Shown here piece by piece: positions 1 through 64,000 of a DNA stretch of 64,000 bases. Position 1 is the stretch's first letter, and each line of letters begins with the position of its first letter. The translations under genes were made by a program, and so were the position numbers. The stretch is from an uncultured Nocardioidaceae bacterium (GTDB taxonomy: Bacteria > Actinomycetota > Actinomycetes > Propionibacteriales > Nocardioidaceae). Below the pieces are notes generated by a model that had not been told where the DNA came from, searched no databases, and was given only the letters and a program-made list of their open reading frames with translations. Where the stretch lies: positions 1 through 64,000 of the forward strand of contig CADCUI010000002.1 in NCBI GenBank assembly GCA_902805845.1. Reading direction: 5' to 3'.

Positions 1-915
1 AACGGGCTGGGGTTCACCATCACGCCCGAGGTGCTGTCCGGCGCCGCGCAGGCGGTCGAGGAGGAGACGCTGATCTCCCGGACCGGCGGCGCCCCGACCC
101 TGGCGTTCGGCATCTCGCAGGTGTTCACCCAGGCCTTCGGCGGCGGGCTGGCGGCGTTCTGGTACCACTTCGCGATCATGTTCGAGGCGCTGTTCATCCT
201 CACCGCCGTCGACGCCGGCACCCGCGTCGGCCGCTTCATGCTCCAGGACACGGTCGGCAACGTCTGGAAGCGCTACGGCGACATCTCCTGGAAGCCGGCG
301 TCGTGGTCGGCCAGCGCGATCGTCGTCGGGCTGTGGGGCTACATGCTCTACGTCGGGGTGACCGACCCGCTCGGCGGGATCAACCAGCTCTTCCCGCTGT
401 TCGGGATCTCCAACCAGCTGCTCGCGGCGATCGCGCTGACCTTGTGCGTGACGCTGCTGCTCAAGCACGGCAAGGCGAAGTGGGTATGGGTTCCCGGGAT
501 CGCGCTGGTATGGGACCTGATCACCACGATGACCGCGAGCTACCAGAAGGTGTTCTCCGACGACCCCCGGATCGGCTACTTCGAGCAGCGCTCCGTCTAC
601 CAGGCGGCGAGGGACGCCGGCGAGGTGCTGCCGCCCGCCACGTCGATGGACCAGATGCAGCAGATCGTCACCAACTCCACCGTCAACGGTGTCCTCCAGG
701 CTTTGTTCGCGGTGCTGACACTGATCGTCGTGGCCAACGCGGTGCCGATCTGGCTGCGGGCGTGGCGGTCCGGTGGGCTGCCGACCACCGAGACGCCGCA
801 CCAGCCGTCACGCCTTGTCGCGCCGTCGGACTTCTTCGCCACCGCCGAGGAGAAGGAGGCGGTGCGCGAGTGGGAGGCATCGCGTCGTGAGACGGTCGGA
901 GGTGCACACCGGTGA
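1..915 (+). CDS. cstA: Carbon starvation protein CstA, C-terminal part
   Basis: The frame is open from the first base of the window, so the N-terminus lies outside; 304 residues are visible. CstA-type carriers take up peptides and/or pyruvate across the inner membrane during carbon limitation. The visible part has about five hydrophobic segments, including WYHFAIMFEALFILT and LFGISNQLLAAIALTLCV, the latter typical of the CstA C-terminal region, and then a charged cytoplasmic tail. Its stop codon overlaps the start of a YbdD-type gene by 4 nt, the usual partner of cstA, which supports the call. Substrate cannot be told from this part. Confidence 0.93.
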   Translation, partial: NGLGFTITPEVLSGAAQAVEEETLISRTGGAPTLAFGISQVFTQAFGGGLAAFWYHFAIMFEALFILTAVDAGTRVGRFMLQDTVGNVWKRYGDISWKPASWSASAIVVGLWGYMLYVGVTDPLGGINQLFPLFGISNQLLAAIALTLCVTLLLKHGKAKWVWVPGIALVWDLITTMTASYQKVFSDDPRIGYFEQRSVYQAARDAGEVLPPATSMDQMQQIVTNSTVNGVLQALFAVLTLIVVANAVPIWLRAWRSGGLPTTETPHQPSRLVAPSDFFATAEEKEAVREWEASRRETVGGAHR

Positions 916-1100
916 AGCAGGCACTCGTCGAGGCCGCGCGCGGGCTGCGGTGGTATCTCCGGGAGGTGACCGGGGAGTCGAGGTGGGACGCATACCTCGA
1001 CGGCTGCCGTGCCGACGGCGTACCGCCGATGAGCAGGCGGGAGTTCGAGCGGCACCGGGCTGACCGTCGCGAGCGCTGCCCGCAGTCGCGCTGCTGCTGA
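912..1100 (+). CDS. YbdD/YjiX family (DUF466) small protein, CstA partner
   Basis: A 62-residue protein starting at GTG within the cstA stop (GTGA overlap). It has the family pattern: a short amphipathic helix with WYLREVTGESRWDAYL, then SRREFERHR and a Cys-containing C-terminus (CPQSRCC). Members of this family sit directly behind cstA-like carrier genes and are thought to support the carrier; their biochemical role is not settled. The 4-nt overlap implies translational coupling. Length fits the family (about 60-70 residues). Confidence 0.9.
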   Translation: MKQALVEAARGLRWYLREVTGESRWDAYLDGCRADGVPPMSRREFERHRADRRERCPQSRCC

Positions 1101-1153
1101 TCAGCGCCTCCCCGACAGTGCTTCACGCGCCGACAGGTGGGAACATCCCGAAC

Positions 1154-2584
1154 ATGCGCGACGTGGAGGTCGACCCCATTTCCCTGGAACGGCTGGTGCA
1201 GCTGTTCGAGCCCGAGCGCGCTTCGCTCGCCGCGGCCAAGGCCGAGGAGGCCCAGAAGCTGCTCGACGGCAGCATCGTCTGGAACGTCAACGCGACGGCG
1301 TCGGGTGGCGGCGTCGCCGAGATGCTGCAGGCGTTGCTGGCCTACGGCCGAGGCGCCGGCGTCGACACCAGGTGGGTCGTCCTCGACGGCACACCGGAGT
1401 TCTTCACGATCACCAAGCGCATCCACAACCTGCTGCACGGCTCTGCCGGCGATCGTGGCCCGCTGGGGGACGCCGAGAGGAGGGTGTACGACGACGTGCT
1501 CGCCGACAACCTGGAGAGCTTCCTGCCACGGGTCCGCCGCGGCGACGTCGTGCTGCTGCACGACCCTCAGACCGCCGGGATGGTCGACGGCGTCCGCGCC
1601 GCCGGAGCCCACGCCGTCTGGCGCTCCCACATCGGTCGCGACATCACCAACGAGCACACAGACCAGGCGTGGGACTTCCTGCGGCCCTACGCCGAGAAGG
1701 CCGACGCCGTCGTCTTCTCCCGCGACGACTACGTGCCGCAGTGGGTCGACCGTGACCGGCTCTGCATCGTCCCGCCGTCACTGGACCCGTTCAGCACCAA
1801 GAACCTCGACCTCCCGACGGCGGACGTCGACGCGACGCTGGCACGGGCGGGTCTCGTGGACCTGGACCCGCACGAGCGCGGTGAGGGACTCACGTTCACG
1901 CGTCGCGACGGCACCAGCGGCAGGCTCAGGGAGCACGAGGGGCTGATCATCACCGGCGGCATCGTCCCGAGGGACGCCCGCGTCGTGCTGCAGGTGAGCC
2001 GGTGGGACCGGCTCAAGGACATGCGCGGCGTGCTCACCGGCTTCGCCGCCCACCTGGACGAGATGCCGGCCGACGCGCACCTCATGCTCGTCGGCCCCGA
2101 CGTCTACGGCGTCAGTGACGATCCCGAGGGCGCCGAGGTGCTCGACGACTGCGTCGCGGCATGGCGTGAGCTGCCGGCCGAGGCTCAGGAGCGGGTCCAC
2201 CTTGTCGCCCTCCCGATGGACGACGTGGACGAGAACGCCCACATCGTCAACGCGCTGCAGCGCCACGCGACAGTCGTCGTGCAGAAGAGCCTCTTCGAGG
2301 GGTTCGGGCTCACGGTCACCGAGCCGATGTGGAAGGGCAAGCCCGTCGTCGCGTCCAAGGTCGGTGGCATCCAGGACCAGATCGTCGACGGGGAGAGTGG
2401 CCTCCTGCTCCTCGACCCCGCGGACCTGGACGCCTTCGGTCGCGTGGTCGCGAGCCTGCTCGCCGACGAGGAGCTGGCCGCCCGGCTCGGCGCCGGTGCC
2501 CGCGAGCGCGTCCGGGACCGCTTCCTGGGGGACCGGCACCTCATCCAGTACGTCGACCTCTTCCGGAACCTGGTCGCGAAGTGA
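1154..2584 (+). CDS. TreT-like trehalose synthase (GT4 glycosyltransferase)
   Basis: A 476-residue GT-B fold glycosyltransferase. The N-terminal part has WNVNATASGGGVAEML and GTPEFFTITKRIHN, signatures of TreT-type enzymes, which join an NDP-glucose and glucose into trehalose. The C-terminal half has VLQVSRWDRLKD and the nucleotide-sugar-binding SLFEGFGLTVTEPMWKGKPV block with the Glu pair of family GT4. The ATG at 1154 is preferred because it leads directly into conserved sequence with an AGGTGGG about 12 nt upstream; a GTG at 1118 in the same frame is possible. The stop overlaps the next gene by 4 nt. Trehalose synthesis is family-based inference; another acceptor is possible. Confidence 0.82.
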   Translation: MRDVEVDPISLERLVQLFEPERASLAAAKAEEAQKLLDGSIVWNVNATASGGGVAEMLQALLAYGRGAGVDTRWVVLDGTPEFFTITKRIHNLLHGSAGDRGPLGDAERRVYDDVLADNLESFLPRVRRGDVVLLHDPQTAGMVDGVRAAGAHAVWRSHIGRDITNEHTDQAWDFLRPYAEKADAVVFSRDDYVPQWVDRDRLCIVPPSLDPFSTKNLDLPTADVDATLARAGLVDLDPHERGEGLTFTRRDGTSGRLREHEGLIITGGIVPRDARVVLQVSRWDRLKDMRGVLTGFAAHLDEMPADAHLMLVGPDVYGVSDDPEGAEVLDDCVAAWRELPAEAQERVHLVALPMDDVDENAHIVNALQRHATVVVQKSLFEGFGLTVTEPMWKGKPVVASKVGGIQDQIVDGESGLLLLDPADLDAFGRVVASLLADEELAARLGAGARERVRDRFLGDRHLIQYVDLFRNLVAK

Positions 2585-3693
2585 CGCTGTCGCTCTCCGT
2601 CCTCGACCTCGTCCCTGTCCGAAGCGGGCAGACCACCTCGGAGGCCCTCCGCTCCACCATGTCGCTGGCGCAGGTAGCGGACCGGGCCGGCTTCCACCGC
2701 TACTGGGTCGCCGAGCACCACAACATGCCCGCGGTGGCGGCCACCAACCCGCCGGTCCTCATCGCGATGGTGGCCGGCGCCACCGAGCGCATCCGGGTCG
2801 GGTCCGGTGGCGTCATGCTGCCCAACCATGCGCCGCTGGTGGTCGCTGAGCAGTTCGCCCTGCTGGAGGCGGCCTACCCGGGGCGGATCGACCTGGGCAT
2901 CGGTCGTGCACCGGGGAGCGACCCGGTGACGAGCTGGGCGCTGCGGCACGGCGGTGGTGGGGTCGAGGCCGATGCGGTCGCCCGGTTCCCCGAGCACGTC
3001 GAGAACGTCCTGGCGATGATGCACCCCGAAGGGGTGGGGTTGCAGGTCCAGGGCCGGACCTACGAGCTCCGCGCGACCCCACGGGCTCGCTCCGTTCCCC
3101 CGGTCTGGCTGCTCGGGTCCTCCGACTACTCGGCCCGGCTGGCCGCCCGGCTGGGGATGCCCTACGTCTTCGCCCACCACTTCTCCGGTCAGGGCACGCA
3201 GGAGGCGCTCCACCTCTACCGTCGTGAGTTCCGCCCCGCTGACGGGGCTGTCGACGGCGGGGAGCCGAGGACCTTCCTCACCGTCAACGCCTGTGTCGCC
3301 GAGACGGAGGCCGAGGCCGCTCGGCTGTGCCGTCCGCACGAGCTGGCCATGCTCGCGCTCCGCACCGGTGCCGAGCTGCGACCCCAGCCCAGCGTGGAGG
3401 AGGCGGAGGCCGTGGTGCTGCCGCGCGAGCACGCGGCGCTGGTGGCATCGATGCGTGAACGCTGGGTGGTCGGTACGCCGGAGCAGGCCTACGCCCGGCT
3501 CGCCGAGCTCGCCGCGACGTACGGCGTCGAGGAGGTGATGGTGCACCCGGTGGCCGGCGCCCACGCGAATGACGACCCGGCGCGGAGCGAGGCGCGGGAG
3601 CACACCCTGGTCCTGCTGGCCGACGCTGCGCCGCGGGTCGACGCAACCACCGGTCCCTCCGGATCGAGCAGTCAGGCGGTCCCGTCGACGTAG
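2581..3693 (+). CDS. LLM-class flavin-dependent oxidoreductase (luciferase-like)
   Basis: A 370-residue protein starting at GTG inside the preceding stop codon. It has the bacterial-luciferase-like TIM barrel: LSVLDLVPVRSGQT at the N-terminus, YWVAEHHNMP, RIRVGSGGVMLPNHAPLVVAEQF and the GRIDLGIGRAPGSD block seen in the MsnO8-type subgroup. Members use reduced FMN (or F420) and oxygen to oxidise small organic substrates in the cytoplasm; the substrate is not predictable here. The tight coupling to the TreT-like gene is real in the sequence but has no obvious metabolic logic. The 3' end overlaps the convergent MerR-DICT gene by 22 nt. Confidence 0.87.
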   Translation: MTLSLSVLDLVPVRSGQTTSEALRSTMSLAQVADRAGFHRYWVAEHHNMPAVAATNPPVLIAMVAGATERIRVGSGGVMLPNHAPLVVAEQFALLEAAYPGRIDLGIGRAPGSDPVTSWALRHGGGGVEADAVARFPEHVENVLAMMHPEGVGLQVQGRTYELRATPRARSVPPVWLLGSSDYSARLAARLGMPYVFAHHFSGQGTQEALHLYRREFRPADGAVDGGEPRTFLTVNACVAETEAEAARLCRPHELAMLALRTGAELRPQPSVEEAEAVVLPREHAALVASMRERWVVGTPEQAYARLAELAATYGVEEVMVHPVAGAHANDDPARSEAREHTLVLLADAAPRVDATTGPSGSSSQAVPST

Positions 3694-4613
3694 GACAGCA
3701 CGCGGTTGAAGAGCGTGACCGCCTGTCCCAGGTCACCGGACCCGGCGCTGACGGGGCGGTCGGCATCCTGGAGCACCGCGGAGGTGTCGGGGCCGAGATC
3801 GGCGACGACCCGGGCACAGCACCTGGCGGCATCGCGGACCGGACCGGGGGCGACCGTCCACACGGACTCGAAGAGCCTGTCGCCCTCGGCGACGCCGTCC
3901 TGCCCCGGCAGCTCCCAGGCCGACAGCGCGGCCGGGAGGTCCGCCGCCAGGCACACCACCGACCACTCCCGCGTCATCTCGGCGCTCGGCGGTAGTCCGA
4001 CCAGCACCGGTCCCTCGCCTGAGCGCTCCTCGGCGGCCTGCGCAAAGGGGAGCTCGGCCATCACCCAGGTGCCCCGCGCCGTCCGGGAAAGGTCGGTCCA
4101 CCGGGACTCCGAGCGGCGGTAGTACCGCTCCTGCTGGAAGGCACCGAACAGCCAGGGGCGCTGAGCACGGGCGCAGCACTCGTCCTCCAGTGCCCGGCTC
4201 AAGGCGATCAGCGTCGCCTTGCGCAGCCGCTGCGGCTGGAGGTCGGGCTGGGACCGGCGGAGCTCGGCGAACACGGAGGGTGTCGGCTCGCGGGCAGCGG
4301 CCGACACCTCGCCGATAGCCGTCTCCAGCCGGACGCCGCCGTCGCGGCGGCGCAGCACCTGGGTCACCAGGTCCACGGTCCGGTCGTCGTAGCGGCGGTG
4401 CCCGCTCGGCAGCCGCTGTGGCACCGGGAAGCCGTAGCGCACCTCCCACATCCGCAGCGTCGGTGCGTTCAAGCCGGTGCGACGGGCCAGCTCGCCGACG
4501 GTCAGGCCGGCCCCAGCCGCTGCCCCCGTCGCTGTCCCCGCGGCTGTCGCTGCCGCTGCCGCGGTGCCCTCGCCGGCGAGGGGGGCTTGATTTCTGGAGG
4601 TGCGCGGGGTCAC
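3672..4613 (-). CDS. MerR-family regulator with DICT sensory domain
   Basis: A 313-residue protein. Residues 1-35 are Ala/Gly/Thr-rich and probably disordered. Residues about 36-105 are a MerR DNA-binding domain (LTVGELARRTGLNAPTLRMW, then PSGHRRYDDRTVDLV). The rest matches the DICT domain found with cyclases and two-component proteins, including the block from ALEDECCARAQRPWLFGAFQ and the GTWVMAELPF segment. GTG start; a TATGCT hexamer ends 6 nt before it, so the transcript may be leaderless. An 8-bp inverted repeat lies in the divergent promoter region. Probably controls itself and the divergent small-gene/FHA pair. The DICT ligand is unknown. Confidence 0.85.
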   Translation of the reverse strand: MTPRTSRNQAPLAGEGTAAAAATAAGTATGAAAGAGLTVGELARRTGLNAPTLRMWEVRYGFPVPQRLPSGHRRYDDRTVDLVTQVLRRRDGGVRLETAIGEVSAAAREPTPSVFAELRRSQPDLQPQRLRKATLIALSRALEDECCARAQRPWLFGAFQQERYYRRSESRWTDLSRTARGTWVMAELPFAQAAEERSGEGPVLVGLPPSAEMTREWSVVCLAADLPAALSAWELPGQDGVAEGDRLFESVWTVAPGPVRDAARCCARVVADLGPDTSAVLQDADRPVSAGSGDLGQAVTLFNRVLSYVDGTA

Positions 4614-4629
4614 CCTAGGAGCATAAACC

Positions 4630-4656
4630 TCAACAGGCTGTTAAGAAACCTGTTGA
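4630..4656. promoter_or_regulatory. Inverted repeat operator candidate for MerR-DICT protein
   Basis: TCAACAGG at 4630-4637 and its exact complement CCTGTTGA at 4649-4656 are separated by 11 nt; a nested AACAG/CTGTT pair lies at the left arm. The element lies between two divergent genes. On the minus strand it covers the region between a TATGCT -10-like hexamer (4625-4620) and the -35 position, as is usual for MerR operators. Binding by the MerR-DICT protein is inferred. Confidence 0.55.
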
Positions 4657-4678
4657 AAAACTAGATCGGAGCAGTGCC

Positions 4679-4972
4679 ATGCCTTCCCTCTCCTCCTCGA
4701 CGGGCCCCCAGGGCTCGACCGGCCACAACGGCTCGCCTGCGGCCGCCGACAAGGTGCTCGACTGGACTGACCTCGGCCGCGAGATGTGGTCCTTCCTCAC
4801 CGGACGGAACGCCGAGATCAACTACCGCTTCATCGACATGGTCGTCGAGGTCCCTCGTGACACCGGCCCCCAGTCGCCCCGCGCGACCTGGCGGCTCAAC
4901 GGGACCCTGCAGGTCACGACCAGCGACGCCTCCGTCCGGTCCGCCGTGACCGGGCGGCGAGACGACCGGTGA
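4679..4972 (+). CDS. Unknown 97-residue protein next to FHA-like gene
   Basis: Not recognised. It starts at ATG 4679 with CGGAG upstream and ends by GTGA overlap with the FHA-like gene. The first 25 residues are Ser/Gly/Pro-rich; residues about 27-90 look folded, with DWTDLGREMWSFLTGRNAEI and INYRFIDMVVEVP. There is no signal peptide or membrane segment. Coupling to the FHA-like protein and divergence from a MerR-DICT regulator suggest one regulated unit. Its position suggests it may act with the FHA-like protein; that is inference. Confidence 0.7.
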   Translation: MPSLSSSTGPQGSTGHNGSPAAADKVLDWTDLGREMWSFLTGRNAEINYRFIDMVVEVPRDTGPQSPRATWRLNGTLQVTTSDASVRSAVTGRRDDR

Positions 4973-5838
4973 CCACCGCGCCGGTGCTCGACGCCACCGA
5001 GGGCGACCTGCTTCTCGCCGCTGACCTCAGCTTCTCGGTCTCGGTGGAGGGACGGGAGATGTCGGGCACGTTGACCGGCTCGGGGTCGGACCTCCATCTG
5101 CGGGTGAGTGACCCCTACCTGCTCGGCGGGTCCGGCACCGAGCCCGCCCGTGCCCTGGCTCGCGAGCTCGCCGTACGGGGCATCCGGCTGCGCGTGTCCG
5201 CGGACCGGCCGCTCGTCACCCTGGGCGCCTCCCGGACCACCTTCCTCCAGCGTCGTGTGACCGGGTCACCGCACATCCGGGTCGCCTCGCTGGCCGCGGC
5301 ACTCCGGCTGGTGCGCCTGCGCCGCGCCCGTCCGGGCAGGACGCCGCTGGTGCCGCCACCGACCCCCTTCCCGCTGCTGCCCACCCTGCTGCGCCGACCC
5401 CGCCGTCCCCGGCTCACCCACGACCCTGACGGGGGCGGCTACCCCCGGCTGGTGATGGCACCGAGCGCACACCCCCGCGAGGACGAACGGCAGCCGGAGT
5501 TCCTTCTCACCGACCGCACGACGATCGGCAGCGATTCCTCCTGCGACATCGTGCTGCCCTCCCTCGATCCTCTGCACGCGGAGGTCCGCCGCTCGGAGGG
5601 CGACGAGTTCGTGCTGCTGTCCCTCTGCTCCGGGTCGGGCGTGCTGGTGCACGGTGCGGTCGTCCACACCGAGGCGCTGCTCCGCACCGGGACGCGGATG
5701 CAGCTCGGGCCGTGGACGCTCACCTACGTCCGGGAGGAGTACGCCGACCACGGCCGGCCGTACGGCGGGCGCATCGGCGGTGAGCTCGGGCGCCAGCGCC
5801 CGCAGCCGCCGTGGCAGGACGTCGCCGCCGGCAGCTGA
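4969..5838 (+). CDS. FHA-domain-like protein with unknown N-terminal domain
   Basis: A 289-residue protein from a GTG coupled to the preceding stop. Residues 1-95 form a domain of alternating strands (LLLAADLSFSVSVEGREM); 100-150 are Arg/Pro-rich linker; about 168-250 resemble an FHA domain with TTIGSDSSCDIVLPSLDPLHAEV. In canonical FHA domains the first block is IGR and the second SxxHA; here they read IGS and DPLHA, and there is no clear NG near the third loop, so phosphothreonine binding may be lost or altered. The role is probably protein-protein contact in a signalling or cell-envelope process; the partner is unknown. Confidence 0.72.
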   Translation: MTTAPVLDATEGDLLLAADLSFSVSVEGREMSGTLTGSGSDLHLRVSDPYLLGGSGTEPARALARELAVRGIRLRVSADRPLVTLGASRTTFLQRRVTGSPHIRVASLAAALRLVRLRRARPGRTPLVPPPTPFPLLPTLLRRPRRPRLTHDPDGGGYPRLVMAPSAHPREDERQPEFLLTDRTTIGSDSSCDIVLPSLDPLHAEVRRSEGDEFVLLSLCSGSGVLVHGAVVHTEALLRTGTRMQLGPWTLTYVREEYADHGRPYGGRIGGELGRQRPQPPWQDVAAGS

Positions 5839-5849
5839 TCGTTCCTCGC

Positions 5850-6086
5850 TCAGGCCGTGTCGTCGCGCCGGCGCCGTCCGCGCTGCACCGCCTTGTGGGT
5901 GCCGTCGCACCACGGCAGCCGCTGTGACTTCTCGCAGGTGCAGACGGCGACGACCGGCCGGGTGACCACGTGCGAGGTGCCGGCCGCGTCCTGCACCACG
6001 TCGGCTCCCCGCACCAGGACCGGACCACCGTCGCCGCAGGGCGTCACGACGACCGAGCGCTTCCGTGCGGGCGACGGGCCGGTCAC
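5850..6086 (-). CDS. CDGSH iron-sulfur domain protein
   Basis: A 78-residue protein. The CDGSH signature C-x-C-x2-S-x3-P-x-C-D-G-x-H is complete as CTCEKSQRLPWCDGTH, which binds a redox-active, pH-labile 2Fe-2S cluster through three Cys and one His. The GTG start at 6086 overlaps the stop of the upstream heme-oxygenase-fold gene (GTGA), so the two are translated together. Such small CDGSH proteins act as electron carriers or cluster donors; here the partner is presumably the neighbouring diiron or heme-oxygenase-like enzyme. A basic C-terminal tail (RGRRRRDD) is present. Confidence 0.92.
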   Translation of the reverse strand: MTGPSPARKRSVVVTPCGDGGPVLVRGADVVQDAAGTSHVVTRPVVAVCTCEKSQRLPWCDGTHKAVQRGRRRRDDTA

Positions 6087-7138
6087 GAGGCCACGGCCGC
6101 CGCGAGATCCGACTGGTTGCCGCTCTCCTGGTCGGGAAGCAATGAGGAGCGGCCGTCGCGCCAGGCGTCGAGCAGCGCGGTCCCTGCCAGGCTCTCGGAG
6201 TAGAGGTACGCCGCCGCCCCGAGGAACAGGTCCCCGAGGACCTGGGGGTCCTCGGCCGCCATCCCGCCGCAGATGTCGCGGAAGGCGAGCTGCTCGTGCA
6301 CCGCGTCGGCCTCGATGTGCTCGTCGAAGTAGGAGGCGACCGTGTCCGGCAGCCCGAGCCGGCGGCACCCCTGGGCGACCCGACGGCACGGCTCGGAGCT
6401 GGTCGCCTCGAAGGCGCCGAGGTGGCCCATCGCGGCGGCCGCCAACGTCCGGCGCAGCGCGAAGAGGTTCATGACGTTGGTGACCGCGAGCGTCGGCCCC
6501 GGCACGAGGTCGAGGTAGGCGCCGTACTCCGACGAGAGGCCGCACGCCTCCAGGCCCGCGGCGAAGAGTGTCTGGTGCAGCTGCTGCGGCCGCCCGCTCC
6601 CGTACTCGTCGTACTGCAGCTCGGCCAGGGCCACCTTCATCGGACCCTGGAGCCGGGGGAGCACGAACGACTGGGGATCGGACTCCTTGAGGTGGTAGAT
6701 GCTCTTGTGCTGCAGGTACTCGAGCAGCTGGCCGAGCGTCGCCTCCCGATGCAGGTACGACGTGAGCGCCGTCCCCGGCACCATCTCGGTCAACGCGAAC
6801 AGCCGCTCTGCCACGTCACCGCGGGCGGCCATGGAGGCGTGGACCCACTCCGAGGTCGCGAACCGGACCTCGGCCAGCAGGCGCTCCTCCAACGCACGGC
6901 GTACGCCGATCAACCCCGGCTCCCACTCCCAGTCCTGGGAAGCGTCGTCGAACGGGCGGTAGTGCAGTTCGTAGAGCGTCCACAGCGCCAGGTGGAAGTC
7001 GTCGTCGACAAGCACGTCGACGGTCTCCGGCAGCGCCTCGATCTCCGCGGCGAGCGCGGCCTCGTCGAGCACGGCACGGCCGGACATCACACCGACGACG
7101 GCGGCGCTCAATGGCCCCCGTGGGCGGGGAAGGTGCAT
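6083..7138 (-). CDS. Iron-containing redox enzyme family (heme-oxygenase fold)
   Basis: A 350-residue, mostly helical protein. The segment YFDEHIEADAVHEQL carries the E-x2-H type iron ligands of the heme-oxygenase-like diiron oxidase group. ATG 7138 is chosen over an upstream in-frame GTG because GAGGAGA lies 5-6 nt before it. It is coupled by 4 nt to the CDGSH gene, a pairing that suggests an electron donor and oxidase. The reaction is not known for this subgroup; related enzymes cut or oxidise amines and fatty acids. Transcribed away from the SDR operon. Confidence 0.82.
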   Translation of the reverse strand: MHLPRPRGPLSAAVVGVMSGRAVLDEAALAAEIEALPETVDVLVDDDFHLALWTLYELHYRPFDDASQDWEWEPGLIGVRRALEERLLAEVRFATSEWVHASMAARGDVAERLFALTEMVPGTALTSYLHREATLGQLLEYLQHKSIYHLKESDPQSFVLPRLQGPMKVALAELQYDEYGSGRPQQLHQTLFAAGLEACGLSSEYGAYLDLVPGPTLAVTNVMNLFALRRTLAAAAMGHLGAFEATSSEPCRRVAQGCRRLGLPDTVASYFDEHIEADAVHEQLAFRDICGGMAAEDPQVLGDLFLGAAAYLYSESLAGTALLDAWRDGRSSLLPDQESGNQSDLAAAVAS

Positions 7139-7286
7139 CGGTTCTCCTCGGAATTCCTGTGGCGCAAGGTGTACCCAGGCCCTGCTGCGGCCAACCGTGC
7201 GGAGGACCGCTTCGGCTCCGGCCGTGGCAGGGCTCACGTGTGGGGTTCGTCGTCACGTGAGTGCCGGTTCGGTGGCATTTCCGCGA

Positions 7287-7312
7287 GTTTCCACAACGGG
7301 GACAGTGGATAT
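7287..7312 (+). promoter_or_regulatory. SigB/SigF-type promoter candidate
   Basis: GTTT at 7287-7290, a 16-nt spacer and GGATAT at 7307-7312 match the actinobacterial general-stress sigma pattern (GTTT, 14-16 nt, GGGTAT) with one change. The predicted start point lies only a few bases before the SDR start codon at 7322. Confidence 0.4.
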
Positions 7313-7321
7313 CAACAAGGC

Positions 7322-8299
7322 ATGCGACTCTTCGCGGGCGGCGCCCGGTCCGGCCTGCCCGCGTCCTCGGTGGTGCTGGTGACCGGAGCGTCGAGCGGCA
7401 TCGGGCGCGCCGTCGCGATCCGCGTGGCCCACGATGGCGGCCACGTGGTCCTCGTCGCTCGCTCGGCCGAGCCGCTCGAGGAGGTAGCCCGCGAGTGCAA
7501 GGAGGCGGGAGCCGCCTCGACGCTGGTCGTGCCCACGGACGTCGGGAACGACGAGGCGGTCGCCGACTGCGTCGCGCGCACACTGGAGGAGCACGGGCGC
7601 ATCGACGCGGTGGTGAACTCAGCCGGTGTGGTGGCCTACGGTCGCACCGAGGAGATCCCCGCCGAGGTCTTCGACGGGGTGGTGCGCAGCAACCTGATCG
7701 GGTCGGTCAACGTGGCCCGTCACGTGCTTCCCGTGATGCGGAGCCAGCGCCGGGGGTCCCTGGTCCTGGTCGGTTCGGTCCTCGGTCACATCGGCGCGCC
7801 GACCATGACGCCGTACGTCGTGAGCAAGTGGGGCGTGCGGGCGCTGGCGCGGCAGCTGCAGCTGGAGAACCGTGACATCGACGGCGTCCACATCGGACAC
7901 GTCGCCCCCGGCGGGATCGACACCCCGATCTATGCCCAGGCCGCCAGCATCGACGGGACGCAGAGCGGCCCGCCGCCGCCGGCGCACTCGCCCGAGTGGG
8001 TGGCGCACCGGATCGTCTCCACCCTGGACGAGCCGTCGAAGCGGGCGCAGATCGGGATCGGCAACAACCTGCTGCGGTTCGGGTTCAACGCGCTGCCGGC
8101 CGTCTACGACGTGGTGGTCGGCCCGGCGTTCCGGCTGGTCGCGCTCGACCCGACTCGTCCGAAGGCGCCGACCGACGGCAACGTGCTGAGCCCGTCACCG
8201 GAGGGCAACCGGCTCCACGGCGATTACGACAACGTGGTCCAGCGGCTGGTGCGCCGGTGGGTCCCGATGCCCCGGCCTCGGCAGGGCGGCGGCGCGTGA
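7322..8299 (+). CDS. Short-chain dehydrogenase/reductase
   Basis: A 325-residue classical SDR. The Rossmann cofactor site TGASSGIGRA begins near residue 22, the NSAG element is present, and the active-site YVVSKWG (Tyr and Lys four apart) is preceded by a Ser in VLVGSVLG. The C-terminal 70 residues are longer than the 250-residue core and may give membrane or substrate contact. ATG 7322 is used; only a weak AAGG precedes it, consistent with a very short leader. The stop overlaps the next gene by 4 nt. Substrate unknown; a lipid, steroid or carotenoid-related step is possible from the partner gene. Confidence 0.88.
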   Translation: MRLFAGGARSGLPASSVVLVTGASSGIGRAVAIRVAHDGGHVVLVARSAEPLEEVARECKEAGAASTLVVPTDVGNDEAVADCVARTLEEHGRIDAVVNSAGVVAYGRTEEIPAEVFDGVVRSNLIGSVNVARHVLPVMRSQRRGSLVLVGSVLGHIGAPTMTPYVVSKWGVRALARQLQLENRDIDGVHIGHVAPGGIDTPIYAQAASIDGTQSGPPPPAHSPEWVAHRIVSTLDEPSKRAQIGIGNNLLRFGFNALPAVYDVVVGPAFRLVALDPTRPKAPTDGNVLSPSPEGNRLHGDYDNVVQRLVRRWVPMPRPRQGGGA

Positions 8300-9894
8300 A
8301 CGACGTCGACGCGGTGGTGGTCGGCGCCGGACCCAACGGCCTGGTCGCCGCCAACTACCTCGCCGACGCCGGCTGGTCGGTCCTCGTCCTCGAGGCGCAG
8401 CCGGAGGTGGGCGGAGCGGTCCGCAGCGACACCGAGGTCCACGACGGCTTCGTCCACGACACCTTCAGCGCCTTCTACCCGCTGGCCGCCGCGTCGAGGA
8501 CGATCCAGTCCTTTGAGCTCGAGAAGTTCGGGCTGACATGGGTGCACGCGCCGGCAGTCCTGGGGCACCCGCTCAAGGACGGGGAGTGGGCGATCCTCCA
8601 CCGGGACCGTGCCGTCACCGCTTCGTTGGCCGAGGCGGCCCATCGGGGTGACGGAGCAGCATGGCTCGACCTCGTGGAGCAGTGGGACCGGATCGGTGAC
8701 CACATCGTCCGCGCCCTGCTCACGCCCTTCCCCCCGATCCGCGCCGGACTCGGCGCGCTGACACAGCTGCCTCGCGTCGGAGGCATGGACTTCGTCCGGA
8801 TGATGCTGACGCCGGTGACCGACGTGGGACGCAACCGCTTCGGCGGCGAGGCTCCGCGCATCCTGCTGGCCGGCAACGCCGGCCACGCCGACATCCCGCT
8901 CGATGCCTCCGGTTCCGGTGTCATGGGGATCTTGCTGACCATGCTGGGCCAGACGGTGGGGTTCCCGGTGCCCGAGGGCGGCGCCGGTCGACTCACCCAG
9001 GCGCTGGCGGCGCGGCTGCGGTCGAAGGGCGGGGAGATCCGTTGCTCGTCCGAGGTCATGGGCATCGACGTGGTGGACCGGCGGGCGGTCGCGGTGCGGA
9101 CCACCGACGAGCGGTTCGAGGTACGGCGCGGAGTGCTCGCCGACGTGGTGGCCTCTCGGCTCTACGGCGACCTGCTCCGTCCCGACGACGTGCCACCGAG
9201 GATCGCCCGGGGCATGCGCTCCTTCCAGCTGGACCCCGGCACGATCAAGGTCGACTGGGCTCTCGACGGGCCGGTCCCGTGGGCGTCTCCACCGCCCTAC
9301 GCACCTGGCACCTTCCACATGGCCGACTCCGTGGAGCAGCTGAGCGAGGCGCTGGCGCAGGTGACCGCGGGCATGGTGCCCGCACGGCCGTTCATGCTCG
9401 CAGGCCAGATGACCACGGCTGACCCGACGCGCTCGCCGGAGGGCACCGAGTCGCTGTGGGCCTACACCCACGTGCCGCACGGCGCGGCGTACGACGCCGG
9501 CGAGGGCGGCGTCAGGGGCATCTGGGACAGGGACGACTGCGAGCGGTTCGCCGATCGCATGCAGGCCCGCATCGCCGAGCACGCACCTGACTTCGAGTCC
9601 CGCGTGCTGGCGCGCCGGGTGATCGGTCCGCACGAGATGGAGGCCCGCGACGCGAACCTTGTGGGGGGCGCGCTCAACGGCGGGACCGCCAACCTGCACC
9701 AGCAGCTGATGTTCCGCCCCGTGCCCGGCCAGGGTGGCCGGGCGGAGACCGGGGTGCGAGGCCTGTACCTGGCCTCCGCCTCGGCGCACCCCGGAGGAGG
9801 CGTCCACGGCGCACCCGGAATGAACGCCGCCCGCGCAGCGCTGGCGCACCACCGGCTGCGGGCTGTGGCGTCGGTCGGCCGCGGGGGTCGGTGA
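8296..9894 (+). CDS. CrtI-like FAD-dependent oxidoreductase
   Basis: A 532-residue amine-oxidase/phytoene-desaturase-type flavoprotein. The dinucleotide-binding motif VVVGAGPNGLVAANYLA opens the protein, followed by VLEAQPEVGGAVRSD, and the C-terminus has GLYLASASAHPGGGVHGAPG, the FAD-closing block of this family. It is translationally coupled (GTGA) to the SDR. There are no phytoene synthase or other carotenoid genes nearby, so a carotenoid role is not supported; oxidation of another lipid or isoprenoid is equally possible. Confidence 0.85.
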   Translation: MNDVDAVVVGAGPNGLVAANYLADAGWSVLVLEAQPEVGGAVRSDTEVHDGFVHDTFSAFYPLAAASRTIQSFELEKFGLTWVHAPAVLGHPLKDGEWAILHRDRAVTASLAEAAHRGDGAAWLDLVEQWDRIGDHIVRALLTPFPPIRAGLGALTQLPRVGGMDFVRMMLTPVTDVGRNRFGGEAPRILLAGNAGHADIPLDASGSGVMGILLTMLGQTVGFPVPEGGAGRLTQALAARLRSKGGEIRCSSEVMGIDVVDRRAVAVRTTDERFEVRRGVLADVVASRLYGDLLRPDDVPPRIARGMRSFQLDPGTIKVDWALDGPVPWASPPPYAPGTFHMADSVEQLSEALAQVTAGMVPARPFMLAGQMTTADPTRSPEGTESLWAYTHVPHGAAYDAGEGGVRGIWDRDDCERFADRMQARIAEHAPDFESRVLARRVIGPHEMEARDANLVGGALNGGTANLHQQLMFRPVPGQGGRAETGVRGLYLASASAHPGGGVHGAPGMNAARAALAHHRLRAVASVGRGGR

Positions 9895-9895
9895 C

Positions 9896-9920
9896 GCGCG
9901 GACAAACCACCCGTCCGCGC
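9896..9920 (+). terminator. Hairpin after the oxidoreductase gene
   Basis: GCGCGGAC (9896-9903) and GTCCGCGC (9913-9920) form an 8-bp perfect stem with a 9-nt loop directly behind the stop codon. There is no T-run, as is common in high-GC actinobacteria. Confidence 0.5.
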
Positions 9921-9999
9921 ATCGAGGGGTGACGAACGGGGTATTAAGAGGCATAGGCGCTCGCACCCGGGTGCCGTCGCTCAGCTCTTAGGAGAACTC

Positions 10000-10488
10000 A
10001 TGGCACACAACCCGACCCATCCCACGGGTTACGACACCACCGCCGACAAGGCAGGCACCACGGTCCGCAACGCCGCCAAGGGCGTCGGAGTGGTCTTCCT
10101 GCTCGTCGGCATCCTGGGTTTCGTCCCGGGGATCACGACCAACATCTACCCGCTCGCCTTTGCAGGACACGAGGACGATGCTCACCTGCTGGGGCTCTTC
10201 GAGGTCTCGATCCTGCACAACCTCGTGCACCTGCTCTTCGGTGTCGCCGGCCTGGCGATGGCGAAGACCGCGGGCGCGGCGACGAACTACCTCATCGGCG
10301 GGGGCGTCATCTACATCGTCCTCGCGATCTTCGGCACGGTCATCGACAGGGCCAGCGACATCAACTTCGTGCCGCTGAACTTCCACGACAACTGGCTGCA
10401 CCTGGTGCTCGGGATCGGCATGATCGGGCTCGGCACCATCGGCCTGCGTGCCCGTCCGGGTCGCGCCGGTGCCGGCGCCCCGCGCTGA
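10000..10488 (+). CDS. DUF4383 membrane protein
   Basis: A 162-residue protein with four membrane segments at about residues 31-50, 70-90, 98-118 and 130-150, matching the DUF4383 pattern (VFLLVGILGFVPGIT, NLVHLLFGVAGLAMA, NWLHLVLGIGMIGLG). The ATG at 10000 follows TTAGGAGAACTC, a strong ribosome site. Members are common in actinobacteria and often occur among stress-induced genes; no biochemical function is established. It stands alone between two hairpins. A GGGTAT hexamer at 9939 resembles a SigB -10, but no good -35 is visible. Confidence 0.88.
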   Translation: MAHNPTHPTGYDTTADKAGTTVRNAAKGVGVVFLLVGILGFVPGITTNIYPLAFAGHEDDAHLLGLFEVSILHNLVHLLFGVAGLAMAKTAGAATNYLIGGGVIYIVLAIFGTVIDRASDINFVPLNFHDNWLHLVLGIGMIGLGTIGLRARPGRAGAGAPR

Positions 10489-10535
10489 CGCCAGCGCTCC
10501 GTACGGCGCGACCACAACTGAAGAAGCATCACGGC

Positions 10536-10571
10536 CGGAGGGTCGGACTCAACTGCGAGTCCGGCCCTCCG
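10536..10571. terminator. Bidirectional hairpin between DUF4383 and SRPBCC genes
   Basis: CGGAGGGTCGGACTC (10536-10550) pairs with GAGTCCGGCCCTCCG (10557-10571): a 15-bp stem with one G-T pair and a 6-nt loop. It lies between convergent genes and includes the 3' end of the SRPBCC gene. Confidence 0.75.
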
Positions 10572-10989
10572 CCACGTACTTGAGCCGACGAAGGGTCTCG
10601 GTGTTGCGCCACTTGAGCAGCGGCGCCCGCAGCACGTACGGGACCAGCGCGCCGGGACCGGAGACCGCGTCCTCACTGATGCGGACCAGGCTGCCGGTGC
10701 CGGACGCCTCGACCTCGATGACGACATCAGCCTCGCCCATCGGCCAGCCTTTGGCCCGCAGCTCGAGCCGATGCGGGGCGTCCATGGCCGATGACACCGT
10801 CTCGTCGTCGATGACGGCAGGCCAGACGCCTGCGGAGTGGTGGATCCGCGTCCCCGCCTGCGGCCACGCGTCGTCCACCGCGCGCATCCGCGTCGCGCCC
10901 ACGACCCAGAGCGGGTAGAGCCAACCGTCGGCCAGCACGTCCCACACCTGCTCCGGCGTGGCCTGGATCCTCGTCTCGTTCAGCGTCAC
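10549..10989 (-). CDS. SRPBCC-fold protein
   Basis: A 146-residue START/SRPBCC-type protein: ETRIQATPEQVWDVLADGW at the N-terminus is the usual first strand and helix of the fold, followed by a long run of strands and a C-terminal helix (LLKWRNTETLRRL). Such proteins bind hydrophobic ligands in a deep pocket or act as polyketide or lipid binding enzymes; the ligand is not predictable. GTG start with GAGGGAGC upstream. No signal peptide. Single-gene unit, divergent from the PRC-DUF2382 gene. Confidence 0.83.
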   Translation of the reverse strand: MTLNETRIQATPEQVWDVLADGWLYPLWVVGATRMRAVDDAWPQAGTRIHHSAGVWPAVIDDETVSSAMDAPHRLELRAKGWPMGEADVVIEVEASGTGSLVRISEDAVSGPGALVPYVLRAPLLKWRNTETLRRLKYVAEGRTRS

Positions 10990-11205
10990 GGTGCTCCCTC
11001 GTCGCTCGTCTCGTCATGCGAGCTGTCGCCTCATGCTCGTACCCGAGGTGGAAGTCGGGTAACCCGTCGGCACACCTCGCGGCAGTGCAGCCGGGCAGGG
11101 GAATGTCGATGACCGAGGACTAACATGTGGGCCCCCGGGTAGGAAACAAGGCGTCAAGCCCTTCAGGGCACCGTGAACCACGACGTCTTCCCCTCGGGAG
11201 GGAAC

Positions 11206-12027
11206 ATGATCGGCACCAACGAGATCACCCGCGTCCAGGGCGCGACCGCGTACGACACCACCGGCTCCAAGGTCGGAAAGGTTGACCAGGTCTACCTCGA
11301 CGACCAGACCGGGGAGCCCAACTGGCTCACCCTCAACACCGGGATGTTCGGCACGTCCACCTCCTTCGTGCCCCTGGAGGGCGCCAGCTTCGACGGCGAC
11401 GACATCCGGCTCGCCTACGACAAGGACCGCATCAAGGACGCGCCCCGGATCGACGTCGACCAGCACCTGGAGCGTGAGCAGGAGGACGAGCTCTACCGCT
11501 ACTACGGGCTCTCCTACGGCGGTCAGGGCTACGACGCGACCCAGACCCAGACCGACACCACCCAGACCGCACAGGCCACGCAGACCACCGGCTACGCCGA
11601 CACGGGCACCGATGTGCGCTCGGGCACGGCCGACGAGGCCGCGGTGACGCTGTCCGAGGAGCGCCTCCAGGTGGGCACCCAGGCGCAGGAGGCCGGCCGC
11701 GCCCGGCTCCGCAAGTACACGACCTCCGAGACCGAGACCGTGTCGGTCCCGGTGACCAAGGAGAAGCTGGTCGTCGAGCGGAGCGCTGCGTCCGGTCAGG
11801 CCACCACCACAGGCGGGATCGCCGACACCGACCAGGTCGAGGAGATCACCCTCCGCGAGGAGCGGCCGGTGGTCGCCAAGGAGACCGTCGCCGTGGAGGA
11901 GGTCCGCGTCGGCAAGGAGCAGGTCACCGAGCAGCACGAGGTCACCGACGAGATCCGCAAGGAGCACGTCGAGATCGAGGGTGAAGGCACCACCGGTGTC
12001 GAAGGGCAGTCCGGCTCCGCCCGCTGA
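11206..12027 (+). CDS. PRC-barrel and DUF2382 stress protein
   Basis: A 273-residue protein. Residues 1-90 form a PRC barrel (VQGATAYDTTGSKVGKVDQVYLD), about 110-150 are a Gln/Thr-rich linker, and about 150-262 are DUF2382, which carries repeating strand pairs such as SEERLQVGTQ, ETVSVPVTKEKLVVER and REERPVVAKETVAVEEVRVGKE. ATG 11206 is chosen over GTG 11173 because GGGAGG lies just upstream. Proteins of this type are abundant in desiccation- or oxidant-stressed actinobacteria; function is unproven. The gene ends ahead of a very strong hairpin. Confidence 0.86.
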   Translation: MIGTNEITRVQGATAYDTTGSKVGKVDQVYLDDQTGEPNWLTLNTGMFGTSTSFVPLEGASFDGDDIRLAYDKDRIKDAPRIDVDQHLEREQEDELYRYYGLSYGGQGYDATQTQTDTTQTAQATQTTGYADTGTDVRSGTADEAAVTLSEERLQVGTQAQEAGRARLRKYTTSETETVSVPVTKEKLVVERSAASGQATTTGGIADTDQVEEITLREERPVVAKETVAVEEVRVGKEQVTEQHEVTDEIRKEHVEIEGEGTTGVEGQSGSAR

Positions 12028-12051
12028 CCTGCACCCGTCGCACTACATGCG

Positions 12052-12084
12052 CTCGCCCCACCCCGGCTTCCGGGGTGGGGCGAG
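12052..12084 (+). terminator. Strong hairpin terminator after PRC-DUF2382 gene
   Basis: CTCGCCCCACCCCGG (12052-12066) and CCGGGGTGGGGCGAG (12070-12084) form a perfect 15-bp stem with a 3-nt loop, 25 nt after the stop. No T-run follows. Confidence 0.8.
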
Positions 12085-12124
12085 GCGCGTGATCAGCCCG
12101 GTCAACCCTCCAAGAAGGAGACCC

Positions 12125-13351
12125 ATGCCTCGTCGACAGGTGCTCGGTCTGGTGCAGGCCGGTGGAGCCGGTGGGCGGATGGACGTGCTCACGCGAGAGC
12201 GCGCGAAGCCGGCACTTCCCTTCGGAGGAGTGCACCGGCTCATCGACTTCACGCTGTCGGGACTGGTGCACGCGGGCCTCGATGACGTATGGGTCAGCGT
12301 GGAGTACCAGGTGGCCTCGATCGACCAGTACCTCTCCGGAGGCCGGCCCTGGGACCTCGACAGCAGCCGTGGCGGGTTCCGGCGGATGGTGCCGCAGACC
12401 GGATCCGGTCCGGCCACCGAGGACAAGTTCGCCCACGGCAACGGAGACCTGTTGCTGCGGATGGCGCGTGACCTCGAGTCACACGGCGCGCCCACGCTCC
12501 TGGTGTCGAGCGCCGACCACGTGTTCTCCGCAGACCTTGCCGCGGTCATCGACGGGCACGTGGCCTCGGGACTGGCTGCGACGGTGGTGACCGCCGACGT
12601 GAGCAAACGAGAGGCCAGCAACAACGTCACGGTGACGAGCGACGCGGACGGCCTGGTCACCGCGGTCGCGGAGAAGCCGGTGCGGCCGTCCACCGGGACG
12701 GTGGCGACAGAGATCTTCGTGTACTCGACAGAGGTGCTGTTGGAGACCCTTCGGTCGTTGCGTGCTGAGCTGTCGGGTGACGCGGTGGGGGACGACAGCG
12801 GCATCGGTGACTTCTCCGAGCACCTGCTCCCGCGCCTTGTCGAGCAACGGCAGGTGCGCGCCGTACCGCTGGGCGGTTACTGGCGAGACCTGGGTCGCCC
12901 TGGCGCCTACCTGCAGGGTCACCGGGAGCTGATCGCCGGCAAGGTCGACGTCTTCCACCCTGATCGGCCCGTGATCAGCAAGTGGCCGGACCGCACGGCG
13001 GCCCGCGTCCGCGCCGGCGCCGTGGTGGAGAACAGCCTGCTCTCTCCCGGCTGCCATGTCGCCGGCGAGGTGGTCGACAGCGTCCTCGGTCCGGGCGTCG
13101 TCGTCGAGGCCGGCGCGCGGGTCGAGGACAGCGTCCTCTTCGATGACGTACACGTCCTGCGGGGGGCCCGGGTCAGCACCAGCGTGGTCGACGAGCGGTC
13201 CCGGATCGGGCGTGGCGCGACGGTCGGAGCCATGCCCAGCTCGCGGGTGGCCAAGGACGACGACATCGTCCTGATCGGCATGGACAGCACGGTCGGGTCA
13301 CGAGCCGGCATCCGCCCGGGTGGACGTCTCGAGCCGGGGACCACCGCCTGA
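12125..13351 (+). CDS. GlgC-like sugar-phosphate nucleotidyltransferase
   Basis: A 408-residue protein of the ADP-glucose pyrophosphorylase family. The N-terminal nucleotidyl-transfer site is QAGGAGGRMDVLTRERAKPA, with the PFGGVHRLIDF block next; the C-terminal third is a left-handed beta-helix of hexapeptides (about residues 290-400). Compared with true GlgC, the G-x-R-L part of the loop is changed to GGRMDVL and SSADHVFSADL replaces the usual GADHVYRMD, so the sugar or nucleotide may differ. ATG with AAGGAG 4 nt upstream. It could supply NDP-glucose to the TreT-like enzyme; that is inference. Confidence 0.78.
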   Translation: MPRRQVLGLVQAGGAGGRMDVLTRERAKPALPFGGVHRLIDFTLSGLVHAGLDDVWVSVEYQVASIDQYLSGGRPWDLDSSRGGFRRMVPQTGSGPATEDKFAHGNGDLLLRMARDLESHGAPTLLVSSADHVFSADLAAVIDGHVASGLAATVVTADVSKREASNNVTVTSDADGLVTAVAEKPVRPSTGTVATEIFVYSTEVLLETLRSLRAELSGDAVGDDSGIGDFSEHLLPRLVEQRQVRAVPLGGYWRDLGRPGAYLQGHRELIAGKVDVFHPDRPVISKWPDRTAARVRAGAVVENSLLSPGCHVAGEVVDSVLGPGVVVEAGARVEDSVLFDDVHVLRGARVSTSVVDERSRIGRGATVGAMPSSRVAKDDDIVLIGMDSTVGSRAGIRPGGRLEPGTTA

Positions 13352-13437
13352 TCCTGCGTCGGGGTGCAGATGTGCTTGCATGAGCGAGTCGCACACCACG
13401 CGAGCACAGCTCTCGGACAACAGAGGGGAAGGTCCGC

Positions 13438-14802
13438 ATGACCCGCAACGAGAGGCACCTCAGCCCCGAGGAGCTCAAGGCCCGCATCGGCTCGGGCGAG
13501 ATCGACACCGTGGTGGTCGCCTTCACCGACATGCAGGGACGGCTCCAGGGCAAGCGTCTGCACGGCGCCTACTTCGTCGACCACGTCCTGGGCCACGGCA
13601 CCGAGGGTTGCAACTACCTTCTCGGCGTCGACATCGAGATGAACACCGTGCCCGGCTACGCGATCACGTCGTGGGAGCAGGGGTACGGCGACATGGAGTT
13701 CGTCCTGGACCTCGACACGATCCGGATGCTTCCGCACCTGCCGGCCACCGCGATGGTCCAGTGCGACCTCGTGTGGCCCGATCACCGGCCGGTCCCGCAG
13801 TCGCCACGGACAGTGCTCCGTCAGCAGGTGCAGCGGGCAGCCGACATGGGATACGCCGCGCTGGCGGGGACCGAGCTCGAGTTCGTGCTCTTCGACGACA
13901 CCTACGAGAAGGCGCACGAGCTGGGCTACCGGGACCTCACTCCGGCGAACCAGTACAACATCGACTACTCGATCCTCGGCACCTCGCGGGTCGAGCCGCT
14001 GCTGCGGGACATCCGCAACACCATGTACGCCGCGGGCGCGAACGTCGAGAGCGCCAAGGGCGAGTGCAACTTCGGTCAGCACGAGATCGGCTTCCTCTAC
14101 GACGAGGTCGTCACCACCGCCGACAACCATGCGGTGTACAAGACCGTGGCCAAGGAGCTGGCCTCCCAGCACGGCAAGTCGATCACGTTCATGGCCAAGA
14201 TCGACGAGCGGGAGGGCAACTCCTGCCACATCCACCTGTCGCTGCGCGGTGCCGACGGGTCGGTGGTGTTCTGGGACGAGGAGGCCGGGCAGCGTTCATC
14301 GCTCTACGACAGCTTCGTCGCGGGGGTGCTCGCGACGATGGCGGATTTCACTCTCCTCTACGCACCGAACATCAACTCCTACAAGCGGTTCGCCGCGGGC
14401 TCCTTCGCGCCGACGGCGATCGCCTGGGGCGTCGACAACCGCACCTGTGCCCTCCGGCTCGTGGGCAGCGGGGCGGGGGCTCGGATGGAGAACCGGGTGC
14501 CTGGAGGCGACGTCAACCCGTACCTGTCGCTGGCTGCCATGCTGGCCGGCGGGCTGCACGGCATCGAAGCCGAGCTCGAGCTCGAGCCGCCGCTCGAGGG
14601 CAACGCCTACACCTCCGACCGTACCCGCGTGCCGTCGAGCCTCCGCGACGCCCGTGACGCGTTCAGCGGGTCGGCGGTGGCACGGCAGGCGCTCGGGGAC
14701 GACGTCGTCGACCACTACGCGAACATGGCCGACGTCGAGCTCAAGGCGTTCGGCGCCGCGGTGACCGACTGGGAGCTGCGCCGTGGCTTCGAGCGCATGT
14801 AG
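13438..14802 (+). CDS. Glutamine-synthetase-like gamma-glutamylpolyamine ligase
   Basis: A 454-residue GS-fold enzyme. Motifs: AGTELEFVLFDD (metal ligand Glu), NVESAKGECNFGQHEI, GNSCHIHLSL (ATP-site His), NSYKRFAAGSFAP and NRTCALRLVG. The tyrosine-adenylylation motif of primary GlnA is absent. The neighbours (SDR and gamma-glutamyl-GABA hydrolase type GATase) point to the PuuA/GlnA3 branch, which attaches glutamate to putrescine, other polyamines or ethanolamine so they can be used as nitrogen source. The exact amine is not certain. ATG with GAGGGGAAGG upstream. Confidence 0.83.
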   Translation: MTRNERHLSPEELKARIGSGEIDTVVVAFTDMQGRLQGKRLHGAYFVDHVLGHGTEGCNYLLGVDIEMNTVPGYAITSWEQGYGDMEFVLDLDTIRMLPHLPATAMVQCDLVWPDHRPVPQSPRTVLRQQVQRAADMGYAALAGTELEFVLFDDTYEKAHELGYRDLTPANQYNIDYSILGTSRVEPLLRDIRNTMYAAGANVESAKGECNFGQHEIGFLYDEVVTTADNHAVYKTVAKELASQHGKSITFMAKIDEREGNSCHIHLSLRGADGSVVFWDEEAGQRSSLYDSFVAGVLATMADFTLLYAPNINSYKRFAAGSFAPTAIAWGVDNRTCALRLVGSGAGARMENRVPGGDVNPYLSLAAMLAGGLHGIEAELELEPPLEGNAYTSDRTRVPSSLRDARDAFSGSAVARQALGDDVVDHYANMADVELKAFGAAVTDWELRRGFERM

Positions 14803-14910
14803 CCGAGTCGGCGTGAACGCACGCCGGAACCCCGCCGAGTCGGCGTGAACGCACGCCGGAACCCCACCGAGTCGGCGTGAACGCACGCCAGGACCCCGCC
14901 GAGCGGGACG
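14803..14910. repeat. Three tandem 32-bp repeats (family A)
   Basis: Copies start at 14803, 14835 and 14867, with a partial fourth at 14899. The unit is CCGAGTCGGCG, core TGAACG, CACGCC and then a CGGAACCCC-like tail. GGCGTG and CACGCC within it form a 6-bp stem. The same unit with core CTTGTG recurs near 46762. The array lies directly behind the stop codon of the ligase gene. Confidence 0.9.
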
Positions 14911-14966
14911 TCCGCGTCCTCCTCGCGCACGACTGACGCGCCCCCTCGGCAGACAGGAGAAACGAC

Positions 14967-15734
14967 ATGGCAGGACGCCTCGACCGCAAGGTCGCCACCG
15001 TCACGGGCGGGTGCTCGGGAATCGGGCTGGCGACGGTCCACCGCTTCCTCGAGGAAGGCGCGCAGGTGGTGGTCGGCGACGTCGACGACGGCCGCGGCGC
15101 GGAGCTGGCCGAGCTGCCGGGCGTGACCTACGTGCACGTCGACGTCACCGACAAGGAACAGGTGGAGGCGATGTTCGCCACCGCTCACGACACCTACGGC
15201 GCCGTCGACATCGCCTTCAACAACGCCGGCATCTCACCGCCCGAGGACGACTCGATCCTCGACACCGACCTCGACGCGTGGCGCCGCGTGCAGGACGTGA
15301 ACGTGACCAGCGTGTACCTGTGCTGCAAGGCGGTCCTGCCCTACATGCTGGAGCAGGGGCGCGGCTCGATCATCAACACCGCCTCGTTCGTGGCGGTCAT
15401 GGGGGCCGCCACCTCGCAGATCTCCTACTCGGCGTCGAAGGGCGGCGTCCTGTCGATGAGCCGCGAGCTCGGGGTGCAGTTCGCCCGGCAGGGCGTCCGG
15501 GTCAACGCCCTCTGCCCCGGCCCGGTCAACACGCCGCTGCTGCAGGAGCTGTTCGCCGCGGACGCCGAGCGAGCGGCACGCCGGCTGGTGCACGTGCCGA
15601 TGGGCCGGTTCGGGGAACCCGAGGAGATGGCCAACGCGGTGCTCTTCCTGGCTTCCGACGAGTCCTCGTTCATCACGGCCTCGACCTTCCTGGTCGACGG
15701 CGGCATCTCCGGTGCCTACGTGACGCCGCTGTGA
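14967..15734 (+). CDS. SDR-family NAD(P)-dependent dehydrogenase
   Basis: A 255-residue classical SDR: TGGCSGIGLATVH at residues about 12-24, VGDVDDGRGAELA, FNNAGISPPE, a catalytic Ser in NTASFVAVMG and YSASKGG for Tyr and Lys. The C-terminal VDGGISGAYVTPL is typical of 3-oxoacyl-ACP-reductase-like members. It lies between the GS-like ligase and the GATase, where it may oxidise an aldehyde or alcohol intermediate of amine breakdown. ATG with CAGGAGA upstream. The specific substrate is unknown. Confidence 0.88.
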   Translation: MAGRLDRKVATVTGGCSGIGLATVHRFLEEGAQVVVGDVDDGRGAELAELPGVTYVHVDVTDKEQVEAMFATAHDTYGAVDIAFNNAGISPPEDDSILDTDLDAWRRVQDVNVTSVYLCCKAVLPYMLEQGRGSIINTASFVAVMGAATSQISYSASKGGVLSMSRELGVQFARQGVRVNALCPGPVNTPLLQELFAADAERAARRLVHVPMGRFGEPEEMANAVLFLASDESSFITASTFLVDGGISGAYVTPL

Positions 15735-15750
15735 ACGGGGGGAACGGCTG

Positions 15751-16485
15751 GTGACACGACCGGTCATCGGACTCACGGCCTACCGGGAGCAGGCCAGGTG
15801 GGGGGTGTGGGACACCCGCGCCGACCTGCTGCCCACGGTCTACTCCTGGGCGGTCGAGGAGACCGGCGGGATCCCGGTCCTGCTGCCCACCACGACGCCG
15901 GCACGCGAAGCCGCCTCCGAGCTCGTCGCCCGCCTCGACGGCCTGGTCGTCTCGGGGGGCGCCGACGTCTCGCCGGCCCGCTACCAGGAACAGCCGCACG
16001 AGCGTACGACGGGGTGGCGTGACGACCGTGACGAGTGGGAGCTGGCCCTCCTGGACGCCGCCGAGGAGCACGGCACTCCCACGCTGGGCGTGTGCCGAGG
16101 AATGCAGCTGATGGCCGTCGGGGCCGGCGGCAAGCTCGACCAGCACGTCCCCGACGTGGTCAACCACCACGACCACAACCCCGGCGGCGACAAGTTCGGA
16201 GACGTCTCGGTCCAGGTCGAGGCCGGAAGTCGCCTCGAGACCCTCGTCGGCGCCCGTCTCGACGTCCACTGCCACCACCACCAGGCGGTGGCCTCGCATC
16301 CCGGCTACCGCGCCGTGGCCAGGGCCGAGGACGGGACGCTCGAGGCCATGGAGCTGCCGGGTGAGCGCTTCTGCCTCGGCGTGCAGTGGCACCCGGAGAT
16401 GGCGGTCGACGCCGGTCTCTTCACGGGGCTGGTGCGTGCAGCGGCCGGCGGTCCCGGCGGGCGACCGCCCGCGGCGCCCCGGTGA
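15751..16485 (+). CDS. Gamma-glutamyl-GABA hydrolase type class-I glutamine amidotransferase
   Basis: A 244-residue peptidase C26/PuuD-type hydrolase. Catalytic residues are visible: Cys in GVCRGMQLM and the His-Glu pair in LGVQWHPEM; GLVVSGGADVSPARY is the oxyanion-side block of the family. It removes glutamate from gamma-glutamylated amino acids such as gamma-glutamyl-GABA, the last step of the PuuA route, and so fits the GS-like ligase two genes upstream. GTG start 17 nt after the SDR stop. Direct neighbours support one operon from 13438 to 16485. Confidence 0.88.
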   Translation: MTRPVIGLTAYREQARWGVWDTRADLLPTVYSWAVEETGGIPVLLPTTTPAREAASELVARLDGLVVSGGADVSPARYQEQPHERTTGWRDDRDEWELALLDAAEEHGTPTLGVCRGMQLMAVGAGGKLDQHVPDVVNHHDHNPGGDKFGDVSVQVEAGSRLETLVGARLDVHCHHHQAVASHPGYRAVARAEDGTLEAMELPGERFCLGVQWHPEMAVDAGLFTGLVRAAAGGPGGRPPAAPR

Positions 16486-16508
16486 CGGGCACACCTACAC
16501 TTCCCGCC

Positions 16509-17135
16509 ATGACGCCGCACTCCGTCGACCACCCTGCCCAGGCAGCCGACCGGCGTCGGCTCACCTCCCGGGACCTGGCGCTCGTGGCCGTCTTCGTCGG
16601 CGTCATGGCAGCCCTGGGCCTGGTGCCGGCGTTCTACCCGTTCGGCGCCGCCGTGCCGATCACGGCCCAGTCCCTCGGAGTCATGCTGGCCGGCGCGGTC
16701 CTCGGTGCACGCCGGGGGGCTCTGAGCATGGTGGTCTTCGTGGTCCTGGTCGCGGCGGGGCTGCCGCTGCTGGCCGGCGGGGTGGGCGGCCTCGGGATGT
16801 TCGCCACCCCGCGGGCCGGCTTCCTCCTCGGTTTCCCCGCGGCGGCGTACGTCGTGGGCCGGCTGACCGAGCGCCATGGACCGGCGTACCCGCTGGCATG
16901 GGGCGTGATCGCCAACGTGGTGGGCGGAATCCTCGTCCTCTACGTGTTCGGGATCCTGGGCATCATGGCCGTCGCGCAGGTCGGCATCGACAAGGCCACC
17001 ACGTTGGTCGCCATCTTCATCCCCGGGGATCTCCTCAAGGCGGTGGTCGCGGGGCTGGTCGCCCGTGGTGTGCACGCCGGGTACCCGGGCCTGCTGCCGC
17101 GCGGCGGACGGGTGAGGCAGGCGAATCCTGTCTGA
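16509..17135 (+). CDS. bioY: Biotin ECF transporter S component BioY
   Basis: A 208-residue membrane protein with about six helices. It has the family blocks VFVGVMAALGLVPAFYPF, VPITAQSLGVMLAGAVLG and FATPRAGFLLGFPAAAYVVG, the last forming part of the biotin pocket. BioY binds biotin in the membrane and is driven by an ATPase/T-component pair; here both are encoded downstream (EcfA at 19283 and EcfT at 19978). ATG is used; the gene begins 23 nt after the GATase stop. It heads a compact run with a ligase and a thiolase placed before the ATPase. Confidence 0.94.
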   Translation: MTPHSVDHPAQAADRRRLTSRDLALVAVFVGVMAALGLVPAFYPFGAAVPITAQSLGVMLAGAVLGARRGALSMVVFVVLVAAGLPLLAGGVGGLGMFATPRAGFLLGFPAAAYVVGRLTERHGPAYPLAWGVIANVVGGILVLYVFGILGIMAVAQVGIDKATTLVAIFIPGDLLKAVVAGLVARGVHAGYPGLLPRGGRVRQANPV

Positions 17136-17169
17136 CCGGGCGGTCGACGTCGCCGCTGCGGCTGACCCC

Positions 17170-18171
17170 GTGGCGGCCGTGCTCGCGGCGCACGAGGCAG
17201 ACCGGCCGCTGGCGCTGCGCACCTCCGGCTCCACGGGCACCTCTCGTTCGGTGCTCCGCACCACCGCGTCGTGGATGGACTCCTTCGACGAGGTCGCGCG
17301 GCTCACGGAGCTGAGACCGGAGTCGCGGGTGTGGCTGCCCGGGCCGCAGTCGGTCACCATGAACCTCTTCGCGGCGGTGCTGGCCCGCTCACTCGGCGCA
17401 CGCGTCGTGCGAGACCCTGCGGACGTCACCCACGCTCACCTCACTCCCCTCGTGCTGGCCCGCGCGCTCGACGCGGAGGTGCCGCTCCAGGGCGTGCGGG
17501 TCACGGTGGCAGGCGAACGGCTGCCCCGCGCACTGCTCGAGCGGGCCACCGCCGCCGGGGCACGGGTCAGTCACTACTACGGCGCCGCGGAGCTGTCGTT
17601 CGTCGCCTGGGGCAGCCACGACGGCGACCTGAGGCCGTTCCCCGGTGTCGAGATCGACGTGCGGAGCGGCGAGATCTGGGTGCGGTCCCGCTATCTCTGC
17701 ACCGGGTACGCCGCAGCGCCCGGACCCTTCCGACGCGACCTGGACGGTTTCGCCACGGTCGGCGATCGCGGGGTGCTGCGGGCGGGCACGCTCGTCGTCG
17801 CGGGGCGGGGTGTCGAGGCCATCACGACCGGAGGAGCGACCGTGCTGACCGCCGACGTGGAGCAAGCGCTCCGCGGTGGCGTCCGGGGGGACCTGGCCGT
17901 CGTCGGCACCCCGCACGCCGAGCTCGGCCAGGTGGTGTGCGCGGTGCTGACCCGGGAAGCGGACCTTCCGACGGCCGCCACGGCTGCCCGCACCTGGCTC
18001 GAGGGGGCGCAGCGACCGCGCCGCTGGTTCCACCTGGCAGACCTGCCGACGACACCGGCCGGCAAGCTCGACCGCACCGCGTTGACCACGCTGGTGGCGG
18101 CTGGCCGCGCCCGCCGTCTCGACCCGGTCACCGCGGCGGCCGAGCACCGCGAGCGGCTGGAGGCAGGGTGA
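17170..18171 (+). CDS. Short AMP-binding acyl-CoA ligase in biotin operon
   Basis: A 333-residue adenylate-forming enzyme, short for its family. Motifs: RTSGSTGTSRSVLRT (phosphate loop, with Arg where Lys is usual), YYGAAELSFVAWG (A5-type), GDRGVLRAG (A7-type) and PTTPAGKLDRTAL (catalytic Lys of the C-terminal lid). It resembles MenE- and YhfT-like ligases, which activate a carboxylic acid with ATP and load it on CoA. The start is unclear: GTG 17170 is the first in-frame start, and an upstream CTG is possible. The stop overlaps the thiolase start (GTGA). The acid is unknown; a pimelate or other biotin-related acid is inference. Confidence 0.82.
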   Translation: MAAVLAAHEADRPLALRTSGSTGTSRSVLRTTASWMDSFDEVARLTELRPESRVWLPGPQSVTMNLFAAVLARSLGARVVRDPADVTHAHLTPLVLARALDAEVPLQGVRVTVAGERLPRALLERATAAGARVSHYYGAAELSFVAWGSHDGDLRPFPGVEIDVRSGEIWVRSRYLCTGYAAAPGPFRRDLDGFATVGDRGVLRAGTLVVAGRGVEAITTGGATVLTADVEQALRGGVRGDLAVVGTPHAELGQVVCAVLTREADLPTAATAARTWLEGAQRPRRWFHLADLPTTPAGKLDRTALTTLVAAGRARRLDPVTAAAEHRERLEAG

Positions 18172-19286
18172 GCGAGGCGCCGGTCGTCGTCGCCGCACTG
18201 CGCACCCCCGTCGGGACGGCAGGGCGATCGCTGGCCGGGGTGTCCGCCGCAGACCTGGCCGCACCGGTGCTCGCTCGCCTCGCCGCAGACGTGGGCACGC
18301 CCCAGGAGGTGCTCCTCGGCAACTGCATGGGGCCGGGTGGCGACCTGGCCCGGGTCGCCGCCCTGCAGGCCGGTCTCGACGTGCCCGCGCTGACCGTCGA
18401 CCGGCAGTGCGCCAGTGGCCTCGCCGCCGTGGTGACCGCCGCGACCACCCTTCGATCGGAGAACGGCCTGATCCTCGCCGGCGGGGTCGAGTCGGTCTCC
18501 ACCGCCCCGTGGCGGTACTGGCCGCCGGAGGCGGGTCACGAGCCCACCCGCTACGAGCGGGCTCCGTTCGCGCCCGCCTCGGTGGGTGACCCCGACATGG
18601 GGCTGGCCAACGACCTCTTCGCGGAGGAACGCGGTGTCTCGCGGGAGGCCCAGGACGAGTACGCCGTCCGCTCCCACACCCGGGCCTTCGCCACCTCCTC
18701 CACGGGTGGGTTCGACGCCGAAGTGGTCCCCGTGGCGGGCGTGACCCGCGACGAGCGGCCCCGCGCCGGCCTGACCGTCGAACGGCTCGGTCGCCTGCGG
18801 CCGGCCTTCCGTGCGGGCGGCACGGTCACGGCCGGCAACGCCTGCGGCATCAACGACGGCGCGGCGGTGGTGGCGCTCGTCGACTCCGACACGCACCGCC
18901 GGCTCGGCCGTCCGGGACTGCGGGTCAGGGCTGTCGCCACCGCCGCCTGCGACCCGAACCGTCCTGGGTACGGCTTGGTGCCGGCCACGCGGCTCGCGTT
19001 GGCCCGGGCGGGGATGGGCCTCGACGACGTCGACGTCGTGGAGCTGAACGAGGCCTTCGCCGGGCAGGTGCTCGCCTGCTGCGCCGAGCTGTCGCTGTCG
19101 CCGGACCGCGTCTGTCCCGAGGGCGGCGCGCTGGGGCTCGGCCACCCGTGGGGCGCCTCCGGTGCGGTGCTGCTCGTGCGCCTCTACGCCCAGCTGGTCG
19201 GACGGGGGACGGGCAGCACCGGGCTCGCCGCGATCGCGGCCGGCGGCGGTCAGGGTGTCGCCGTCGTGGTGGAGGTGGCCCGGTGA
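18168..19286 (+). CDS. Thiolase-family protein lacking the second catalytic Cys
   Basis: A 372-residue thiolase-fold protein. Nucleophile Cys81 is in DRQCASGL, NEAFA is present and His326 lies in GLGHPWGASG. The last active-site block, normally with Cys before GGG, reads AIAAGGGQG, so Ala357 stands where the acid/base Cys belongs. Normal thiolases use both cysteines, so this one may do a one-way Claisen or acyl-transfer step, or be inactive. It is coupled by 4 nt to the ligase upstream and the ATPase downstream. Compare YhfS in the Bacillus subtilis bioY-like operon (yhfUTS), recalled from the literature. Confidence 0.88.
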   Translation: MSEAPVVVAALRTPVGTAGRSLAGVSAADLAAPVLARLAADVGTPQEVLLGNCMGPGGDLARVAALQAGLDVPALTVDRQCASGLAAVVTAATTLRSENGLILAGGVESVSTAPWRYWPPEAGHEPTRYERAPFAPASVGDPDMGLANDLFAEERGVSREAQDEYAVRSHTRAFATSSTGGFDAEVVPVAGVTRDERPRAGLTVERLGRLRPAFRAGGTVTAGNACGINDGAAVVALVDSDTHRRLGRPGLRVRAVATAACDPNRPGYGLVPATRLALARAGMGLDDVDVVELNEAFAGQVLACCAELSLSPDRVCPEGGALGLGHPWGASGAVLLVRLYAQLVGRGTGSTGLAAIAAGGGQGVAVVVEVAR

Positions 19287-19981
19287 CCGCGTCGGTGGTG
19301 GAGGTCGCCGGCGTCACCCACGCCTACGGTGAAGGGGGCCGACGCCGCACCGTCCTCGACGAGGTGACCGTGCGGCTGACCGAGCGTCGCGTCGGGATCG
19401 TCGGCGCCAACGGCTCGGGCAAGTCGACCTTCGTCCGCCTCCTGAACGGGCTGGTGGTGCCGACGTCGGGCATGGTCACGGTCAACGGTCTCGACACCCG
19501 GCGTCACGGCCGCGAAATACGCCGGCAGGTGGGGTTCTGCTTCACCGACCCCGACGCCCAGATCGTCATGCCGACGGTCCGCGAGGACATCGCGTTCGGG
19601 CTGCGCCGACGGGGGCTGTCGCGGCAGGAGGTGGAGTCGCGCGTCGCGGACGCCCTGCACCGCTTCGGTCTCGCCGACCACGCCGACCACCCCGCGCACC
19701 TGTTGTCAGGTGGACAGAAACAATTGCTGGCGCTCGCCTCGGTCCTGGTGACCGAACCGTCGGTCCTCGTGCTCGACGAGCCGACCACGCTGCTGGACCT
19801 GCGCAACGCGGCCCTGGTGGCAGGCCACGTCGACCAGCTCGAGCAGCAGGTGCTGCTGGTGACCCATCACCTCGAGCTGCTCGCGGCGTACGACCGGGTG
19901 CTGGTCTTCGACGCGGGGCGACTGGTCCACGACGCCGGACCGGACGAGGCCGTCGCGTTCTACCGCAAGCTCATGGCATGA
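19283..19981 (+). CDS. bioM: Biotin ECF transporter ATP-binding protein
   Basis: A 232-residue ABC ATPase. Walker A is GANGSGKST, the signature LSGGQKQ, Walker B VLVLDEPTT and the switch His lies in LVTHHLELL. The order of partners (BioY upstream, EcfT downstream) makes it the energy-coupling ATPase of biotin uptake. GTG start inside the thiolase stop; the stop overlaps the next ATG by 4 nt. A single EcfA suggests a homodimer, as in BioMNY systems. Confidence 0.9.
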   Translation: MTASVVEVAGVTHAYGEGGRRRTVLDEVTVRLTERRVGIVGANGSGKSTFVRLLNGLVVPTSGMVTVNGLDTRRHGREIRRQVGFCFTDPDAQIVMPTVREDIAFGLRRRGLSRQEVESRVADALHRFGLADHADHPAHLLSGGQKQLLALASVLVTEPSVLVLDEPTTLLDLRNAALVAGHVDQLEQQVLLVTHHLELLAAYDRVLVFDAGRLVHDAGPDEAVAFYRKLMA

Positions 19982-20580
19982 CGGCGATCGGTCTCTACCA
20001 GCCGGGCTCGTCCGCCGTCCATCGCGCTCCCGCTGGGCTGAAGCTCTTGGTGCTGCTCCTGTGCGGAGCCGGCTCGGTCCTGCTCGACCGTCCCTGGCAG
20101 GTGGCGGTGACGATCGTCGTCGTCACCCTGGCCTACCTCGTGGCCGGGCTGGGCCCGATGCGGATGCTGCGACAGGTGCGGCCGCTGCTGTGGCTGCTCG
20201 TCGTGGTGGGGGGCTTCCACGTGCTGGTCGACGGCTGGGACCGGGCGGTGGTCGTGGTCGGGGTCATCGCCGCGCTCGTGCTCTCGGCGGCACTGGTCAC
20301 CCTGACCACCCGCACGAGCGCTTTGGTCGACACCGGGGTCCGCCTGATGGGACCGCTCCGCCGCGTCGGCGTCGACCCGGAGCGCGCGGGGCTCGTGCTC
20401 GCGCTGAGCATCCGCTCGGTGCCGGTCGTGGTCGGTCTCGCTCACGAGGTCCGCGACGCGCAGCGGGCCCGCGGCCTCACCGGAAGTCCGCGCGCCTACG
20501 CGGTGCCCCTCATCGTGCGCTCGCTGCGGCACGCCGACCGGCTGGGGGAGGCGTTGGTCGCCAGGGGCGCGGACGACTGA
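19978..20580 (+). CDS. bioN: Biotin ECF transporter T component
   Basis: A 200-residue EcfT-type transmembrane protein with about four to five helices. It ends with the coupling helices that contact the ATPase; ALSIRSVPVVVGLAHEVRDAQRARGLTG contains the conserved Ala-Arg-Gly type motif (ARGL), and a second one reads VARGAD near the C-terminus. It completes a BioMNY transporter. ATG in a 4-nt overlap with bioM. Length (200) matches short BioN proteins. Last gene of the operon; the next gene is convergent. Confidence 0.9.
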   Translation: MTAIGLYQPGSSAVHRAPAGLKLLVLLLCGAGSVLLDRPWQVAVTIVVVTLAYLVAGLGPMRMLRQVRPLLWLLVVVGGFHVLVDGWDRAVVVVGVIAALVLSAALVTLTTRTSALVDTGVRLMGPLRRVGVDPERAGLVLALSIRSVPVVVGLAHEVRDAQRARGLTGSPRAYAVPLIVRSLRHADRLGEALVARGADD

Positions 20581-20616
20581 GTCCGGGCACCTGCTCCGCC
20601 GCCTCGACCAACCGCG

Positions 20617-21348
20617 TCAACGGGCGTAGTGCTCGACGAACCGACGCACCAGCGCCGGTGGGTGCCGCACGTCGTGGCGTCCAGCGCGCGCCTTCAGGTC
20701 CTCGGCCAGGTCGGGCGGGAAGTAGCCGGCGTGCTTGTAGATGTCGATCCTCGTCCGGATGCCCGGCACGTCGAGCTCGGGGTGGAACTGGGTGGCGTAC
20801 ACGTTGTCGCCGACCTTGAACGCCTGCACCGGGCAGGCCGCCGACGACGCCAGCAACGTGGCACCGGGCGGCAGCGAGGTCACCGCCTCCTTGTGGCCGA
20901 CGAAGGCCTCGAACCGCGCCGGCAGCACGCCGACGACCAGATCGCGGTGGCCGTCTGGGGTGAGGGCGACCTCGACGGCGCCGACGGGCTCGGCGTACGT
21001 CGCGTCGACCAGGCCTCCTTGGTGCACGCCGAGGGTCCCGACGCCGTAGCAGGCGCCCAGGAAGGGGTAGTCCCGCGCGACCACCTCGTCGAGAAGGGCG
21101 GCGAGGTCGGCCTCCACCCGGCGCTGTGCATCGCTCTTGACCGCCTCCGGTTCCGAGGTGGTGAAGGGGCTGCCGCCGAGGATGACGCCGGAGTGACGAT
21201 CGAGGTCGACGTCGCCGAGCGGTGCCCGCTCCAGCCGGAACCGCACGAGCTCGTCCTCAGCCAGCCCGCCGAAGCGGCAGAACGCCGCGTACTCCTCGTC
21301 GGCCGCCCGGTCCTCGGCGCGGGTGGCGAGGAGCAGGAACGGCTTCAC
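20617..21348 (-). CDS. Class-I glutamine amidotransferase domain protein
   Basis: A 243-residue stand-alone GATase-like protein. Catalytic Cys lies in FLGACYGVGTLG and the His-Glu pair in YATQFHPEL. The N-terminus (MKPFLLLATRAEDRAADEEY) is typical of GuaA-like stand-alone amidotransferases of the YfeJ type. It hydrolyses glutamine or a gamma-glutamyl compound; the acceptor is not known. It is convergent with the biotin operon (36 nt between ends), so has no operon partner. Starts at ATG. Unlike the PuuD-type GATase at 15751 it is not linked to an amine pathway. Confidence 0.83.
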   Translation of the reverse strand: MKPFLLLATRAEDRAADEEYAAFCRFGGLAEDELVRFRLERAPLGDVDLDRHSGVILGGSPFTTSEPEAVKSDAQRRVEADLAALLDEVVARDYPFLGACYGVGTLGVHQGGLVDATYAEPVGAVEVALTPDGHRDLVVGVLPARFEAFVGHKEAVTSLPPGATLLASSAACPVQAFKVGDNVYATQFHPELDVPGIRTRIDIYKHAGYFPPDLAEDLKARAGRHDVRHPPALVRRFVEHYAR

Positions 21349-21483
21349 GACCGCGATCGTAGGTGACGGCGGCCGTTCGCCCGGAACTGTCGGTGGTCCC
21401 CTCTAGCGTCCACCTCACGAGGAAGGCCACCGGCGATTGCAGCGCGGCATCCGGGGGCCGCGGTGGGAAGGGGAAGGGAACGG

Positions 21484-22404
21484 ATGAGTGATCCGGACAC
21501 CATTGATCTGGAGGTGCTGACCACCGAGGCGTGGCGCGGTTTCCGGGCCGCCCTCGCCGACGCCGTCGCAGGCCTGGAGAAGGACGACCCGCCGATCGTG
21601 GTCCGCGCAGGTGCTGCAGGTGGAGACGAGGACCCGGCTGGCTCTTTCCTCGTCCAGCTCCGCGTGGACGCGGCCGAGCCCGAGACTGTGCACGCCGAGG
21701 TGCCGGCCAACCGGCACCCCGCCGTCGGTCGTCGTCTCGACCGCAGGGCCCAGCGACGGCTCGCCGTCCTCGGGTGGAGGCGCCCCGGGGGCGACCGTGG
21801 CCGCTGGGCGAGCACGGACGACCGGCCACACGCCGACCGGCTCGCGGTGCAGGTCGTGGAGACGCTGCGGAGCGTGTTCGGCGTGGTGCACCCCGCATTC
21901 CTTGCTTGCGACGTGGTCCATGAGCCCGACACCGACCTGCGCGACCTGCAGCCGCCCGGTGGGCAGCCGGCCGCGCGGGCGGCGTGCCCCCGCGACTTCG
22001 AGCACCTCGTGGCGCTCGTCGACGAGGCGCTCACCCCGGTGTTCGGCGAGACGCCGGTCAGGGACGAGGACGGGGACATCCCGGTCGTCGTGGGCGACTC
22101 GGTCGTCTTCGTGCGCGTGCTGGCCCAGGCGCCCGTGATCCGCCTCTTCTGCTTGCTGGTCACGGACGTGACGAAGCCCAGGCGCGCGGCCTTCGAGGTC
22201 GGCGTGCTCAACCGGGACCATGCCGCGGTCAAGTTCGACTTCGCCGAGGGGCGGGTCCGGGCAGTCCTCCAGGTGCCGGCCATGCCGTTCGCCGCGGACC
22301 ACCTCCGGCAGGGGCTCGAGGCGATGTGCTCGATGGCAGAGGGCGTCGTTCCGGACCTCTGCGTCCGGGTCGGTGGGCAGCCGTTCCTGGGCGCGTCGCA
22401 CTGA
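21484..22404 (+). CDS. YbjN-like domain protein
   Basis: A 306-residue cytoplasmic protein. Residues about 1-145 are acidic with no clear match. Residues about 180-305 resemble a YbjN/type III chaperone-like fold: FEHLVALVDEALTPVFGETP, DIPVVVGDSVVFVRVL, FEVGVLNRDHAAVKFDF and VPAMPFAADHLRQGLEAM. ATG 21484 follows GGAAGGGGAAGGG. YbjN proteins are linked to stress and motility control in enterobacteria; the role here is unknown. Single gene, with a hairpin at its 3' side. Confidence 0.68.
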   Translation: MSDPDTIDLEVLTTEAWRGFRAALADAVAGLEKDDPPIVVRAGAAGGDEDPAGSFLVQLRVDAAEPETVHAEVPANRHPAVGRRLDRRAQRRLAVLGWRRPGGDRGRWASTDDRPHADRLAVQVVETLRSVFGVVHPAFLACDVVHEPDTDLRDLQPPGGQPAARAACPRDFEHLVALVDEALTPVFGETPVRDEDGDIPVVVGDSVVFVRVLAQAPVIRLFCLLVTDVTKPRRAAFEVGVLNRDHAAVKFDFAEGRVRAVLQVPAMPFAADHLRQGLEAMCSMAEGVVPDLCVRVGGQPFLGASH

Positions 22405-22426
22405 GGCCGGCAGTGGCTACCGGCAA

Positions 22427-22457
22427 CGCTCCCCAGACCTCCCAGGTCTGAGGAGCG
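22427..22457. terminator. Hairpin between YbjN-like and EEP genes
   Basis: CGCTCC (22427-22432) with GGAGCG (22452-22457) and CAGACCT (22434-22440) with AGGTCTG (22444-22450) make a 13-bp stem with one mismatch and a 3-nt loop. It lies between convergent genes. Confidence 0.7.
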
Positions 22458-22630
22458 CCGCCGGCGCAGTACCCGGGCTGGGGTGGGGTGCCCGGGACCT
22501 CACGGGTAGCGGACCGCTTTCGTCCGTAACGGTTGCTACAGACAGGACTGTACCGGTCCTCGGCCGGGACGTGAAAGAGGCTCGATCGTCGGCACGTGCG
22601 GGGCGGGCAGCCTCGCCGGTCGCGCTGCCG

Positions 22631-23569
22631 TCACCGCCGCTTGAGCCGGGCCTCGGTCGCCAGGAAGGGGTGGTCGCTGATGCGTTCCATCTCGGGGCGC
22701 GGCTTCTTGTAGAACCGCCAGAAACCGATGCGCCTGGACCCGAAGATCCAGTCGATGCCCGAGGGCTTCGGAGGGACGCAGGTGCCCCGTCGGGTGTGCC
22801 CACCGCCGTTCGCCGCCTTCATGGGCGCGCGCGACGTCATCGCGCAGAAGTACCGGTCCTGCTCGTTCATGTCGCCGGTGATCACGAGGGGAACCCCCTT
22901 CTCGTGGATGCGCCGTGCCAGCCGGATCTGCATCTTCCGCGCCTTGTTGCGCCACTTCTGGGCGTTGCCGAAGGTGTCGGCAGGATTGTGGAAGTTCGCG
23001 AAGTAGACGCGCTGCCCTGTGCGGTTGTCCGCGAGCTTCACGACCGGCATCCGCACGCGCTCGCCCTGGAGGTAAGGAATCTTGAGATAGCCCTTCTGGA
23101 CGAGCGACCAGTGCCGGTTGTTCCAGGCGATGGAGTTGTGCGTGGCGTAGCGGTCGAACCTCGCACCGGGGTACGCCGACCACCGCTTGCCGGTGGCCCT
23201 GTTGAAGGCCTTGAGCTGCTCGGGCTGCAGCTCCTGGAAGCCGACGACATCGACGCCGTACCTGTGCAGCAGGTTGAGCGAGGGGCGCATCCGCTTCCGG
23301 CCACCGGGCCAGGAGGCCCTGCTCCCGCCCTTGGCGGTGTGTCGGTGGCCCAGGACGTTGAACGTGGCCACGGTGAAGTTCGAGACCCGGCGCTTGTCTT
23401 TGTGGTTCGGCTTGGCCTCGACCATCGACTGCGAGGGCTCCATCCCACCGCCGTCGCGGGGGGCTGCCGAGCTTGCCCAGGGCAGCGAGGCCACCAGGCC
23501 TCCGACCACGAGCAACGTCACGACGGCGAAGCCGCTGCTGCGACTGCCACGCGAAGGGCGACGGACCAT
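22631..23569 (-). CDS. Secreted endonuclease/exonuclease/phosphatase family hydrolase
   Basis: A 312-residue protein with an N-terminal signal peptide (RRPSRGSRSS then GFAVVTLLVVGGLVASLPWASSA). The EEP catalytic blocks follow: VATFNVLG (Asn), VVGFQELQPEQ (Glu metal ligand), VITGDMNEQD (Asp and Asn) and a final ISDHPFLA (Asp-His). Such enzymes hydrolyse phosphodiesters or phosphate groups of nucleic acid, lipid or inositol. ATG 23569 is chosen because GGAGGTGAG lies 5 nt upstream; a GTG at 23578 would sit inside that site. Probably exported; the substrate is unknown. Confidence 0.87.
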   Translation of the reverse strand: MVRRPSRGSRSSGFAVVTLLVVGGLVASLPWASSAAPRDGGGMEPSQSMVEAKPNHKDKRRVSNFTVATFNVLGHRHTAKGGSRASWPGGRKRMRPSLNLLHRYGVDVVGFQELQPEQLKAFNRATGKRWSAYPGARFDRYATHNSIAWNNRHWSLVQKGYLKIPYLQGERVRMPVVKLADNRTGQRVYFANFHNPADTFGNAQKWRNKARKMQIRLARRIHEKGVPLVITGDMNEQDRYFCAMTSRAPMKAANGGGHTRRGTCVPPKPSGIDWIFGSRRIGFWRFYKKPRPEMERISDHPFLATEARLKRR

Positions 23570-23821
23570 GGAACTCACCTCCCGGCTCCTCGGTGCAGGA
23601 GGAGCGTGTCACCTCGAGCCGCACACGTGGCCGGCTCCGATCGCGCCCCATCCTGCCTGCGACGCCGCGAGCCGACTCGGTTTTCCCTCAGCCGGCGTCC
23701 CGGGGCAGGAGCATCCTGCACCGGCGCGGGATGCCCTTCATCACCGGGGGAGTGGTGGGATGGGATCGGACGGGTCCCGATGGGGCGAACGGCACGCCGG
23801 CCACGGGGTAGCGGAGGTGAG

Positions 23822-25630
23822 ATGGCGGTTCCGGGGCTCGACGAGGTCCTCGCCGACGTCGAGCGCCGAGCGACCGCCACGCTCGTGGAGCGGCCGGACG
23901 CGGACCCGCAGCAGGTCGCCCTCACGTCCCTGTCGGGCGCCTACCGGGACCTGCCTCTGCCGCATCCGCCCGACCCGGTCGCGCTCGGGGCGATCCACGA
24001 GGCCGTGCTGGCCCGGACCCCGGTGTGGGACGGGCGGGCGCTCCGGATGGTGGCCGGGTCCGGCCGCCGGAAGTCGCAGGGCAGCTACTTCACCCCGCAG
24101 CGGCTTGTCGACCACCTGCTCGACGAGACCCTGGAGCCGGTGCTGGACGAGGTCGACGACCCCTACGCCGTCCGCGTCCTCGACCCGGCGTGCGGAGCCG
24201 GGCTGTTCCTGGTCTCCGCGGCGCGACGCATCGCCCGCCGGGGCGTCGAACGGCACCACCTCGATGAGGCCACCGCCTACCGCCGGGCCGTGCGGTGCCT
24301 GGCGGGCGTGGACGTCGACGCTGCGGCGGTCGAGCTCGCGCGTCGCATCCTGACCTCCGGGTGGGCGAAGGAGGAGGAGGCAGAGCAGGCGGAGGAGCGC
24401 TCGGGGCACGGGACCGGCACGCACCTCGTGGTCGGTGACGCGCTGCTCGGTGTCGACTGGCGATCGGTCTTCCCTCGCGTGTTCGAACGCCGCGGTGGCT
24501 TCGACGTGGTCGTGGGCAACCCGCCCTTCCTCGGCCAGCTCTCGACCCTGACCGCACGCCGGCGGGAAGATGCGGCGCTGCTCGAGGCACAGGCGGACGG
24601 GACCCTGCGGCCCTACACCGACCTCAGCGCGGTCTTCCTGCAGCGATCCGTCGGCTGGTCGCGCCTGGGAGGTCGCATCGGGCTCGTGCAGCCGCAGTCG
24701 CTGCTCGCCGCCCGCGATGCCGCGGGTGTGCGGCGCTTCCTGTCCGACACCTGCTCCCTGGAGTCGCTGTGGGCGTCGGCCGAGCCGGTGTTCGAGGCCC
24801 GGGTGCTGACCTGCGCACCGGTGCTGCGCAACGGGGGCGGCCAGGGCCCGGTACGGCGCCACCATGGCAGGGACTTCCGCCGGCTACCGGACTCCGAGGC
24901 GCCCGACCTGTCGTCCGAGTGGTCGTTCCTGCTGGCGGCCGGGCTCGGTGTCCCGGAGGTGCGGTTGCCGCGCAGCACCGGGGTCCTGGCCGACCTGGCC
25001 GCGTGCACGGCCGACTTCCGCGACCAGTACTACGGCCTGGCGCCGTACGTCCGTGAAGCCGCCGACTGCCCGGCCGGGGCGCCGCTGGTGACCAGCGGGC
25101 TCATCGAGCCGGCCGGGTGCCGGTGGGGCCGGAGCCCCGCCCGCTACCGCAAGCGGCGGTGGGACGCGCCCGTCGTCGACCTCGAGGCGCTGGCCGCCGA
25201 CCCGGGGCTTGCCCGGTGGGCCGCGGCGAGGCGGGTGCCCAAGGTGCTGGTCGGCACCCAGGGACGGGTGATCAAAGCGGTCGCGGACCCCGCGGGGGAG
25301 TGGCTTCCCTCGGTCCCGGCGATCACGGTCACCGCTCCGCCGGAGCAGGTGTGGCACGTCCTGGCCGTCCTTCTTGCACCCCCGGTGACGGCGTTCGCCG
25401 CAGCGACCTACGCCGGCACCGCACTGTCGATGGGCGCCGTCAAGCTGAGTGCTCGGCAGGTCGCACGGCTGCCCTTGCCCGAGCAGGGCCGCGCGTGGGA
25501 CGACGCGGCGGCACTTCTCGCGCGAGCGCAGGACGGTGACAAGGGGGCACTGGAAGCGGCTGCCCAGGCGATGTGCGAGGCCTACGGTGCCGACGACGCG
25601 ACAGCGTCGTGGTGGCGGGATCGGTTGTGA
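23822..25630 (+). CDS. Orphan N6-adenine DNA methyltransferase (Eco57I-like)
   Basis: A 602-residue SAM-dependent methylase. Residues 1-90 are an acidic N-terminal region; motif I is DPACGAGLF (from Asp121); motif IV NPPF begins at Asn233 and is typical of N6-adenine methylases; the C-terminal 250 residues could be the target-recognition part (KVLVGTQGRVIKAV and KLSARQVARLPLP). No restriction-nuclease motif (PD-ExK) is evident and no restriction subunit flanks it. It may be a solitary methylase acting on chromosomal DNA, or the remains of a type IIG system. ATG with GGAGGTGAG upstream. Target sequence unknown. Confidence 0.85.
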   Translation: MAVPGLDEVLADVERRATATLVERPDADPQQVALTSLSGAYRDLPLPHPPDPVALGAIHEAVLARTPVWDGRALRMVAGSGRRKSQGSYFTPQRLVDHLLDETLEPVLDEVDDPYAVRVLDPACGAGLFLVSAARRIARRGVERHHLDEATAYRRAVRCLAGVDVDAAAVELARRILTSGWAKEEEAEQAEERSGHGTGTHLVVGDALLGVDWRSVFPRVFERRGGFDVVVGNPPFLGQLSTLTARRREDAALLEAQADGTLRPYTDLSAVFLQRSVGWSRLGGRIGLVQPQSLLAARDAAGVRRFLSDTCSLESLWASAEPVFEARVLTCAPVLRNGGGQGPVRRHHGRDFRRLPDSEAPDLSSEWSFLLAAGLGVPEVRLPRSTGVLADLAACTADFRDQYYGLAPYVREAADCPAGAPLVTSGLIEPAGCRWGRSPARYRKRRWDAPVVDLEALAADPGLARWAAARRVPKVLVGTQGRVIKAVADPAGEWLPSVPAITVTAPPEQVWHVLAVLLAPPVTAFAAATYAGTALSMGAVKLSARQVARLPLPEQGRAWDDAAALLARAQDGDKGALEAAAQAMCEAYGADDATASWWRDRL

Positions 25631-25723
25631 GCACACGCGCACGCTCACCGGTTCGCCGCCGCGTTTACTTTCTGTCGCATTTTCCGGCCGGGCGCTCTTT
25701 ACGTTGATACGTTCCGACGTGTT

Positions 25724-28636
25724 ATGGGAGACGCTTCGCCGGCTGCTTTGCAGAGGCGGTTCACTGTCGCGCTGGGAGCGGCAGTGCTGGCGTGCGCGCT
25801 CTTCGCCGGGCTGCTGAACAGCTCGCTCTCCGCCAACGACCGGCAAGCGGTCAGCGTCGCCGGGCTCATCCTCGGGGGCGTCGCCGTCGTCCTGAGCTGC
25901 GCGCGCACCGCGATGAAGGCTCGTGCCCGGCGCCGCCGCTCCTTTGTGCTGCTGGCCTCGGCCGCCGCGATCGGGCTTCTGGGAAACCTTTACGGCGCGG
26001 TGGTGTCCAGCGACTCTTCGGAGAATCCCAGCCTGCTGGTCAACGGCAGCATCATGCTCGGCATGCTGGTCTCCATCGCCGGGCTGCTGAAGCTGCCCTC
26101 GGTCCGCCAGCGGGGCGAGAAGCTCGTGCTGATGGTCCTCGACGGCTTGGTCATGGGCGGAGCGGTCCTGGTGATCGTCTCGATCGTCGTCTACTCGCGG
26201 ATGCTGAGCTCCCTGGGGTCACCGGACGCGAGCCTGGCCTTCCAGGTGGTGTGGGTGCTGCTCCCGCTGCTCGACGTCGCCTTGGCCACGGTCGCCCTGC
26301 TGCTCATCATGCGGAGCCGAGAGGCGCGGGGGTTCTTCTCGCTCATCGGCGCCGGGTTCCTCCTCTACGCCGTGTCGGACCTCGCCTACGCCGTCGAGTC
26401 GGCGCAGGACCGCTTCGGCTTCGGGACCCTTCAGGACATGGGCTGGATCGCCGGCTACCTGCTCTTCGCCGCGGCCGCCTGGCATCCCGACGCCGCCACC
26501 CCGGCGGAGGAGCGCAACATCGAGCCGACCTCCGACGTCCTGGGGACGGTGCTCGTCTTCGGCGTCCTGCTCACCGCGCTCACCGTCCAGCTGGTCTACC
26601 CCCAGAAAGAGACTCTGACCGGCACCCAGACCGTCCTCTGGCTGTTCTTCGTGCTGGCGGTCGGGATCCGGCAGAGCCTGCTGACCGCCGACAACGCGAA
26701 CCTGCGTTCCGGGCTCGAGCAGCGGGTGCGCGAGCAGACCGCCGACCTTCGCCGGATGGCCCACCGCACCGAGACGCTGCTGCGCTCGGTGGGAGACGGC
26801 ATCTACGGCGTCGACCTCGAGGGACGGATCAGCTTCGTCAACCCCTCCGGCGCACGCGCGTTGGGCTACGACCCTGACGAGCTGCTCGGCGCCAACGCCC
26901 ACGAGAGGTTCCACGCCGTGCAGGAGGACGGCAGCCCCTTCCCCGTGGACGGCTGCTACGTCACGGAGGCGATCCGTCACGGGTTCGTCTCCTCCGCCGA
27001 GGAGGACGTCTATGTGCGTGCCGACGGCAGCACCTTCCCGGTGGAGATCACCTCCAGCCCGCTCGTCGACGACGACCGCGTCTCCGGCGCGGTCGTGGTC
27101 TTCCGCGACGTCACCCAGCGGCAGGAGGTCGACCGGATGAAGAACGAGTTCCTCTCGGTCGTCAGCCACGAGCTCCGCACGCCGCTCACCTCCATCCGGG
27201 GATCTCTGGGGCTGGTGGCCAGCGGCTCGCTCGTGGAGCTCACCCCGCAGGCGGAGCGCATGGTGTCGATCGCGTTGGAGAGCAGCGAGCGGCTCACACG
27301 GCTCATCAACGACATCCTCGACATCGAACGGATCCAGTCCGGCAAGCTTCCGATGAACCTGACGCCACACGCGGCAGGGCACCTCCTCGAGGCGACGGCG
27401 ACCGAGATGAACGGACTGGCGGCCATGGCCGACGTACGCCTCGAGGTGTCGAGCGAAGCCGGGCGGGTGCTGGCCGATGCGGACCGGATGGTACAGGCGC
27501 TGACGAACCTCGTCGGCAACGCCGTCAAGTTCTCGCCGGCCGGTGCCGTGGTGCGGCTGGAGGCGGTGGCCGACGAGAGCCACATGACGTTTGCGGTCCA
27601 CGACGAGGGGCGGGGCATCCCGGAGGACAAGCTCGAGTCGGTCTTCGAGCCGTTCGAGCAGGTCGACTCCACCGACGCCCGCCAGAAGGGCGGCACGGGG
27701 CTCGGCCTGTCGATCTGCCGCGGGATCGTCGAGCGCCACGGCGGCAGGATCTGGGCGGAGAGCCATGCCGACACCGGCACCACAGTGCGGTTCACGCTGC
27801 CGAAGGTGCGCTCCCTCGACTCCGCCGACCAGGAACCCCCGTTGGACGCGCCGGTCGTGCTGGTCTGCGACGAGGACTCCGACGTGGTGACCTCGGTCAG
27901 CGCGATGCTCGGCCGTCACGGTTACCGACCGGTCGCCGTGAGCGACGGCTCCGACGTCCTGGCGCGGGCGGCGACGAGCCGGCCCGCTGCTGTCCTTCTC
28001 GGCGCCGTGCTGAACGGCAGGTCCGGGGCCGACATCCTCGGGCGGCTCAGGACGCTCGAGCGGACTCGCAACATCCCGGTCATCGCCGTCTCGGACGCGG
28101 AGAGGGAGGATGCTGGCTCATCGCTCGCCGCGGGGGCGGACGGGTGGCTGGTGAAGCCCGTGACCGAGGAGCGGCTCATCGCGACGGTGGCCACGGCGCT
28201 CGAGGGACGCCGCCGGCACGCCGGCGTCCTCATCGTCGAGGACGACGAGGACCTCGCCGGCGTCCTGCGGATGCTGCTCAGCAGCCGGGGCCTGGACGTC
28301 GCGCACGTCACTTCCGTCGAGCAGGCGGTCGCCCAAGGCAGGGTGATGCGCCCACAGGTGGTGGTGCTGGACCTGGGGCTCCCCGACGGTGACGGCTCGG
28401 AGGTCGTCGCCAGGCTCCGGGAGGAAGGCGCTCTGGAGGAGACCGCGGTCGTGGTCTACAGCGCCGACGACGTGCTCGACGAGCACGCCGACGGCCTCGA
28501 CGACAGGACCGTCTTCCTCACCAAGGCACGGGTGACCCCGGAGGAGCTCGAGGACCGGGTACTGGATCTGATCGATGCGATGACGAGGACGACAATGGGA
28601 GGCGACCTTGAGAGTGCATCAAGTTTCCGTGGCTGA
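25724..28636 (+). CDS. Membrane hybrid histidine kinase with two receivers
   Basis: A 970-residue sensor. Residues 10-315 carry about ten hydrophobic helices, an uncharacterised membrane sensor. A short coiled segment (LEQRVREQTADLRRM) and a PAS domain (about 345-465, SVGDGIYGVDLEGRISFVN) follow. HisKA has His482 in VVSHELRTPLTS; HATPase blocks are LTNLVGNAVKFSP, DEGRGIPEDKL and GGTGLGLSICRGI. Receiver 1 (about 710-825) has Gly760 in VLLGAVL instead of the phosphoacceptor Asp, so it is probably a pseudo-receiver; receiver 2 (about 832-950) has Asp883 in VVVLDLGLPDGDG and a conserved Lys. The 3' end overlaps the arginine decarboxylase gene by 29 nt. Confidence 0.92.
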   Translation: MGDASPAALQRRFTVALGAAVLACALFAGLLNSSLSANDRQAVSVAGLILGGVAVVLSCARTAMKARARRRRSFVLLASAAAIGLLGNLYGAVVSSDSSENPSLLVNGSIMLGMLVSIAGLLKLPSVRQRGEKLVLMVLDGLVMGGAVLVIVSIVVYSRMLSSLGSPDASLAFQVVWVLLPLLDVALATVALLLIMRSREARGFFSLIGAGFLLYAVSDLAYAVESAQDRFGFGTLQDMGWIAGYLLFAAAAWHPDAATPAEERNIEPTSDVLGTVLVFGVLLTALTVQLVYPQKETLTGTQTVLWLFFVLAVGIRQSLLTADNANLRSGLEQRVREQTADLRRMAHRTETLLRSVGDGIYGVDLEGRISFVNPSGARALGYDPDELLGANAHERFHAVQEDGSPFPVDGCYVTEAIRHGFVSSAEEDVYVRADGSTFPVEITSSPLVDDDRVSGAVVVFRDVTQRQEVDRMKNEFLSVVSHELRTPLTSIRGSLGLVASGSLVELTPQAERMVSIALESSERLTRLINDILDIERIQSGKLPMNLTPHAAGHLLEATATEMNGLAAMADVRLEVSSEAGRVLADADRMVQALTNLVGNAVKFSPAGAVVRLEAVADESHMTFAVHDEGRGIPEDKLESVFEPFEQVDSTDARQKGGTGLGLSICRGIVERHGGRIWAESHADTGTTVRFTLPKVRSLDSADQEPPLDAPVVLVCDEDSDVVTSVSAMLGRHGYRPVAVSDGSDVLARAATSRPAAVLLGAVLNGRSGADILGRLRTLERTRNIPVIAVSDAEREDAGSSLAAGADGWLVKPVTEERLIATVATALEGRRRHAGVLIVEDDEDLAGVLRMLLSSRGLDVAHVTSVEQAVAQGRVMRPQVVVLDLGLPDGDGSEVVARLREEGALEETAVVVYSADDVLDEHADGLDDRTVFLTKARVTPEELEDRVLDLIDAMTRTTMGGDLESASSFRG

Positions 28637-29138
28637 GGCGGACGAGCGTGACGTGGAGGCGTTGGTCCTGCCCATCTCCATCCGCACCGCCGCCGGACAG
28701 GGCCGCACTGCCATGTCGGCGTTCGACGCGGCGCTGCACGGCGCGGGGGTCTCCGACTTCAACCTCATCCGCTTGTCCTCGGTCATCCCGCAGGCCAGCC
28801 GGATCAGCTTCGACTCCGACCCGGTCGTCGGCGACCACGGCGACAAGCTGTACTGCGTGTACGCCGCGGCTCACGCCGCGCGGCCGGGGGAGACCGCCTG
28901 GGCCGGGATCGGCTGGGTCCGGGACCCGTCGGGGAACGGCCTGTTCGTCGAGCACGTCGCGGAGACCGAGGACTCCTTGCTCGAGCTCATCCACCTGAGC
29001 CTCGAGGACATGAACGAGCGGAGAGGCGGTGGGTACGGCCCCGTGGAGTCCGCGACGGCCTCGGTCACCGCCGAGGACCGGCCTGCCTGCGCGCTCGCCT
29101 TCGCCAGCTACCAGGTGGCGGGATGGGACCTCGGATGA
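28608..29138 (+). CDS. Pyruvoyl-dependent arginine decarboxylase
   Basis: A 176-residue proenzyme matching the PvlArgDC family: the block FNLIRLSSVIP contains the self-cleavage pair Ser57-Ser58, which yields a small beta chain and an alpha chain with a pyruvoyl group; ISIRTAAGQGRTAMSAFDAALHGAG and WAGIGW are further family blocks. It turns arginine into agmatine and CO2. A TTG start at 28608 has GGGAGG 5 nt upstream; a GTG at 28614 is the alternative. It starts inside the kinase gene (29-nt overlap) and ends in an ATGA overlap with the GNAT gene, so translation is probably coupled. No agmatinase is adjacent. Confidence 0.88.
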   Translation: MRVHQVSVAEADERDVEALVLPISIRTAAGQGRTAMSAFDAALHGAGVSDFNLIRLSSVIPQASRISFDSDPVVGDHGDKLYCVYAAAHAARPGETAWAGIGWVRDPSGNGLFVEHVAETEDSLLELIHLSLEDMNERRGGGYGPVESATASVTAEDRPACALAFASYQVAGWDLG

Positions 29139-29734
29139 CGACGGCACAGGAGCGGCTCAGCGCCGCGGTGACCGTGGAGGCGGCCGTCGACCAGGAGACC
29201 GCGCACCGCTTCTACAAGCTGTACGTCGAGACCTTCGGCGACCTGGCCACCAAGGCGGTCGCCCGTCAGCTGCTTCACGAGGACGAGTTCATGGCGGAGA
29301 TGCTCGACGGCCGCGTGGACAAGTACCTCGCGCACGACGAGGCGGGGACCGCCGTGGCGATGTGCACGCTGACCCGTCACCTCGAGACGGTCCCGTGGAT
29401 CAGCCCGGCGTACTTCGCGCACCACTTCCCCGAGTACGCCTCCCGCAACGCCGTCCACTACCTCGGCTTCATCCTGGTCGCCCGGGAGTACCGCGGCAGC
29501 CGGCTCTTCTTCGAGATGGTCCGGCAGGTCACCCAGACGGTGGTGTCGCGGCGTGGTCTGTGTGCCTACGACATCTGTGGTTACAACAACGAGGTGCTGG
29601 GGCTGGCCTCCGCCACGGCCTCCCTCCTGCAAGGGCTCGGGAGCTTCGACGTCCAGCGGATCGACACGCAGTCCTACTACCGCGCCACCGTCGCCACCCC
29701 GACTTTGCCCGAAATGCGTCCGCGGTCGAGGTAG
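29135..29734 (+). CDS. GNAT-like acetyltransferase family protein
   Basis: A 199-residue protein. The segment YLGFILVAREYRGSRLFFEMVRQV corresponds to the acyl-CoA-binding strand and helix of a GNAT fold, with VAREYRGSRL in place of the classical Q/RxxGxG/A loop, so the P-loop is degenerate. The C-terminal GLCAYDICGYNNEVLGLAS and the SYYRA ending are also GNAT-like. Coupling by 4 nt to the arginine decarboxylase suggests it acts on agmatine or on a protein of this island; that is inference. ATG 29135 is used; an ATG at 29123 is possible. Confidence 0.68.
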   Translation: MTTAQERLSAAVTVEAAVDQETAHRFYKLYVETFGDLATKAVARQLLHEDEFMAEMLDGRVDKYLAHDEAGTAVAMCTLTRHLETVPWISPAYFAHHFPEYASRNAVHYLGFILVAREYRGSRLFFEMVRQVTQTVVSRRGLCAYDICGYNNEVLGLASATASLLQGLGSFDVQRIDTQSYYRATVATPTLPEMRPRSR

Positions 29735-29779
29735 GCTCCTAGACTCGCCGGAGGAGTCCACGCGAGAGGAGTCGTCGTC

Positions 29780-30235
29780 GTGCCAGGTCGCATGGTGCTC
29801 GTGGTCGACGATGACGACGAGATTCGGGAGATCACCACGCTCGCCCTCGAGATCATGGGCGGCTGGGAGGTCATCGACGCGGACCGGGGCGCGGCTGCCT
29901 TGCGGATGGCGCGCGAGCACCGGCCCGACGTGGTGCTGCTCGACGTCATGATGCCGGAGATGGACGGCCCCACGACCTTCCGCCACCTGCAGGGCGACGC
30001 GGTGACCTGTGACATCCCGGTCATCCTGCTGACGGCCAAGGTGCTGGCCGGTCACGCCCAGCTCTGGGACGACCTGCCGGTCACCGGCGTCATCAGCAAG
30101 CCGTTCAACCCCACGACGCTCTCCGACGAGATCGACCGGCTTCTCGACGCCCGCGCCGAGCGGACCCGGCCCCAGATGGCCAAGGCCCGCTGTCTGCCTG
30201 ACACCGCAGCAGGGGTGGCACGCCACCTACCCTGA
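29780..30235 (+). CDS. Single-domain response regulator (CheY-like)
   Basis: A 151-residue stand-alone receiver. Acidic pocket at VVDDDDE, phosphoacceptor Asp55 in VVLLDVMMPEMDGP, Thr-like switch in ILLTAK and the conserved Lys in ISKPFNP. No output domain follows; residues 125-151 are a short tail. It can accept phosphate from the hybrid kinase upstream and act by protein contact, like CheY or SpoIIAA-type adaptors. GTG start with GAGAGGAG upstream, 45 nt after the acetyltransferase gene, probably in the same transcript. Confidence 0.92.
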   Translation: MPGRMVLVVDDDDEIREITTLALEIMGGWEVIDADRGAAALRMAREHRPDVVLLDVMMPEMDGPTTFRHLQGDAVTCDIPVILLTAKVLAGHAQLWDDLPVTGVISKPFNPTTLSDEIDRLLDARAERTRPQMAKARCLPDTAAGVARHLP

Positions 30236-30239
30236 GGTC

Positions 30240-30770
30240 ATGCGCCTGCCCTTCGTGCCCGGACCTCGCGATGTCGTCGAGCTCGTCGAGCGTTGCACGA
30301 CGGCCCTCGACCAGGTGCTCGCCGCCGCGCCGAGGCTGGGGAAGCTCTTGGACGACGTGGAGCAGATCGTCGGCGACGTCAACGCGCTGGTCGCCCGGAT
30401 CGAGGGCACCCGGCGCTCGGCCGACGACCTCATCGGCCGGCTGGAGCTGCCGGTGCAGCGGCTGCTCCCGCTGCTGGACTCGGTTGAGCCGCCGCTCACC
30501 GCCCTGCAGCCGACCTTGGAGAGGCTGGCCGAGACCACCGACCCGAAGGAGGTCGACGCCCTCGTCGCCCTGGTCGACCACCTGCCCGTCCTGGTGGGAC
30601 AGCTGGAGCGAGACATCCTTCCGATCCTCTCGACCCTCGGCAGCGTCGCGCCCGACCTGCACGACCTGCTCGACACCTCGAAGCAGCTCAACGTGATGCT
30701 GGCCCGGCTGCCGGGATACGGTCGCATCAAGCAGCGGGTCGAGGAGGAGCAGGCTGCCCGGGAGGACTGA
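30240..30770 (+). CDS. Helical protein of unknown function
   Basis: A 176-residue, almost entirely helical protein with heptad-like Leu and Val spacing over residues 20-160 (DVVELVERCTTALDQVL, LLDDVEQIVGDVNALVARIEG, LVALVDHLPVLVGQLERDI). It has no signal peptide or membrane span. Similar actinobacterial proteins are sometimes wrongly labelled as RuBisCO large subunit; no RuBisCO motif is present. The start is only 4 nt after the receiver gene's stop, so it is probably the last gene of the kinase island. A coiled-coil adaptor or scaffold role is possible; function not recognised. Confidence 0.72.
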   Translation: MRLPFVPGPRDVVELVERCTTALDQVLAAAPRLGKLLDDVEQIVGDVNALVARIEGTRRSADDLIGRLELPVQRLLPLLDSVEPPLTALQPTLERLAETTDPKEVDALVALVDHLPVLVGQLERDILPILSTLGSVAPDLHDLLDTSKQLNVMLARLPGYGRIKQRVEEEQAARED

Positions 30771-30788
30771 CGGGCAAGGACGACGTGG

Positions 30789-31961
30789 TCAGCCCGGCCG
30801 CACGGCGATCTCGCCACCGGAATTCTTGTCGAGGTGACGTCCGATGACCATACGCTGGATCTGGTTGGTCCCCTCGAAGATCTGCATCACCTTGGCCTCG
30901 CGCATGTAGCGCTCGACGGGGAAGTCCCGGGTGTAGCCGTAGCCGCCGAGCACCTGCACGGCATCGGTCGTGACCTTCATGGCGTTGTCCGTGGCGACCA
31001 GCTTGGCAATCGACGCCTCTCGGGCGAAGGGCAGCCCGCCGTCCCGCAGGCGCGCGGCATGCAGCGTCGTGGCCCGCGCGGAGTCCACAGCCGCTGCCAT
31101 GTCGGCCAGCACGAAGGCCAGTCCTTGGTGGTCGATGATGCGGCTGCCGAACGTCTCCCTCTCCCGGGCGTAGGCGACGGCGTGGTCGAGGGCGCCCTGT
31201 GCAAGTCCGGTGGCGACCGCCGCGATGCCGAGACGGCCGGAGTCCAGCCCCTGCAGTGCGATGCGCAGTCCGTCACCCTCCGCTCCCAGTCGGCGCTCGC
31301 CCCCGACCCGGACCCGATCGAGCCGGATCGTCGTCGTGCTGGATCCGGTCAGTCCCATCTTGCGCTCGGGCGGGTCGGCACTCAGCCCCTCGGCGTCGGC
31401 GGGGACCAGGAAGCACGAGATGCCCCGACGGCCCTCCCCGGTGCGCGCCATCACCGTGTAGAAGTCGGCGTGCCCGCCGTGGGTGATCCACGCCTTCGCC
31501 CCGCTCAGCAGGTAGTCGTCGCCGTCACGGACGGCCTTCGTCCTCATCGCGGACGGGTCGGAGCCAGCCTGGGGCTCCGAGAGCGCGTAGGCGCCGAGCA
31601 GCTCGCCGCCGAGCATCTCGGGCAGCCACCGCTGCCGCTGCTCCTCGCTGCCCTCGGCGAGGAGCGCGTAGCACGACAGCCCGTGGACGCTGACGCCCAC
31701 CGCGACGCTGGCCCACACCGAGGCGATCTCCTCGAGCACCTGGAGGTAGACCTCGTAGGGCTGAGAGCCTCCGCCGTACTCCTCGGGGTAGGTCAGCGAC
31801 AGCAGGCCGGCGCGGCCGAGGGTGCGAAAGACCTCCCGTGGGAAGGTCTCGGAGGACTCGGCCTCCGCTACACCGGGCGCCAGCTCCTTCGTGACGAGGT
31901 CGCGGGTGAGCCTGAGGAGGTCGGCTGACTCCTCGGTGGGCAGCAAGCGGTTGGCGGGCAC
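30789..31961 (-). CDS. Acyl-CoA dehydrogenase
   Basis: A 390-residue flavoenzyme. Family blocks: GAYALSEPQAGSDPSAMRT, GAKAWITHGGHADFYTVMART, QVLGGYGYTRDFPVERYMRE and the catalytic-base block QIFEGTNQIQRMVIGR (Glu of EGTNQIQ). It oxidises an acyl-CoA to the enoyl-CoA with FAD and an electron-transfer flavoprotein in the cytoplasm. Similarity is to the short/branched-chain group; chain length is not certain. GTG 31961 is chosen because AGGAG lies 6 nt upstream. No beta-oxidation partner lies next to it; the RecQ-like gene starts 67 nt away in the opposite direction. Confidence 0.93.
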   Translation of the reverse strand: MPANRLLPTEESADLLRLTRDLVTKELAPGVAEAESSETFPREVFRTLGRAGLLSLTYPEEYGGGSQPYEVYLQVLEEIASVWASVAVGVSVHGLSCYALLAEGSEEQRQRWLPEMLGGELLGAYALSEPQAGSDPSAMRTKAVRDGDDYLLSGAKAWITHGGHADFYTVMARTGEGRRGISCFLVPADAEGLSADPPERKMGLTGSSTTTIRLDRVRVGGERRLGAEGDGLRIALQGLDSGRLGIAAVATGLAQGALDHAVAYARERETFGSRIIDHQGLAFVLADMAAAVDSARATTLHAARLRDGGLPFAREASIAKLVATDNAMKVTTDAVQVLGGYGYTRDFPVERYMREAKVMQIFEGTNQIQRMVIGRHLDKNSGGEIAVRPG

Positions 31962-32028
31962 CGGTGACTCCTGGCTGGGCTGGTGTGCGGACGGGGTCCA
32001 GTCTGCCCGGCCGCCTACGGTGGGTGCC

Positions 32029-34146
32029 GTGACGCTGCCGCCTTCGTCGACCTCCGCCCCACTCGCCGGTGCACGTGCGGAGATCGCCGACCGTGTCATC
32101 ACCGAGATGGCCGGCCCCGGCGCGCGCCTCCGAGACGACCAGCGCACCGCGGTGGCGGCACTGTGCGAGCCGGAGGCACGGGTGCTCGTCGTGCAGGCGA
32201 CCGGCTGGGGGAAGTCGGCGGTGTACTGGGCCGCCACCGCCGTCCGGCGCGCGGAGGGAGCCGGGCCGACGCTGGTCGTCTCACCGCTGCTCTCGCTGAT
32301 GCGTGACCAGGTCGCGGCGGCGGCGCGCGCCGGGCTGCGGGCAGCGACGTTGAACTCCTCGAACATCGACGCCTGGTCGCAGGTCGAGGCTGCGCTCCTC
32401 TCCGGCGAGCTGGACGTGCTGCTGGTCTCGCCCGAGCGCCTGGCCAACCCCGGGTTCGGTCGCCGGGTGCTGGACGGGCTGACCGGCCACCTCGGGCTCG
32501 TCGTCATCGACGAGGCGCACGCGGTGTCGGACTGGGGTCACGACTTCCGGCCCGACTACCGCCGGGTCGCGGACCTCCTCCGACGCCTCAACCCGCGGAC
32601 GCCGGTGCTCGCGACGACCGCGACGGCCAACCAGCGGGTCACCGACGACGTGGCGGGTCAGCTCGGCGAGGCCACGCTGGTGCTGCGAGGACAGCTGGCC
32701 AGGGCGAGCCTCGAGCTCTCGGTCGTGGACAGGCTGACGCCGCTGCAGCGCTACGCCTGGGTGGTCGACCACCTGCCCCGACTGCCGGGCTCGGGGATCG
32801 TGTACGCGCTGACCGTGGCCGACGCCTCCCGGCTGGCCGCCGCCGTCGAGGCCGTGCACGGCTCGCAGGTGAAGGTCGCCGCCTACACCGGACAGCTCGA
32901 CGCGGCGGACCGCGAGCGGCTCGAGGACGCGCTGCGGAGCAACGAGCTCAAGGCACTGGTGGCCACCTCCGCCCTCGGCATGGGCTACGACAAGCCTGAC
33001 CTCGGCTTCGTCGTCCACGTCGGAGCCCCGCCGTCGCCGGTGTCCTACTACCAGCAGGTGGGGCGGGCCGGCCGGGCGATCGAGCACGCGCACGCCGTCC
33101 TGCTCCCCTCCGACGCGGACAAGGGTGTGTGGGACTACTTCGCCACAGCGACGATCCCTGTCCCCGACCAGGTGCAGCGGGTCATCGCCGTCCTGTCGGG
33201 GGACGAGTCGCTCTCGGTGGCCGCGGTGGAGGCGCAGAGCGGCGTGCGCCGCGGACGGGTCGAGCTCATGCTCAAGCAGCTCGCCGTGGACGAGGTCGTG
33301 GAGCGCACCGAGAACGGGTGGCGGAGCACCGGAAAGCCGTGGCAGTACGACCAGCAGCACTACGCCGGTGTGGTCGCCGTACGCCGGCGCGAAGCCGACA
33401 TCATGCGCGCCTACACCCGTGGTGACCGCTGTCTGATGGAGCTGCTCCAGGAGAGCCTCGACGACCCGCACGCCGCGCCGTGCGGCCGGTGCTCCGTCTG
33501 TCGGGGGGCGCTGCCCGGGCAGCTCGCACCCGCGCCGTCTCCCGAGACCGTGCGCGTGGTCGCCGAGGTGCTCCGCGGCGAGGTGCACCACGTCGAGCCC
33601 CGCAAGATGTGGCCGGGAGGCTCGTTCGGCAGCCGCGGTCGGATCCCCGCCGAGGAGGCAGCGGCCGAGGGGCGCGCCCTGGTGTTCGCCGACGCGCCCG
33701 AGTGGCGGGAGACCGTCGCGACGATGTTCGCCCACGACGCGCCCGGGCCCCCGGAGGTGCACGACGCGTGCGTGCGGCTGCTGACGGGCTGGCGGTCGTC
33801 GTGGTCCCGGCGGCCCGAGGTGGTGGTCGACCTGCCGGCGGGAGGCTTCCCGGTGCTCACAGCATCGGTGGCCGACCACGTCGCGGCCGTCGGCAGGTTG
33901 GACCGAGCGACCGTTGCCGTCGCCACGGTGCCGGCAGACCTGCGGGAACGGGGTTCGGCCGAGGAGGCGGCGTACTGGCGCGACAACCTGGACGTCAGTC
34001 CGGCTGCGTCCGCGGTGACGGGCCGTGCGGTGCTGCTCGTCGTGGACGCGACCTCGACGATGTGGCCGGTGACGGTCGCGGCCGCCCTGCTGCGACGGTC
34101 AGGCGCCGCCGCGGTGTTGCCGTTGGTGCTCCACCGCCTGCCCTGA
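32029..34146 (+). CDS. RecQ-family ATP-dependent DNA helicase
   Basis: A 705-residue superfamily 2 helicase. Motif 0/I: RLRDDQRTAVAAL and VVQATGWGKSAVYW (Walker A with Lys); motif II IDEAHAVSDWGHDFRPDY (DEAH, with the RecQ aromatic loop); motif III ATTATA; C-terminal VATSALGMGYDKPDL and QQVGRAGR (motif VI). A Cys cluster C-x16-C-x2-C-x2-C (CGRCSVC) is the zinc-binding element after the helicase core. The last 170 residues are not recognised and replace RQC/HRDC. GTG start is inferred from similarity. Its 3' end overlaps the convergent kinase gene by 48 nt. Confidence 0.9.
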   Translation: MTLPPSSTSAPLAGARAEIADRVITEMAGPGARLRDDQRTAVAALCEPEARVLVVQATGWGKSAVYWAATAVRRAEGAGPTLVVSPLLSLMRDQVAAAARAGLRAATLNSSNIDAWSQVEAALLSGELDVLLVSPERLANPGFGRRVLDGLTGHLGLVVIDEAHAVSDWGHDFRPDYRRVADLLRRLNPRTPVLATTATANQRVTDDVAGQLGEATLVLRGQLARASLELSVVDRLTPLQRYAWVVDHLPRLPGSGIVYALTVADASRLAAAVEAVHGSQVKVAAYTGQLDAADRERLEDALRSNELKALVATSALGMGYDKPDLGFVVHVGAPPSPVSYYQQVGRAGRAIEHAHAVLLPSDADKGVWDYFATATIPVPDQVQRVIAVLSGDESLSVAAVEAQSGVRRGRVELMLKQLAVDEVVERTENGWRSTGKPWQYDQQHYAGVVAVRRREADIMRAYTRGDRCLMELLQESLDDPHAAPCGRCSVCRGALPGQLAPAPSPETVRVVAEVLRGEVHHVEPRKMWPGGSFGSRGRIPAEEAAAEGRALVFADAPEWRETVATMFAHDAPGPPEVHDACVRLLTGWRSSWSRRPEVVVDLPAGGFPVLTASVADHVAAVGRLDRATVAVATVPADLRERGSAEEAAYWRDNLDVSPAASAVTGRAVLLVVDATSTMWPVTVAAALLRRSGAAAVLPLVLHRLP

Positions 34147-35658
34147 GGCTGCGCCAGACGCGGCCCGCAGCGGCACGCTCCAGACGAAGATCGTGCCCTG
34201 GGGGTCGTTGGGCCACAGGTCGAGGTCGCCCCCGAGCAGGACCGCTCGTCGGCGTGCGTTGCGCAGGCCGTACTCGGTGCGGTCCTCGGGCATCCCCCTC
34301 CCGTTGTCGGACACCTTGAGGCGCAGGTGGGTGTCGGTCACCTGCAGCTCGACCGACGCCTGCGACGCCTCGGCATGCCGGGCGACGTTCGCCAGCGCCT
34401 CGCGGAGCACCGAGACGAGCTGGCGCTGGACCTGCTCCTCGACGGGGACGTCGACCTGGCCGGTCGTCTCCACGGACGGAGCGAAACCGAGGTCGGCCAC
34501 GAAGTCGCGCACGGCGTCGCGGATCTCGGTGCGGACGCTGCTCCGGGGTCGGGTCCGCAGCTCGAAGATCGTGCCGCGGATGTCGCGGATGGTCTGGTCG
34601 AGGTCCTTGACGCTCTGGTCGATGCGCTTGCGCAGCTCCTCGTTCGGCGCAGCCGACCGGATCGACTGCATGTGCAGGCCGGTGGCGAAGAGCCGCTGGA
34701 TGACGACGTCGTGCAGGTCGCGGGCGATGCGGTCGCGGTCGGACACCACGGCCATCTGCTCCCGCTCCTCGAGAGCCTGGGTGCGGTCGAGCGCGAGCGC
34801 GGCCTGGTCCGCGAACGCCGAGAGCAGGGCGGGCTCCTCGAGCTCCTCCGAACGGCTCCGGTCCGGATGGGCGATGACGAGGACACCGGGGAGCGCGAGA
34901 TGGGCGCGCAGCGGCGCCATCATCGCCACCCAGCTGTCCCGGACCACGAGGTCCACGACCTCGCCGGTGTCGACGACGCCGCGCACGGTCCGGTCGAACT
35001 CGACGCGCTCCTGCTCCGTCAGGTCGAGGGCCTCACCCGAGGTGGCGGCGGGGAAGGAAGCGCCCTTCTCGGGCACCTGCACGACGGCCGCGAACGGGGC
35101 CCCCGACGCGTCCCGCGCCGCGGCTGCGATGCGCTCGAGCGCATCGGCCAACGTGATGGGGGGACGAAGCAGCTCCGAGAGGTCCCCGAACAGCTCCAGC
35201 CACCGTCGGCGTCGCTCGCTCTGGGCCCTGGCGCCGGCGTTCTCGATGGCGAGACCCGCGACACGGCCAAGTGCCTGCACGACCTGCTCGTCCTTGCGGG
35301 TGAAAGGCCGGCCACCCCGCTTGTCGGCCAGCTGCAGCCGCCCGATCTCCGCGCCGCGGACGGAGATCGGCACCCGCAGCGCGTCCGGGACATCGGTGCT
35401 GCTGCCGTGCGTCACGACGTCCGAGAAGGTCCCGCCCCGGCCGAGGATCCCCAGCGTCACGGCTCGGGCGTCGGTGAGGTCGCCGGCGGACGCGGCGATG
35501 TGCTCCAGGACGCCATGGGTGTCGACGTCGGAGGTCACTGCGGCGAGGGCGTCCAGCAGCTGCTGCTGCGGCGGATCGCCGTGGTCGGGCGCCGAGTCCC
35601 CTCCGAGGTCCACTGACTCATAGTGCCAGTCACGGCCCCGTGCGTGGGCCAGGCGCAT
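34099..35658 (-). CDS. DevS/DosT-like GAF histidine kinase
   Basis: A 519-residue kinase. Two GAF domains (about 30-150 and 165-295) precede HisKA_3 with the phosphoacceptor His316 in IARDLHDVVIQRLFATGLHMQS, and an HATPase with EALANVARHAEAS and DNGRGMPED. That order and the His region match DevS/DosT of mycobacteria. GAF-A, however, lacks the block before GVP that carries the heme-binding His in DevS (here DVPDALRVPISV), so heme sensing is doubtful. A soluble protein (no membrane helices). The likely partner is the DevR-like gene at 36841. ATG 35658 is used, with a GTG at 35613 possible. Confidence 0.86.
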   Translation of the reverse strand: MRLAHARGRDWHYESVDLGGDSAPDHGDPPQQQLLDALAAVTSDVDTHGVLEHIAASAGDLTDARAVTLGILGRGGTFSDVVTHGSSTDVPDALRVPISVRGAEIGRLQLADKRGGRPFTRKDEQVVQALGRVAGLAIENAGARAQSERRRRWLELFGDLSELLRPPITLADALERIAAAARDASGAPFAAVVQVPEKGASFPAATSGEALDLTEQERVEFDRTVRGVVDTGEVVDLVVRDSWVAMMAPLRAHLALPGVLVIAHPDRSRSEELEEPALLSAFADQAALALDRTQALEEREQMAVVSDRDRIARDLHDVVIQRLFATGLHMQSIRSAAPNEELRKRIDQSVKDLDQTIRDIRGTIFELRTRPRSSVRTEIRDAVRDFVADLGFAPSVETTGQVDVPVEEQVQRQLVSVLREALANVARHAEASQASVELQVTDTHLRLKVSDNGRGMPEDRTEYGLRNARRRAVLLGGDLDLWPNDPQGTIFVWSVPLRAASGAASGQAVEHQRQHRGGA

Positions 35659-35738
35659 CCCGGAGCCCCCACGTGTCCGCGGACGACTTCTGTCCTATAT
35701 GTCCTGCGAGCTCGCAGTTCCGACGCGGCACCACGACG

Positions 35739-35770
35739 ACGAGGCCCGCACCCGGAGGTGCGGGCCTCGT
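35739..35770. terminator. Strong hairpin between yceI and the kinase gene
   Basis: ACGAGGCCCGCACC (35739-35752) and GGTGCGGGCCTCGT (35757-35770) give a perfect 14-bp stem with a CGGA tetraloop. It lies behind the yceI-type gene on its own strand, so it probably ends that transcript before the kinase gene. Confidence 0.78.
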
Positions 35771-35812
35771 GCGCGCGTACTCGCGGACGTCCGATCGGGG
35801 GGCGGAAAGAGG

Positions 35813-36373
35813 TCAGGCGGCCTTGATCGCGGAGATCTCGAACTCCAGCGTGATCTTCTCGCTGACCAGCACGCCACCGGCCTCGAGCGCGGCGTTCCAG
35901 TTGACGCCCCAGTCCTTGCGGTTGATGACCACAGAGCCCTCGAATCCCACGCGGAGGTTCCCGAACGGGTCGACCGCGGCGCCTTCGTAGGTGAAGTCGA
36001 TTGCGACGGGGCGGGTGGTGCCCTTGATCGTCAGGTCGCCGGTCACCCGCACGACGTCCTCGCCGAGCCACTGCACGTCGGTGGACGTGAAGGTGATCTC
36101 CGGGTGGTTCTCGACGTCGAGGAAGTCGTTGCTGCGCAGGTGGCCGTCGCGCTGCTCGCTGCGGGTGTCGATGCTGGCGCTCTTGAGGGCGACCCGGGCG
36201 GAGGAGCGGGTGATGTCGTCGGCGTCGACCTCGATGGTGGCGTCCACCTCGTTGAAGGAGCCGCGGACCTTGGTGACCATCGCGTGGCGGGCGACGAAGC
36301 CGATGCGCGAGTGGCTCGGGTCGATGGTGTAGGTGCCCGCCGCGAGGCCGGTGCCGGAGAGAGTGCTGGTCAT
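35813..36373 (-). CDS. YceI-family lipid-binding protein
   Basis: A 186-residue lipocalin-like beta-barrel of the YceI family: GTYTIDPSHSRIGFVARHAM at the N-terminus, HPEITFTSTDV, VTGDLTIKGTTRPVAIDF and VINRKDWGVNWNAALE are all family blocks. There is no signal peptide, so this one is cytoplasmic. Related proteins bind polyisoprenoids. ATG with GGAGGCACC upstream. Two TTGA-N4-TCAA palindromes lie immediately upstream, suggesting repression by a MarR-type regulator. The gene lies between a DevS-like kinase and a DevR-like regulator but is transcribed on its own. Confidence 0.92.
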   Translation of the reverse strand: MTSTLSGTGLAAGTYTIDPSHSRIGFVARHAMVTKVRGSFNEVDATIEVDADDITRSSARVALKSASIDTRSEQRDGHLRSNDFLDVENHPEITFTSTDVQWLGEDVVRVTGDLTIKGTTRPVAIDFTYEGAAVDPFGNLRVGFEGSVVINRKDWGVNWNAALEAGGVLVSEKITLEFEISAIKAA

Positions 36374-36397
36374 GGGGTGCCTCCAGGAAGTAGGTCG

Positions 36398-36444
36398 GTT
36401 GAACTGTCAACAATCTTGCCGTGTCATAACTTGAAAAGTCAAGT
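36398..36444 (-). promoter_or_regulatory. Paired MarR-type operators before yceI
   Basis: GTTGA-ACTG-TCAAC (36398-36411) and ACTTGA-AAAG-TCAAGT (36429-36444) are both TTGA-N4-TCAA palindromes. Their centres are 32 bp apart, three helical turns, so two dimers could bind the same face. The second overlaps a -35-like TTGACT of the minus strand. The regulator is not in this window. Confidence 0.62.
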
Positions 36445-36496
36445 GTTTGTTCCCGACCGACTCGCGGCCCGACGATGGGGGGCTGTGACCAGCCGA

Positions 36497-36516
36497 TTCG
36501 GGACGATGGTCCTGAA
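36497..36516. promoter_or_regulatory. DosR/DevR-type box
   Basis: TTCGGGACGATGGTCCTGAA matches the mycobacterial DosR consensus TTSGGGACTWWAGTCCCSAA at 17 of 20 positions, including GGGAC and GTCC. It lies between the yceI gene and the DevR-like gene, about 120 bp upstream of the first and 325 bp upstream of the second. Binding by the DevR-like protein is inferred. Confidence 0.6.
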
Positions 36517-36840
36517 GCGTCGGGAAAGAGGTCTCGGGTGGACGGGCGGCGCGGGGCGCCATCATGGGACCAGCGCCAGTCGGCACCGACCTCCCACGGT
36601 TCCGACCGGCCGTGCACCAGGGAAGCTCTCTGTGAGACAGCGTGCGGATCTCCCACCGCCCGCCAGAGACTTGCGATCGGGCCGGCTCACCTCGTGAGCC
36701 GGCCCGAAGTCTGAGTGCAGCGCCGCGATCAACGCTGGTCACTCCGTCGTGTTCACGTCGACACGGGGTGCGATGCGGCTAGCATGGCGAGCAGCCGTCG
36801 CGGGCTGCACGTGGACAGGCGTCGAGAAAAGGGGCGGGCA

Positions 36841-37479
36841 TTGAGCGACATTCGGGTGTTCCTCCTCGACGACCACGAGGTGGTGCGCCGAGGGCTCAAG
36901 GACCTCTTCGAGTCCGAGGAGGGCTTCGAGGTCGTCGGGGAGTCCGGTTCGGCCAAGGACGCCGAGGCACGCATCCCGGCCCTCCGCCCCGACGTCGCGG
37001 TGCTCGACGGTCGGCTGCCGGACGGCAGCGGCGTGGACGTGTGCCGGGGGATCCGCTCGGTGGACCCCTCGATCCGGGCCATCATCCTCACCTCCTACGA
37101 CGACGACGAGGCGCTCTTCGCTGCCATCATGGCCGGCGCGGCTGGTTACGTCCTCAAGCAGATCGTCGGCAACGACCTTCTCGACGTCGTGCGCAAGGTC
37201 GCCGAGGGTCAGTCGCTGCTCGACCCCGCAGTGACCCAGCGGGTGCTGGACCGGCTGCGCGACGGTGGGGCCTCCGAGCCCGCCGAGCTGCGCTCCCTCA
37301 CACCGCAGGAGCGCCGCATCCTGGAGCTGGTCGCCGAGGGGCTGACCAACCGCCAGATCGGGGAGCAGCTCTTCCTCGCCGAGAAGACGGTCAAGAACTA
37401 CGTGACCAGCATCCTCACCAAGCTGGGACTCGAGCGCCGCACGCAGGCCGCCGTGCTCGCGTCCAAGCTGCTGCATTGA
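36841..37479 (+). CDS. DevR/DosR-like response regulator (NarL family)
   Basis: A 212-residue regulator. Receiver: LLDDHEVVRRGL, phosphoacceptor Asp56 in VAVLDGRLPDGSG, ILTSYDDDEAL and YVLKQIVG with the conserved Lys. The LuxR-type HTH (about 150-205) has LTPQERRILELVAEGLTNRQI and FLAEKTVKNYVTSIL, where TVKNYV is the DosR recognition helix sequence. It is the likely partner of the GAF kinase at 34099. The TTG start at 36841 is preceded by AGGGGCGGG; ATG 36784 would add 19 residues. A DosR-type box lies upstream, so autoregulation is likely. Confidence 0.9.
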   Translation: MSDIRVFLLDDHEVVRRGLKDLFESEEGFEVVGESGSAKDAEARIPALRPDVAVLDGRLPDGSGVDVCRGIRSVDPSIRAIILTSYDDDEALFAAIMAGAAGYVLKQIVGNDLLDVVRKVAEGQSLLDPAVTQRVLDRLRDGGASEPAELRSLTPQERRILELVAEGLTNRQIGEQLFLAEKTVKNYVTSILTKLGLERRTQAAVLASKLLH

Positions 37480-37524
37480 CCCGCTGGAACGACGATCGGC
37501 CGGGCGACACGCCAGGCCACCGGC

Positions 37525-37920
37525 TCACGCGGTCGAGGCGATCTTCTCGATCAGCGCCGTGGTGGAGATGGCGGGCGTCCGGGGCAGGTACTCCACGCGG
37601 CAGACGTCCGTGAGCTCGTCGAAGCGCCCGGCCCAGTCGTCGCCCATGACCAGCACCTGGGCGTCGTACTTCTGCACGTAGTCGCGCTTGAGCTCGAGGC
37701 TCTCCTCCAGGAAGACCTCGTCGACCTCCTTGAGAGCCCCGACGATCTCCATCCGCTCTGCCTCCGGGAACACCGGCAGCCGGTCCTTCTTGCGCAGGTT
37801 CAGCGCGTCCGCGGAGACGCCGACGACCAGACGGTCACCGAAGGCCGCCGCCCGCTGGATGACCCGCAGATGGCCGACGTGGAAGACGTCGAAGGTTCCG
37901 AACGTGATCACGGTCGTCAT
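37525..37920 (-). CDS. TagD-like cytidylyltransferase
   Basis: A 131-residue nucleotidyltransferase with the HxGH motif in FDVFHVGHLRVI, RKKDRLPVFPEAERM and the closing RTPAISTTALI (the RTxGISTT block with Ala for Gly). Such enzymes make CDP-glycerol from glycerol 3-phosphate for teichoic acid or other glycerophosphate polymers, though ADP-heptose-like members exist. ATG 37920 begins the conserved sequence exactly. Divergent from the iron-transport operon, 111 nt apart; it may share control with the iron box but has no iron-related role. Confidence 0.87.
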   Translation of the reverse strand: MTTVITFGTFDVFHVGHLRVIQRAAAFGDRLVVGVSADALNLRKKDRLPVFPEAERMEIVGALKEVDEVFLEESLELKRDYVQKYDAQVLVMGDDWAGRFDELTDVCRVEYLPRTPAISTTALIEKIASTA

Positions 37921-37998
37921 GGCGGCGATCCTCCCACGGCCACGCCTCGTGGATCTCCGGGCACGGCTCGACCGGACGTCGCCGTCGTACGTGCTGCA

Positions 37999-38016
37999 GG
38001 TTAGGCTTGCCTTACC
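37999..38016. promoter_or_regulatory. Iron box (DtxR/IdeR type)
   Basis: GGTTAGGCTTGCCTTACC is a near-palindrome with 7 of 9 pairs matching. It resembles the DtxR/IdeR site TTAGGTTAGSCTAACCTAA, and the AGGC/GCCT core is perfect. It lies 16 nt upstream of the iron-binding protein gene, so it probably represses the transporter when iron is plentiful. Confidence 0.7.
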
Positions 38017-38031
38017 GACAACGGAGGTGTG

Positions 38032-39060
38032 ATGAAGCGGGTGGTACTGACGGCGGTGTGCCTGGGCCTGGCGGCGGCAACGGCGGGGTGCGGGGCGCTG
38101 GACGGCTCCAGCGGCGACGAGGAGCCCGCGGACATCCAGGTCTACTCCGCCCGGCACTACGACGTGGAGAACGCCTTCGCGGCCTTCGAGGAGGAGACCG
38201 GGCTGAAGGTCGAGTTCCTCTTCGGCGAGGATGCCGACCTGCTCAAGCGGCTCGAGGCTGAGGGCGAGCAGTCGCCGGCCGACGTCTACATGACCGTGGA
38301 CGCCGGCAATCTCTGGGCGGCTCAGCAGGCCGGCGTCCTCCAGCCGGTGCAGAGCAAGATGCTCGACACCGCGGTGCCCCGGGGCTACCGCGACCGTGGC
38401 GACCACTGGTTCGGCCTGGCACTGCGGGCCAGGACGGTCGTCTACCACCCCGAGAACGTCGATCCCGCGGACTTCGACACCGAGAACACCTACGCCGGCC
38501 TCGCCGACACGAAGTGGCAGGGCAGGCTGTGCATGCGCGACTCCACCGAGGCCTACACCCAGTCGCTGGTCGCGGCGCTGATCGAGACCTACGGTCGCGA
38601 GGAGACCGAGCAGATGGTCCAGGGCTGGCTCGACAACGACGTCGACATCATGAGCAACGACATCCTGCTGCTGGAGGCCGTCGACGCCGGCACCTGCGAC
38701 GTGGCGCTGGTCAACCACTACTACCTGGCCCGTGAGCTGGAGGAGAAGCCGGACATGGCCGTCGACATCTTCTGGGCCAGCCAGGACGGCGAGGGTGTCC
38801 AGATGAACCTCTCGGGCGCCGGTGTGGTGGCGACCACCGACAACGAAGCCGACGCCCAGAAGCTCCTGGAGTGGCTGGCCACCGACGGCCAGGGGTCCTT
38901 CATCGGCGGCAACCACGAGTACCCGGTCAACGCCGACGTGCGGCCCGACAGCATCGTCGCCGGCTTCGGGCGGTTCGACCCGATGCCCATCGACGCCGCG
39001 GCGTACGGGCAGCGCAACGCCGAGGCGCTGGCGTTGCTGGAAGAGGTCGGGTACGAGTGA
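38032..39060 (+). CDS. Iron ABC transporter substrate-binding lipoprotein
   Basis: A 342-residue FbpA/FutA-type periplasmic-type binding protein, with a lipoprotein signal (LAAATAGCG, Cys about residue 20). Mature part: DIQVYSARHYDVENAFAAFEEETGLKV at the N-terminus and the tyrosine pair in LVNHYYLARELE, which coordinates ferric iron in this family. ATG 38032 with GGAGG upstream; a GTG at 38029 is possible. First gene of a three-gene operon joined by 4-nt overlaps, headed by an iron box. Binds ferric iron, free or as a simple complex, outside the membrane. Confidence 0.92.
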   Translation: MKRVVLTAVCLGLAAATAGCGALDGSSGDEEPADIQVYSARHYDVENAFAAFEEETGLKVEFLFGEDADLLKRLEAEGEQSPADVYMTVDAGNLWAAQQAGVLQPVQSKMLDTAVPRGYRDRGDHWFGLALRARTVVYHPENVDPADFDTENTYAGLADTKWQGRLCMRDSTEAYTQSLVAALIETYGREETEQMVQGWLDNDVDIMSNDILLLEAVDAGTCDVALVNHYYLARELEEKPDMAVDIFWASQDGEGVQMNLSGAGVVATTDNEADAQKLLEWLATDGQGSFIGGNHEYPVNADVRPDSIVAGFGRFDPMPIDAAAYGQRNAEALALLEEVGYE

Positions 39061-40805
39061 CCCAGGCGGCGACCGCGCCGACCCGCTCGACGGTCACGTC
39101 CCCTCGGCAGCGTCGGCGGCTGCGTCGGCCGTGGTGGCGGTCCCGGTGGCGCTCGTCGTCGGACCGGCCCTTCTGGTCGGCCTTGGCGCTGCTCGTGGCG
39201 GCGTTCGTCGTGCTGCCGGTGCTGGCCGTCGTCGTGGACGGCCTCGAGGCCACGGGCTCGGTGCGGCTGCCCTCCGGGTTGGCCGCGATGGCTCTCACCA
39301 CGCTGCTGCTCATGGGCGGCGTCGCCGTCGGGACCCTCGTCGTGGGAGGCGGCCTGGCCTGGCTCGTGACCGTCACCCGCTTCCCGCTGCGCGACCTCTT
39401 CTCCTGGATGCTCGTGCTGCCGCTGGCGATGCCTGCCTACATCCTCGGGTTCGTCTTCCTCTCGACCTTCGACGAGGCGGGGCCGGTGCAGGGGTGGCTG
39501 CGGGACACGGTCGGGCAGGGGCTGTGGCTTCCGCCCGTGCGCACCCTGCCCGGCGCCGTCCTCGTCCTGACCATGACGCTGTTCCCCTACGTCTACCTGA
39601 TGGCGCGGGCCGCCTTCCTCGAGCAGTCCCCCTCGACGTACGACGCGGCGCGCACCCTGGGAGCCGGTCGTGGCCGCGCCCTGCGGTCGGTCGTCCTGCC
39701 GCTCGCGCGCCCGTCGCTCGCAGCCGGCCTGGCGCTGGTGATGATGGAGGTCCTGACCGACTTCGCCACCGTGCAGTACTTCGGCGTCGAGACCGTCTCC
39801 GTCGGGGTCTACAAGGCGTGGAAGGGCTCCTACGACTTCGCCGCGGCCAGCCAGCTGTCGGTGCTCGTGCTGCTCTTCGCCGTCGCGGTGCTCACCGGTG
39901 AGCGGCTGCTGCGCGGGCGGGCCCGCTACACCCAGCGCGGGTCGCGCGGGCAGGGGCTGGAGCCGGTGCGGCTGCACGGCGTCCGTGCGGCAGTCGCGGT
40001 GGTGTGCTGCCTGGTGGCGCTCGGCATCGGCTTCCTGCTTCCGGTGGTGCGGCTGGCCGGGTGGGCGATCGGCGAGGCCCGTCGGTCACCCGGCGAGCTG
40101 GTGGACCCCCGCTTCTCCGGCTACCTCGCCAACAGCCTGACGGTGGCCGTCGTGGTCGCCCTCGGCTGCGTGGTGGTCGCGCTGGTCCTCGGTCACGCCG
40201 GCCGCATGGCGACCGGCCCGTTGCCGCACGTGGCGGCCCAAATCACGACCTTCGGGTACGCCGTGCCGGGAGCCGTGGTGGGGATCGGGGTGCTGCTGGC
40301 GTTCGCCGGCCTCGACTCGCTCGTGCGCGGGGTGGGCGTGGAAGGTGGCACGGGTCTGCTGGTCACCGGTTCCGTGGCGGGGATCCTCTACGCCTACCTT
40401 GTCCGGTTCCTCGCTCCGGCGTACCAGGCGATCGACGCGAGCCTGACCAAGGTGTCGCGGACGACGACGCTGTCCGCGCTCAGCCTGGGTGCCGGTCCTC
40501 GCCGGATCCTGTGGCGGGTCCACCTGCCGCTGGCGCGCAGCGGAGTCTTCGTGGCCTTCGTGCTCGTGCTCGTCGACGCCATCAAGGAGCTGCCGCTGGT
40601 GCTGCTCCTGCGGCCGTTCGGCTTCAGCACCCTGGCGGTGTGGGTCTACGAGCTGGCGAGTGAGAACTACTGGGAGAAGGCCGCCCTGCCCGCGCTGGTG
40701 ATCGTGGCCGCCGCCGTCGTGCCGGTGTTCCTGCTGTTCCGGCATGCCAGGCTCGTCGACCCCCACCGGCCGCCGGCCGCCGGCCGTGGACGGGGGCCGG
40801 CATGA
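39057..40805 (+). CDS. Iron ABC transporter fused permease
   Basis: A 582-residue permease with two repeated halves, each about six helices, as in FbpB. The first half has the EAA-like loop AFLEQSPSTYDAARTLGAGRGRALRSVVLPLARP and the second LTKVSRTTTLSALSLGAGPRRILWRVHLPLARSG, both contacting the ATPase. N-terminal 40 residues are Arg/Ser-rich and cytoplasmic. The GTG start lies inside the stop of the binding-protein gene and the stop overlaps the ATPase start, so production is coupled. The fused permease matches the single-polypeptide FbpB type. Confidence 0.93.
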   Translation: MTQAATAPTRSTVTSPRQRRRLRRPWWRSRWRSSSDRPFWSALALLVAAFVVLPVLAVVVDGLEATGSVRLPSGLAAMALTTLLLMGGVAVGTLVVGGGLAWLVTVTRFPLRDLFSWMLVLPLAMPAYILGFVFLSTFDEAGPVQGWLRDTVGQGLWLPPVRTLPGAVLVLTMTLFPYVYLMARAAFLEQSPSTYDAARTLGAGRGRALRSVVLPLARPSLAAGLALVMMEVLTDFATVQYFGVETVSVGVYKAWKGSYDFAAASQLSVLVLLFAVAVLTGERLLRGRARYTQRGSRGQGLEPVRLHGVRAAVAVVCCLVALGIGFLLPVVRLAGWAIGEARRSPGELVDPRFSGYLANSLTVAVVVALGCVVVALVLGHAGRMATGPLPHVAAQITTFGYAVPGAVVGIGVLLAFAGLDSLVRGVGVEGGTGLLVTGSVAGILYAYLVRFLAPAYQAIDASLTKVSRTTTLSALSLGAGPRRILWRVHLPLARSGVFVAFVLVLVDAIKELPLVLLLRPFGFSTLAVWVYELASENYWEKAALPALVIVAAAVVPVFLLFRHARLVDPHRPPAAGRGRGPA

Positions 40806-41872
40806 GCCGGGTGGTCCTCGAGCTGGAGGGGGTGACGAAGTCCTACGGTCCGGTCGTCGCCGTGCGGGACCTCGAGCTGCGTGCCACCGCGGGCGAGCTC
40901 ATCACCCTCATCGGTCCGAGCGGGTGCGGGAAGTCGACGCTGCTCCGGGTCGTCGCCGGGCTGGAGCGCCCCGACGCGGGCACGGTCCGGATCGACGAGC
41001 AAGTGGTGGCGGGGCCCCGGGACTGGTCGCCGCCGGAGCGGCGGCGGGTGGGCATGGTGTTCCAGGACCACGCGCTGTTCCCGCACCTCGACGTGACGCG
41101 CAACATCGCGTTCGGGCTGGACGGGATGCCGCGAAGCCGGCGTCGAGAGCGGGTGGACGAGGTGCTCGGGCTGGCCCGGCTCGGTCACCTTGCCCGCCGC
41201 TACCCCCACGAGCTGTCAGGGGGGGAGCAGCAGCGGGTCGCCCTCGCGCGTGCGCTGGCCCCGGCCCCGGCGGTGGTGCTGCTCGACGAGCCCTTCAGCA
41301 GCCTGGACGAGACGCTGCGAGGTCAGGTGCGCGCCGACACCGTGGCGCTGCTCCGCACGACGGGGACGACGGCGCTGCTCGTGACCCACGACCAGACCGA
41401 GGCGCTGTCGGTGGGGGACCGGGTGGTCGTCATGAACGAGGGCCGCATCGACCAGGCGGCGGGTCCCGTCGAGGTGTTCGAGCAACCGGCGACCCGCTTC
41501 GTCGCGTCGTTCATGGGGGAGGCGGTCTTCCTGCCCGCCCACGTCCACGACGCCCTGCTGACCAGCGAGATCGGCCTGGTGTCCACGGTCCCGGGGTGGA
41601 CCGGCACCGACGTCGACGTGGAGGTGGTGCTCCGGCCCCATGAGGTCGCACTCGCTCCCTCGCCGGAGGGCTCGGGAGTCGTGTGCGGGCTGGAGTACCA
41701 CGGCGCGTTCGTGCTCCACAGCGTGCGGCTGCCTTCGGGCAGCCTCGTGCAGTCCTGGCAGCCGCACTCGGTGCGCCACCCTCCGGGCACCCGGGTCGCG
41801 GTGTCGGTCGTGGCAGGTGTCCGGCCCACCTTGCTCGTGGGTGACCGCGCCATGACCGAGCCGCCGGGGTGA
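40802..41872 (+). CDS. Iron ABC transporter ATP-binding protein
   Basis: A 356-residue FbpC-type ATPase. Walker A GPSGCGKST, signature LSGGEQQRVALARALA, Walker B VVLLDEPFSSLD and switch His in LLVTHDQTEAL. The C-terminal 110 residues are a regulatory TOBE-like domain (VEVVLRPHEVALAP). ATG in a 4-nt overlap with the permease. Powers ferric iron uptake; regulated with the operon by the iron box upstream. Confidence 0.93.
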   Translation: MSRVVLELEGVTKSYGPVVAVRDLELRATAGELITLIGPSGCGKSTLLRVVAGLERPDAGTVRIDEQVVAGPRDWSPPERRRVGMVFQDHALFPHLDVTRNIAFGLDGMPRSRRRERVDEVLGLARLGHLARRYPHELSGGEQQRVALARALAPAPAVVLLDEPFSSLDETLRGQVRADTVALLRTTGTTALLVTHDQTEALSVGDRVVVMNEGRIDQAAGPVEVFEQPATRFVASFMGEAVFLPAHVHDALLTSEIGLVSTVPGWTGTDVDVEVVLRPHEVALAPSPEGSGVVCGLEYHGAFVLHSVRLPSGSLVQSWQPHSVRHPPGTRVAVSVVAGVRPTLLVGDRAMTEPPG

Positions 41873-41921
41873 GTCGTCCGCGGCACGGTGTCCTGGGCAT
41901 TGACCGGGTAGGTTCCTCGCG

Positions 41922-43184
41922 ATGTCCTTCGTGATGGCCGGCTCCGACCCGCAGCTCGACGCCGAGCGCCGAGCGGCGCTGCGCCGCATGCGCGGCGTGG
42001 CGGTCGGGCTCCTGGTCCTCGCCGCCGTCGTCTATCTCCTGACCCTGGGGGAGGACGACGGCTTCCTGGGATTCGTCAATGCAGGCGCAGAGGCGTCCAT
42101 GGTCGGCGCGATCGCGGACTGGTTCGCGGTCGTGGCGCTCTTCAAGCACCCGCTCGGGCTGCCGATCCCGCACACCGCGCTCATCCCCAAGCGCAAGGAG
42201 ATGTTCGGACGCGGGCTGGAGGAGTTCATCGGGGAGAACTTCCTGCAGGAGGGCATCATCCGCGAGCGGGTGCTCGGTGCGCGGCCGGCCGGCAAGGCCG
42301 GCGACTGGCTCAGCCACGAGCCGAACGCGCGACGCGTGGTGCTCGAGGGCGCGGACCTCCTGCGGATCGCCCTGCAGCGGGTGCGCGACGAGGACGTCGC
42401 GGAGCTCGTCCAGGCGCTGCTCGTGCCGCGGTTCCTCGAGGAGCCGGTGAGCCCCCTCGCCGGCTCCCTGCTCCACGAGGTGGTGGAGGACGGCGCGCAC
42501 CACACCGTCGTCGACCTGCTGCTCGAGGAGGCCCAGCGCTGGCTCTCCGGCAACGAGGCGACCTTCTACGACGTGGTCGCCGAGCGGGCGCCGTGGTGGG
42601 CCCCGGAGGCGTTGAACGAGCGGGTGATCAGCCGGTTGTACGCCGAGCTGCTCGCCTGGATCGACGACATCCGGACCGATCCCGAGCACCGCACGCGCCT
42701 CGCGCTCGACCGGCTGCTGCGCGAGCTCGCCGACGGACTGCTCCACGACCCCGACACCATCGACCGGATGGAACGGTTCAAGGAGCGGGTGCTCAGCCAC
42801 CCTCAGGTCTCGGCCACGTTCGTGTCGCTGTGGAACGCCCTGCGGCGCGCCACCGTCGACGCCCTGCAGGAGAGCGACGGCCTGCTCGTCAAGCGTGCCG
42901 TTGCCGAGGTCATGGCGTTCGGCCAGCGGCTGCAGTCCGACACCGGGCTCCGGAAGCGCATCGACGAGCAGGCCGCATCGGTCAGCGTCTTCCTCGTCGA
43001 GCGCTACGGCCACGAGCTGACCGCGGTCATCACCCAGACGATCGACCGCTGGGACGGCGAGGAGGCCTCCCGCAGGATCGAGCTTCAGGTGGGCAAGGAC
43101 CTGCAGTTCGTCCGCATCAACGGCACCCTCGTCGGTGGCCTGGTGGGCGTGATCATCCACACCGTCTCGGTGCTGAGCACGTGA
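41922..43184 (+). CDS. DUF445 membrane protein
   Basis: A 420-residue protein of the DUF445 (YheB/YjiN) family: one N-terminal helix (VAVGLLVLAAVVYLL), then GAEASMVGAIADWFAVVALFKHPLGLPIPHTALIP, the family signature, a long helical middle and a second C-terminal hydrophobic segment (LVGGLVGVIIHTVSVL). Role unproven; in Gram-positive relatives it is a membrane protein of stress or spore development. ATG at 41922 follows GGTTCCTCGCG, a weak ribosome site. The next gene begins 7 nt after its stop. Confidence 0.9.
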   Translation: MSFVMAGSDPQLDAERRAALRRMRGVAVGLLVLAAVVYLLTLGEDDGFLGFVNAGAEASMVGAIADWFAVVALFKHPLGLPIPHTALIPKRKEMFGRGLEEFIGENFLQEGIIRERVLGARPAGKAGDWLSHEPNARRVVLEGADLLRIALQRVRDEDVAELVQALLVPRFLEEPVSPLAGSLLHEVVEDGAHHTVVDLLLEEAQRWLSGNEATFYDVVAERAPWWAPEALNERVISRLYAELLAWIDDIRTDPEHRTRLALDRLLRELADGLLHDPDTIDRMERFKERVLSHPQVSATFVSLWNALRRATVDALQESDGLLVKRAVAEVMAFGQRLQSDTGLRKRIDEQAASVSVFLVERYGHELTAVITQTIDRWDGEEASRRIELQVGKDLQFVRINGTLVGGLVGVIIHTVSVLST

Positions 43185-43191
43185 GGTCGAG

Positions 43192-43410
43192 GTGAGCCGT
43201 CCGCGCGACGTCGCCGTCACCGGCGCCAGCATCCGGCTGGGTCAGTTCCTCAAGCTGGCCGACCTCGTCGACACCGGCGCGGACGCAAAGGCGGTGCTCG
43301 CCGAGCTGCGCGTGACCGTCAACGGCGAGATCGAGACCCGCCGGGGGAGTCAGCTGAGCAGAGGGGACGTTGTGGCCCTCGACGGCGACCGCGCCGCCCG
43401 GGTGGCATGA
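43192..43410 (+). CDS. S4-domain RNA-binding protein
   Basis: A 72-residue stand-alone S4 domain: IRLGQFLKLADLVDTGADAKAVLAEL and VTVNGEIETRRGSQLSRGDVVAL, the alpha-L fold that binds structured RNA, as in RlbA/YbcJ-type proteins. GTG start with GAGGTCGAG upstream, 7 nt after DUF445. Probably binds rRNA or tRNA in the cytoplasm; the target is unknown. Length is typical of the single-domain S4 family. Confidence 0.88.
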   Translation: MSRPRDVAVTGASIRLGQFLKLADLVDTGADAKAVLAELRVTVNGEIETRRGSQLSRGDVVALDGDRAARVA

Positions 43411-43431
43411 CCGCCGTCGACACGGACGCGC

Positions 43432-43800
43432 TCAGCGCACCCCGACCAGGTCGACCACGAAGATCAGCGTCTCGCCGGGCCCGATGACGCCGCCGGCACC
43501 CCGGTCGCCGTACGCGAGGTGCGGGGGGATCACCAGCCGACGTCGACCGCCGACCTTCATCCCCTGCACGCCGGTGTCCCACCCGGAGATCACCTGACCG
43601 ACGCCGAGGCGGAACTGCAGCGGCTCGCCACGGTTGTACGACGCGTCGAACTCCTCACCGGACGAGTGCGCCACCCCCACGTAGTGGACGGTGACCGTGG
43701 AGCCTGACGTCGCCTCCGCGCCCTCGCCCTCGGTGACGTCGGTGATCTCGAGGTCCGTGGGCGGCGGGCCGTCGGGGAAGTCGATCTCCGGCTTGTCCAT
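43432..43800 (-). CDS. FKBP-type peptidyl-prolyl isomerase
   Basis: A 122-residue FKBP domain: VTVHYVGVAHSSGEEFDASYNRGEPLQFRLGVGQVISGWDTGVQGMKVGGRRRLVIPPHLAYGD is the complete fold, with the pocket residues Tyr, Phe, Asp, Phe, Trp and Tyr at the expected places. Shorter quotes: GWDTGVQGMKVG and IPPHLAYG. No signal peptide, so a cytoplasmic folding helper. ATG with GGAGGA upstream. It converges on the S4 gene (22 nt between ends). Length (122) is normal for single-domain bacterial FKBPs. Confidence 0.93.
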   Translation of the reverse strand: MDKPEIDFPDGPPPTDLEITDVTEGEGAEATSGSTVTVHYVGVAHSSGEEFDASYNRGEPLQFRLGVGQVISGWDTGVQGMKVGGRRRLVIPPHLAYGDRGAGGVIGPGETLIFVVDLVGVR

Positions 43801-43980
43801 CAGTCCTCCAGAAAGGTGGGTGTTCCTGCACCGCAGGCTAGCCGGTCGCGATGTCGGGCCCCGAAGCCGACATGGTGCGCGCCTTTGCTCCGACCCTGCG
43901 GACGACAGCGCGTCGGCGAGCGGGGCGCCGGTCCAGCCCGGCCGTGGTTGCGGGGTGAACGCCGCTACCCCACCGCCGGG

Positions 43981-45150
43981 TCAGCGGACGCCCTCGAGGG
44001 CCGACTTCGGCCTGTGCGAGCCGAGCAGGACGCGGCGCCGCGCCATCAGGTCGTCGTACTCCATGTACACGTCCTGCAGATGGCGGGCCCCGCTCGTGGC
44101 GTCGAAGGCCAGGCGGCCGTGCAGGACACGGTGGCCGTGCACCGTGAGTAGGTCGCCGTTGGAGGTCTTGAACGCGACCTTGTAGCGGTCGCTGGCGATC
44201 ATCCGGCCCAGCTTTCGGTAGGCGGTGTAGAACGGCTCCACCTCGTCGAACCCGACGTCGAGCGGCTGCACCAGGTGGTTGGAGAAGCGGAAGGTCCGAA
44301 CCCGACCGTCGGTGTCGAGCTCGACGAGAGGAGCGGTCGTGAAGGTGTCCTCTTCCTCGCTGAAGACCTGGAAGGGCACCGCGACCCTGCACAACGTGTC
44401 GAAGGCCGCGCTGTCCTCGGCGCGCAGGTCGGCCAGCACCGCCCACCCATCGGTCACCGTGCTCTCACCACCCGTCGCCTCGTTGACCAGGAAGTTCAGC
44501 AGCTGGATGCTCGGCGGCCAGCGGTAGCTGGGCATGTCGGTGTGCGGCCTGAGCTCCGAGGCGGTGTGCGCGACGCTGTAGCCGGTCGGATCGTGGCGCA
44601 CGTTGTGGATGCGCTCGAACGCGGTCTCGCGGACGTGCCCGATCACCTGGGCGAACCGCTCCACCTCGCCCGGGACGGGGGGAGTGTTCCTCACGATCGC
44701 CACGCCGTACTGCCGGATCGCCTCCAGGTACGCGATCTGGGCCTCGTCCCGGGTGACCACGTCGTCGTGCTCGAACGTCGGGATCGAGGTGAAGGTCGCG
44801 TCCCACAGCGTGGGCTCATGGCGGCGCCCTTGGCGAGCACGGTCGGAGTAGTCGTGGGCCTGGAGCCAGGCGGCCGAGTACGCCGACGTGTGACCGTCGT
44901 TCCAGCGGATGTGAAGGGTCTCGTCGCCGTCCATCGCCACCGACGTCGGCGCGATGTCCGGAGGAATGTCTGCAGTGAAGAGTCGCCGCTCCTGCGTCTG
45001 GGCCACCCGGCACTCCGAGCACCAGCAGTTGTCCCGGAGCCAGACGTAGTGGCAGCGCACCACCTCGCCGTGGACCGGCACCGCCATGGAGCGGTCGAAC
45101 AGGGTCACCTCCTCTGCCAAGACCTGGTTGTCGGTGCGTGACACGGTCAT
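43981..45150 (-). CDS. Gamma-butyrobetaine-hydroxylase-like dioxygenase
   Basis: A 389-residue two-domain oxygenase. Residues 1-95 form the N-terminal DUF971-like zinc domain with Cys residues in DNCWCSECR and a following LHIRWNDGH; the rest is a TauD/TfdA iron- and 2-oxoglutarate-dependent domain with the facial triad in LRPHTDMP (His, Asp) and VHGHRVLHGR (distal His, Arg). The order matches gamma-butyrobetaine hydroxylase, which makes carnitine, or trimethyllysine hydroxylase. No other carnitine genes are nearby. ATG with AGGAGGCGG upstream. Divergent LysR gene probably controls it. Confidence 0.88.
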   Translation of the reverse strand: MTVSRTDNQVLAEEVTLFDRSMAVPVHGEVVRCHYVWLRDNCWCSECRVAQTQERRLFTADIPPDIAPTSVAMDGDETLHIRWNDGHTSAYSAAWLQAHDYSDRARQGRRHEPTLWDATFTSIPTFEHDDVVTRDEAQIAYLEAIRQYGVAIVRNTPPVPGEVERFAQVIGHVRETAFERIHNVRHDPTGYSVAHTASELRPHTDMPSYRWPPSIQLLNFLVNEATGGESTVTDGWAVLADLRAEDSAAFDTLCRVAVPFQVFSEEEDTFTTAPLVELDTDGRVRTFRFSNHLVQPLDVGFDEVEPFYTAYRKLGRMIASDRYKVAFKTSNGDLLTVHGHRVLHGRLAFDATSGARHLQDVYMEYDDLMARRRVLLGSHRPKSALEGVR

Positions 45151-45204
45151 GCCGCCTCCTCAAGGGCCGTTGGGACGAGTCTTGGACCGACCGGAGCACG
45201 CGTC

Positions 45205-45212
45205 AAACGTTT
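45205..45212. promoter_or_regulatory. Palindrome in the dioxygenase/LysR divergent promoter
   Basis: AAACGTTT, a perfect 8-bp palindrome within TCAAACGTTTCTTTCA, lies between the divergent genes. It could be part of a LysR binding site, but no full T-N11-A pair is certain. Confidence 0.3.
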
Positions 45213-45259
45213 CTTTCAGGCCCTAAGGGGTGCAGAATGTGTGGCTCGAGGGAGGCTCC

Positions 45260-46183
45260 ATGGACGGCAACATCCCGCCGCTGCTGGGTCTGCAGGCCTA
45301 CCACGCCGCGGCCCGCCACCTCAGCTTCGCGGCCGCCGCAGCCGAGCTGCACTTGTCGCCCTCGGCGGTCAGCCAACGCGTCCGGACGCTGGAGGCTCAC
45401 CTGGGCGTCCGGTTGTTCGAGCGACTGCCCCGTAGCCTGAGGCTGACCGAGATGGGTCAGGCGTACCTACCCGCGGTGCGGGACATCTTCGACGACCTGT
45501 CCGCCGCGACGAGCGGGCTGTTCGGAGCATCGGAGCAGGCCGACCTGGTGATCCGGGTCCAGATCACCTACGCCGCGACCTGGCTCGCTCCGCGGCTCCC
45601 GGACTTCTGTGCATCGTTCCCGCACATCAACCTGAAAGTCGTCAGCGCCATCTGGGCGGACGCGCTGCCTCCGTCAGAGGTCGACCTCGAGATACGGCAT
45701 GGGAGCGGCTCCTGGCCGGGGTTCACCTCGACGAAGCTGCACGACGACACAGCGGTCGCCATCTACGGGTCACAGCTGCAGACGCGGCATGGTGGGGGCC
45801 CCCACCTCCAGGATCTGCTCGCGCACGGACGCGTCCACGTGCTCGGCTTCGACGACCTGTGGCAAGGATTCTTTCCCGCCGACCACGAACTCCGCGCCGT
45901 TCCACCACGCGTGCTGACCGTGGACACCTCGATCACAGCGCTGCAGGTGGTGGCCGGCAGCGACTACTGGGCGATCGTGCCTGAACGCTTCGTCCGGCAC
46001 GCCGTCCGAGCTGGGGAGGTGTTCGTGGCTCAGGACGCATCCGTGCCCATGCGTCAACATCACTACCTGCTCCGCAGGAAGGATGCCAGCCAGCTCAGCG
46101 GCGCAGCGTCAGCCTTCATACGGTGGTCACGCGCGCAAGACCTGCTCGACCTCCCACTGCACAACCGCCAGGACGACCCCTGA
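45260..46183 (+). CDS. LysR-family transcriptional regulator
   Basis: A 307-residue regulator. The N-terminal winged HTH has LQAYHAAARHLSFAAAAAEL and HLSPSAVSQRVRTLEAHLGVRLFER, the LysR signature. The C-terminal sensor domain (about 90-300) includes VIRVQITYAATWLAPRLPDF. It resembles the GcvA/AmpR-type subgroup. ATG 45260 is chosen because GAGGGAGG lies 4-6 nt upstream; an in-frame GTG at 45230 lacks one. Divergent from the dioxygenase gene (110 nt apart), so that gene is the natural target. The inducer is unknown. Confidence 0.92.
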   Translation: MDGNIPPLLGLQAYHAAARHLSFAAAAAELHLSPSAVSQRVRTLEAHLGVRLFERLPRSLRLTEMGQAYLPAVRDIFDDLSAATSGLFGASEQADLVIRVQITYAATWLAPRLPDFCASFPHINLKVVSAIWADALPPSEVDLEIRHGSGSWPGFTSTKLHDDTAVAIYGSQLQTRHGGGPHLQDLLAHGRVHVLGFDDLWQGFFPADHELRAVPPRVLTVDTSITALQVVAGSDYWAIVPERFVRHAVRAGEVFVAQDASVPMRQHHYLLRRKDASQLSGAASAFIRWSRAQDLLDLPLHNRQDDP

Positions 46184-46269
46184 GCTCGTCGGCCCGCCCG
46201 ACCCTGCGCTCGCCCGCCCCGACAGCTCACCTGGAGGCGCGGCTCCGGACGGGTCTGGTCGGGTGATGG

Positions 46270-46710
46270 TCAGCCCAGGCGCTGGCTGGGTCCGGCGAGC
46301 TGCCAGACCCCCGGTCTGCTCTTGGTCATCAGCCCCTCCTCGATGAGGGCCAACCGCGCCCGACGAGCCGCGTACCGCCAGCGCAGCTCACCCTCGGGGG
46401 TCGACTCGCTGTCTCCGGGCAGCAGACGGTCCTCGGCCACGAGCTCCAGCTCCAGGAACATCTCCTCGGCGTCCAGCTCGCCACCGGCCTGCTCCAGCAC
46501 GGTGAGGATGAGTGGCTTGAACACCTCGGGAGCCGTCCAGCGCCGGGTCACCAGCTTGTCCGGGACCGAGACTTCCCTCGTGCTCGGCCGCTTCCTGGGC
46601 TTGGGCGGCGACTTGACGGCCTTGGTCGGCGTCGGGGGAGGAGGCTGGCCATGTATGCACTGGGACCTCGGCAGATCGCAGAAATCGCAGTGCTCGTCGG
46701 ACGCATTCAT
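46270..46710 (-). CDS. Protein with Cys/His motif and winged-helix-like C-terminus
   Basis: A 146-residue protein. Residues 8-20 hold Cys and His as in CDFCDLPRSQCIHG, a small zinc-ribbon-like knuckle; residues 22-52 are Pro/Lys-rich linker (PPPPTPTKAVKS); residues 60-142 look like a winged helix, with ELRWRYAARRARLALIEEGLMTKS close to Mrr N-terminal domains. No nuclease domain follows, so it is not a restriction enzyme. ATG 46710 is chosen over an upstream GTG frame extension. Possible DNA-binding role; not confidently assigned. Confidence 0.7.
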   Translation of the reverse strand: MNASDEHCDFCDLPRSQCIHGQPPPPTPTKAVKSPPKPRKRPSTREVSVPDKLVTRRWTAPEVFKPLILTVLEQAGGELDAEEMFLELELVAEDRLLPGDSESTPEGELRWRYAARRARLALIEEGLMTKSRPGVWQLAGPSQRLG

Positions 46711-46761
46711 CGCGACCACCCTAGCCAGCAAGGAGAGCCGCCCGCCGCACACCTGGACCGG

Positions 46762-46823
46762 CCGAGTCGGCGCTTGTGCACGCCAGGACCCGGCCGAGTC
46801 GGCGCTTGTGCACGCCGGAGTGG
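46762..46823. repeat. Two tandem 32-bp repeats (family A, variant core)
   Basis: Copies start at 46762 and 46794. Each has CCGAGTCGGCG, core CTTGTG, CACGCC and a tail. Period and flanks equal those of the array at 14803, but the six core bases differ (CTTGTG against TGAACG). It lies between two genes transcribed to the left. Confidence 0.87.
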
Positions 46824-46889
46824 TCGTGTGGCCGGGTGCCGCTGAGGTGTCGAGGTCGTTGTCCGGGCGCCGGGATGTGCCCTGACGGC

Positions 46890-47387
46890 TCAGTCGAACT
46901 GCGCGGTGTAGTGCGCCGACGTAGCCGGGTAGTAGTCGCGCTCGAAGTCGCGCTGCGCCGGGTCCGCGCCGGTCTCGGCGTCCACGAGTCGGTCGAGGTA
47001 GTAGTCCCAGCCAGGACCGACGTCAGACGCCTGCTCGGCGGTGACGCCTGGCTGCGTGAGTGTCAGGGTGGTGACCCCCTGGGCGTGGGTGAGGTCGAGG
47101 TCGAGCAGCCACACCTCGTCCCCGACGTGAGAGGTCACGTGCAGCCGGTGCGGCGGCTCGCAGACCCTGATGGTCATCGTCTCGCCGGGGTGCTCGCCCT
47201 CGAACAGCATGCGGAACTCGACGCTCCCCGAGGTCGGGTCGCCATCCCAGGTGCCGATCCACCGGGCCAGCCGGTCCGGCTCGGTGACCGCCGCCCAGAC
47301 GTCCTCGATGGGCGCCCGGAGCTGCCTCGTCTGGACGAGCACGTGCTGTCCCTCGCGGTGCTCGATCCTGCCGGTCGGTGCGCTCAT
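46890..47387 (-). CDS. SRPBCC (AHSA1-like) protein
   Basis: A 165-residue activator-of-Hsp90-homology type SRPBCC domain: RQLRAPIEDVWAAVTEPDRLARWIGTWDGD, with the first helix and wedge of the family. Later ETMTIRVCEPPHRLHV and TLTLTQPGV close the barrel. It is co-transcribed with an ArsR-type gene (4-nt overlap), an arrangement often seen for one-gene detoxification or stress units. ATG with GAGGAGACC upstream. Probable ligand is a small hydrophobic compound. Confidence 0.88.
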   Translation of the reverse strand: MSAPTGRIEHREGQHVLVQTRQLRAPIEDVWAAVTEPDRLARWIGTWDGDPTSGSVEFRMLFEGEHPGETMTIRVCEPPHRLHVTSHVGDEVWLLDLDLTHAQGVTTLTLTQPGVTAEQASDVGPGWDYYLDRLVDAETGADPAQRDFERDYYPATSAHYTAQFD

Positions 47388-47779
47388 GCGGTCTCCTCGT
47401 GCTCGTCGTCGCTCGGTGCGGTACGCCGCCGCTCGCGGCTGGTTCTGCGGACCTCGGTCTCCAGGGCGTCGAGCGCCTGGTCGGTCACGGGCGCGGCGCG
47501 CGTCGAGGCCAGTCCAGCGATGTACGACGCGACAGGTGCCAGCGCCGTGCCGTCCAGGGCGTAGAAGCGCTCCCGCCCGCGGTCGGTGACCGTCACGGCC
47601 CCCGACTCCAGCAGCAGCCGCAGGTGCTTGCTGACCGCGGGACGGCTGATCGGGCGGGTCCCGGCGAGGTCGACCACTCGCCGCGGCTCGGTGGCCAGAT
47701 CGGTCAGCAGCGAGCGGCGCACCGGATCCGCAAGCGCCGCGAAGATGTCCACCTGCTTAGGTAACCAGTCGGATACCAA
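47384..47779 (-). CDS. ArsR-like winged-helix regulator
   Basis: A 131-residue regulator. HTH: IFAALADPVRRSLLTDLATEPRRVVDLAGTRPISRPAVSKHLRLLLESGAVTV, the ArsR/SmtB fold without its metal-binding Cys box (no ELCVCDL). The region before the start has GGTAACC-N4-GGATACC, an imperfect palindrome, at 47759-47776, probably its own operator. TTG 47779 is used, but GTG 47752 is possible. Controls itself and the SRPBCC gene. Inducer unknown. Confidence 0.85.
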   Translation of the reverse strand: MVSDWLPKQVDIFAALADPVRRSLLTDLATEPRRVVDLAGTRPISRPAVSKHLRLLLESGAVTVTDRGRERFYALDGTALAPVASYIAGLASTRAAPVTDQALDALETEVRRTSRERRRTAPSDDEHEETA

Positions 47780-47821
47780 TTGTGCAAGGCGGTCGGACTG
47801 TCGCGCGAGCCCCGCTGGCCG

Positions 47822-48163
47822 TCACGCCCGCAAGACCCGGTCCATGGACTTGCCCTTGGCAAGCTCGTCGACCAGCTTGTCCAGGTAGCGGATCTTCTGC
47901 ATCAACGGGTCATCGATCTGTTCGACGCGCACCCCACACACCGCGCCGGTGATCAACGACGCATGGGGATTGAGCTCTGCATCGGCGAAGAAGTCCTCGA
48001 AGGTCGTGCCCGCGGCCAGGTGATCACTCAACGCCGACTCGCCGAACCCGGTCAGCCACTCGATCACCTGATCCAGCTCCGCCTTGGTGCGTCCCTTCTT
48101 CTCCACCTTCGTCACGTAATGGGGATACACCGACGCGACGCTGACGGTGAAGATCCTGCTCAT
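47822..48163 (-). CDS. DUF2200 protein
   Basis: A 113-residue protein of DUF2200: [85 protein letters not shown]. It is common in bacteria with unknown role, and is all-helical. ATG 48163 is the family start. Stands alone between the ArsR gene and a serine hydrolase gene. Confidence 0.93.
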
Positions 48164-48255
48164 CCTCGTCAGGGTAGTGCGACGGCGCGACACGCACCCG
48201 TCATCAGCCCGTCCGCCTTCGTGCGGACGTCGCCAGTGGTGGCAGAGTCGTCCGG

Positions 48256-49392
48256 GTGAACCCAGGAATGGAACAGCTGCTGCGACGACATGTGGAGGCC
48301 GGCACGATCCCCGGCGCCGTGGCGCTGCTGGACTCTGGGAGTGAGGTCGACGTGGTCGCTGTCGGCGCCGCGAAGATGGGCGGCCGGCCGCTGGCCGAGG
48401 ACGCGATCGTGCGGATCCAGTCGATGACGAAGCCGGTCACCTCGGTGGCAGCGCTCCGCCTGGTCGAGGCGGGCCGACTCGGGCTCGACCAGAGTCTGGA
48501 GGAGTGGCTGCCGGAGCTCGCCGGCCGCCGCGTGCTCTCGAGCCCCACCTCGGCGCTCGACGAGACCGTGCCCGCCGTCCGACCCATCACCCTTCGCCAT
48601 CTGCTGACCAACAGCTCCGGCTACGGGATGGCCCTCATCGAGTCACCGTTGCAGCAGGCGATGGCCGACAACGGCACCGAGGCAGGGGCTGATCCGCCTG
48701 CTCTGGGCGCCGAGGAGTGGCTCGAGCGACTGTCTGAGCTCCCCCTCGCGTTCCAGCCGGGAGAAGGGTGGCGCTACCACCACTCCTTCAGCGTGCTCGG
48801 CATCCTTCTCGCCCGGTTGAGTGGCCGGCCGCTCCAGGAGCACCTGGAGGAGGATGTGTTCAGCCCTCTCGGGATGACCGACACGTCCCTGTGGGTTCCG
48901 CGGGACAAGCTCGACCGGTTGCCTGCGGCGTACCGGCACGGCGACGAAGGGCTGGTCGAGACCGAGCCGGCGGGCGGTGGGTTCTACGCAGGGCCACCGC
49001 CGTTCGACGTCAGCCACGGCGAGCTGGTCTCCACCGCCCAGGACTTCCACCGCTTCGCCCGCATGCTCGCGCACCAGGGACGGGTCGACGGCGCGCCGTT
49101 CCTCAGCGAGGGCCACCTGCGCTCGATGACCAGCGACCAGGTGCCCGCCGCGCACAAGACCAAGGAGAGCTTCTTCCCCGGCTTCTGGACCGCCACGGGC
49201 TGGGGATTCGGACTCGCGGTCCAGACCCAGGGACCACAGCGCGGCCGCTACGGCTGGTCCGGCGGCCAGGGCACCAACTTCTTCGTCGACCCCGACGGGG
49301 CGATCGGCATCCTGCTCACCCAGGTCGAGCTGGGAGAGCGGCTGTTCCCGTTGGTGGAGAGCTTCCAGGCGCTTCGCCAGCCGTCCGGCTGA
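48256..49392 (+). CDS. Beta-lactamase-family serine hydrolase
   Basis: A 378-residue class C-like hydrolase. The nucleophile Ser lies in SMTKPVTSV (SxxK), [14 protein letters not shown] and a second Tyr in [13 protein letters not shown], and [14 protein letters not shown] near the C-terminus replaces the KTG motif, as in esterase/EstB-type members. No signal peptide, so an intracellular esterase or peptidase is more likely than a beta-lactamase. GTG 48256; ATG 48268 is possible. Confidence 0.88.
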
Positions 49393-49535
49393 CGACGGCT
49401 GCAGGGATGCAGGGATGCAGGGATGCGTCCAGGGTCGGGTCAGGGTGAGGCCCGATGTGCGGAGCCGGGCGAGCGGCGCACACTGGGAGGGTCAGACAGG
49501 CAACATCCGAACCGTCACGAAGGACGACAACGACC

Positions 49536-49748
49536 ATGGACAGCATCCACCAGAGCCTTGCCCGCCAGGGTTTGATCCGCCCACAGCAGAACCGACTGAT
49601 CGGCGGGGTCTGCGCAGGCATCGGCCGACGCTTCGGCATCGGCCCCTGGACGGCGCGCATTCTCTTCGTGCTGCTGCTCATGGTGGTTCCCGGCAGCCAG
49701 CTCCTCATCTATCCGGCCCTGTGGATCCTGATGCCGGCCGAGCACTAG
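49536..49748 (+). CDS. PspC-domain membrane protein
   Basis: A 70-residue protein with the phage-shock-protein C fold: LIRPQQNRLIGGVCAGIGRRFGIGPWTARILFVLLLM and one membrane helix, then SQLLIYPALWILMP. PspC proteins sense or protect membrane integrity. ATG 49536 follows GAAGGACGAC. Single gene. Confidence 0.92.
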   Translation: MDSIHQSLARQGLIRPQQNRLIGGVCAGIGRRFGIGPWTARILFVLLLMVVPGSQLLIYPALWILMPAEH

Positions 49749-49768
49749 GCCGCGCACGTCAACAAGAG

Positions 49769-49804
49769 TTGACATTGCGTATGGTGTCAACTAGCGTTGA
49801 CACC
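49769..49804 (+). promoter_or_regulatory. Leaderless promoter overlapped by 9-bp perfect palindrome
   Basis: TTGACA (49769-49774), a 17-nt spacer and TAGCGT (49792-49797) form a near-consensus promoter whose start point falls on the A of ATG 49805, so the transcript is leaderless. GGTGTCAAC-TAGC-GTTGACACC (49783-49804) is a perfect palindrome over the -10, and its half-site GTTGACA recurs in the -35 region. Likely the operator of the HTH protein encoded next. Confidence 0.72.
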
Positions 49805-50014
49805 ATGACCGCGAAGACCCTCGTCGACTCCGCCGCCAGCGACGACCCTGGCGTCGGGCTGCGGGCCGTCCGCTCGTTCCGAGAGCTCGCCGAGCGCCTC
49901 GAGACCCTGCAGGTCTCGCGAGCACGAGGGCTGGGGTGGTCATGGCAGGACATCGCCGACGCGCTGGGCGTCACCCGGCAGGCGGTCCACAAGAAGCACG
50001 GCAGGAGAAGCTGA
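49805..50014 (+). CDS. Small HTH protein, start of HTH-ClpN pair
   Basis: A 69-residue protein: a short acidic N-terminus, ERLETLQVSRARGLGWSWQDIADALGVTRQAVHKKHGRR, a single helix-turn-helix similar to AsnC/sigma-like HTHs. ATG 49805 lies at the predicted transcription start (leaderless). The stop directly abuts the Clp-N gene (0 nt), so the two are expressed together. Perhaps binds the palindrome over its own promoter. Confidence 0.83.
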   Translation: MTAKTLVDSAASDDPGVGLRAVRSFRELAERLETLQVSRARGLGWSWQDIADALGVTRQAVHKKHGRRS

Positions 50015-50545
50015 ATGTTCGAGCGATTCACGAAGGAGGCGCAGGCGGCCGTCGTGGGCGCCCAGCAGGTGGCTCGCGAGACGGGCTCACGTGCGGTTGA
50101 CACCAGGCACCTGCTCGTCGCGCTCGCCCAGGGATCGGGCTCGGTCCACCGGGCGCTCACGGCCTCCGGCGTCGAGCCAGGTCCGGTCGTGTCCAAGGCT
50201 CGCGCCGACCTGCGGGCCGGCGGCCTCGATGGTGACGCGCTCGCGACGCTGGGCATCGACCTGGACGCCGTACGTCGCCAGGCCGACGCCGTCTTCGGCC
50301 GCGATGCGCTGGAACGGGCGAGTCGAACGCCGCGAGGCCACATCCCCTTCACCCCGGACGCGAAGAAGGCCCTCGAGCTGGCGCTACGCGAAGCGATCCG
50401 GCTCAAGCACAGAAGCATCCGCAGCGCTCACCTGCTGCTCGGCATGCTGCGGGGCGACAATCCGGGTCGTGACCTGCTGCTCCAGGCAGGCGCCGACACC
50501 GACGCGCTGCGAACGGCGCTCGAGGACGGCGCCCGGGCGGCCTAG
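50015..50545 (+). CDS. Stand-alone Clp N-terminal (ClpN) domain protein
   Basis: A 176-residue protein with two Clp-N repeats: MFERFTKEAQAAVVGAQQVARETGS and a second FTPDAKKALELALREAIRLKHRSIRSAHLLLGML, like ClpC/ClpA substrate domains but with no AAA+ modules or Walker sites. May act as an adaptor or competitor for substrates of ClpCP. Coupled to an HTH gene; target unknown. ATG 50015. Confidence 0.9.
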   Translation: MFERFTKEAQAAVVGAQQVARETGSRAVDTRHLLVALAQGSGSVHRALTASGVEPGPVVSKARADLRAGGLDGDALATLGIDLDAVRRQADAVFGRDALERASRTPRGHIPFTPDAKKALELALREAIRLKHRSIRSAHLLLGMLRGDNPGRDLLLQAGADTDALRTALEDGARAA

Positions 50546-50561
50546 GAGGCCATCGGCGCCG

Positions 50562-50589
50562 CACTGGCGTTGCCGGGCACTCGCCAGTG
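50562..50589 (+). terminator. Hairpin after the ClpN gene
   Basis: CACTGGCG (50562-50569) and CGCCAGTG (50582-50589) form an 8-bp stem with a 12-nt loop, just downstream of the stop codon. Confidence 0.55.
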
Positions 50590-50612
50590 GCGGCAGGGGG
50601 CAGGCTGACCTC

Positions 50613-51080
50613 ATGGAGCATCGCTACGGGGTGACCGTGACCTGGACCGGCAACACGGGTGAAGGAACCTCCACCTACCGCGGCTACAAGCGCGCGCACG
50701 TCGTCACGGCTGAGGGGCCGCCTGAGCTGCCTGGGTCCTCCGACCGCACCTTCCATGGCGACCGCGAGCGGTGGAATCCCGAGCAGCTGCTGCTCGCCTC
50801 ACTCGCCCAGTGCCACATGTTGTCCTATCTGCACGTCTGCGTCGACGTGGGCGTCGTCGTGACCGAGTACGTCGACCGGGCGACCGGGTCGATGAGGACC
50901 CGAGCCGACGGACGCGGACGGTTCACCGGAGTCGTGCTGCGTCCAGAGGTCACGGTTGCCGACCACACGATGGTCGCGGCCGCGAAGGAAGCGCACCGTC
51001 GTGCCAACGAGCTCTGCTTCATCGCCAACAGCGTCGCCTTCGACGTGCATCACGAGCCAGTGGTGCACATCGCTGCCTGA
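50613..51080 (+). CDS. OsmC-family peroxiredoxin
   Basis: A 155-residue OsmC/Ohr-like protein. Peroxidatic Cys lies in LLLASLAQCHMLSYLHVC and the second Cys in RANELCFIANS. Reduces organic hydroperoxides with lipoyl or thiol donors in the cytoplasm. ATG after a weak GGCAGGGGGCAGG site. Follows the ClpN gene by 67 nt with a hairpin between. Confidence 0.9.
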   Translation: MEHRYGVTVTWTGNTGEGTSTYRGYKRAHVVTAEGPPELPGSSDRTFHGDRERWNPEQLLLASLAQCHMLSYLHVCVDVGVVVTEYVDRATGSMRTRADGRGRFTGVVLRPEVTVADHTMVAAAKEAHRRANELCFIANSVAFDVHHEPVVHIAA

Positions 51081-51332
51081 GAGCCGCGCCGCCTGCGGGA
51101 CGAGAACGCGGTCCGGCAGCGGACGACGCCAACGCGAGCGGTGCCTGGGAGTGACCCCGATCGCCAGAAGGCGACCGGGGGTGCCGTGGCACTTCACGAT
51201 GTCCGTCGCCGGGTTCGTCGCCGGACCGGTACGGCGGAGCCTGGAGAGGCTCGCACCCACGACCCGGAGGACGCGACCCCCCGAGGGAGTGGTCCGCCTG
51301 AGCTGCGCCGCGTCGTGCTTGACCGAACCGCG

Positions 51333-52718
51333 TCAGCCCCGCCGGTCGTCCTCCGGCGGCGGTGCGTCTTGTGCTGCGGACCGGAACTCAGCACGGGGGT
51401 TCTGCAGTCGCCCGAGGGCCACGAGCTCTCGGCGGAAGAACAGGGCGAGCGTCCAGTCGAGCACGATGCGGACCTTGCGGTTGAACGTCGGCATCCGGCT
51501 CATGTGGTACGTCCGGTGCATGAACCACGCAGGGAACCCCTTCACCTTCACCCCGTAGACATCGGCCACGCCTCGATGGAGCCCCAGCGAGGCCACCGAG
51601 CCCACGTGGCGATGCCGGTACTCCGCCGGCTCGGCCCCGCGCAGGGCCGCCACGAGGTTGTCGCCGAGCAGCCGCGCCTGCCGCACCGCGTGCTGCGCGC
51701 TCGGGGAGCACATCGCCCCAGGCGGACCGGTCAGGTCCGGTACGGCAGCACAGTCGCCGGCCCCCCAGACGCCGGCGAGGACCCCGTCATCAGTCACCGC
51801 CTGCAGGGTCGGGGTGCACCGGAGGCGACCACGGTCGTCGAGCGGCAGGTCGGTGTCGCGCAGCACCGGGTTCGCCTTGACACCGGCAGTCCAGACCAGA
51901 GTGTCGGCGCTCAACGTGGTCCCGTCCGAGAGCACCACCTCGCCGTCCACGCACGATTCCAGCCGCGTCTCCAGGCGAACGTCGATGCCCCGTGAGCGGA
52001 GCTGCTCGACGGTGTAGACGCCCATCTCCTCGCGTACCTCCGGCAGGATCCGGCCGCTGGCCTCGACGAGCAGGAACCGAAGGTCGTGGGCGCTCAGCCC
52101 CTCGTGGAACGAGGTGGCCGCCCGCGCCATGTCCTCGAGCTCCGCGATCGCCTCGGTCCCCGCATAGCCTCCCCCCACGAACACGAAGGTCAGAGCACGT
52201 GCGCGCAGCGCCGGGTCGTCGACGGACGCGGCGACGTCCAGCCGGTCCAGGACGTGGTTGCGGAGAGCGATCGCCTCCTCGACCTGCTTGAACCCGATGC
52301 CGAACTCCTTGAGCCCCGGCACCGGCAGCGTCCTGGCCACCGAGCCCAGTGCCACGACGACATGGTCGTAGCGCAACGACACCGGGTCGCCGACCTCCGG
52401 CGTCACCGCCACGGTCCGGTCGCCGTGACTGACGGCGCTGACCCGGCCGTTGATCACCTCCATTCCGCGCAGCTCGCGTCGCAACGAGACCACGACGTGT
52501 CGCGGCTCGAGGGAGCCGGCGGCTGCCTCGGGAAGGAAGGGCTGGTAGGTCATGTACGAGCGAGGGTCCACGACAGTGACGTGCGCCTCGCCCCGGTGCA
52601 ATTTCCTCTTGAGCCGCAGCGCGGTGTAGAGACCGACGTAGCCTCCGCCCAGGATGAGGATCCGCTGCCCCCCCGGCGCATGCACCGCCTCCGTCTCGCG
52701 GCCACCCAAGAGGCTCAT
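51333..52718 (-). CDS. Type II NADH dehydrogenase (NDH-2)
   Basis: A 461-residue FAD enzyme. Dinucleotide sites: ILILGGGYVGLYTALRLKRKL at residue about 20 and TFVFVGGGYAGTEAIAELEDM at about 175. The C-terminal GDCAAVPD block binds FAD and VLDWTLALFFRREL the membrane-anchoring helix. Transfers electrons from NADH to quinone without proton pumping. Begins 8 nt after the CBS-domain gene, so one operon. Confidence 0.92.
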   Translation of the reverse strand: MSLLGGRETEAVHAPGGQRILILGGGYVGLYTALRLKRKLHRGEAHVTVVDPRSYMTYQPFLPEAAAGSLEPRHVVVSLRRELRGMEVINGRVSAVSHGDRTVAVTPEVGDPVSLRYDHVVVALGSVARTLPVPGLKEFGIGFKQVEEAIALRNHVLDRLDVAASVDDPALRARALTFVFVGGGYAGTEAIAELEDMARAATSFHEGLSAHDLRFLLVEASGRILPEVREEMGVYTVEQLRSRGIDVRLETRLESCVDGEVVLSDGTTLSADTLVWTAGVKANPVLRDTDLPLDDRGRLRCTPTLQAVTDDGVLAGVWGAGDCAAVPDLTGPPGAMCSPSAQHAVRQARLLGDNLVAALRGAEPAEYRHRHVGSVASLGLHRGVADVYGVKVKGFPAWFMHRTYHMSRMPTFNRKVRIVLDWTLALFFRRELVALGRLQNPRAEFRSAAQDAPPPEDDRRG

Positions 52719-52726
52719 GGGTCGGC

Positions 52727-53158
52727 TCAGGTCTGGTGCACGTAGCTGTCGAGCTGGTCGCGCTCGAACTGGAGCGCGTCGATCTTGTGCTTGACGACGT
52801 CGCCGATGCTGATGATGCCGACCATCACGCCGTCGTCCACCACCGGCACGTGACGGATCCGGCGCTCGGTCATGACGCCCATGACGTCATCGAGGGCGGC
52901 CGACGACTCGCAGGTGTGCACGTCGCTCGTCATGATGTCGCCGACGGAGGCCGACAGGACGTCGGCGTCGTTGTCGAGCCGCCGGACGACGTCGCGCTCG
53001 GAGACGATGCCGGCAACCGCGGCCCCGTCGGCGCTCACCACCATCGCCCCGACGTTGTGCTCGGCGAGCATCGTGACGAGCTCGCGGACGGTCGCCTCGG
53101 GCGGGACGGTCAGCACCTGCTGCTGCTGCTTGGCGGCGACGATGTCGCGGATCCGCAT
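52727..53158 (-). CDS. CBS-domain protein
   Basis: A 143-residue protein with two CBS motifs: TVRELVTMLAEHNVGAMVVSADGAAVAGIVSERDVVRRL and ALDDVMGVMTERRIRHVPVVDDGVMVGIISIGDVV. Binds adenine nucleotides in a Bateman module, often with hypoxia or energy stress genes. ATG 53158 with GAGGG 9 nt upstream; ATG 53167 is too close. Followed by NDH-2 after 8 nt, suggesting control of respiration. Confidence 0.92.
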   Translation of the reverse strand: MRIRDIVAAKQQQQVLTVPPEATVRELVTMLAEHNVGAMVVSADGAAVAGIVSERDVVRRLDNDADVLSASVGDIMTSDVHTCESSAALDDVMGVMTERRIRHVPVVDDGVMVGIISIGDVVKHKIDALQFERDQLDSYVHQT

Positions 53159-53252
53159 GGCGTTCATCCCTCGTTTCGGCGCGCGTCGGTGACTCGGGTA
53201 GTCGAAGGCTAGAGCAGGCTGCCCGCGGCGGATAGGGGTCGACCGACCCGTC

Positions 53253-54230
53253 TCACGGCCCGAGCGGAGGCAGCGCAGGGCCCTGGCCGCCGTCGTCGGG
53301 ACGCGAGCCGTGGGACCGGCGGTGTGCGTCGAGGTCGGAGACCGTCCCACGTCCTCGAAGCTCGGCAGGAAGCGGTTCCCCGGGCACCCCGTCGTCGTCG
53401 CCGGCTTGGTCGCCGTGGCGTTGGTGCCGGCCCGCGTCCGACCCCACCGAGCCGAGGAAGCCGAGCACCGTCTCGTGCAGGATTCCGTTGCTGGCAAGGG
53501 CGTTGCCACCCAGCGGGCCGTCCTGGCCGGCCAGCGAGGTGAAACGGCCGCCCGCCTCACGCACGATGACGTCGAGCGCGGCCATGTCGTGAAGGGCGAG
53601 CTCGGGCTCGGCGGCGACGTCGACGCTGCCTTCCGCGACCATCATGTGGCTCCAGAAGTCGCCGTACGCCCTCGTGCGCCAGCAGCGCCGGGTCAGCGCC
53701 AGGAAGTCGTCGAGGCGGCCGCGGTCGTCCCAGCCGTCGAGCGATGAGTACGACATCGAGGCGTCCTCCAGGCGCGACACGTCCGAGACGCGGCACTGCG
53801 CCGACTTGAAGAGCGAGCGGCCGGTGAACGCCCCGCCACCCTTCGTCGCCCACCAGCGCCGGTTGAGCAGCGGAGCCGACACCACGCCGACGACGACCTC
53901 GTCCTCGATCATCAAGGCGATGAGCGTCGCCCACACCGGCACGCCGCGCACGTAGTTCTTGGTCCCGTCGATCGGATCGACCACCCAACGCCGCTGGCTG
54001 AACCCGCTCGACCCCTCCTCCTCACCCAGCACCGCGTCTCGCGGACGGGCCTTGGCGAGCGTGCGGCGGATGCCCGACTCGACCGCACGGTCGGCGTCGG
54101 TGACCGGTGTCAGGTCGGGCTTGGTGGTCACGCGCAGGTCCATCGCCTGGAAGCGGCTCGTGCTGAGCGAGTCGGCATCGTCGGCGAGGACGTGCGCCAG
54201 CCGCAGGTCGTCGGTGTGGTTGTCGGGCAT
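53253..54230 (-). CDS. HisN-like inositol monophosphatase family protein with C-terminal extension
   Basis: A 325-residue phosphatase. GEEEGSS (metal ligand Glu), DPIDGTKNYVRGVP (Asp-x-Asp), and ELALHDMAALDVIVREAGG are the IMPase fold. Family is used for histidinol phosphate in actinobacteria, but inositol phosphate is also possible. About 60 residues after the usual end (GILHETVLGFLG) are Gly/Asp/His-rich and unlike the family. ATG 54230. Adjacent to rsgA and aroA as in other actinobacteria. Confidence 0.85.
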   Translation of the reverse strand: MPDNHTDDLRLAHVLADDADSLSTSRFQAMDLRVTTKPDLTPVTDADRAVESGIRRTLAKARPRDAVLGEEEGSSGFSQRRWVVDPIDGTKNYVRGVPVWATLIALMIEDEVVVGVVSAPLLNRRWWATKGGGAFTGRSLFKSAQCRVSDVSRLEDASMSYSSLDGWDDRGRLDDFLALTRRCWRTRAYGDFWSHMMVAEGSVDVAAEPELALHDMAALDVIVREAGGRFTSLAGQDGPLGGNALASNGILHETVLGFLGSVGSDAGRHQRHGDQAGDDDGVPGEPLPAELRGRGTVSDLDAHRRSHGSRPDDGGQGPALPPLGP

Positions 54231-54344
54231 GGGTTTCAGGCTAGGGGTCACGGCCGCCGCAGACGCGGTCCGGCCCGCGCGCCGTCGTCGCGTCGTCTCC
54301 GCGTCGTCTCTGGGTGATGGTGACGTGGCGATACCTTGGACGTC

Positions 54345-54851
54345 GTGGAGATCGACGGTCTGCCGCTGCACCCGCTGGTGATCCATCTGGCGATCGGTCT
54401 GGTGCCGCTCTCCGCCCTGGCGGCCGTCGCCCTCGTGCTGCTGCACAAGCCGCGGTGGCTCATCCGCTGGGTGGCGATGCTCGCGACGTTCGGGGCGATC
54501 GGCGCCGTGATGCTTGCCCGGGTGACCGGGGCCTCGCTGCTGCGCGACCGGCCGTTCCTGACCTCGGACCCCCGGCTGAACGACCTTCTCGGCACCCACC
54601 AGGACCGGGCGGACCTGCTGCTGGTCGCGGTCATCATCCTGACCGTGCTGGTCGTCGTGGCCTTCGCCGCGCTGCCCGCACCGAGTGCCCTGGCGTCGAG
54701 GCGCTTCGCGCACGCCGGCGTACCCCGGCGGTGGTTGCCGCCGGTGCTCACCGTCGCCGTCCTGGCCGCAGCGGGCTTCGCGGTGGTCATGGTCATGCTC
54801 ACCGGGCACGCCGGCGCCACCGCCGTGTGGGACATCCCGGAGGGCGGCTGA
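54345..54851 (+). CDS. DUF2231 membrane protein
   Basis: A 168-residue protein with four membrane segments and the family start LPLHPLVIHLAIGLVPLSALAAVAL. His residues LHPLVIHL suggest heme or metal contact. GTG 54345 is preferred; TTG 54336 is possible. Sits between hisN-like and rsgA genes on the opposite strand, so it is its own unit. Confidence 0.87.
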   Translation: MEIDGLPLHPLVIHLAIGLVPLSALAAVALVLLHKPRWLIRWVAMLATFGAIGAVMLARVTGASLLRDRPFLTSDPRLNDLLGTHQDRADLLLVAVIILTVLVVVAFAALPAPSALASRRFAHAGVPRRWLPPVLTVAVLAAAGFAVVMVMLTGHAGATAVWDIPEGG

Positions 54852-54872
54852 GGTCGCCGCCGTTCGGGCCGG

Positions 54873-55871
54873 TCAGTACGTCGTCTCGCGGCTGCGGAGC
54901 AGCCGTCGGTAGGACTCCACCCGCGCGAGGTCGAGGCGGCCCTCGGCCACGGCGGTGTCCAGGGCGCACTCCGGTTCGGTGGCCTCGTGCGTGCATCCCC
55001 GCGGGCACTCCGGCGCCATCTCGGCGAGGTCGGGGAAGGCGACGATCAGCCGGGCAGGGTCGACGTGCGCGAGCCCGAAGGAGCGGATGCCAGGGGTGTC
55101 GACGATCCAGCCGCTGCCGTCGGCCAGTCGCAGCATGACTGCCGAGGTCGAGGTGTGTCGGCCCCGCCCGGTGACGTCGTTGACCTCGCCGGTGGCGCGG
55201 CCGGCCCCCGGCACGAGCGCGTTGACCAGCGTCGACTTCCCGACGCCGCTGTGTCCCAGCAGCACGCTCGTCCTGCCGGTCAGCCGCTCCAGCAGCGGGC
55301 CGACGTCCTGCCCGCGGGACGTCACCACGTAGTCGACCTCGAGCGGCCGGTAGATCTCGACGAGCGGCCCCGGATCGGCCAGGTCCGCCTTCGTCAGGCA
55401 CAGGAGCGGGTCGATGCCCGCGTCGTACGCCGCGGCGAGGGCGCGGTCCACGAGCCCCGTCCGTGGCTCCGGGTCGGCGAGTGCGACCACGACCACGAGC
55501 TGGTCGGCATTGGCGACCACCACCCGCTCCACCGGGTCGTCGTCGTCAGCGGTCCGGCGCAGCACGGTGCGCCGCTCGCACACCTCGACGATGCGGGCCA
55601 GCGCGCCGGCCACTCCGGTGACGTCGCCGACCAGCCGCACCCGGTCGCCGACCACCACCCCCTTGCGGCCCAACGGGCGCGACTTCATGGCGGTGACCAC
55701 GACCTCCTCGTCCGCATGGAGCCGGCAGGTGTAGCGGCCCCGGTCGACGGTCACCACCACCGCCTCGTGCGCGTCGTCGTAGGTCGGCCGGTCCTTGGTG
55801 CGCGGACGGGTACGGCGGCGTGGCCGGTCGAACGACTCCTGCTCGAGATGCTCGTACCCTGACCGTGCCAC
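54873..55871 (-). CDS. rsgA: Ribosome small-subunit-dependent GTPase RsgA
   Basis: A 332-residue circularly permuted GTPase. Order is G4 (LTKAD), G5, G1 (GHSGVGKSTLVNAL), G3 (DTPG), with an OB fold first and a zinc finger C-x4-C-x-H type (CPRGCTHEATEPEC) at the end. Helps mature the 30S subunit. GTG 55871 lies 8 nt after the aroA stop. Confidence 0.95.
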   Translation of the reverse strand: MARSGYEHLEQESFDRPRRRTRPRTKDRPTYDDAHEAVVVTVDRGRYTCRLHADEEVVVTAMKSRPLGRKGVVVGDRVRLVGDVTGVAGALARIVEVCERRTVLRRTADDDDPVERVVVANADQLVVVVALADPEPRTGLVDRALAAAYDAGIDPLLCLTKADLADPGPLVEIYRPLEVDYVVTSRGQDVGPLLERLTGRTSVLLGHSGVGKSTLVNALVPGAGRATGEVNDVTGRGRHTSTSAVMLRLADGSGWIVDTPGIRSFGLAHVDPARLIVAFPDLAEMAPECPRGCTHEATEPECALDTAVAEGRLDLARVESYRRLLRSRETTY

Positions 55872-55879
55872 GACCCCCC

Positions 55880-57184
55880 TCAGCCTCCGACGAGCGCCGA
55901 CCAGGCGGCCGGGAAGTCGGGGAAGGTCTTGGCGGTCGTGGCGACGTTCTCCACGAGCACGCCCGGCACCGCGAGGCCGACGATCACCGCCGCCTGTGCC
56001 ATCCGGTGGTCGGCGTAGGTGCGGAAGAGCCCGCCGTGCAGCGGCCGCGGCGTGATGCCGAGGCCGTCAGGTCGCTCCTCCACCTCCGCGCCGAGACCGG
56101 TCAGCTCCCGAGCGAGGGCGGCGAGTCGGTCGGTCTCGTGCCCACGGATGTGCTCGATGCCGCGCAGCACCGAGGGCGACTCCGCCAGCGTCGCTAGCGC
56201 AGCCATTGCGGGCGCCAGCTCGCCGACCTCGTGCAGGTCGAGGTCGACGCCCTGCAAGGGGCCGGCGCAGGCGACGGTGAGCCCGGCGTCGTCGCGGTGC
56301 ACCTGGGCCCCCATGAGCGTGAGGATCTCGCGCAGCCGGTCACCGGCCTGGGTGGTGCGCTCCGGCCAGTCCGGCACGGTGACCCGGCCGCGGGTGACGG
56401 CCGCTGCCGCCAGGAACGGCGCGGCGTTGGACAGGTCGGGCTCGATGTCGACGTCCACCGCGTGCACCGGCCCCGGGGGGACCCGCCAGCGGTTGGGCTC
56501 CTCGTCCTGCACCCTGACCCCGTGCTCCCGGAGCGCGGCCACCGTCATGTCGATGTGGGGAAGTGAGGGGACCGGCTTCCCGTCGTGGCGGACGTCGACA
56601 CCGTCGTCGTACCTCGCTCCGGCGAGCAGCAGCGCCGAGACGAACTGGCTCGAGCTCGAGGCGTCGATGACGACGAGGCCGCCGGGCGCTCCGCCCGCGC
56701 CGCGCACCGTGAAGGGCAGCCGTCCGCGGCCGTCGTCCTCGACCGTGACGCCGAGGGCACGCAACGCGTTCAGCACCGCCGCCATCGGCCGCATGCGGGC
56801 GTGGTCGTCACCGTCGAAGCGGATGGCGCCGGTCGCGAGCGCGGCGACCGGGGGGACGAAGCGCATCACGGTGCCGGCGAGCCCACAGTCGATGTCCGCC
56901 GGGCCTCGCAGGTCCCGCGGTGTCACCGTCCAGTCGTCACCGTCGGTGTCCACCGTGACGCCGAGGGCGGTGAGCGCCCGCGCCATGAGCTCGGTGTCCC
57001 GGGATCGCAGCGCCCGTCGTACCGACGAGGGGCCGTCGGCGATCGCGGCGAGCACGAGCGCGCGGTTGGTCAGCGACTTCGACCCCGGCAGCGACACCGT
57101 CGCGGTGACGGGGCCGGCCGGTGTCGGTGCCGGCCAAGGGTCGGCCACGATCACACGTCGAAGCCCAGCGGTGCGCGCGTCCAT
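55880..57184 (-). CDS. aroA: 3-phosphoshikimate 1-carboxyvinyltransferase
   Basis: A 434-residue EPSP synthase. Motifs: [16 protein letters not shown] (substrate loop), [25 protein letters not shown] and [16 protein letters not shown], then the closing [12 protein letters not shown]. Makes EPSP in the shikimate pathway. ATG 57184; GTG 57154 is an alternative. The end is 8 nt from rsgA, one operon. Confidence 0.95.
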
Positions 57185-57239
57185 CGCCGCGAGCCTAGCG
57201 AGACCGCCGGCCGGGACGCCGGTGGCGCCGGTGGGCGCC

Positions 57240-59012
57240 CTACTTTGGTCCCTTGCCCTTGTCCTGCTGCCTGCCGGGCTGCTTGCCGGGCTGCTTGTCC
57301 TGCGGCTTGTCCTGCGGCTTGTCCTGCCCGTGGCCGGGCTGCTTGCCCTGGGGGTGGGGCTTGTGGTGGCCCTTGTGGAGGCCTTGGTCGTGTCCGGGGC
57401 CCTTGCCGTGCTTGTTCTTGGGCTCGTTCTTGGGCTTGTTCTTGGGCTTGTCCTGCCCGTGGCCGGGCTGCTTGCCCTGGGGGTGGGGCTTGTGGTGGCC
57501 CTTGTGGAGGCCTTGGTCGTGTCTTGGGCCCTTGCCCTTCTGATTGCCGTCAGGCCGCGCGTCCGGCGGGGGATCTTGCTTGGTCCCGGGCTCCGGCCGG
57601 TCGGAAGACCCGTCGGGCGGCGACTGGACCGTCGGTTGCGTGTCGAGCTTCTTGTCGGGTTGCTTGTCGGTGAGTGTCTTGACGCGGTCCGGCCGCTCCC
57701 GACGCGTGGGGCCATCCGGCGTCGGGTCCTGGCGTCGGTCCGGGGCGTCGACGACCGGCGTGCCCGGCGCCTCGGGAAGGTCGACCGGGAGGGTGGGGCC
57801 GGGGTCGGGTGCGGTCTCGAGTCTTTGCGTGCGGGCATCGAGGAGCCGGGCGAGCTCACGGCCGCCCAACGGCACCGCGTCGAAGGGCGCGGAGACGCCA
57901 GGGTCGCCGGTGCCCAGCGGACCACCGCGACCCCCACTGCCGCCGCTGACCGCGTCCCTGGTCCCGCGGTCATCCGTGCTCGGGGCGGGGCTGCCCGGCA
58001 GCGGCGTGTTCACCGTCCAGGGCGTGTCGGCGATGGCGGACCGCCCGCCGTCGCCGTCCTCGGCCGGGTCCTGCGAGGGCGTCCCGCCGATCGAGAGCGC
58101 GACGGCGGTCGCCACCGCGACCGTCGTGGCGACCGCACCACCGGCCGACGGCACGAGCTGGGCGCCGACGTACTCCTTGGCGCGGCCGAGGATCGCCACC
58201 ACTCCGGTGGCGGACCCCGCGGCGCTGCCGCTCGAGGCGAGGTAACCGGCCGCCAGCGACCCCAGCAGCAGCGGAGCGAGCACCCCGCGCAGGTCCGCGT
58301 TGACCTCGCAGAGCTCCAGATAGGTGGCGGTGCACCGCCGACAGTCTTCGAGGTGCACCTGCACCTTGGCCGACTCGCGGCGCGCCAGCCCCTTGCGGAC
58401 GTGGCCACCGAGGTGCTCGAGGACCCACCGACAGTCGGAGGGAGGCGTGTCGGCGAGGTGGGCGGCGAGGAACGCCTGCCGCAGCCCCTCGCGTGCCCGG
58501 TAGGCCAGCGCGGAGACCGAGTTCGCGCTCATGCCCAGCAGCCGTGCGACGTCTGCGGGCTTCTGGCCCTCCACCTCGAGGTGCCACAGCACCATCTGCC
58601 AGCGTTCGGGCAGCGTGGCGAAGGCTCGGGCGACAGCACCGTTCTCGAAGGACGCGACCGCGGTGTCGTGGAACGGCACGCCGGGGTCGAACTCGCCCAG
58701 GTCATCGGTAGGAGTGAGCCGCGACTGGGCCCGGACCCGGTCGACGTGCACACGGCGTACGGCGGTCAGCAGATAAGCCCGGAAGCTGACGTCGGGGCCA
58801 CCGCCCCGCTGCAGGACCGCCATCACCTTGGTGACGGCATCGGAGACCAGGTCGTCCACGTCCGGGCCGCGCGCAAGCTGCCGCGCCAGCCGCCGGGCTG
58901 CGTCGACATGCCTCGTGAAGAGCTCCGCGTAGGCGTCAGCATCGCCGCTGCGGACGCGCGAGATCAGCTCGGCGTCGCTCGGGGTGACGAGGTCGTCCAG
59001 CAGCTGGCTCAT
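57240..59012 (-). CDS. ECF sigma factor with fused zinc-finger, membrane and His-rich tail
   Basis: A 590-residue protein. Residues 10-85 are sigma region 2 ([20 protein letters not shown]), 125-185 region 4 ([29 protein letters not shown]). Residues about 195-240 hold HLEDCRRC, a ZAS-like H-x3-C-x2-C. Two hydrophobic stretches follow ([15 protein letters not shown] and [19 protein letters not shown]), then a Pro/Asp-rich region and a His/Lys/Gly tail with a duplicated [17 protein letters not shown] block. So sigma and its anti-sigma-like control are one membrane-bound protein. Release by proteolysis is inference. Confidence 0.88.
57316..57536. repeat. Duplicated block in the sigma factor tail
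   Basis: A block of about 79 identical bases occurs at 57316-57394 and 57445-57523, 129 bp (43 codons) apart, in frame. It codes for [17 protein letters not shown] and flanking residues, and has stayed identical at DNA level, so the duplication is recent or kept by gene conversion. Confidence 0.9.
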
Positions 59013-59265
59013 GTCAGTGGTGCTGCCTTGCCGTCCGAGGGGATGTCCGTTTGGTCATCTGTGCACTCATTGATCCGATTGTGAGCCTAGCCCTTCTCAG
59101 GGGTCAGCGCGAGGGTCGGTGGCTCGCGCACAGCCTTACCCACCAGAACGGAAAAGTTGCCGAACCCGCGTCATGGATCGATGCCGGCACCGTCTCATCG
59201 GGTGACGGCACGAAGCCGGTCGCTGCACGAAGGGCAGCCGGCGGGGGGACCAGGAGGGGGACAGG

Positions 59266-60015
59266 GTGAGAAGCTCACTGACGTCTCTCGTCCGACGGAA
59301 GGCCGTCGAGACCCGGGCCTCAGGGCGGGAGCTCACCGAGTCGGAGCGGCGGCTGCTGCCGCCAGGCTTCGACGCAGTGGGTGAGGCCTTGGCCTCGGGA
59401 GGAAGTCCGGTTGCCGCCTGTGCGGAGGTCGGTCGGGTGCTGGCCCGTGACGGCGCTTCTCTGGGAGAAGCGCTGTCCGGGCTCAGCTCGACCTTCGCCG
59501 CCATGGGGTTGGCGGAGCCGCAGTTCCAGGCCGCTGAAGCTCTTTCGGTGGCGTGGAGCGAGGTGACACTGGGCTTCCTCCACGAGGTCACGTGCGAGGA
59601 CCCGTTGACCGGCCTCGCGACCATCCCGCACCTGCGGGCGCGGCTGGCCGAGGTCTACCGGGAGGCCGCCCGCAGCGGTCCCGCCGTACGGCTCGGCCAC
59701 GCCCTGCTCGTCGTCGACTTCTCGGCCACGCCGGTCCCTGCCGGACCCCATGCCGCGTTCTCCCGTGCCCTGCGGCTCGCGGGAGCGGTGGAGGTGCTGC
59801 GCAGCGCCTTCCCGGGCGAGGAGACGATCGCAGGCGCCGGGAGCGACCGGGTGCTGGCGCTGGTACGTCGCTCGTCGGCGCTCGGCCGTGGGGTCTGCCT
59901 GACCCGCGAGCTGCTCGAGGACCTGGAGCCCGCCGGCGAGCCGCGCGTCTGGCTCGAGGGACTGCCGGCACGCGCCGACCTCGCGGTGCCGTTGCTGCGT
60001 GAGCTCTGCACCTGA
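59266..60015 (+). CDS. Degenerate GGDEF-like protein
   Basis: A 249-residue protein. CEDPLTGLATIPHLRARL (from Asp112) is the conserved start of a GGDEF domain, but the signature position reads AGAGSDRVLALV (189-200) instead of GGDEF, so cyclase activity is lost. N-terminal 110 residues are helical. GTG 59266 with AGGAGGGGG. May bind nucleotides or a partner. Divergent from the ECF gene. Confidence 0.7.
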   Translation: MRSSLTSLVRRKAVETRASGRELTESERRLLPPGFDAVGEALASGGSPVAACAEVGRVLARDGASLGEALSGLSSTFAAMGLAEPQFQAAEALSVAWSEVTLGFLHEVTCEDPLTGLATIPHLRARLAEVYREAARSGPAVRLGHALLVVDFSATPVPAGPHAAFSRALRLAGAVEVLRSAFPGEETIAGAGSDRVLALVRRSSALGRGVCLTRELLEDLEPAGEPRVWLEGLPARADLAVPLLRELCT

Positions 60016-60083
60016 CAGTGCGGCTCTCGCAGAACCTCCTGACGACCCGAGCACTCCCGGCTGAATCGCAGCGCCGGCCACGG

Positions 60084-60716
60084 CTACTCCGCTGCCAGGT
60101 GCGAGGTGTCGTCGAGCGTCACCACGGCGCGGTTGTGGAAGTAGTCGTCCTGCTCCAGCACCGTGATCCCTCCACTGTGGGACCGGAAACCGACGTGGCC
60201 GGCGGCGTCGAGCGGGAGGCCGATCCATGCGGCGACGACGAAGGTCAGCGCGAAGCCGTGGGTGACGATGACCTGGTGGGCGCACGGGCTGCCGAGCACG
60301 GAGCCGAGGGCGTCGTACACGCGTGAGGCGAGCTCGTGCCTGGTCTCCGCGCCGGCGATGCCCTCGTGGTGGTGCATCCGGTCGCCGGTCGGGGGCGGTG
60401 GGACGAACCGCTCGTCGAGCCAGCTCTGCGCCCTGCCCTCGGCCATCCCGTAGGACTTCTCGCGCAGGCCTCGCAGGAACCTGGGCTCCACGGCGACCTG
60501 CTGGGCGATCGCCTCCGCGGTCTGCGCCGCGCGTCGGAGGTCGGACGAGTACAGCTCGACCTGAGAGTCGCCGGGAACCAGCTCGCGGATCCGTTCTCCG
60601 ATGACCGCTGCCTGGCGGAGCCCCCGCTCGGTGAGGCCGGAGTCGTACCAGCCGCCGACGAGCCGGGACACATGGTGCTCGGACTCGGGATGCGTGACGA
60701 CGTACAGCCTGCGCAC
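60084..60716 (-). CDS. Histidine phosphatase family protein with altered RHG motif
   Basis: A 210-residue phosphoglycerate-mutase-like fold. The first motif, usually RHG, reads VTHPESEHH, so Arg is Thr; the second His is in IVTHGFALTF. DSGLTERGLRQAAVIGERI and LYSSDLRRAAQTAEAI are typical. Activity may be altered. GTG with GAGGTGAGG upstream. Convergent with the GGDEF-like gene. Confidence 0.85.
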   Translation of the reverse strand: MRRLYVVTHPESEHHVSRLVGGWYDSGLTERGLRQAAVIGERIRELVPGDSQVELYSSDLRRAAQTAEAIAQQVAVEPRFLRGLREKSYGMAEGRAQSWLDERFVPPPPTGDRMHHHEGIAGAETRHELASRVYDALGSVLGSPCAHQVIVTHGFALTFVVAAWIGLPLDAAGHVGFRSHSGGITVLEQDDYFHNRAVVTLDDTSHLAAE

Positions 60717-60807
60717 CGTGTCCTCACCTCATCGGAGCTCAGTGGTGTCGCGCCACATCGGGCTGCGGCACGGCTGCGTTCAGCAGCCACCTGTCTATGG
60801 TGGCCCC

Positions 60808-61650
60808 ATGTGTGGCCGCTACGCCTCCAGCCGGCGCCCGGAGGACCTCGCCGAGGAGTTCGAGATCGACCGGGCCACGTTGACCGAGACGGTCAGCGAG
60901 CCGCTGGCGCCCGACTACAACGTGGCGCCGACCAAGGAGGTCTACGCCGTCGTCGAGCGCCCACCGGCGGGGGAGCGCGGTCGGGCTGCCGATGACGAGG
61001 GCCCCCCGGGTACACAGGAGCCGCAGCCGGCCGAGCAGCGCCAGCTGCGGGTGCTGCGGTGGGGGCTCGTCCCGTTCTGGGCCAAGGACCCCGCGATCGG
61101 CAACCGGATGATCAACGCACGCATGGAGACGGTCGAGGAGAAGCCCGCGTTCCGGCAGGCGTTCGCCAAGCGTCGGTGCCTGATCCCGGCGGACGGGTAC
61201 TACGAGTGGTACCCCACCGAGCAGCGCACCAAGAGCGGGAAGCCTCTCAAGCAGCCGTTCTTCATCCGGCCGAAGGACGGGGCGGTCCTCGCCATGGCCG
61301 GGCTGTACGAGATCTGGCGTGACCCGACCCGGGACGACGACGACCGCGACCGGTTCCGCTGGACCTGCACCGTGCTCACCACCTCGGCCGAGGACGAGGT
61401 CGGGCAGATCCACGACCGGATGCCGCTGCTGGTGGAGCCGGAGCGGTACGCCGCGTGGCTCGACCCGACGCGCAACGACCCGGAGGTGCTGCGGAAGCTG
61501 CTGGTGCCGGCGGCGCCCGGCCGGCTCGAGGCCTACCCGGTGTCCACCCAGGTCAACAGCGTGCGCAACAACGGTCCCGAGCTCCTGGAGCCGCTGCCGT
61601 TGACGGAGGTCGAGCTGCCGGAGGGGTTGCACGCGCAGGACGCCCCATGA
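60808..61650 (+). CDS. SOS response-associated peptidase (YedK/HMCES)
   Basis: A 280-residue SRAP protein. Cys2 (MCGRYASS) forms the abasic-site crosslink, with NVAPT, LIPADGYYEWY (Glu) and IHDRMPLLV (His) completing the site. Protects abasic sites in single-stranded DNA. ATG 60808. The stop overlaps the hydrolase start. Confidence 0.93.
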   Translation: MCGRYASSRRPEDLAEEFEIDRATLTETVSEPLAPDYNVAPTKEVYAVVERPPAGERGRAADDEGPPGTQEPQPAEQRQLRVLRWGLVPFWAKDPAIGNRMINARMETVEEKPAFRQAFAKRRCLIPADGYYEWYPTEQRTKSGKPLKQPFFIRPKDGAVLAMAGLYEIWRDPTRDDDDRDRFRWTCTVLTTSAEDEVGQIHDRMPLLVEPERYAAWLDPTRNDPEVLRKLLVPAAPGRLEAYPVSTQVNSVRNNGPELLEPLPLTEVELPEGLHAQDAP

Positions 61651-62309
61651 CGTCGGTGCGGGAGGTCCCCACCCCTCACGGGACGGCGCGGCTCCACACC
61701 GACCGGTCGCGGCAGCCGTGCGCCACCCTCCTGCTGGGGCACGGGGCCGGGGGCGGGCACGAGGCGCGGGACCTGGCGGCGCTCGCGTCGGAGCTGCCCC
61801 GCGAAGGCATCACGGTCATCCGGCTGGAGCAGCCGTGGCGGGTGGCCGGTCGTCGGCTGGCTCCGGCCCCGCAGGTGCTCGACGAGTGCCTGGTCGCGAT
61901 CGCCGACCGGCTCCGGCCACGGACGCCACTCCTGCTCGGCGGGCGCAGCGCCGGAGCCCGCAGCGCGGCCCGGACCGCACACCACCTCGGCGCCTCCGGG
62001 GTGCTCGCCCTGGCCTTCCCGCTGCACCCGCCGGGCCGCCCGGAACGCTCGCGCCTGGAGGAGCTCACCGCGGTGACGGTGCCGACGCTCGTGGTCCAGG
62101 GCGAGGCCGATGCGTTCGGAGGGCCTGACGAGTTCCCGGTGGAGCAGCCGGTGGTCGTCGTACCGGGAGCCGACCACGGGTTCAAGGTGTCGCGACGAGG
62201 GCTGCTCAGCCAGAGTGACGCCCTCGGGATCATCGTCGAGGCGGCGCTGGAGTTCGTAGTTCGCGACATCGTCGGGAATCGAAGCCCGGGGAAGGGCGTT
62301 GGCACCTGA
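61647..62309 (+). CDS. Alpha/beta hydrolase, KANL3/Tex30 type
   Basis: A 220-residue hydrolase-fold protein: [16 protein letters not shown] (oxyanion), [16 protein letters not shown] (nucleophile elbow GRSAG) and [12 protein letters not shown] (His). Similar proteins are esterase-like or inactive. Coupled by ATGA to YedK. Confidence 0.85.
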
Positions 62310-62392
62310 CAGACGCGCTGGAGCAGCCGGCGCCCTTGCGGAAGGCGGGGTGGTCGACGTGGCCGCACCCGGTGCGTGCGTGCAGTCCGTCC

Positions 62393-62418
62393 GGATTCCG
62401 TCCGTACCCCTCCCGGTA
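62393..62418 (+). promoter_or_regulatory. SigR-type autoregulated promoter candidate
   Basis: GGATT (62393-62397), 18 nt and GTA (62416-62418) are one base off in each element from the SigR/SigH promoter GGAAT-N18-GTT. It lies directly before sigR, which is normally autoregulated. Confidence 0.5.
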
Positions 62419-62430
62419 GGGTGGAGGACG

Positions 62431-63072
62431 ATGTCAGACCAGCAGCCTCCCTCGGACGTGGCGACCGAGCAGACCGCCACCGAGCCGGAGTCGGCCGAGG
62501 AGCGGGCACTGCGCTTCGAGCGGGATGCCCTGCCGTATCTCGACCAGCTCTACTCCGCCGCGATGCGCATGACGCGCAACCCGCAGGACGCCGAGGACCT
62601 GGTGCAGGAGACGTTCGCGAAGGCGTACTCCGCGTTCCACCAGTTCCGCGAGGGGACGAACCTCAAGGCCTGGCTGTACCGGATCCTCACGAACACGTTC
62701 ATCAACAGCTACCGCAAGAAGCAGCGTGAACCTCAGCCCTCGTTGTCCGAGGAGGTCGAGGACTGGCAGCTCGCGCGGGCCGAGTCGCACACCTCCTCCG
62801 GCCTCAAGTCGGCTGAGATGGAGGCACTCGAGCGGCTCCCCGACAGTGACGTGAAGGACGCCCTGTCGCAGCTGCCCGAGGACTTTCGCCTGGCCGTCTA
62901 CCTTGCCGATGTCGAGGGTTTCCCCTACAAGGAGATCGCCGAGATCATGGACACCCCGATCGGCACGGTGATGTCGAGGTTGCATCGCGGCCGCCGGCAA
63001 CTTCGGGGCATGCTCACCGACTACGCACGCGACCGCGGCATCAAGGCGGCACAGGCGGAGGCACTGTCATGA
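62431..63072 (+). CDS. sigR: Redox-controlled ECF sigma factor SigR/SigH
   Basis: A 213-residue sigma factor. Region 2: [28 protein letters not shown] and [21 protein letters not shown]; region 4: [45 protein letters not shown]. Directs the thiol-oxidative-stress response. ATG with GTGGAGGAC. Its stop overlaps rsrA by 4 nt. Confidence 0.94.
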
Positions 63073-63332
63073 CGTGTGGCGACTCCTACGACCCCGAGTG
63101 CGCCAAGGCGCTCGAGCGGATGTTCTTCTTCATCGACCACGAGCTGGCCGACGCTGACGTCACCGAGATCCAGCAGCACCTCGACGACTGTCGGCCCTGC
63201 CTGCTCAAGTACGACCTCGAGCGGACGGTCAAGGCGCTGGTGGCGCGGTCGTGCTCCGAGCACGCTCCTGAGGCGCTGCGTGAGCGGGTGCTCGTCCACA
63301 TCCGTGAAGTCCACGTGCGGCTGATCGACTAG
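63069..63332 (+). CDS. rsrA: Mycothiol-system zinc anti-sigma factor RsrA
   Basis: An 87-residue ZAS protein. Cys3, Cys11, His37, Cys41 and Cys44 are in the positions of Streptomyces RsrA, which keeps SigR inactive until its thiols are oxidised and zinc is lost. ATG in a 4-nt overlap with sigR. Confidence 0.95.
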
Positions 63333-63388
63333 CTCTGGTTCTCCGTTCCCGCCGGCACGTGCGGTGCCGACTTGGCGCAGACGCAGAT

Positions 63389-63415
63389 CGACCCCGGACC
63401 GATGGGCCGGGGTCG
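63389..63415. terminator. Hairpin between rsrA and the bL37 gene
   Basis: CGACCCCGG (63389-63397) and CCGGGGTCG (63407-63415) form a 9-bp perfect stem with a 9-nt loop between convergent genes. Confidence 0.65.
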
Positions 63416-63442
63416 TCGCGCGTCAGCGCCAGAGTCCTGAAG

Positions 63443-63517
63443 TCAGGCGTTGGGGCGCTTCCCGTGGTTGGCGCCCTTCTTCTTGCGGGCGCGGCGTTTA
63501 CGGCCAGTCTTGCCCAT
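63443..63517 (-). CDS. Ribosomal protein bL37 (24 residues)
   Basis: ATG 63517 to TGA 63443 encodes a 24-residue, very basic protein, with GKTGRKRRARKKK and the conserved NHGKRPNA ending of actinobacterial bL37. GGAAGG lies 9 nt upstream. Such genes are missed by gene finders because of size. Found near sigR-rsrA in other actinobacteria. Confidence 0.92.
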   Translation of the reverse strand: MGKTGRKRRARKKKGANHGKRPNA

Positions 63518-63608
63518 GATCAGATCCCTTCCAGTCGGTGCGACGGTCCCCTGCAGCGAGTTCCTGCGGGGTGCTCATCCTCTCAGGTGCCCGGAACCCC
63601 CACCTAAT

Positions 63609-63754
63609 CGAGCCGCCCACGGTGTCTGGTCGAGCCGCCCGCGGTGTCTGGTCGAGCCGCCCGCGGTGTCTGGTCGAGCCGCCCGCGGTGTCTGGTCGAG
63701 CCGCCCGCGGTGTCTGGTCGAGCCGCCCACGGTGTCTGGTCGAGCCGCCCGCGA
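63609..63754. repeat. 22-bp tandem repeats (six copies and a partial)
   Basis: CGAGCCGCCCGCGGTGTCTG plus GT repeats every 22 bp, starting at 63609, 63631, 63653, 63675, 63697 and 63719; the copy at 63741 is cut short. Copies 1 and 6 have A for G at one place. It lies between bL37 and the partial thioesterase gene, in their shared upstream/downstream region. Confidence 0.95.
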
Positions 63755-63770
63755 TGCAGGTACGGCGTAC

Positions 63771-64000
63771 TCAGCGTCGGACGCGTGCCATGAACCCGTC
63801 TCGTTCCACCACGATCCGGGTGATCTCGCCGTGCCCGACGACCACCTCGGTGGAGTTCACGGCCGCAACCTCGAAGCGGCACAGCCGCCCGTCCCGGTGG
63901 ATGAGGGTCGCCGTGACGTCGACTCGCTCGCCGACGAGGCTGGCGGCGCGGTGCTCCAGCGTCACCCGGCTGCCCACGGAGGTCTGGCCAGCGCCGATGG
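63771..64000 (-). CDS. FlK-like hotdog thioesterase, C-terminal part
   Basis: The frame runs to the window edge, so the start lies outside; 75 residues are visible. SRVTLEHRAASLVGERVDVTATL and FEVAAVNSTEVVVGHGEI are the C-terminal strands of the hotdog fold in the fluoroacetyl-CoA-thioesterase-like family. Hydrolyses an acyl-CoA; the catalytic residues are outside the window or unclear. A GTG at 63977 is an internal codon, not the start. Confidence 0.72.
   Translation of the reverse strand, partial: IGAGQTSVGSRVTLEHRAASLVGERVDVTATLIHRDGRLCRFEVAAVNSTEVVVGHGEITRIVVERDGFMARVRR

Follow-up and report, generated by a model that had tools for sequence, protein, structure and literature searches.

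The locus described here raises the question of why a gene for an enzyme expected to make an amine lies among genes for signal transduction. It is found in a window of 64,000 nucleotides (the whole stretch analysed) from an uncultured Nocardioidaceae bacterium, where five ORFs run in one direction at 25724-28636, 28608-29138, 29123/29135-29734, 29780-30235 and 30240-30770, in agreement with a previous sequence-only reading; a simple codon-position caller also picks all five, some with later starts. The answer that we favour, with a probability of about 0.4, is local synthesis and acylation of an amine, which a membrane receptor then senses as its ligand. The module itself comprises four genes, coding for a kinase, a decarboxylase, a GNAT and a stand-alone receiver; it is conserved and apparently undescribed, and the earlier statement that no such system is known agrees with targeted searches of one open-access library.

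The first gene (25724..28636, plus strand) codes for a hybrid sensor histidine kinase. Its membrane part, roughly residues 1-325, contains about ten hydrophobic helices, the number proposed earlier, and profiles identify the expected PAS domain followed by HisKA, HATPase_c and receiver domains. The single pseudo-receiver previously assigned to this protein has to be replaced by two receivers: the first lacks the phospho-acceptor Asp and has LLGAVL in its place, the second retains it (VVVLDLGLP). The stand-alone receiver, a single-domain response regulator (29780..30235, plus strand; PF00072, E 1.8e-22), has a GTG start with AGAGGAG upstream and an alternative ATG at 29792. The residues of a two-component phosphorelay are present, with H482 in HisKA, the HATPase, and an Asp in both receiver 2 and the stand-alone receiver, the latter also retaining its Lys. 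The structure model of the sensor domain was too poor (pLDDT 51) for its identity to be searched by fold.

The 29-nt overlap reported between the kinase and decarboxylase genes holds with a TTG start at 28608, which is preceded at 5 nt by GGGAGG, and shrinks to 8 nt with a GTG at 28629; in a relative (G004), the minus-strand positions that the same caller gives, 1564..3441 for the kinase and 1014..1592 for the decarboxylase, also overlap by 29 nt. The 4-nt overlap between decarboxylase and GNAT genes is confirmed with the GNAT ATG at 29135. A promoter and terminator scan of the locus, a method uninformative for the host organism, gave nothing above chance. Located 9-12 kb upstream is a cluster of glutamine-synthetase-like, SDR and C26-hydrolase genes with a possible role in the breakdown of amines.

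The second gene product (28608..29138, plus strand, probable TTG start) belongs to the PvlArgDC family of pyruvoyl-dependent decarboxylases, as had been proposed, with a PF01862 match of 81.5 bits (E 8.3e-23) above the curated cut-off of 22.7. The equivalents of Asp35, Asn47, the Ser52-Ser53 cleavage site and Glu109 are retained in all 56 module decarboxylases compared, the fragmentary L030 copy being omitted. However, the window's enzyme misses the cut-off of the arginine-specific equivalog TIGR00286 (53.7 vs 106.95 bits), as does a Nocardia copy (59.7 bits). Alignment with 11 of the 13 non-module PF01862 matches, after omission of one fragment and one sub-cut-off match, places the module enzymes in a lower-scoring, divergent subfamily, whose changes are fixed in 56/56 and in some cases lie beside Glu109. 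Given this divergence, arginine is a putative substrate, although the most likely one, with ornithine possible. Among 251 genomes of the phylum, PF01862 gave 15 matches at E<=1e-3, of which 14 exceed the cut-off; within the window's class the only two are module loci, those of the window and of G161. Scores in the remaining classes range from 54 to 147 bits, apart from one match of 19.8 that falls below the cut-off, and neither GNAT nor sensor is seen in the flanks of these matches, covered to about 1.5 kb a side at most.

The third gene (29135..29734, plus strand, in an ORF that opens at 29123) codes for a protein with no Pfam or NCBIfam match above a cut-off, PF00583 (Acetyltransf_1) giving 18.3 bits (E 0.0029) against a cut-off of 20.7. 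The GNAT-like assignment is upheld by the structure model (pLDDT 75.2), which shows a GNAT fold and has 36 matches in the PDB at E<=1e-3, all entitled acetyltransferases, with a top Z of 11.8. The fold does not indicate the substrate, since enzymes acting on proteins, on polyamines and in acyl-homoserine-lactone synthesis match it about equally well: the protein N-terminal acetyltransferases NatD and Naa60 (Z 11.3-11.8) are among the top-ranked ones, and LasI (Z 10.4) and FeeM (Z 10.5) are tied with many other GNATs. Sequence families were equally uninformative on this point, a weak "homospermidine biosynthesis" match (E 0.005) being taken as chance, and a sequence search of solved structures returned a single match at chance level (E 0.73).

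Comparison with related genomes shows which of the five genes belong together. Within the family (226 genomes), the membrane sensor of the kinase has 36 strong matches, separated by a clear score gap, and the GNAT has 34, all of them in the 36 sensor genomes (Fisher p 2e-38, kinship ignored). Of the 38 genomes with the kinase-type arrangement, 36 have the decarboxylase, 36 the GNAT and 37 the stand-alone receiver, and the four gene families are common to 34-38 of 39 kinase-type stretches. The loci are collinear in 26/38 cases; in the others, genes are inverted or displaced, or the locus is incomplete or divided over two contigs. Gene order and strand thus differ between relatives, and the neighbourhood is retained. 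In each of the 34 kinase-type loci that have both genes, decarboxylase and GNAT lie side by side and point the same way, as they do on the second contig of G526, where the module is split over two. The class sample of 394 genomes includes 12 with the decarboxylase, all of them with the GNAT next to it (Fisher p 5e-18, kinship again ignored); GNAT matches number 20, counting one in G140 (37 residues, E 6.5e-4) that is probably due to chance. The decarboxylase count for the 18 Nocardia loci is biased, because the search that yielded them was seeded with the decarboxylase and some species occur in it more than once. This conserved neighbourhood gives good support to the proposal that an amine-making enzyme is tied to signalling, and the conservation expected of the gene group is observed for four members in most kinase-type genomes. 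It does not extend to the coiled-coil-like protein (30240..30770, plus strand, without a Pfam family): tblastn at E<=1e-3 against 67 related loci (23 + 18 + 26) gave no hit, so that a five-gene unit is rejected and this gene is judged to be a downstream neighbour outside the module. In the 22 flanking families listed from the simple gene caller, the next most frequent after the four reaches 10 of 39 kinase-type loci, so that no recurrent exporter is found there, and no polyamine gene family recurs in these flanks. Exceptions are two kinase loci without GNAT, G587 and G004, the latter with the decarboxylase in a genome 82% complete, and G072, which has a GNAT with neither sensor nor decarboxylase within about 7 kb.

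Outside the family this GNAT, whether the decarboxylase is present or not, adjoins a diguanylate cyclase, in some cases also with EAL, whose membrane domain belongs to the same sensor family; the hhalign alignment of kinase-type with cyclase-type sensor domains spans 264 columns (98.8%, E 9e-17). Scored against the window's own receiver at a threshold of at least 80 bits, a stand-alone receiver is present in 37/38 kinase-type genomes and in none of 29 cyclase-type loci, one of which (L078) has a weak receiver, 31% identical. The GNAT occurs in 27 of these 29 loci, and two (G410, G087) have the sensor without GNAT and decarboxylase. Seven loci, six cyclase-type and one kinase-type, keep the GNAT beside the sensor in the absence of the decarboxylase, indicating that GNAT and sensor are the core. 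The sensor family is common, with profile matches in 148/394 class genomes and in 74/226 family genomes, 36 of them strong; most members must therefore work without this GNAT. In a sensor tree built from 17 of 38 kinase-type, 16 of 29 cyclase-type and 39 unlinked sequences (five of the latter from genomes with a GNAT beside another sensor copy), the GNAT-linked sensors fall in three separate clades. This topology suggests that the pairing arose three separate times, and loss of the GNAT from unlinked relatives is a possible alternative to separate gains; a single linked clade with swapped outputs is rejected by the tree. The corresponding GNAT tree included 31 of 62 sequences. GNATs were compared from G072 and from 62 of the 64 matching loci, the fragmentary copies of L030 and L161 being omitted. 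Copies accompanied by the decarboxylase are nearly invariant at positions 43 (A, 55/55) and 55 (E, 52/55; Val once) and have L at position 47 in 52/55 (Phe once). Positions 43 and 55 deviate in all eight copies without it, including the separately derived one of G003, and position 47 in seven of eight.

On the favoured reading, the decarboxylase would cleave itself at Ser52-Ser53 and convert a basic amino acid, most likely arginine or possibly ornithine, to an amine, which the GNAT would acylate from acyl-CoA or an acyl carrier; the product would bind the membrane domain of the sensor, and the kinase would then phosphorylate its own receiver 2 and the stand-alone receiver. An input of this kind would alter c-di-GMP where the output is a cyclase. 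In lineages without the decarboxylase, another amine would be the GNAT substrate, in line with the altered shared positions found there. The GNAT, a putative ligand synthase, is encoded next to the membrane sensor, an adjacency that an autoinducer synthase-receptor pair would show. The reading is supported by the co-occurrence of sensor and GNAT, by a neighbourhood that withstands rearrangement, by a receiver that goes with kinases and not with cyclases, by sensor domains of the two output types that can be aligned, by the three separate linked clades, by the correlated GNAT positions and by the fact that 6 of the 16 decarboxylase genomes sampled, from a total of 39, lack both an agmatinase-family enzyme and agmatine deiminase. 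Against it stand the abundance of sensors without GNAT, the sensor-only G410 and G087, the GNAT-less G004 and G587, the lone GNAT of G072, the want of a recurrent exporter, the agmatinase-family enzyme in the other 10/16 genomes, the single Val at position 55 and Phe at position 47 in copies with the decarboxylase, and the tied fold matches. It is possible, if doubtful, that the module represents a new class of small-molecule signalling, in which an acylated basic amine (e.g., N-acyl-agmatine) is read by the widespread ten-helix receptor, with phosphorelay or c-di-GMP as output depending on lineage and receptor-only genomes listening in.

The pairing of the two enzymes could also mean that the GNAT senses CoA and brings about maturation or inhibition of the decarboxylase, like PanZ/PanM with PanD, while the signalling proteins control or read amine metabolism. 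In aspartate decarboxylase, a GNAT both triggers formation of the pyruvoyl group and inhibits the enzyme (PMC4410942); adjacency in 34/34 kinase-type loci plus G526, and positions 43, 47 and 55 that shift like a contact surface when the decarboxylase is absent, point the same way. Nevertheless, as a sole role this does not fit the seven loci where the GNAT stays with the sensor alone, nor the GNAT-less decarboxylase locus of the incomplete G004 genome. Related archaeal PvlArgDC self-processes and is not known to need a GNAT. We regard this explanation as rather unlikely.

Ordinary metabolism, with a polyamine made and acetylated to serve growth, export or detoxification and a kinase that responds to this amine or to a precursor of it, agrees with the possible breakdown cluster upstream and with an agmatinase-family enzyme in 17/23 genomes having decarboxylase and/or GNAT, but we judge it unlikely given the six genomes without either known entry enzyme from agmatine to putrescine, the flanks free of recurrent polyamine genes, and the persistence of GNAT and sensor without decarboxylase. 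This persistence, like the presence of NatD and Naa60 among the tied top folds, would suit a GNAT that acylates the sensor, the receiver or another protein and is only tuned by the decarboxylase product; however, GNAT changes that track the decarboxylase are not expected in this case, and the receiver is missing from 29/29 cyclase loci, of which 27 keep the GNAT, making protein acylation very improbable.

If a locally made ligand is indeed sensed, many orphan membrane sensors, all of one large family, would gain a ligand class, and actinomycetes would gain a signal derived from a guanidino compound or a polyamine, a group for which we know of few small-molecule autoinducers outside gamma-butyrolactones. 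Under the alternatives, the module would be a second pairing of GNAT and pyruvoyl decarboxylase, or a polyamine-sensing phosphorelay. Both enzymes are small and soluble, and the module is therefore easy to test.

As for known systems, LqsA/LqsS is reportedly an autoinducer synthase-receptor system like CqsA/CqsS, with a transmembrane sensor kinase and phosphorelay. The module resembles CqsA/CqsS (PMC3376566) in joining what would be a small-molecule synthase to a membrane-spanning sensor kinase with a phosphorelay downstream of it. However, CqsA and LqsA make alpha-hydroxyketones, while the module has a pyruvoyl decarboxylase and a GNAT, and cyclase outputs as well. NspS-MbaA is said to convey a polyamine input through a periplasmic binding protein to a membrane protein modulating c-di-GMP; no such binding protein recurs beside the module among the flanking families listed for 39 loci, and we know of no synthase gene that accompanies MbaA. 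PanD-PanZ (PanM) offers the likeness of a pyruvoyl-dependent decarboxylase working with a GNAT-fold protein (PMC4410942). Differently from PanZ, the module GNAT also persists without its decarboxylase; we know of no link between PanZ and a sensor. The Drosophila agmatine N-acetyltransferase (PMC5647378) is a GNAT acylating agmatine, but an insect enzyme, with which the module GNAT can be compared at the level of the fold. Finally, the archaeal PvlArgDC enzymes (1n2m, 1mt1) share the Pfam family and the catalytic residues with the module decarboxylases, from which they are distinguished by the fixed differences of the lower-scoring subfamily, some beside Glu109.

Five genes run in the same direction on the + strand of the window, as proposed by the sequence-only reading and borne out by a six-frame ORF search and by a simple caller based on codon position. 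The first (25724-28636) encodes a kinase with Pfam matches to PAS, HisKA, HATPase_c and two Response_reg stretches; its membrane part, the sensor, has about ten hydrophobic helices, the number originally claimed. The second (28608-29138) codes for a decarboxylase of the PvlArgDC family (PF01862), the third (29135-29734) for a GNAT-like protein with a sub-threshold match to Acetyltransf_1, and the fourth (29780-30235) for a stand-alone receiver (Response_reg); the fifth (30240-30770), coding for a coiled-coil-like protein, gave no match in the Pfam search. The kinase had been credited with a single pseudo-receiver: receiver 1, with Gly at the phospho-Asp site, fits this description, and a second receiver is also present, which keeps Asp and Lys, as does the stand-alone one. 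An Eco57I/MmeI-type N6 DNA methylase-like gene (23822-25630) lies immediately upstream of the kinase, and a DICT sensory domain is found on a MerR regulator at 3672-4613.

The decarboxylase is present in 6 of 58 genomes, the window's own counted, thus having a patchy distribution; in a class sample of 394 genomes it occurs in 12 and the GNAT in 20, all 12 having both, adjacent. The kinase sensor profile matches 74 of 226 family genomes, 36 of them strongly (at least 295 bits, next best 137), and the 34 family genomes with a GNAT all fall among these 36. Together with genomes G037 and G300 the 36 form a set of 38 kinase-type genomes, where GNAT is missing from G004 and G587 (36/38), decarboxylase from G003 and G587 (36/38) and receiver from G024 (37/38); by locus the counts are 36, 35 and 36, since the G526 module is split over two contigs. 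The same-strand order sensor-decarboxylase-GNAT-receiver is found in 26 of the 38; the GNAT-decarboxylase pair is inverted in 4, the receiver is divergent upstream in 2, and the remaining 6 show another arrangement or are incomplete or split. Across 39 kinase-type stretches the four gene families recur in 34-38 loci, the next family in 10. The sequence-only reading had made its island depend on a conserved neighbourhood, and the four genes indeed stay together in most of the 38 genomes; this persistence despite rearrangement argues for a function beyond that of an inherited block. The G004 locus (L009, same genus) lacks GNAT and has the other three genes, those for kinase, decarboxylase and receiver; this draft genome is 82% complete. 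In G024 (L011:9115-13127) the module is bordered on its downstream side by a Hen1-type RNA repair gene (Hen1_L), and the next gene starts like a P-loop kinase, judged on its start sequence only.

A profile of 14 module decarboxylases matches solved archaeal PvlArgDCs (1n2m, E 2.3e-16), and the equivalents of Asp35, Asn47, Ser52, Ser53 and Glu109 are conserved in 56/56 module sequences, the fragment in locus L030 being omitted. Leu51, Val54, Asp71, Trp95, Phe107, Val108 and His110 are also fixed, each in 56/56; among 12 non-module enzymes (11 from the phylum's other classes, one archaeal), Val54 is shared by one and His110 by one. Three of these seven residues adjoin catalytic Glu109, and the module enzymes score under the TIGR00286 cut-off. 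Taken together, these features make self-cleavage and decarboxylation likely predictions, with arginine as the likely, although unproven, substrate. The AlphaFold2 model of the GNAT protein (pLDDT 75.2) shows a GNAT fold, which NatD, Naa60, PaiA, a viral polyamine acetyltransferase, LasI and FeeM match almost equally well; against the Pfam and NCBIfam models the protein stays under every cut-off. Tyr30, Phe34, Glu51, Phe52, Leu83, Ser90, Pro99, Tyr109 and Asp146 are invariant across 62 GNATs and kept in the additional G072 copy, the pattern that would be expected of an enzyme.

The same sensor family is found on GGDEF proteins. In 18 Nocardia loci, all from one scan and with L030 degenerate, and in G161 the decarboxylase-GNAT pair is followed by such a cyclase; in G067 and G090 the cyclase is divergent beside the pair, with PAS-GGDEF-EAL architecture in G090 and reversed pair order, relative to the reading direction, in G067. 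In G173, G122, G089, G106, G309 and G212 a GNAT without decarboxylase lies tail-to-tail with a cyclase-kind protein, such domains being Pfam-confirmed in loci L013, L071, L078 and L073 only (EAL in the last three). No stand-alone receiver reaches 80 bits in the 29 cyclase-type loci, and a laxer search gave one weak match, in L078; this restriction to kinase types is expected if the receiver takes phosphate from the kinase.

Kinase-type and cyclase-type membrane domains can be aligned across 264 columns (hhalign 98.8%, E 9.2e-17), a score possibly inflated by membrane composition; along the whole domain, however, conserved polar motifs fall into register. For the membrane part of the window's kinase the structure model is poor (pLDDT 51). 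Pfam scans of six proteins gave no match in the domain. In a tree of 72 sensors (17 kinase-linked, 16 cyclase-type, two of these now without GNAT, and 39 away from GNAT), linked sensors occupy three places: a kinase clade (100/100), a cyclase clade of Nocardia, f12 and f43 (100/97) and an f14 pair (100/100) that lies among unlinked sensors. Thus, the phylogeny suggests more than one pairing of the same receptor family with this GNAT. The ten-helix domain is widespread and occurs also away from GNAT (L092-L110 and other cyclase-sensor profile matches). The cyclase-sensor profile matches 148 of 394 class genomes, 11 with at least 309 bits (next 198), nine of them in GNAT loci. Since the family is common, chance pairing in a given genome is not negligible; that it should recur and persist is unlikely.

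The GNAT itself changes with its partner. A decarboxylase shares the locus with 55 of the 62; the other 7 lack one, the G072 copy being an eighth without. With decarboxylase, positions 43, 47 and 55 are A (55/55), L (52/55) and E (52/55); the six f12/f43 copies carry Q/M/V there, the G003 copy N/F/T and the G072 copy Q/L/V. Positions 86, 88 and 104 are changed in the same six and unchanged in G003; G072 also deviates at 88 and 104. The G003 GNAT clusters with that of the window (90/90, short of the tree's firm-support mark), so G003 seems to have lost its decarboxylase separately. The co-variation, spread over few independent lineages, is suggestive only, and substrate use and physical contact would each account for it. 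In G410 and G087, both of G161's genus, decarboxylase and GNAT are gone and the cyclase is retained; their loci (L111 and L112) have similar neighbours and the same sensor, L111 contains a weak GNAT-like remnant (20 residues, E 0.004), and these genomes are possibly receptor-only. In Nocardia xishanensis (L030:8025-8423) a deletion fuses the decarboxylase start to the GNAT end beside an intact cyclase, reflecting either a degenerate locus or an assembly error. At L079, the G072 locus, sensor and decarboxylase are both absent within about 7 kb of the GNAT homologue.

The persistence of GNAT and sensor where the decarboxylase is missing leads us to favour, at a probability of about 0.4, an acylated amine ligand made locally: decarboxylase and GNAT would produce it and the adjacent membrane receptor would sense it, possibly from cell to cell. 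Gene content, conservation, catalytic residues, fold and sensor kinship are what the analysis shows; substrates, product, sensing, phosphotransfer and the cell-to-cell role are inferred from them. The strongest rival, rather unlikely, is that GNAT regulates the decarboxylase; the PanZ-PanD pair, in the excerpt of PMC4410942, is the precedent for a regulatory GNAT. Plain polyamine control is rather unlikely too. Among 23 genomes with decarboxylase and/or GNAT, 1 has agmatine deiminase and 17 the agmatinase/arginase family; 6 of the 16 decarboxylase genomes covered, out of 39, have neither (G024, G200, G210, G435, G037 and G300). The authors of PMC10407285, which deals with pyruvoyl decarboxylases of other kinds, argue that there is no use for an arginine decarboxylase unless agmatine can be converted to putrescine; the occasional absence of these enzymes fits a role other than putrescine supply, or an ornithine-type substrate. 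Consecutive glutamine-synthetase-like, SDR and Peptidase_C26 genes (13438-16485) resemble a gamma-glutamyl-amine breakdown cluster, with a score under the gamma-glutamylputrescine synthetase cut-off. Protein acylation by the GNAT is improbable.

No description of the module was found in one open-access library, in line with the claim that no described system has this order. No module component has been shown to belong to CqsA/CqsS-type families; the local-ligand reading likens the module, by behaviour alone, to synthase-receptor pairs such as CqsA/CqsS, as presented in the excerpt of PMC3376566.
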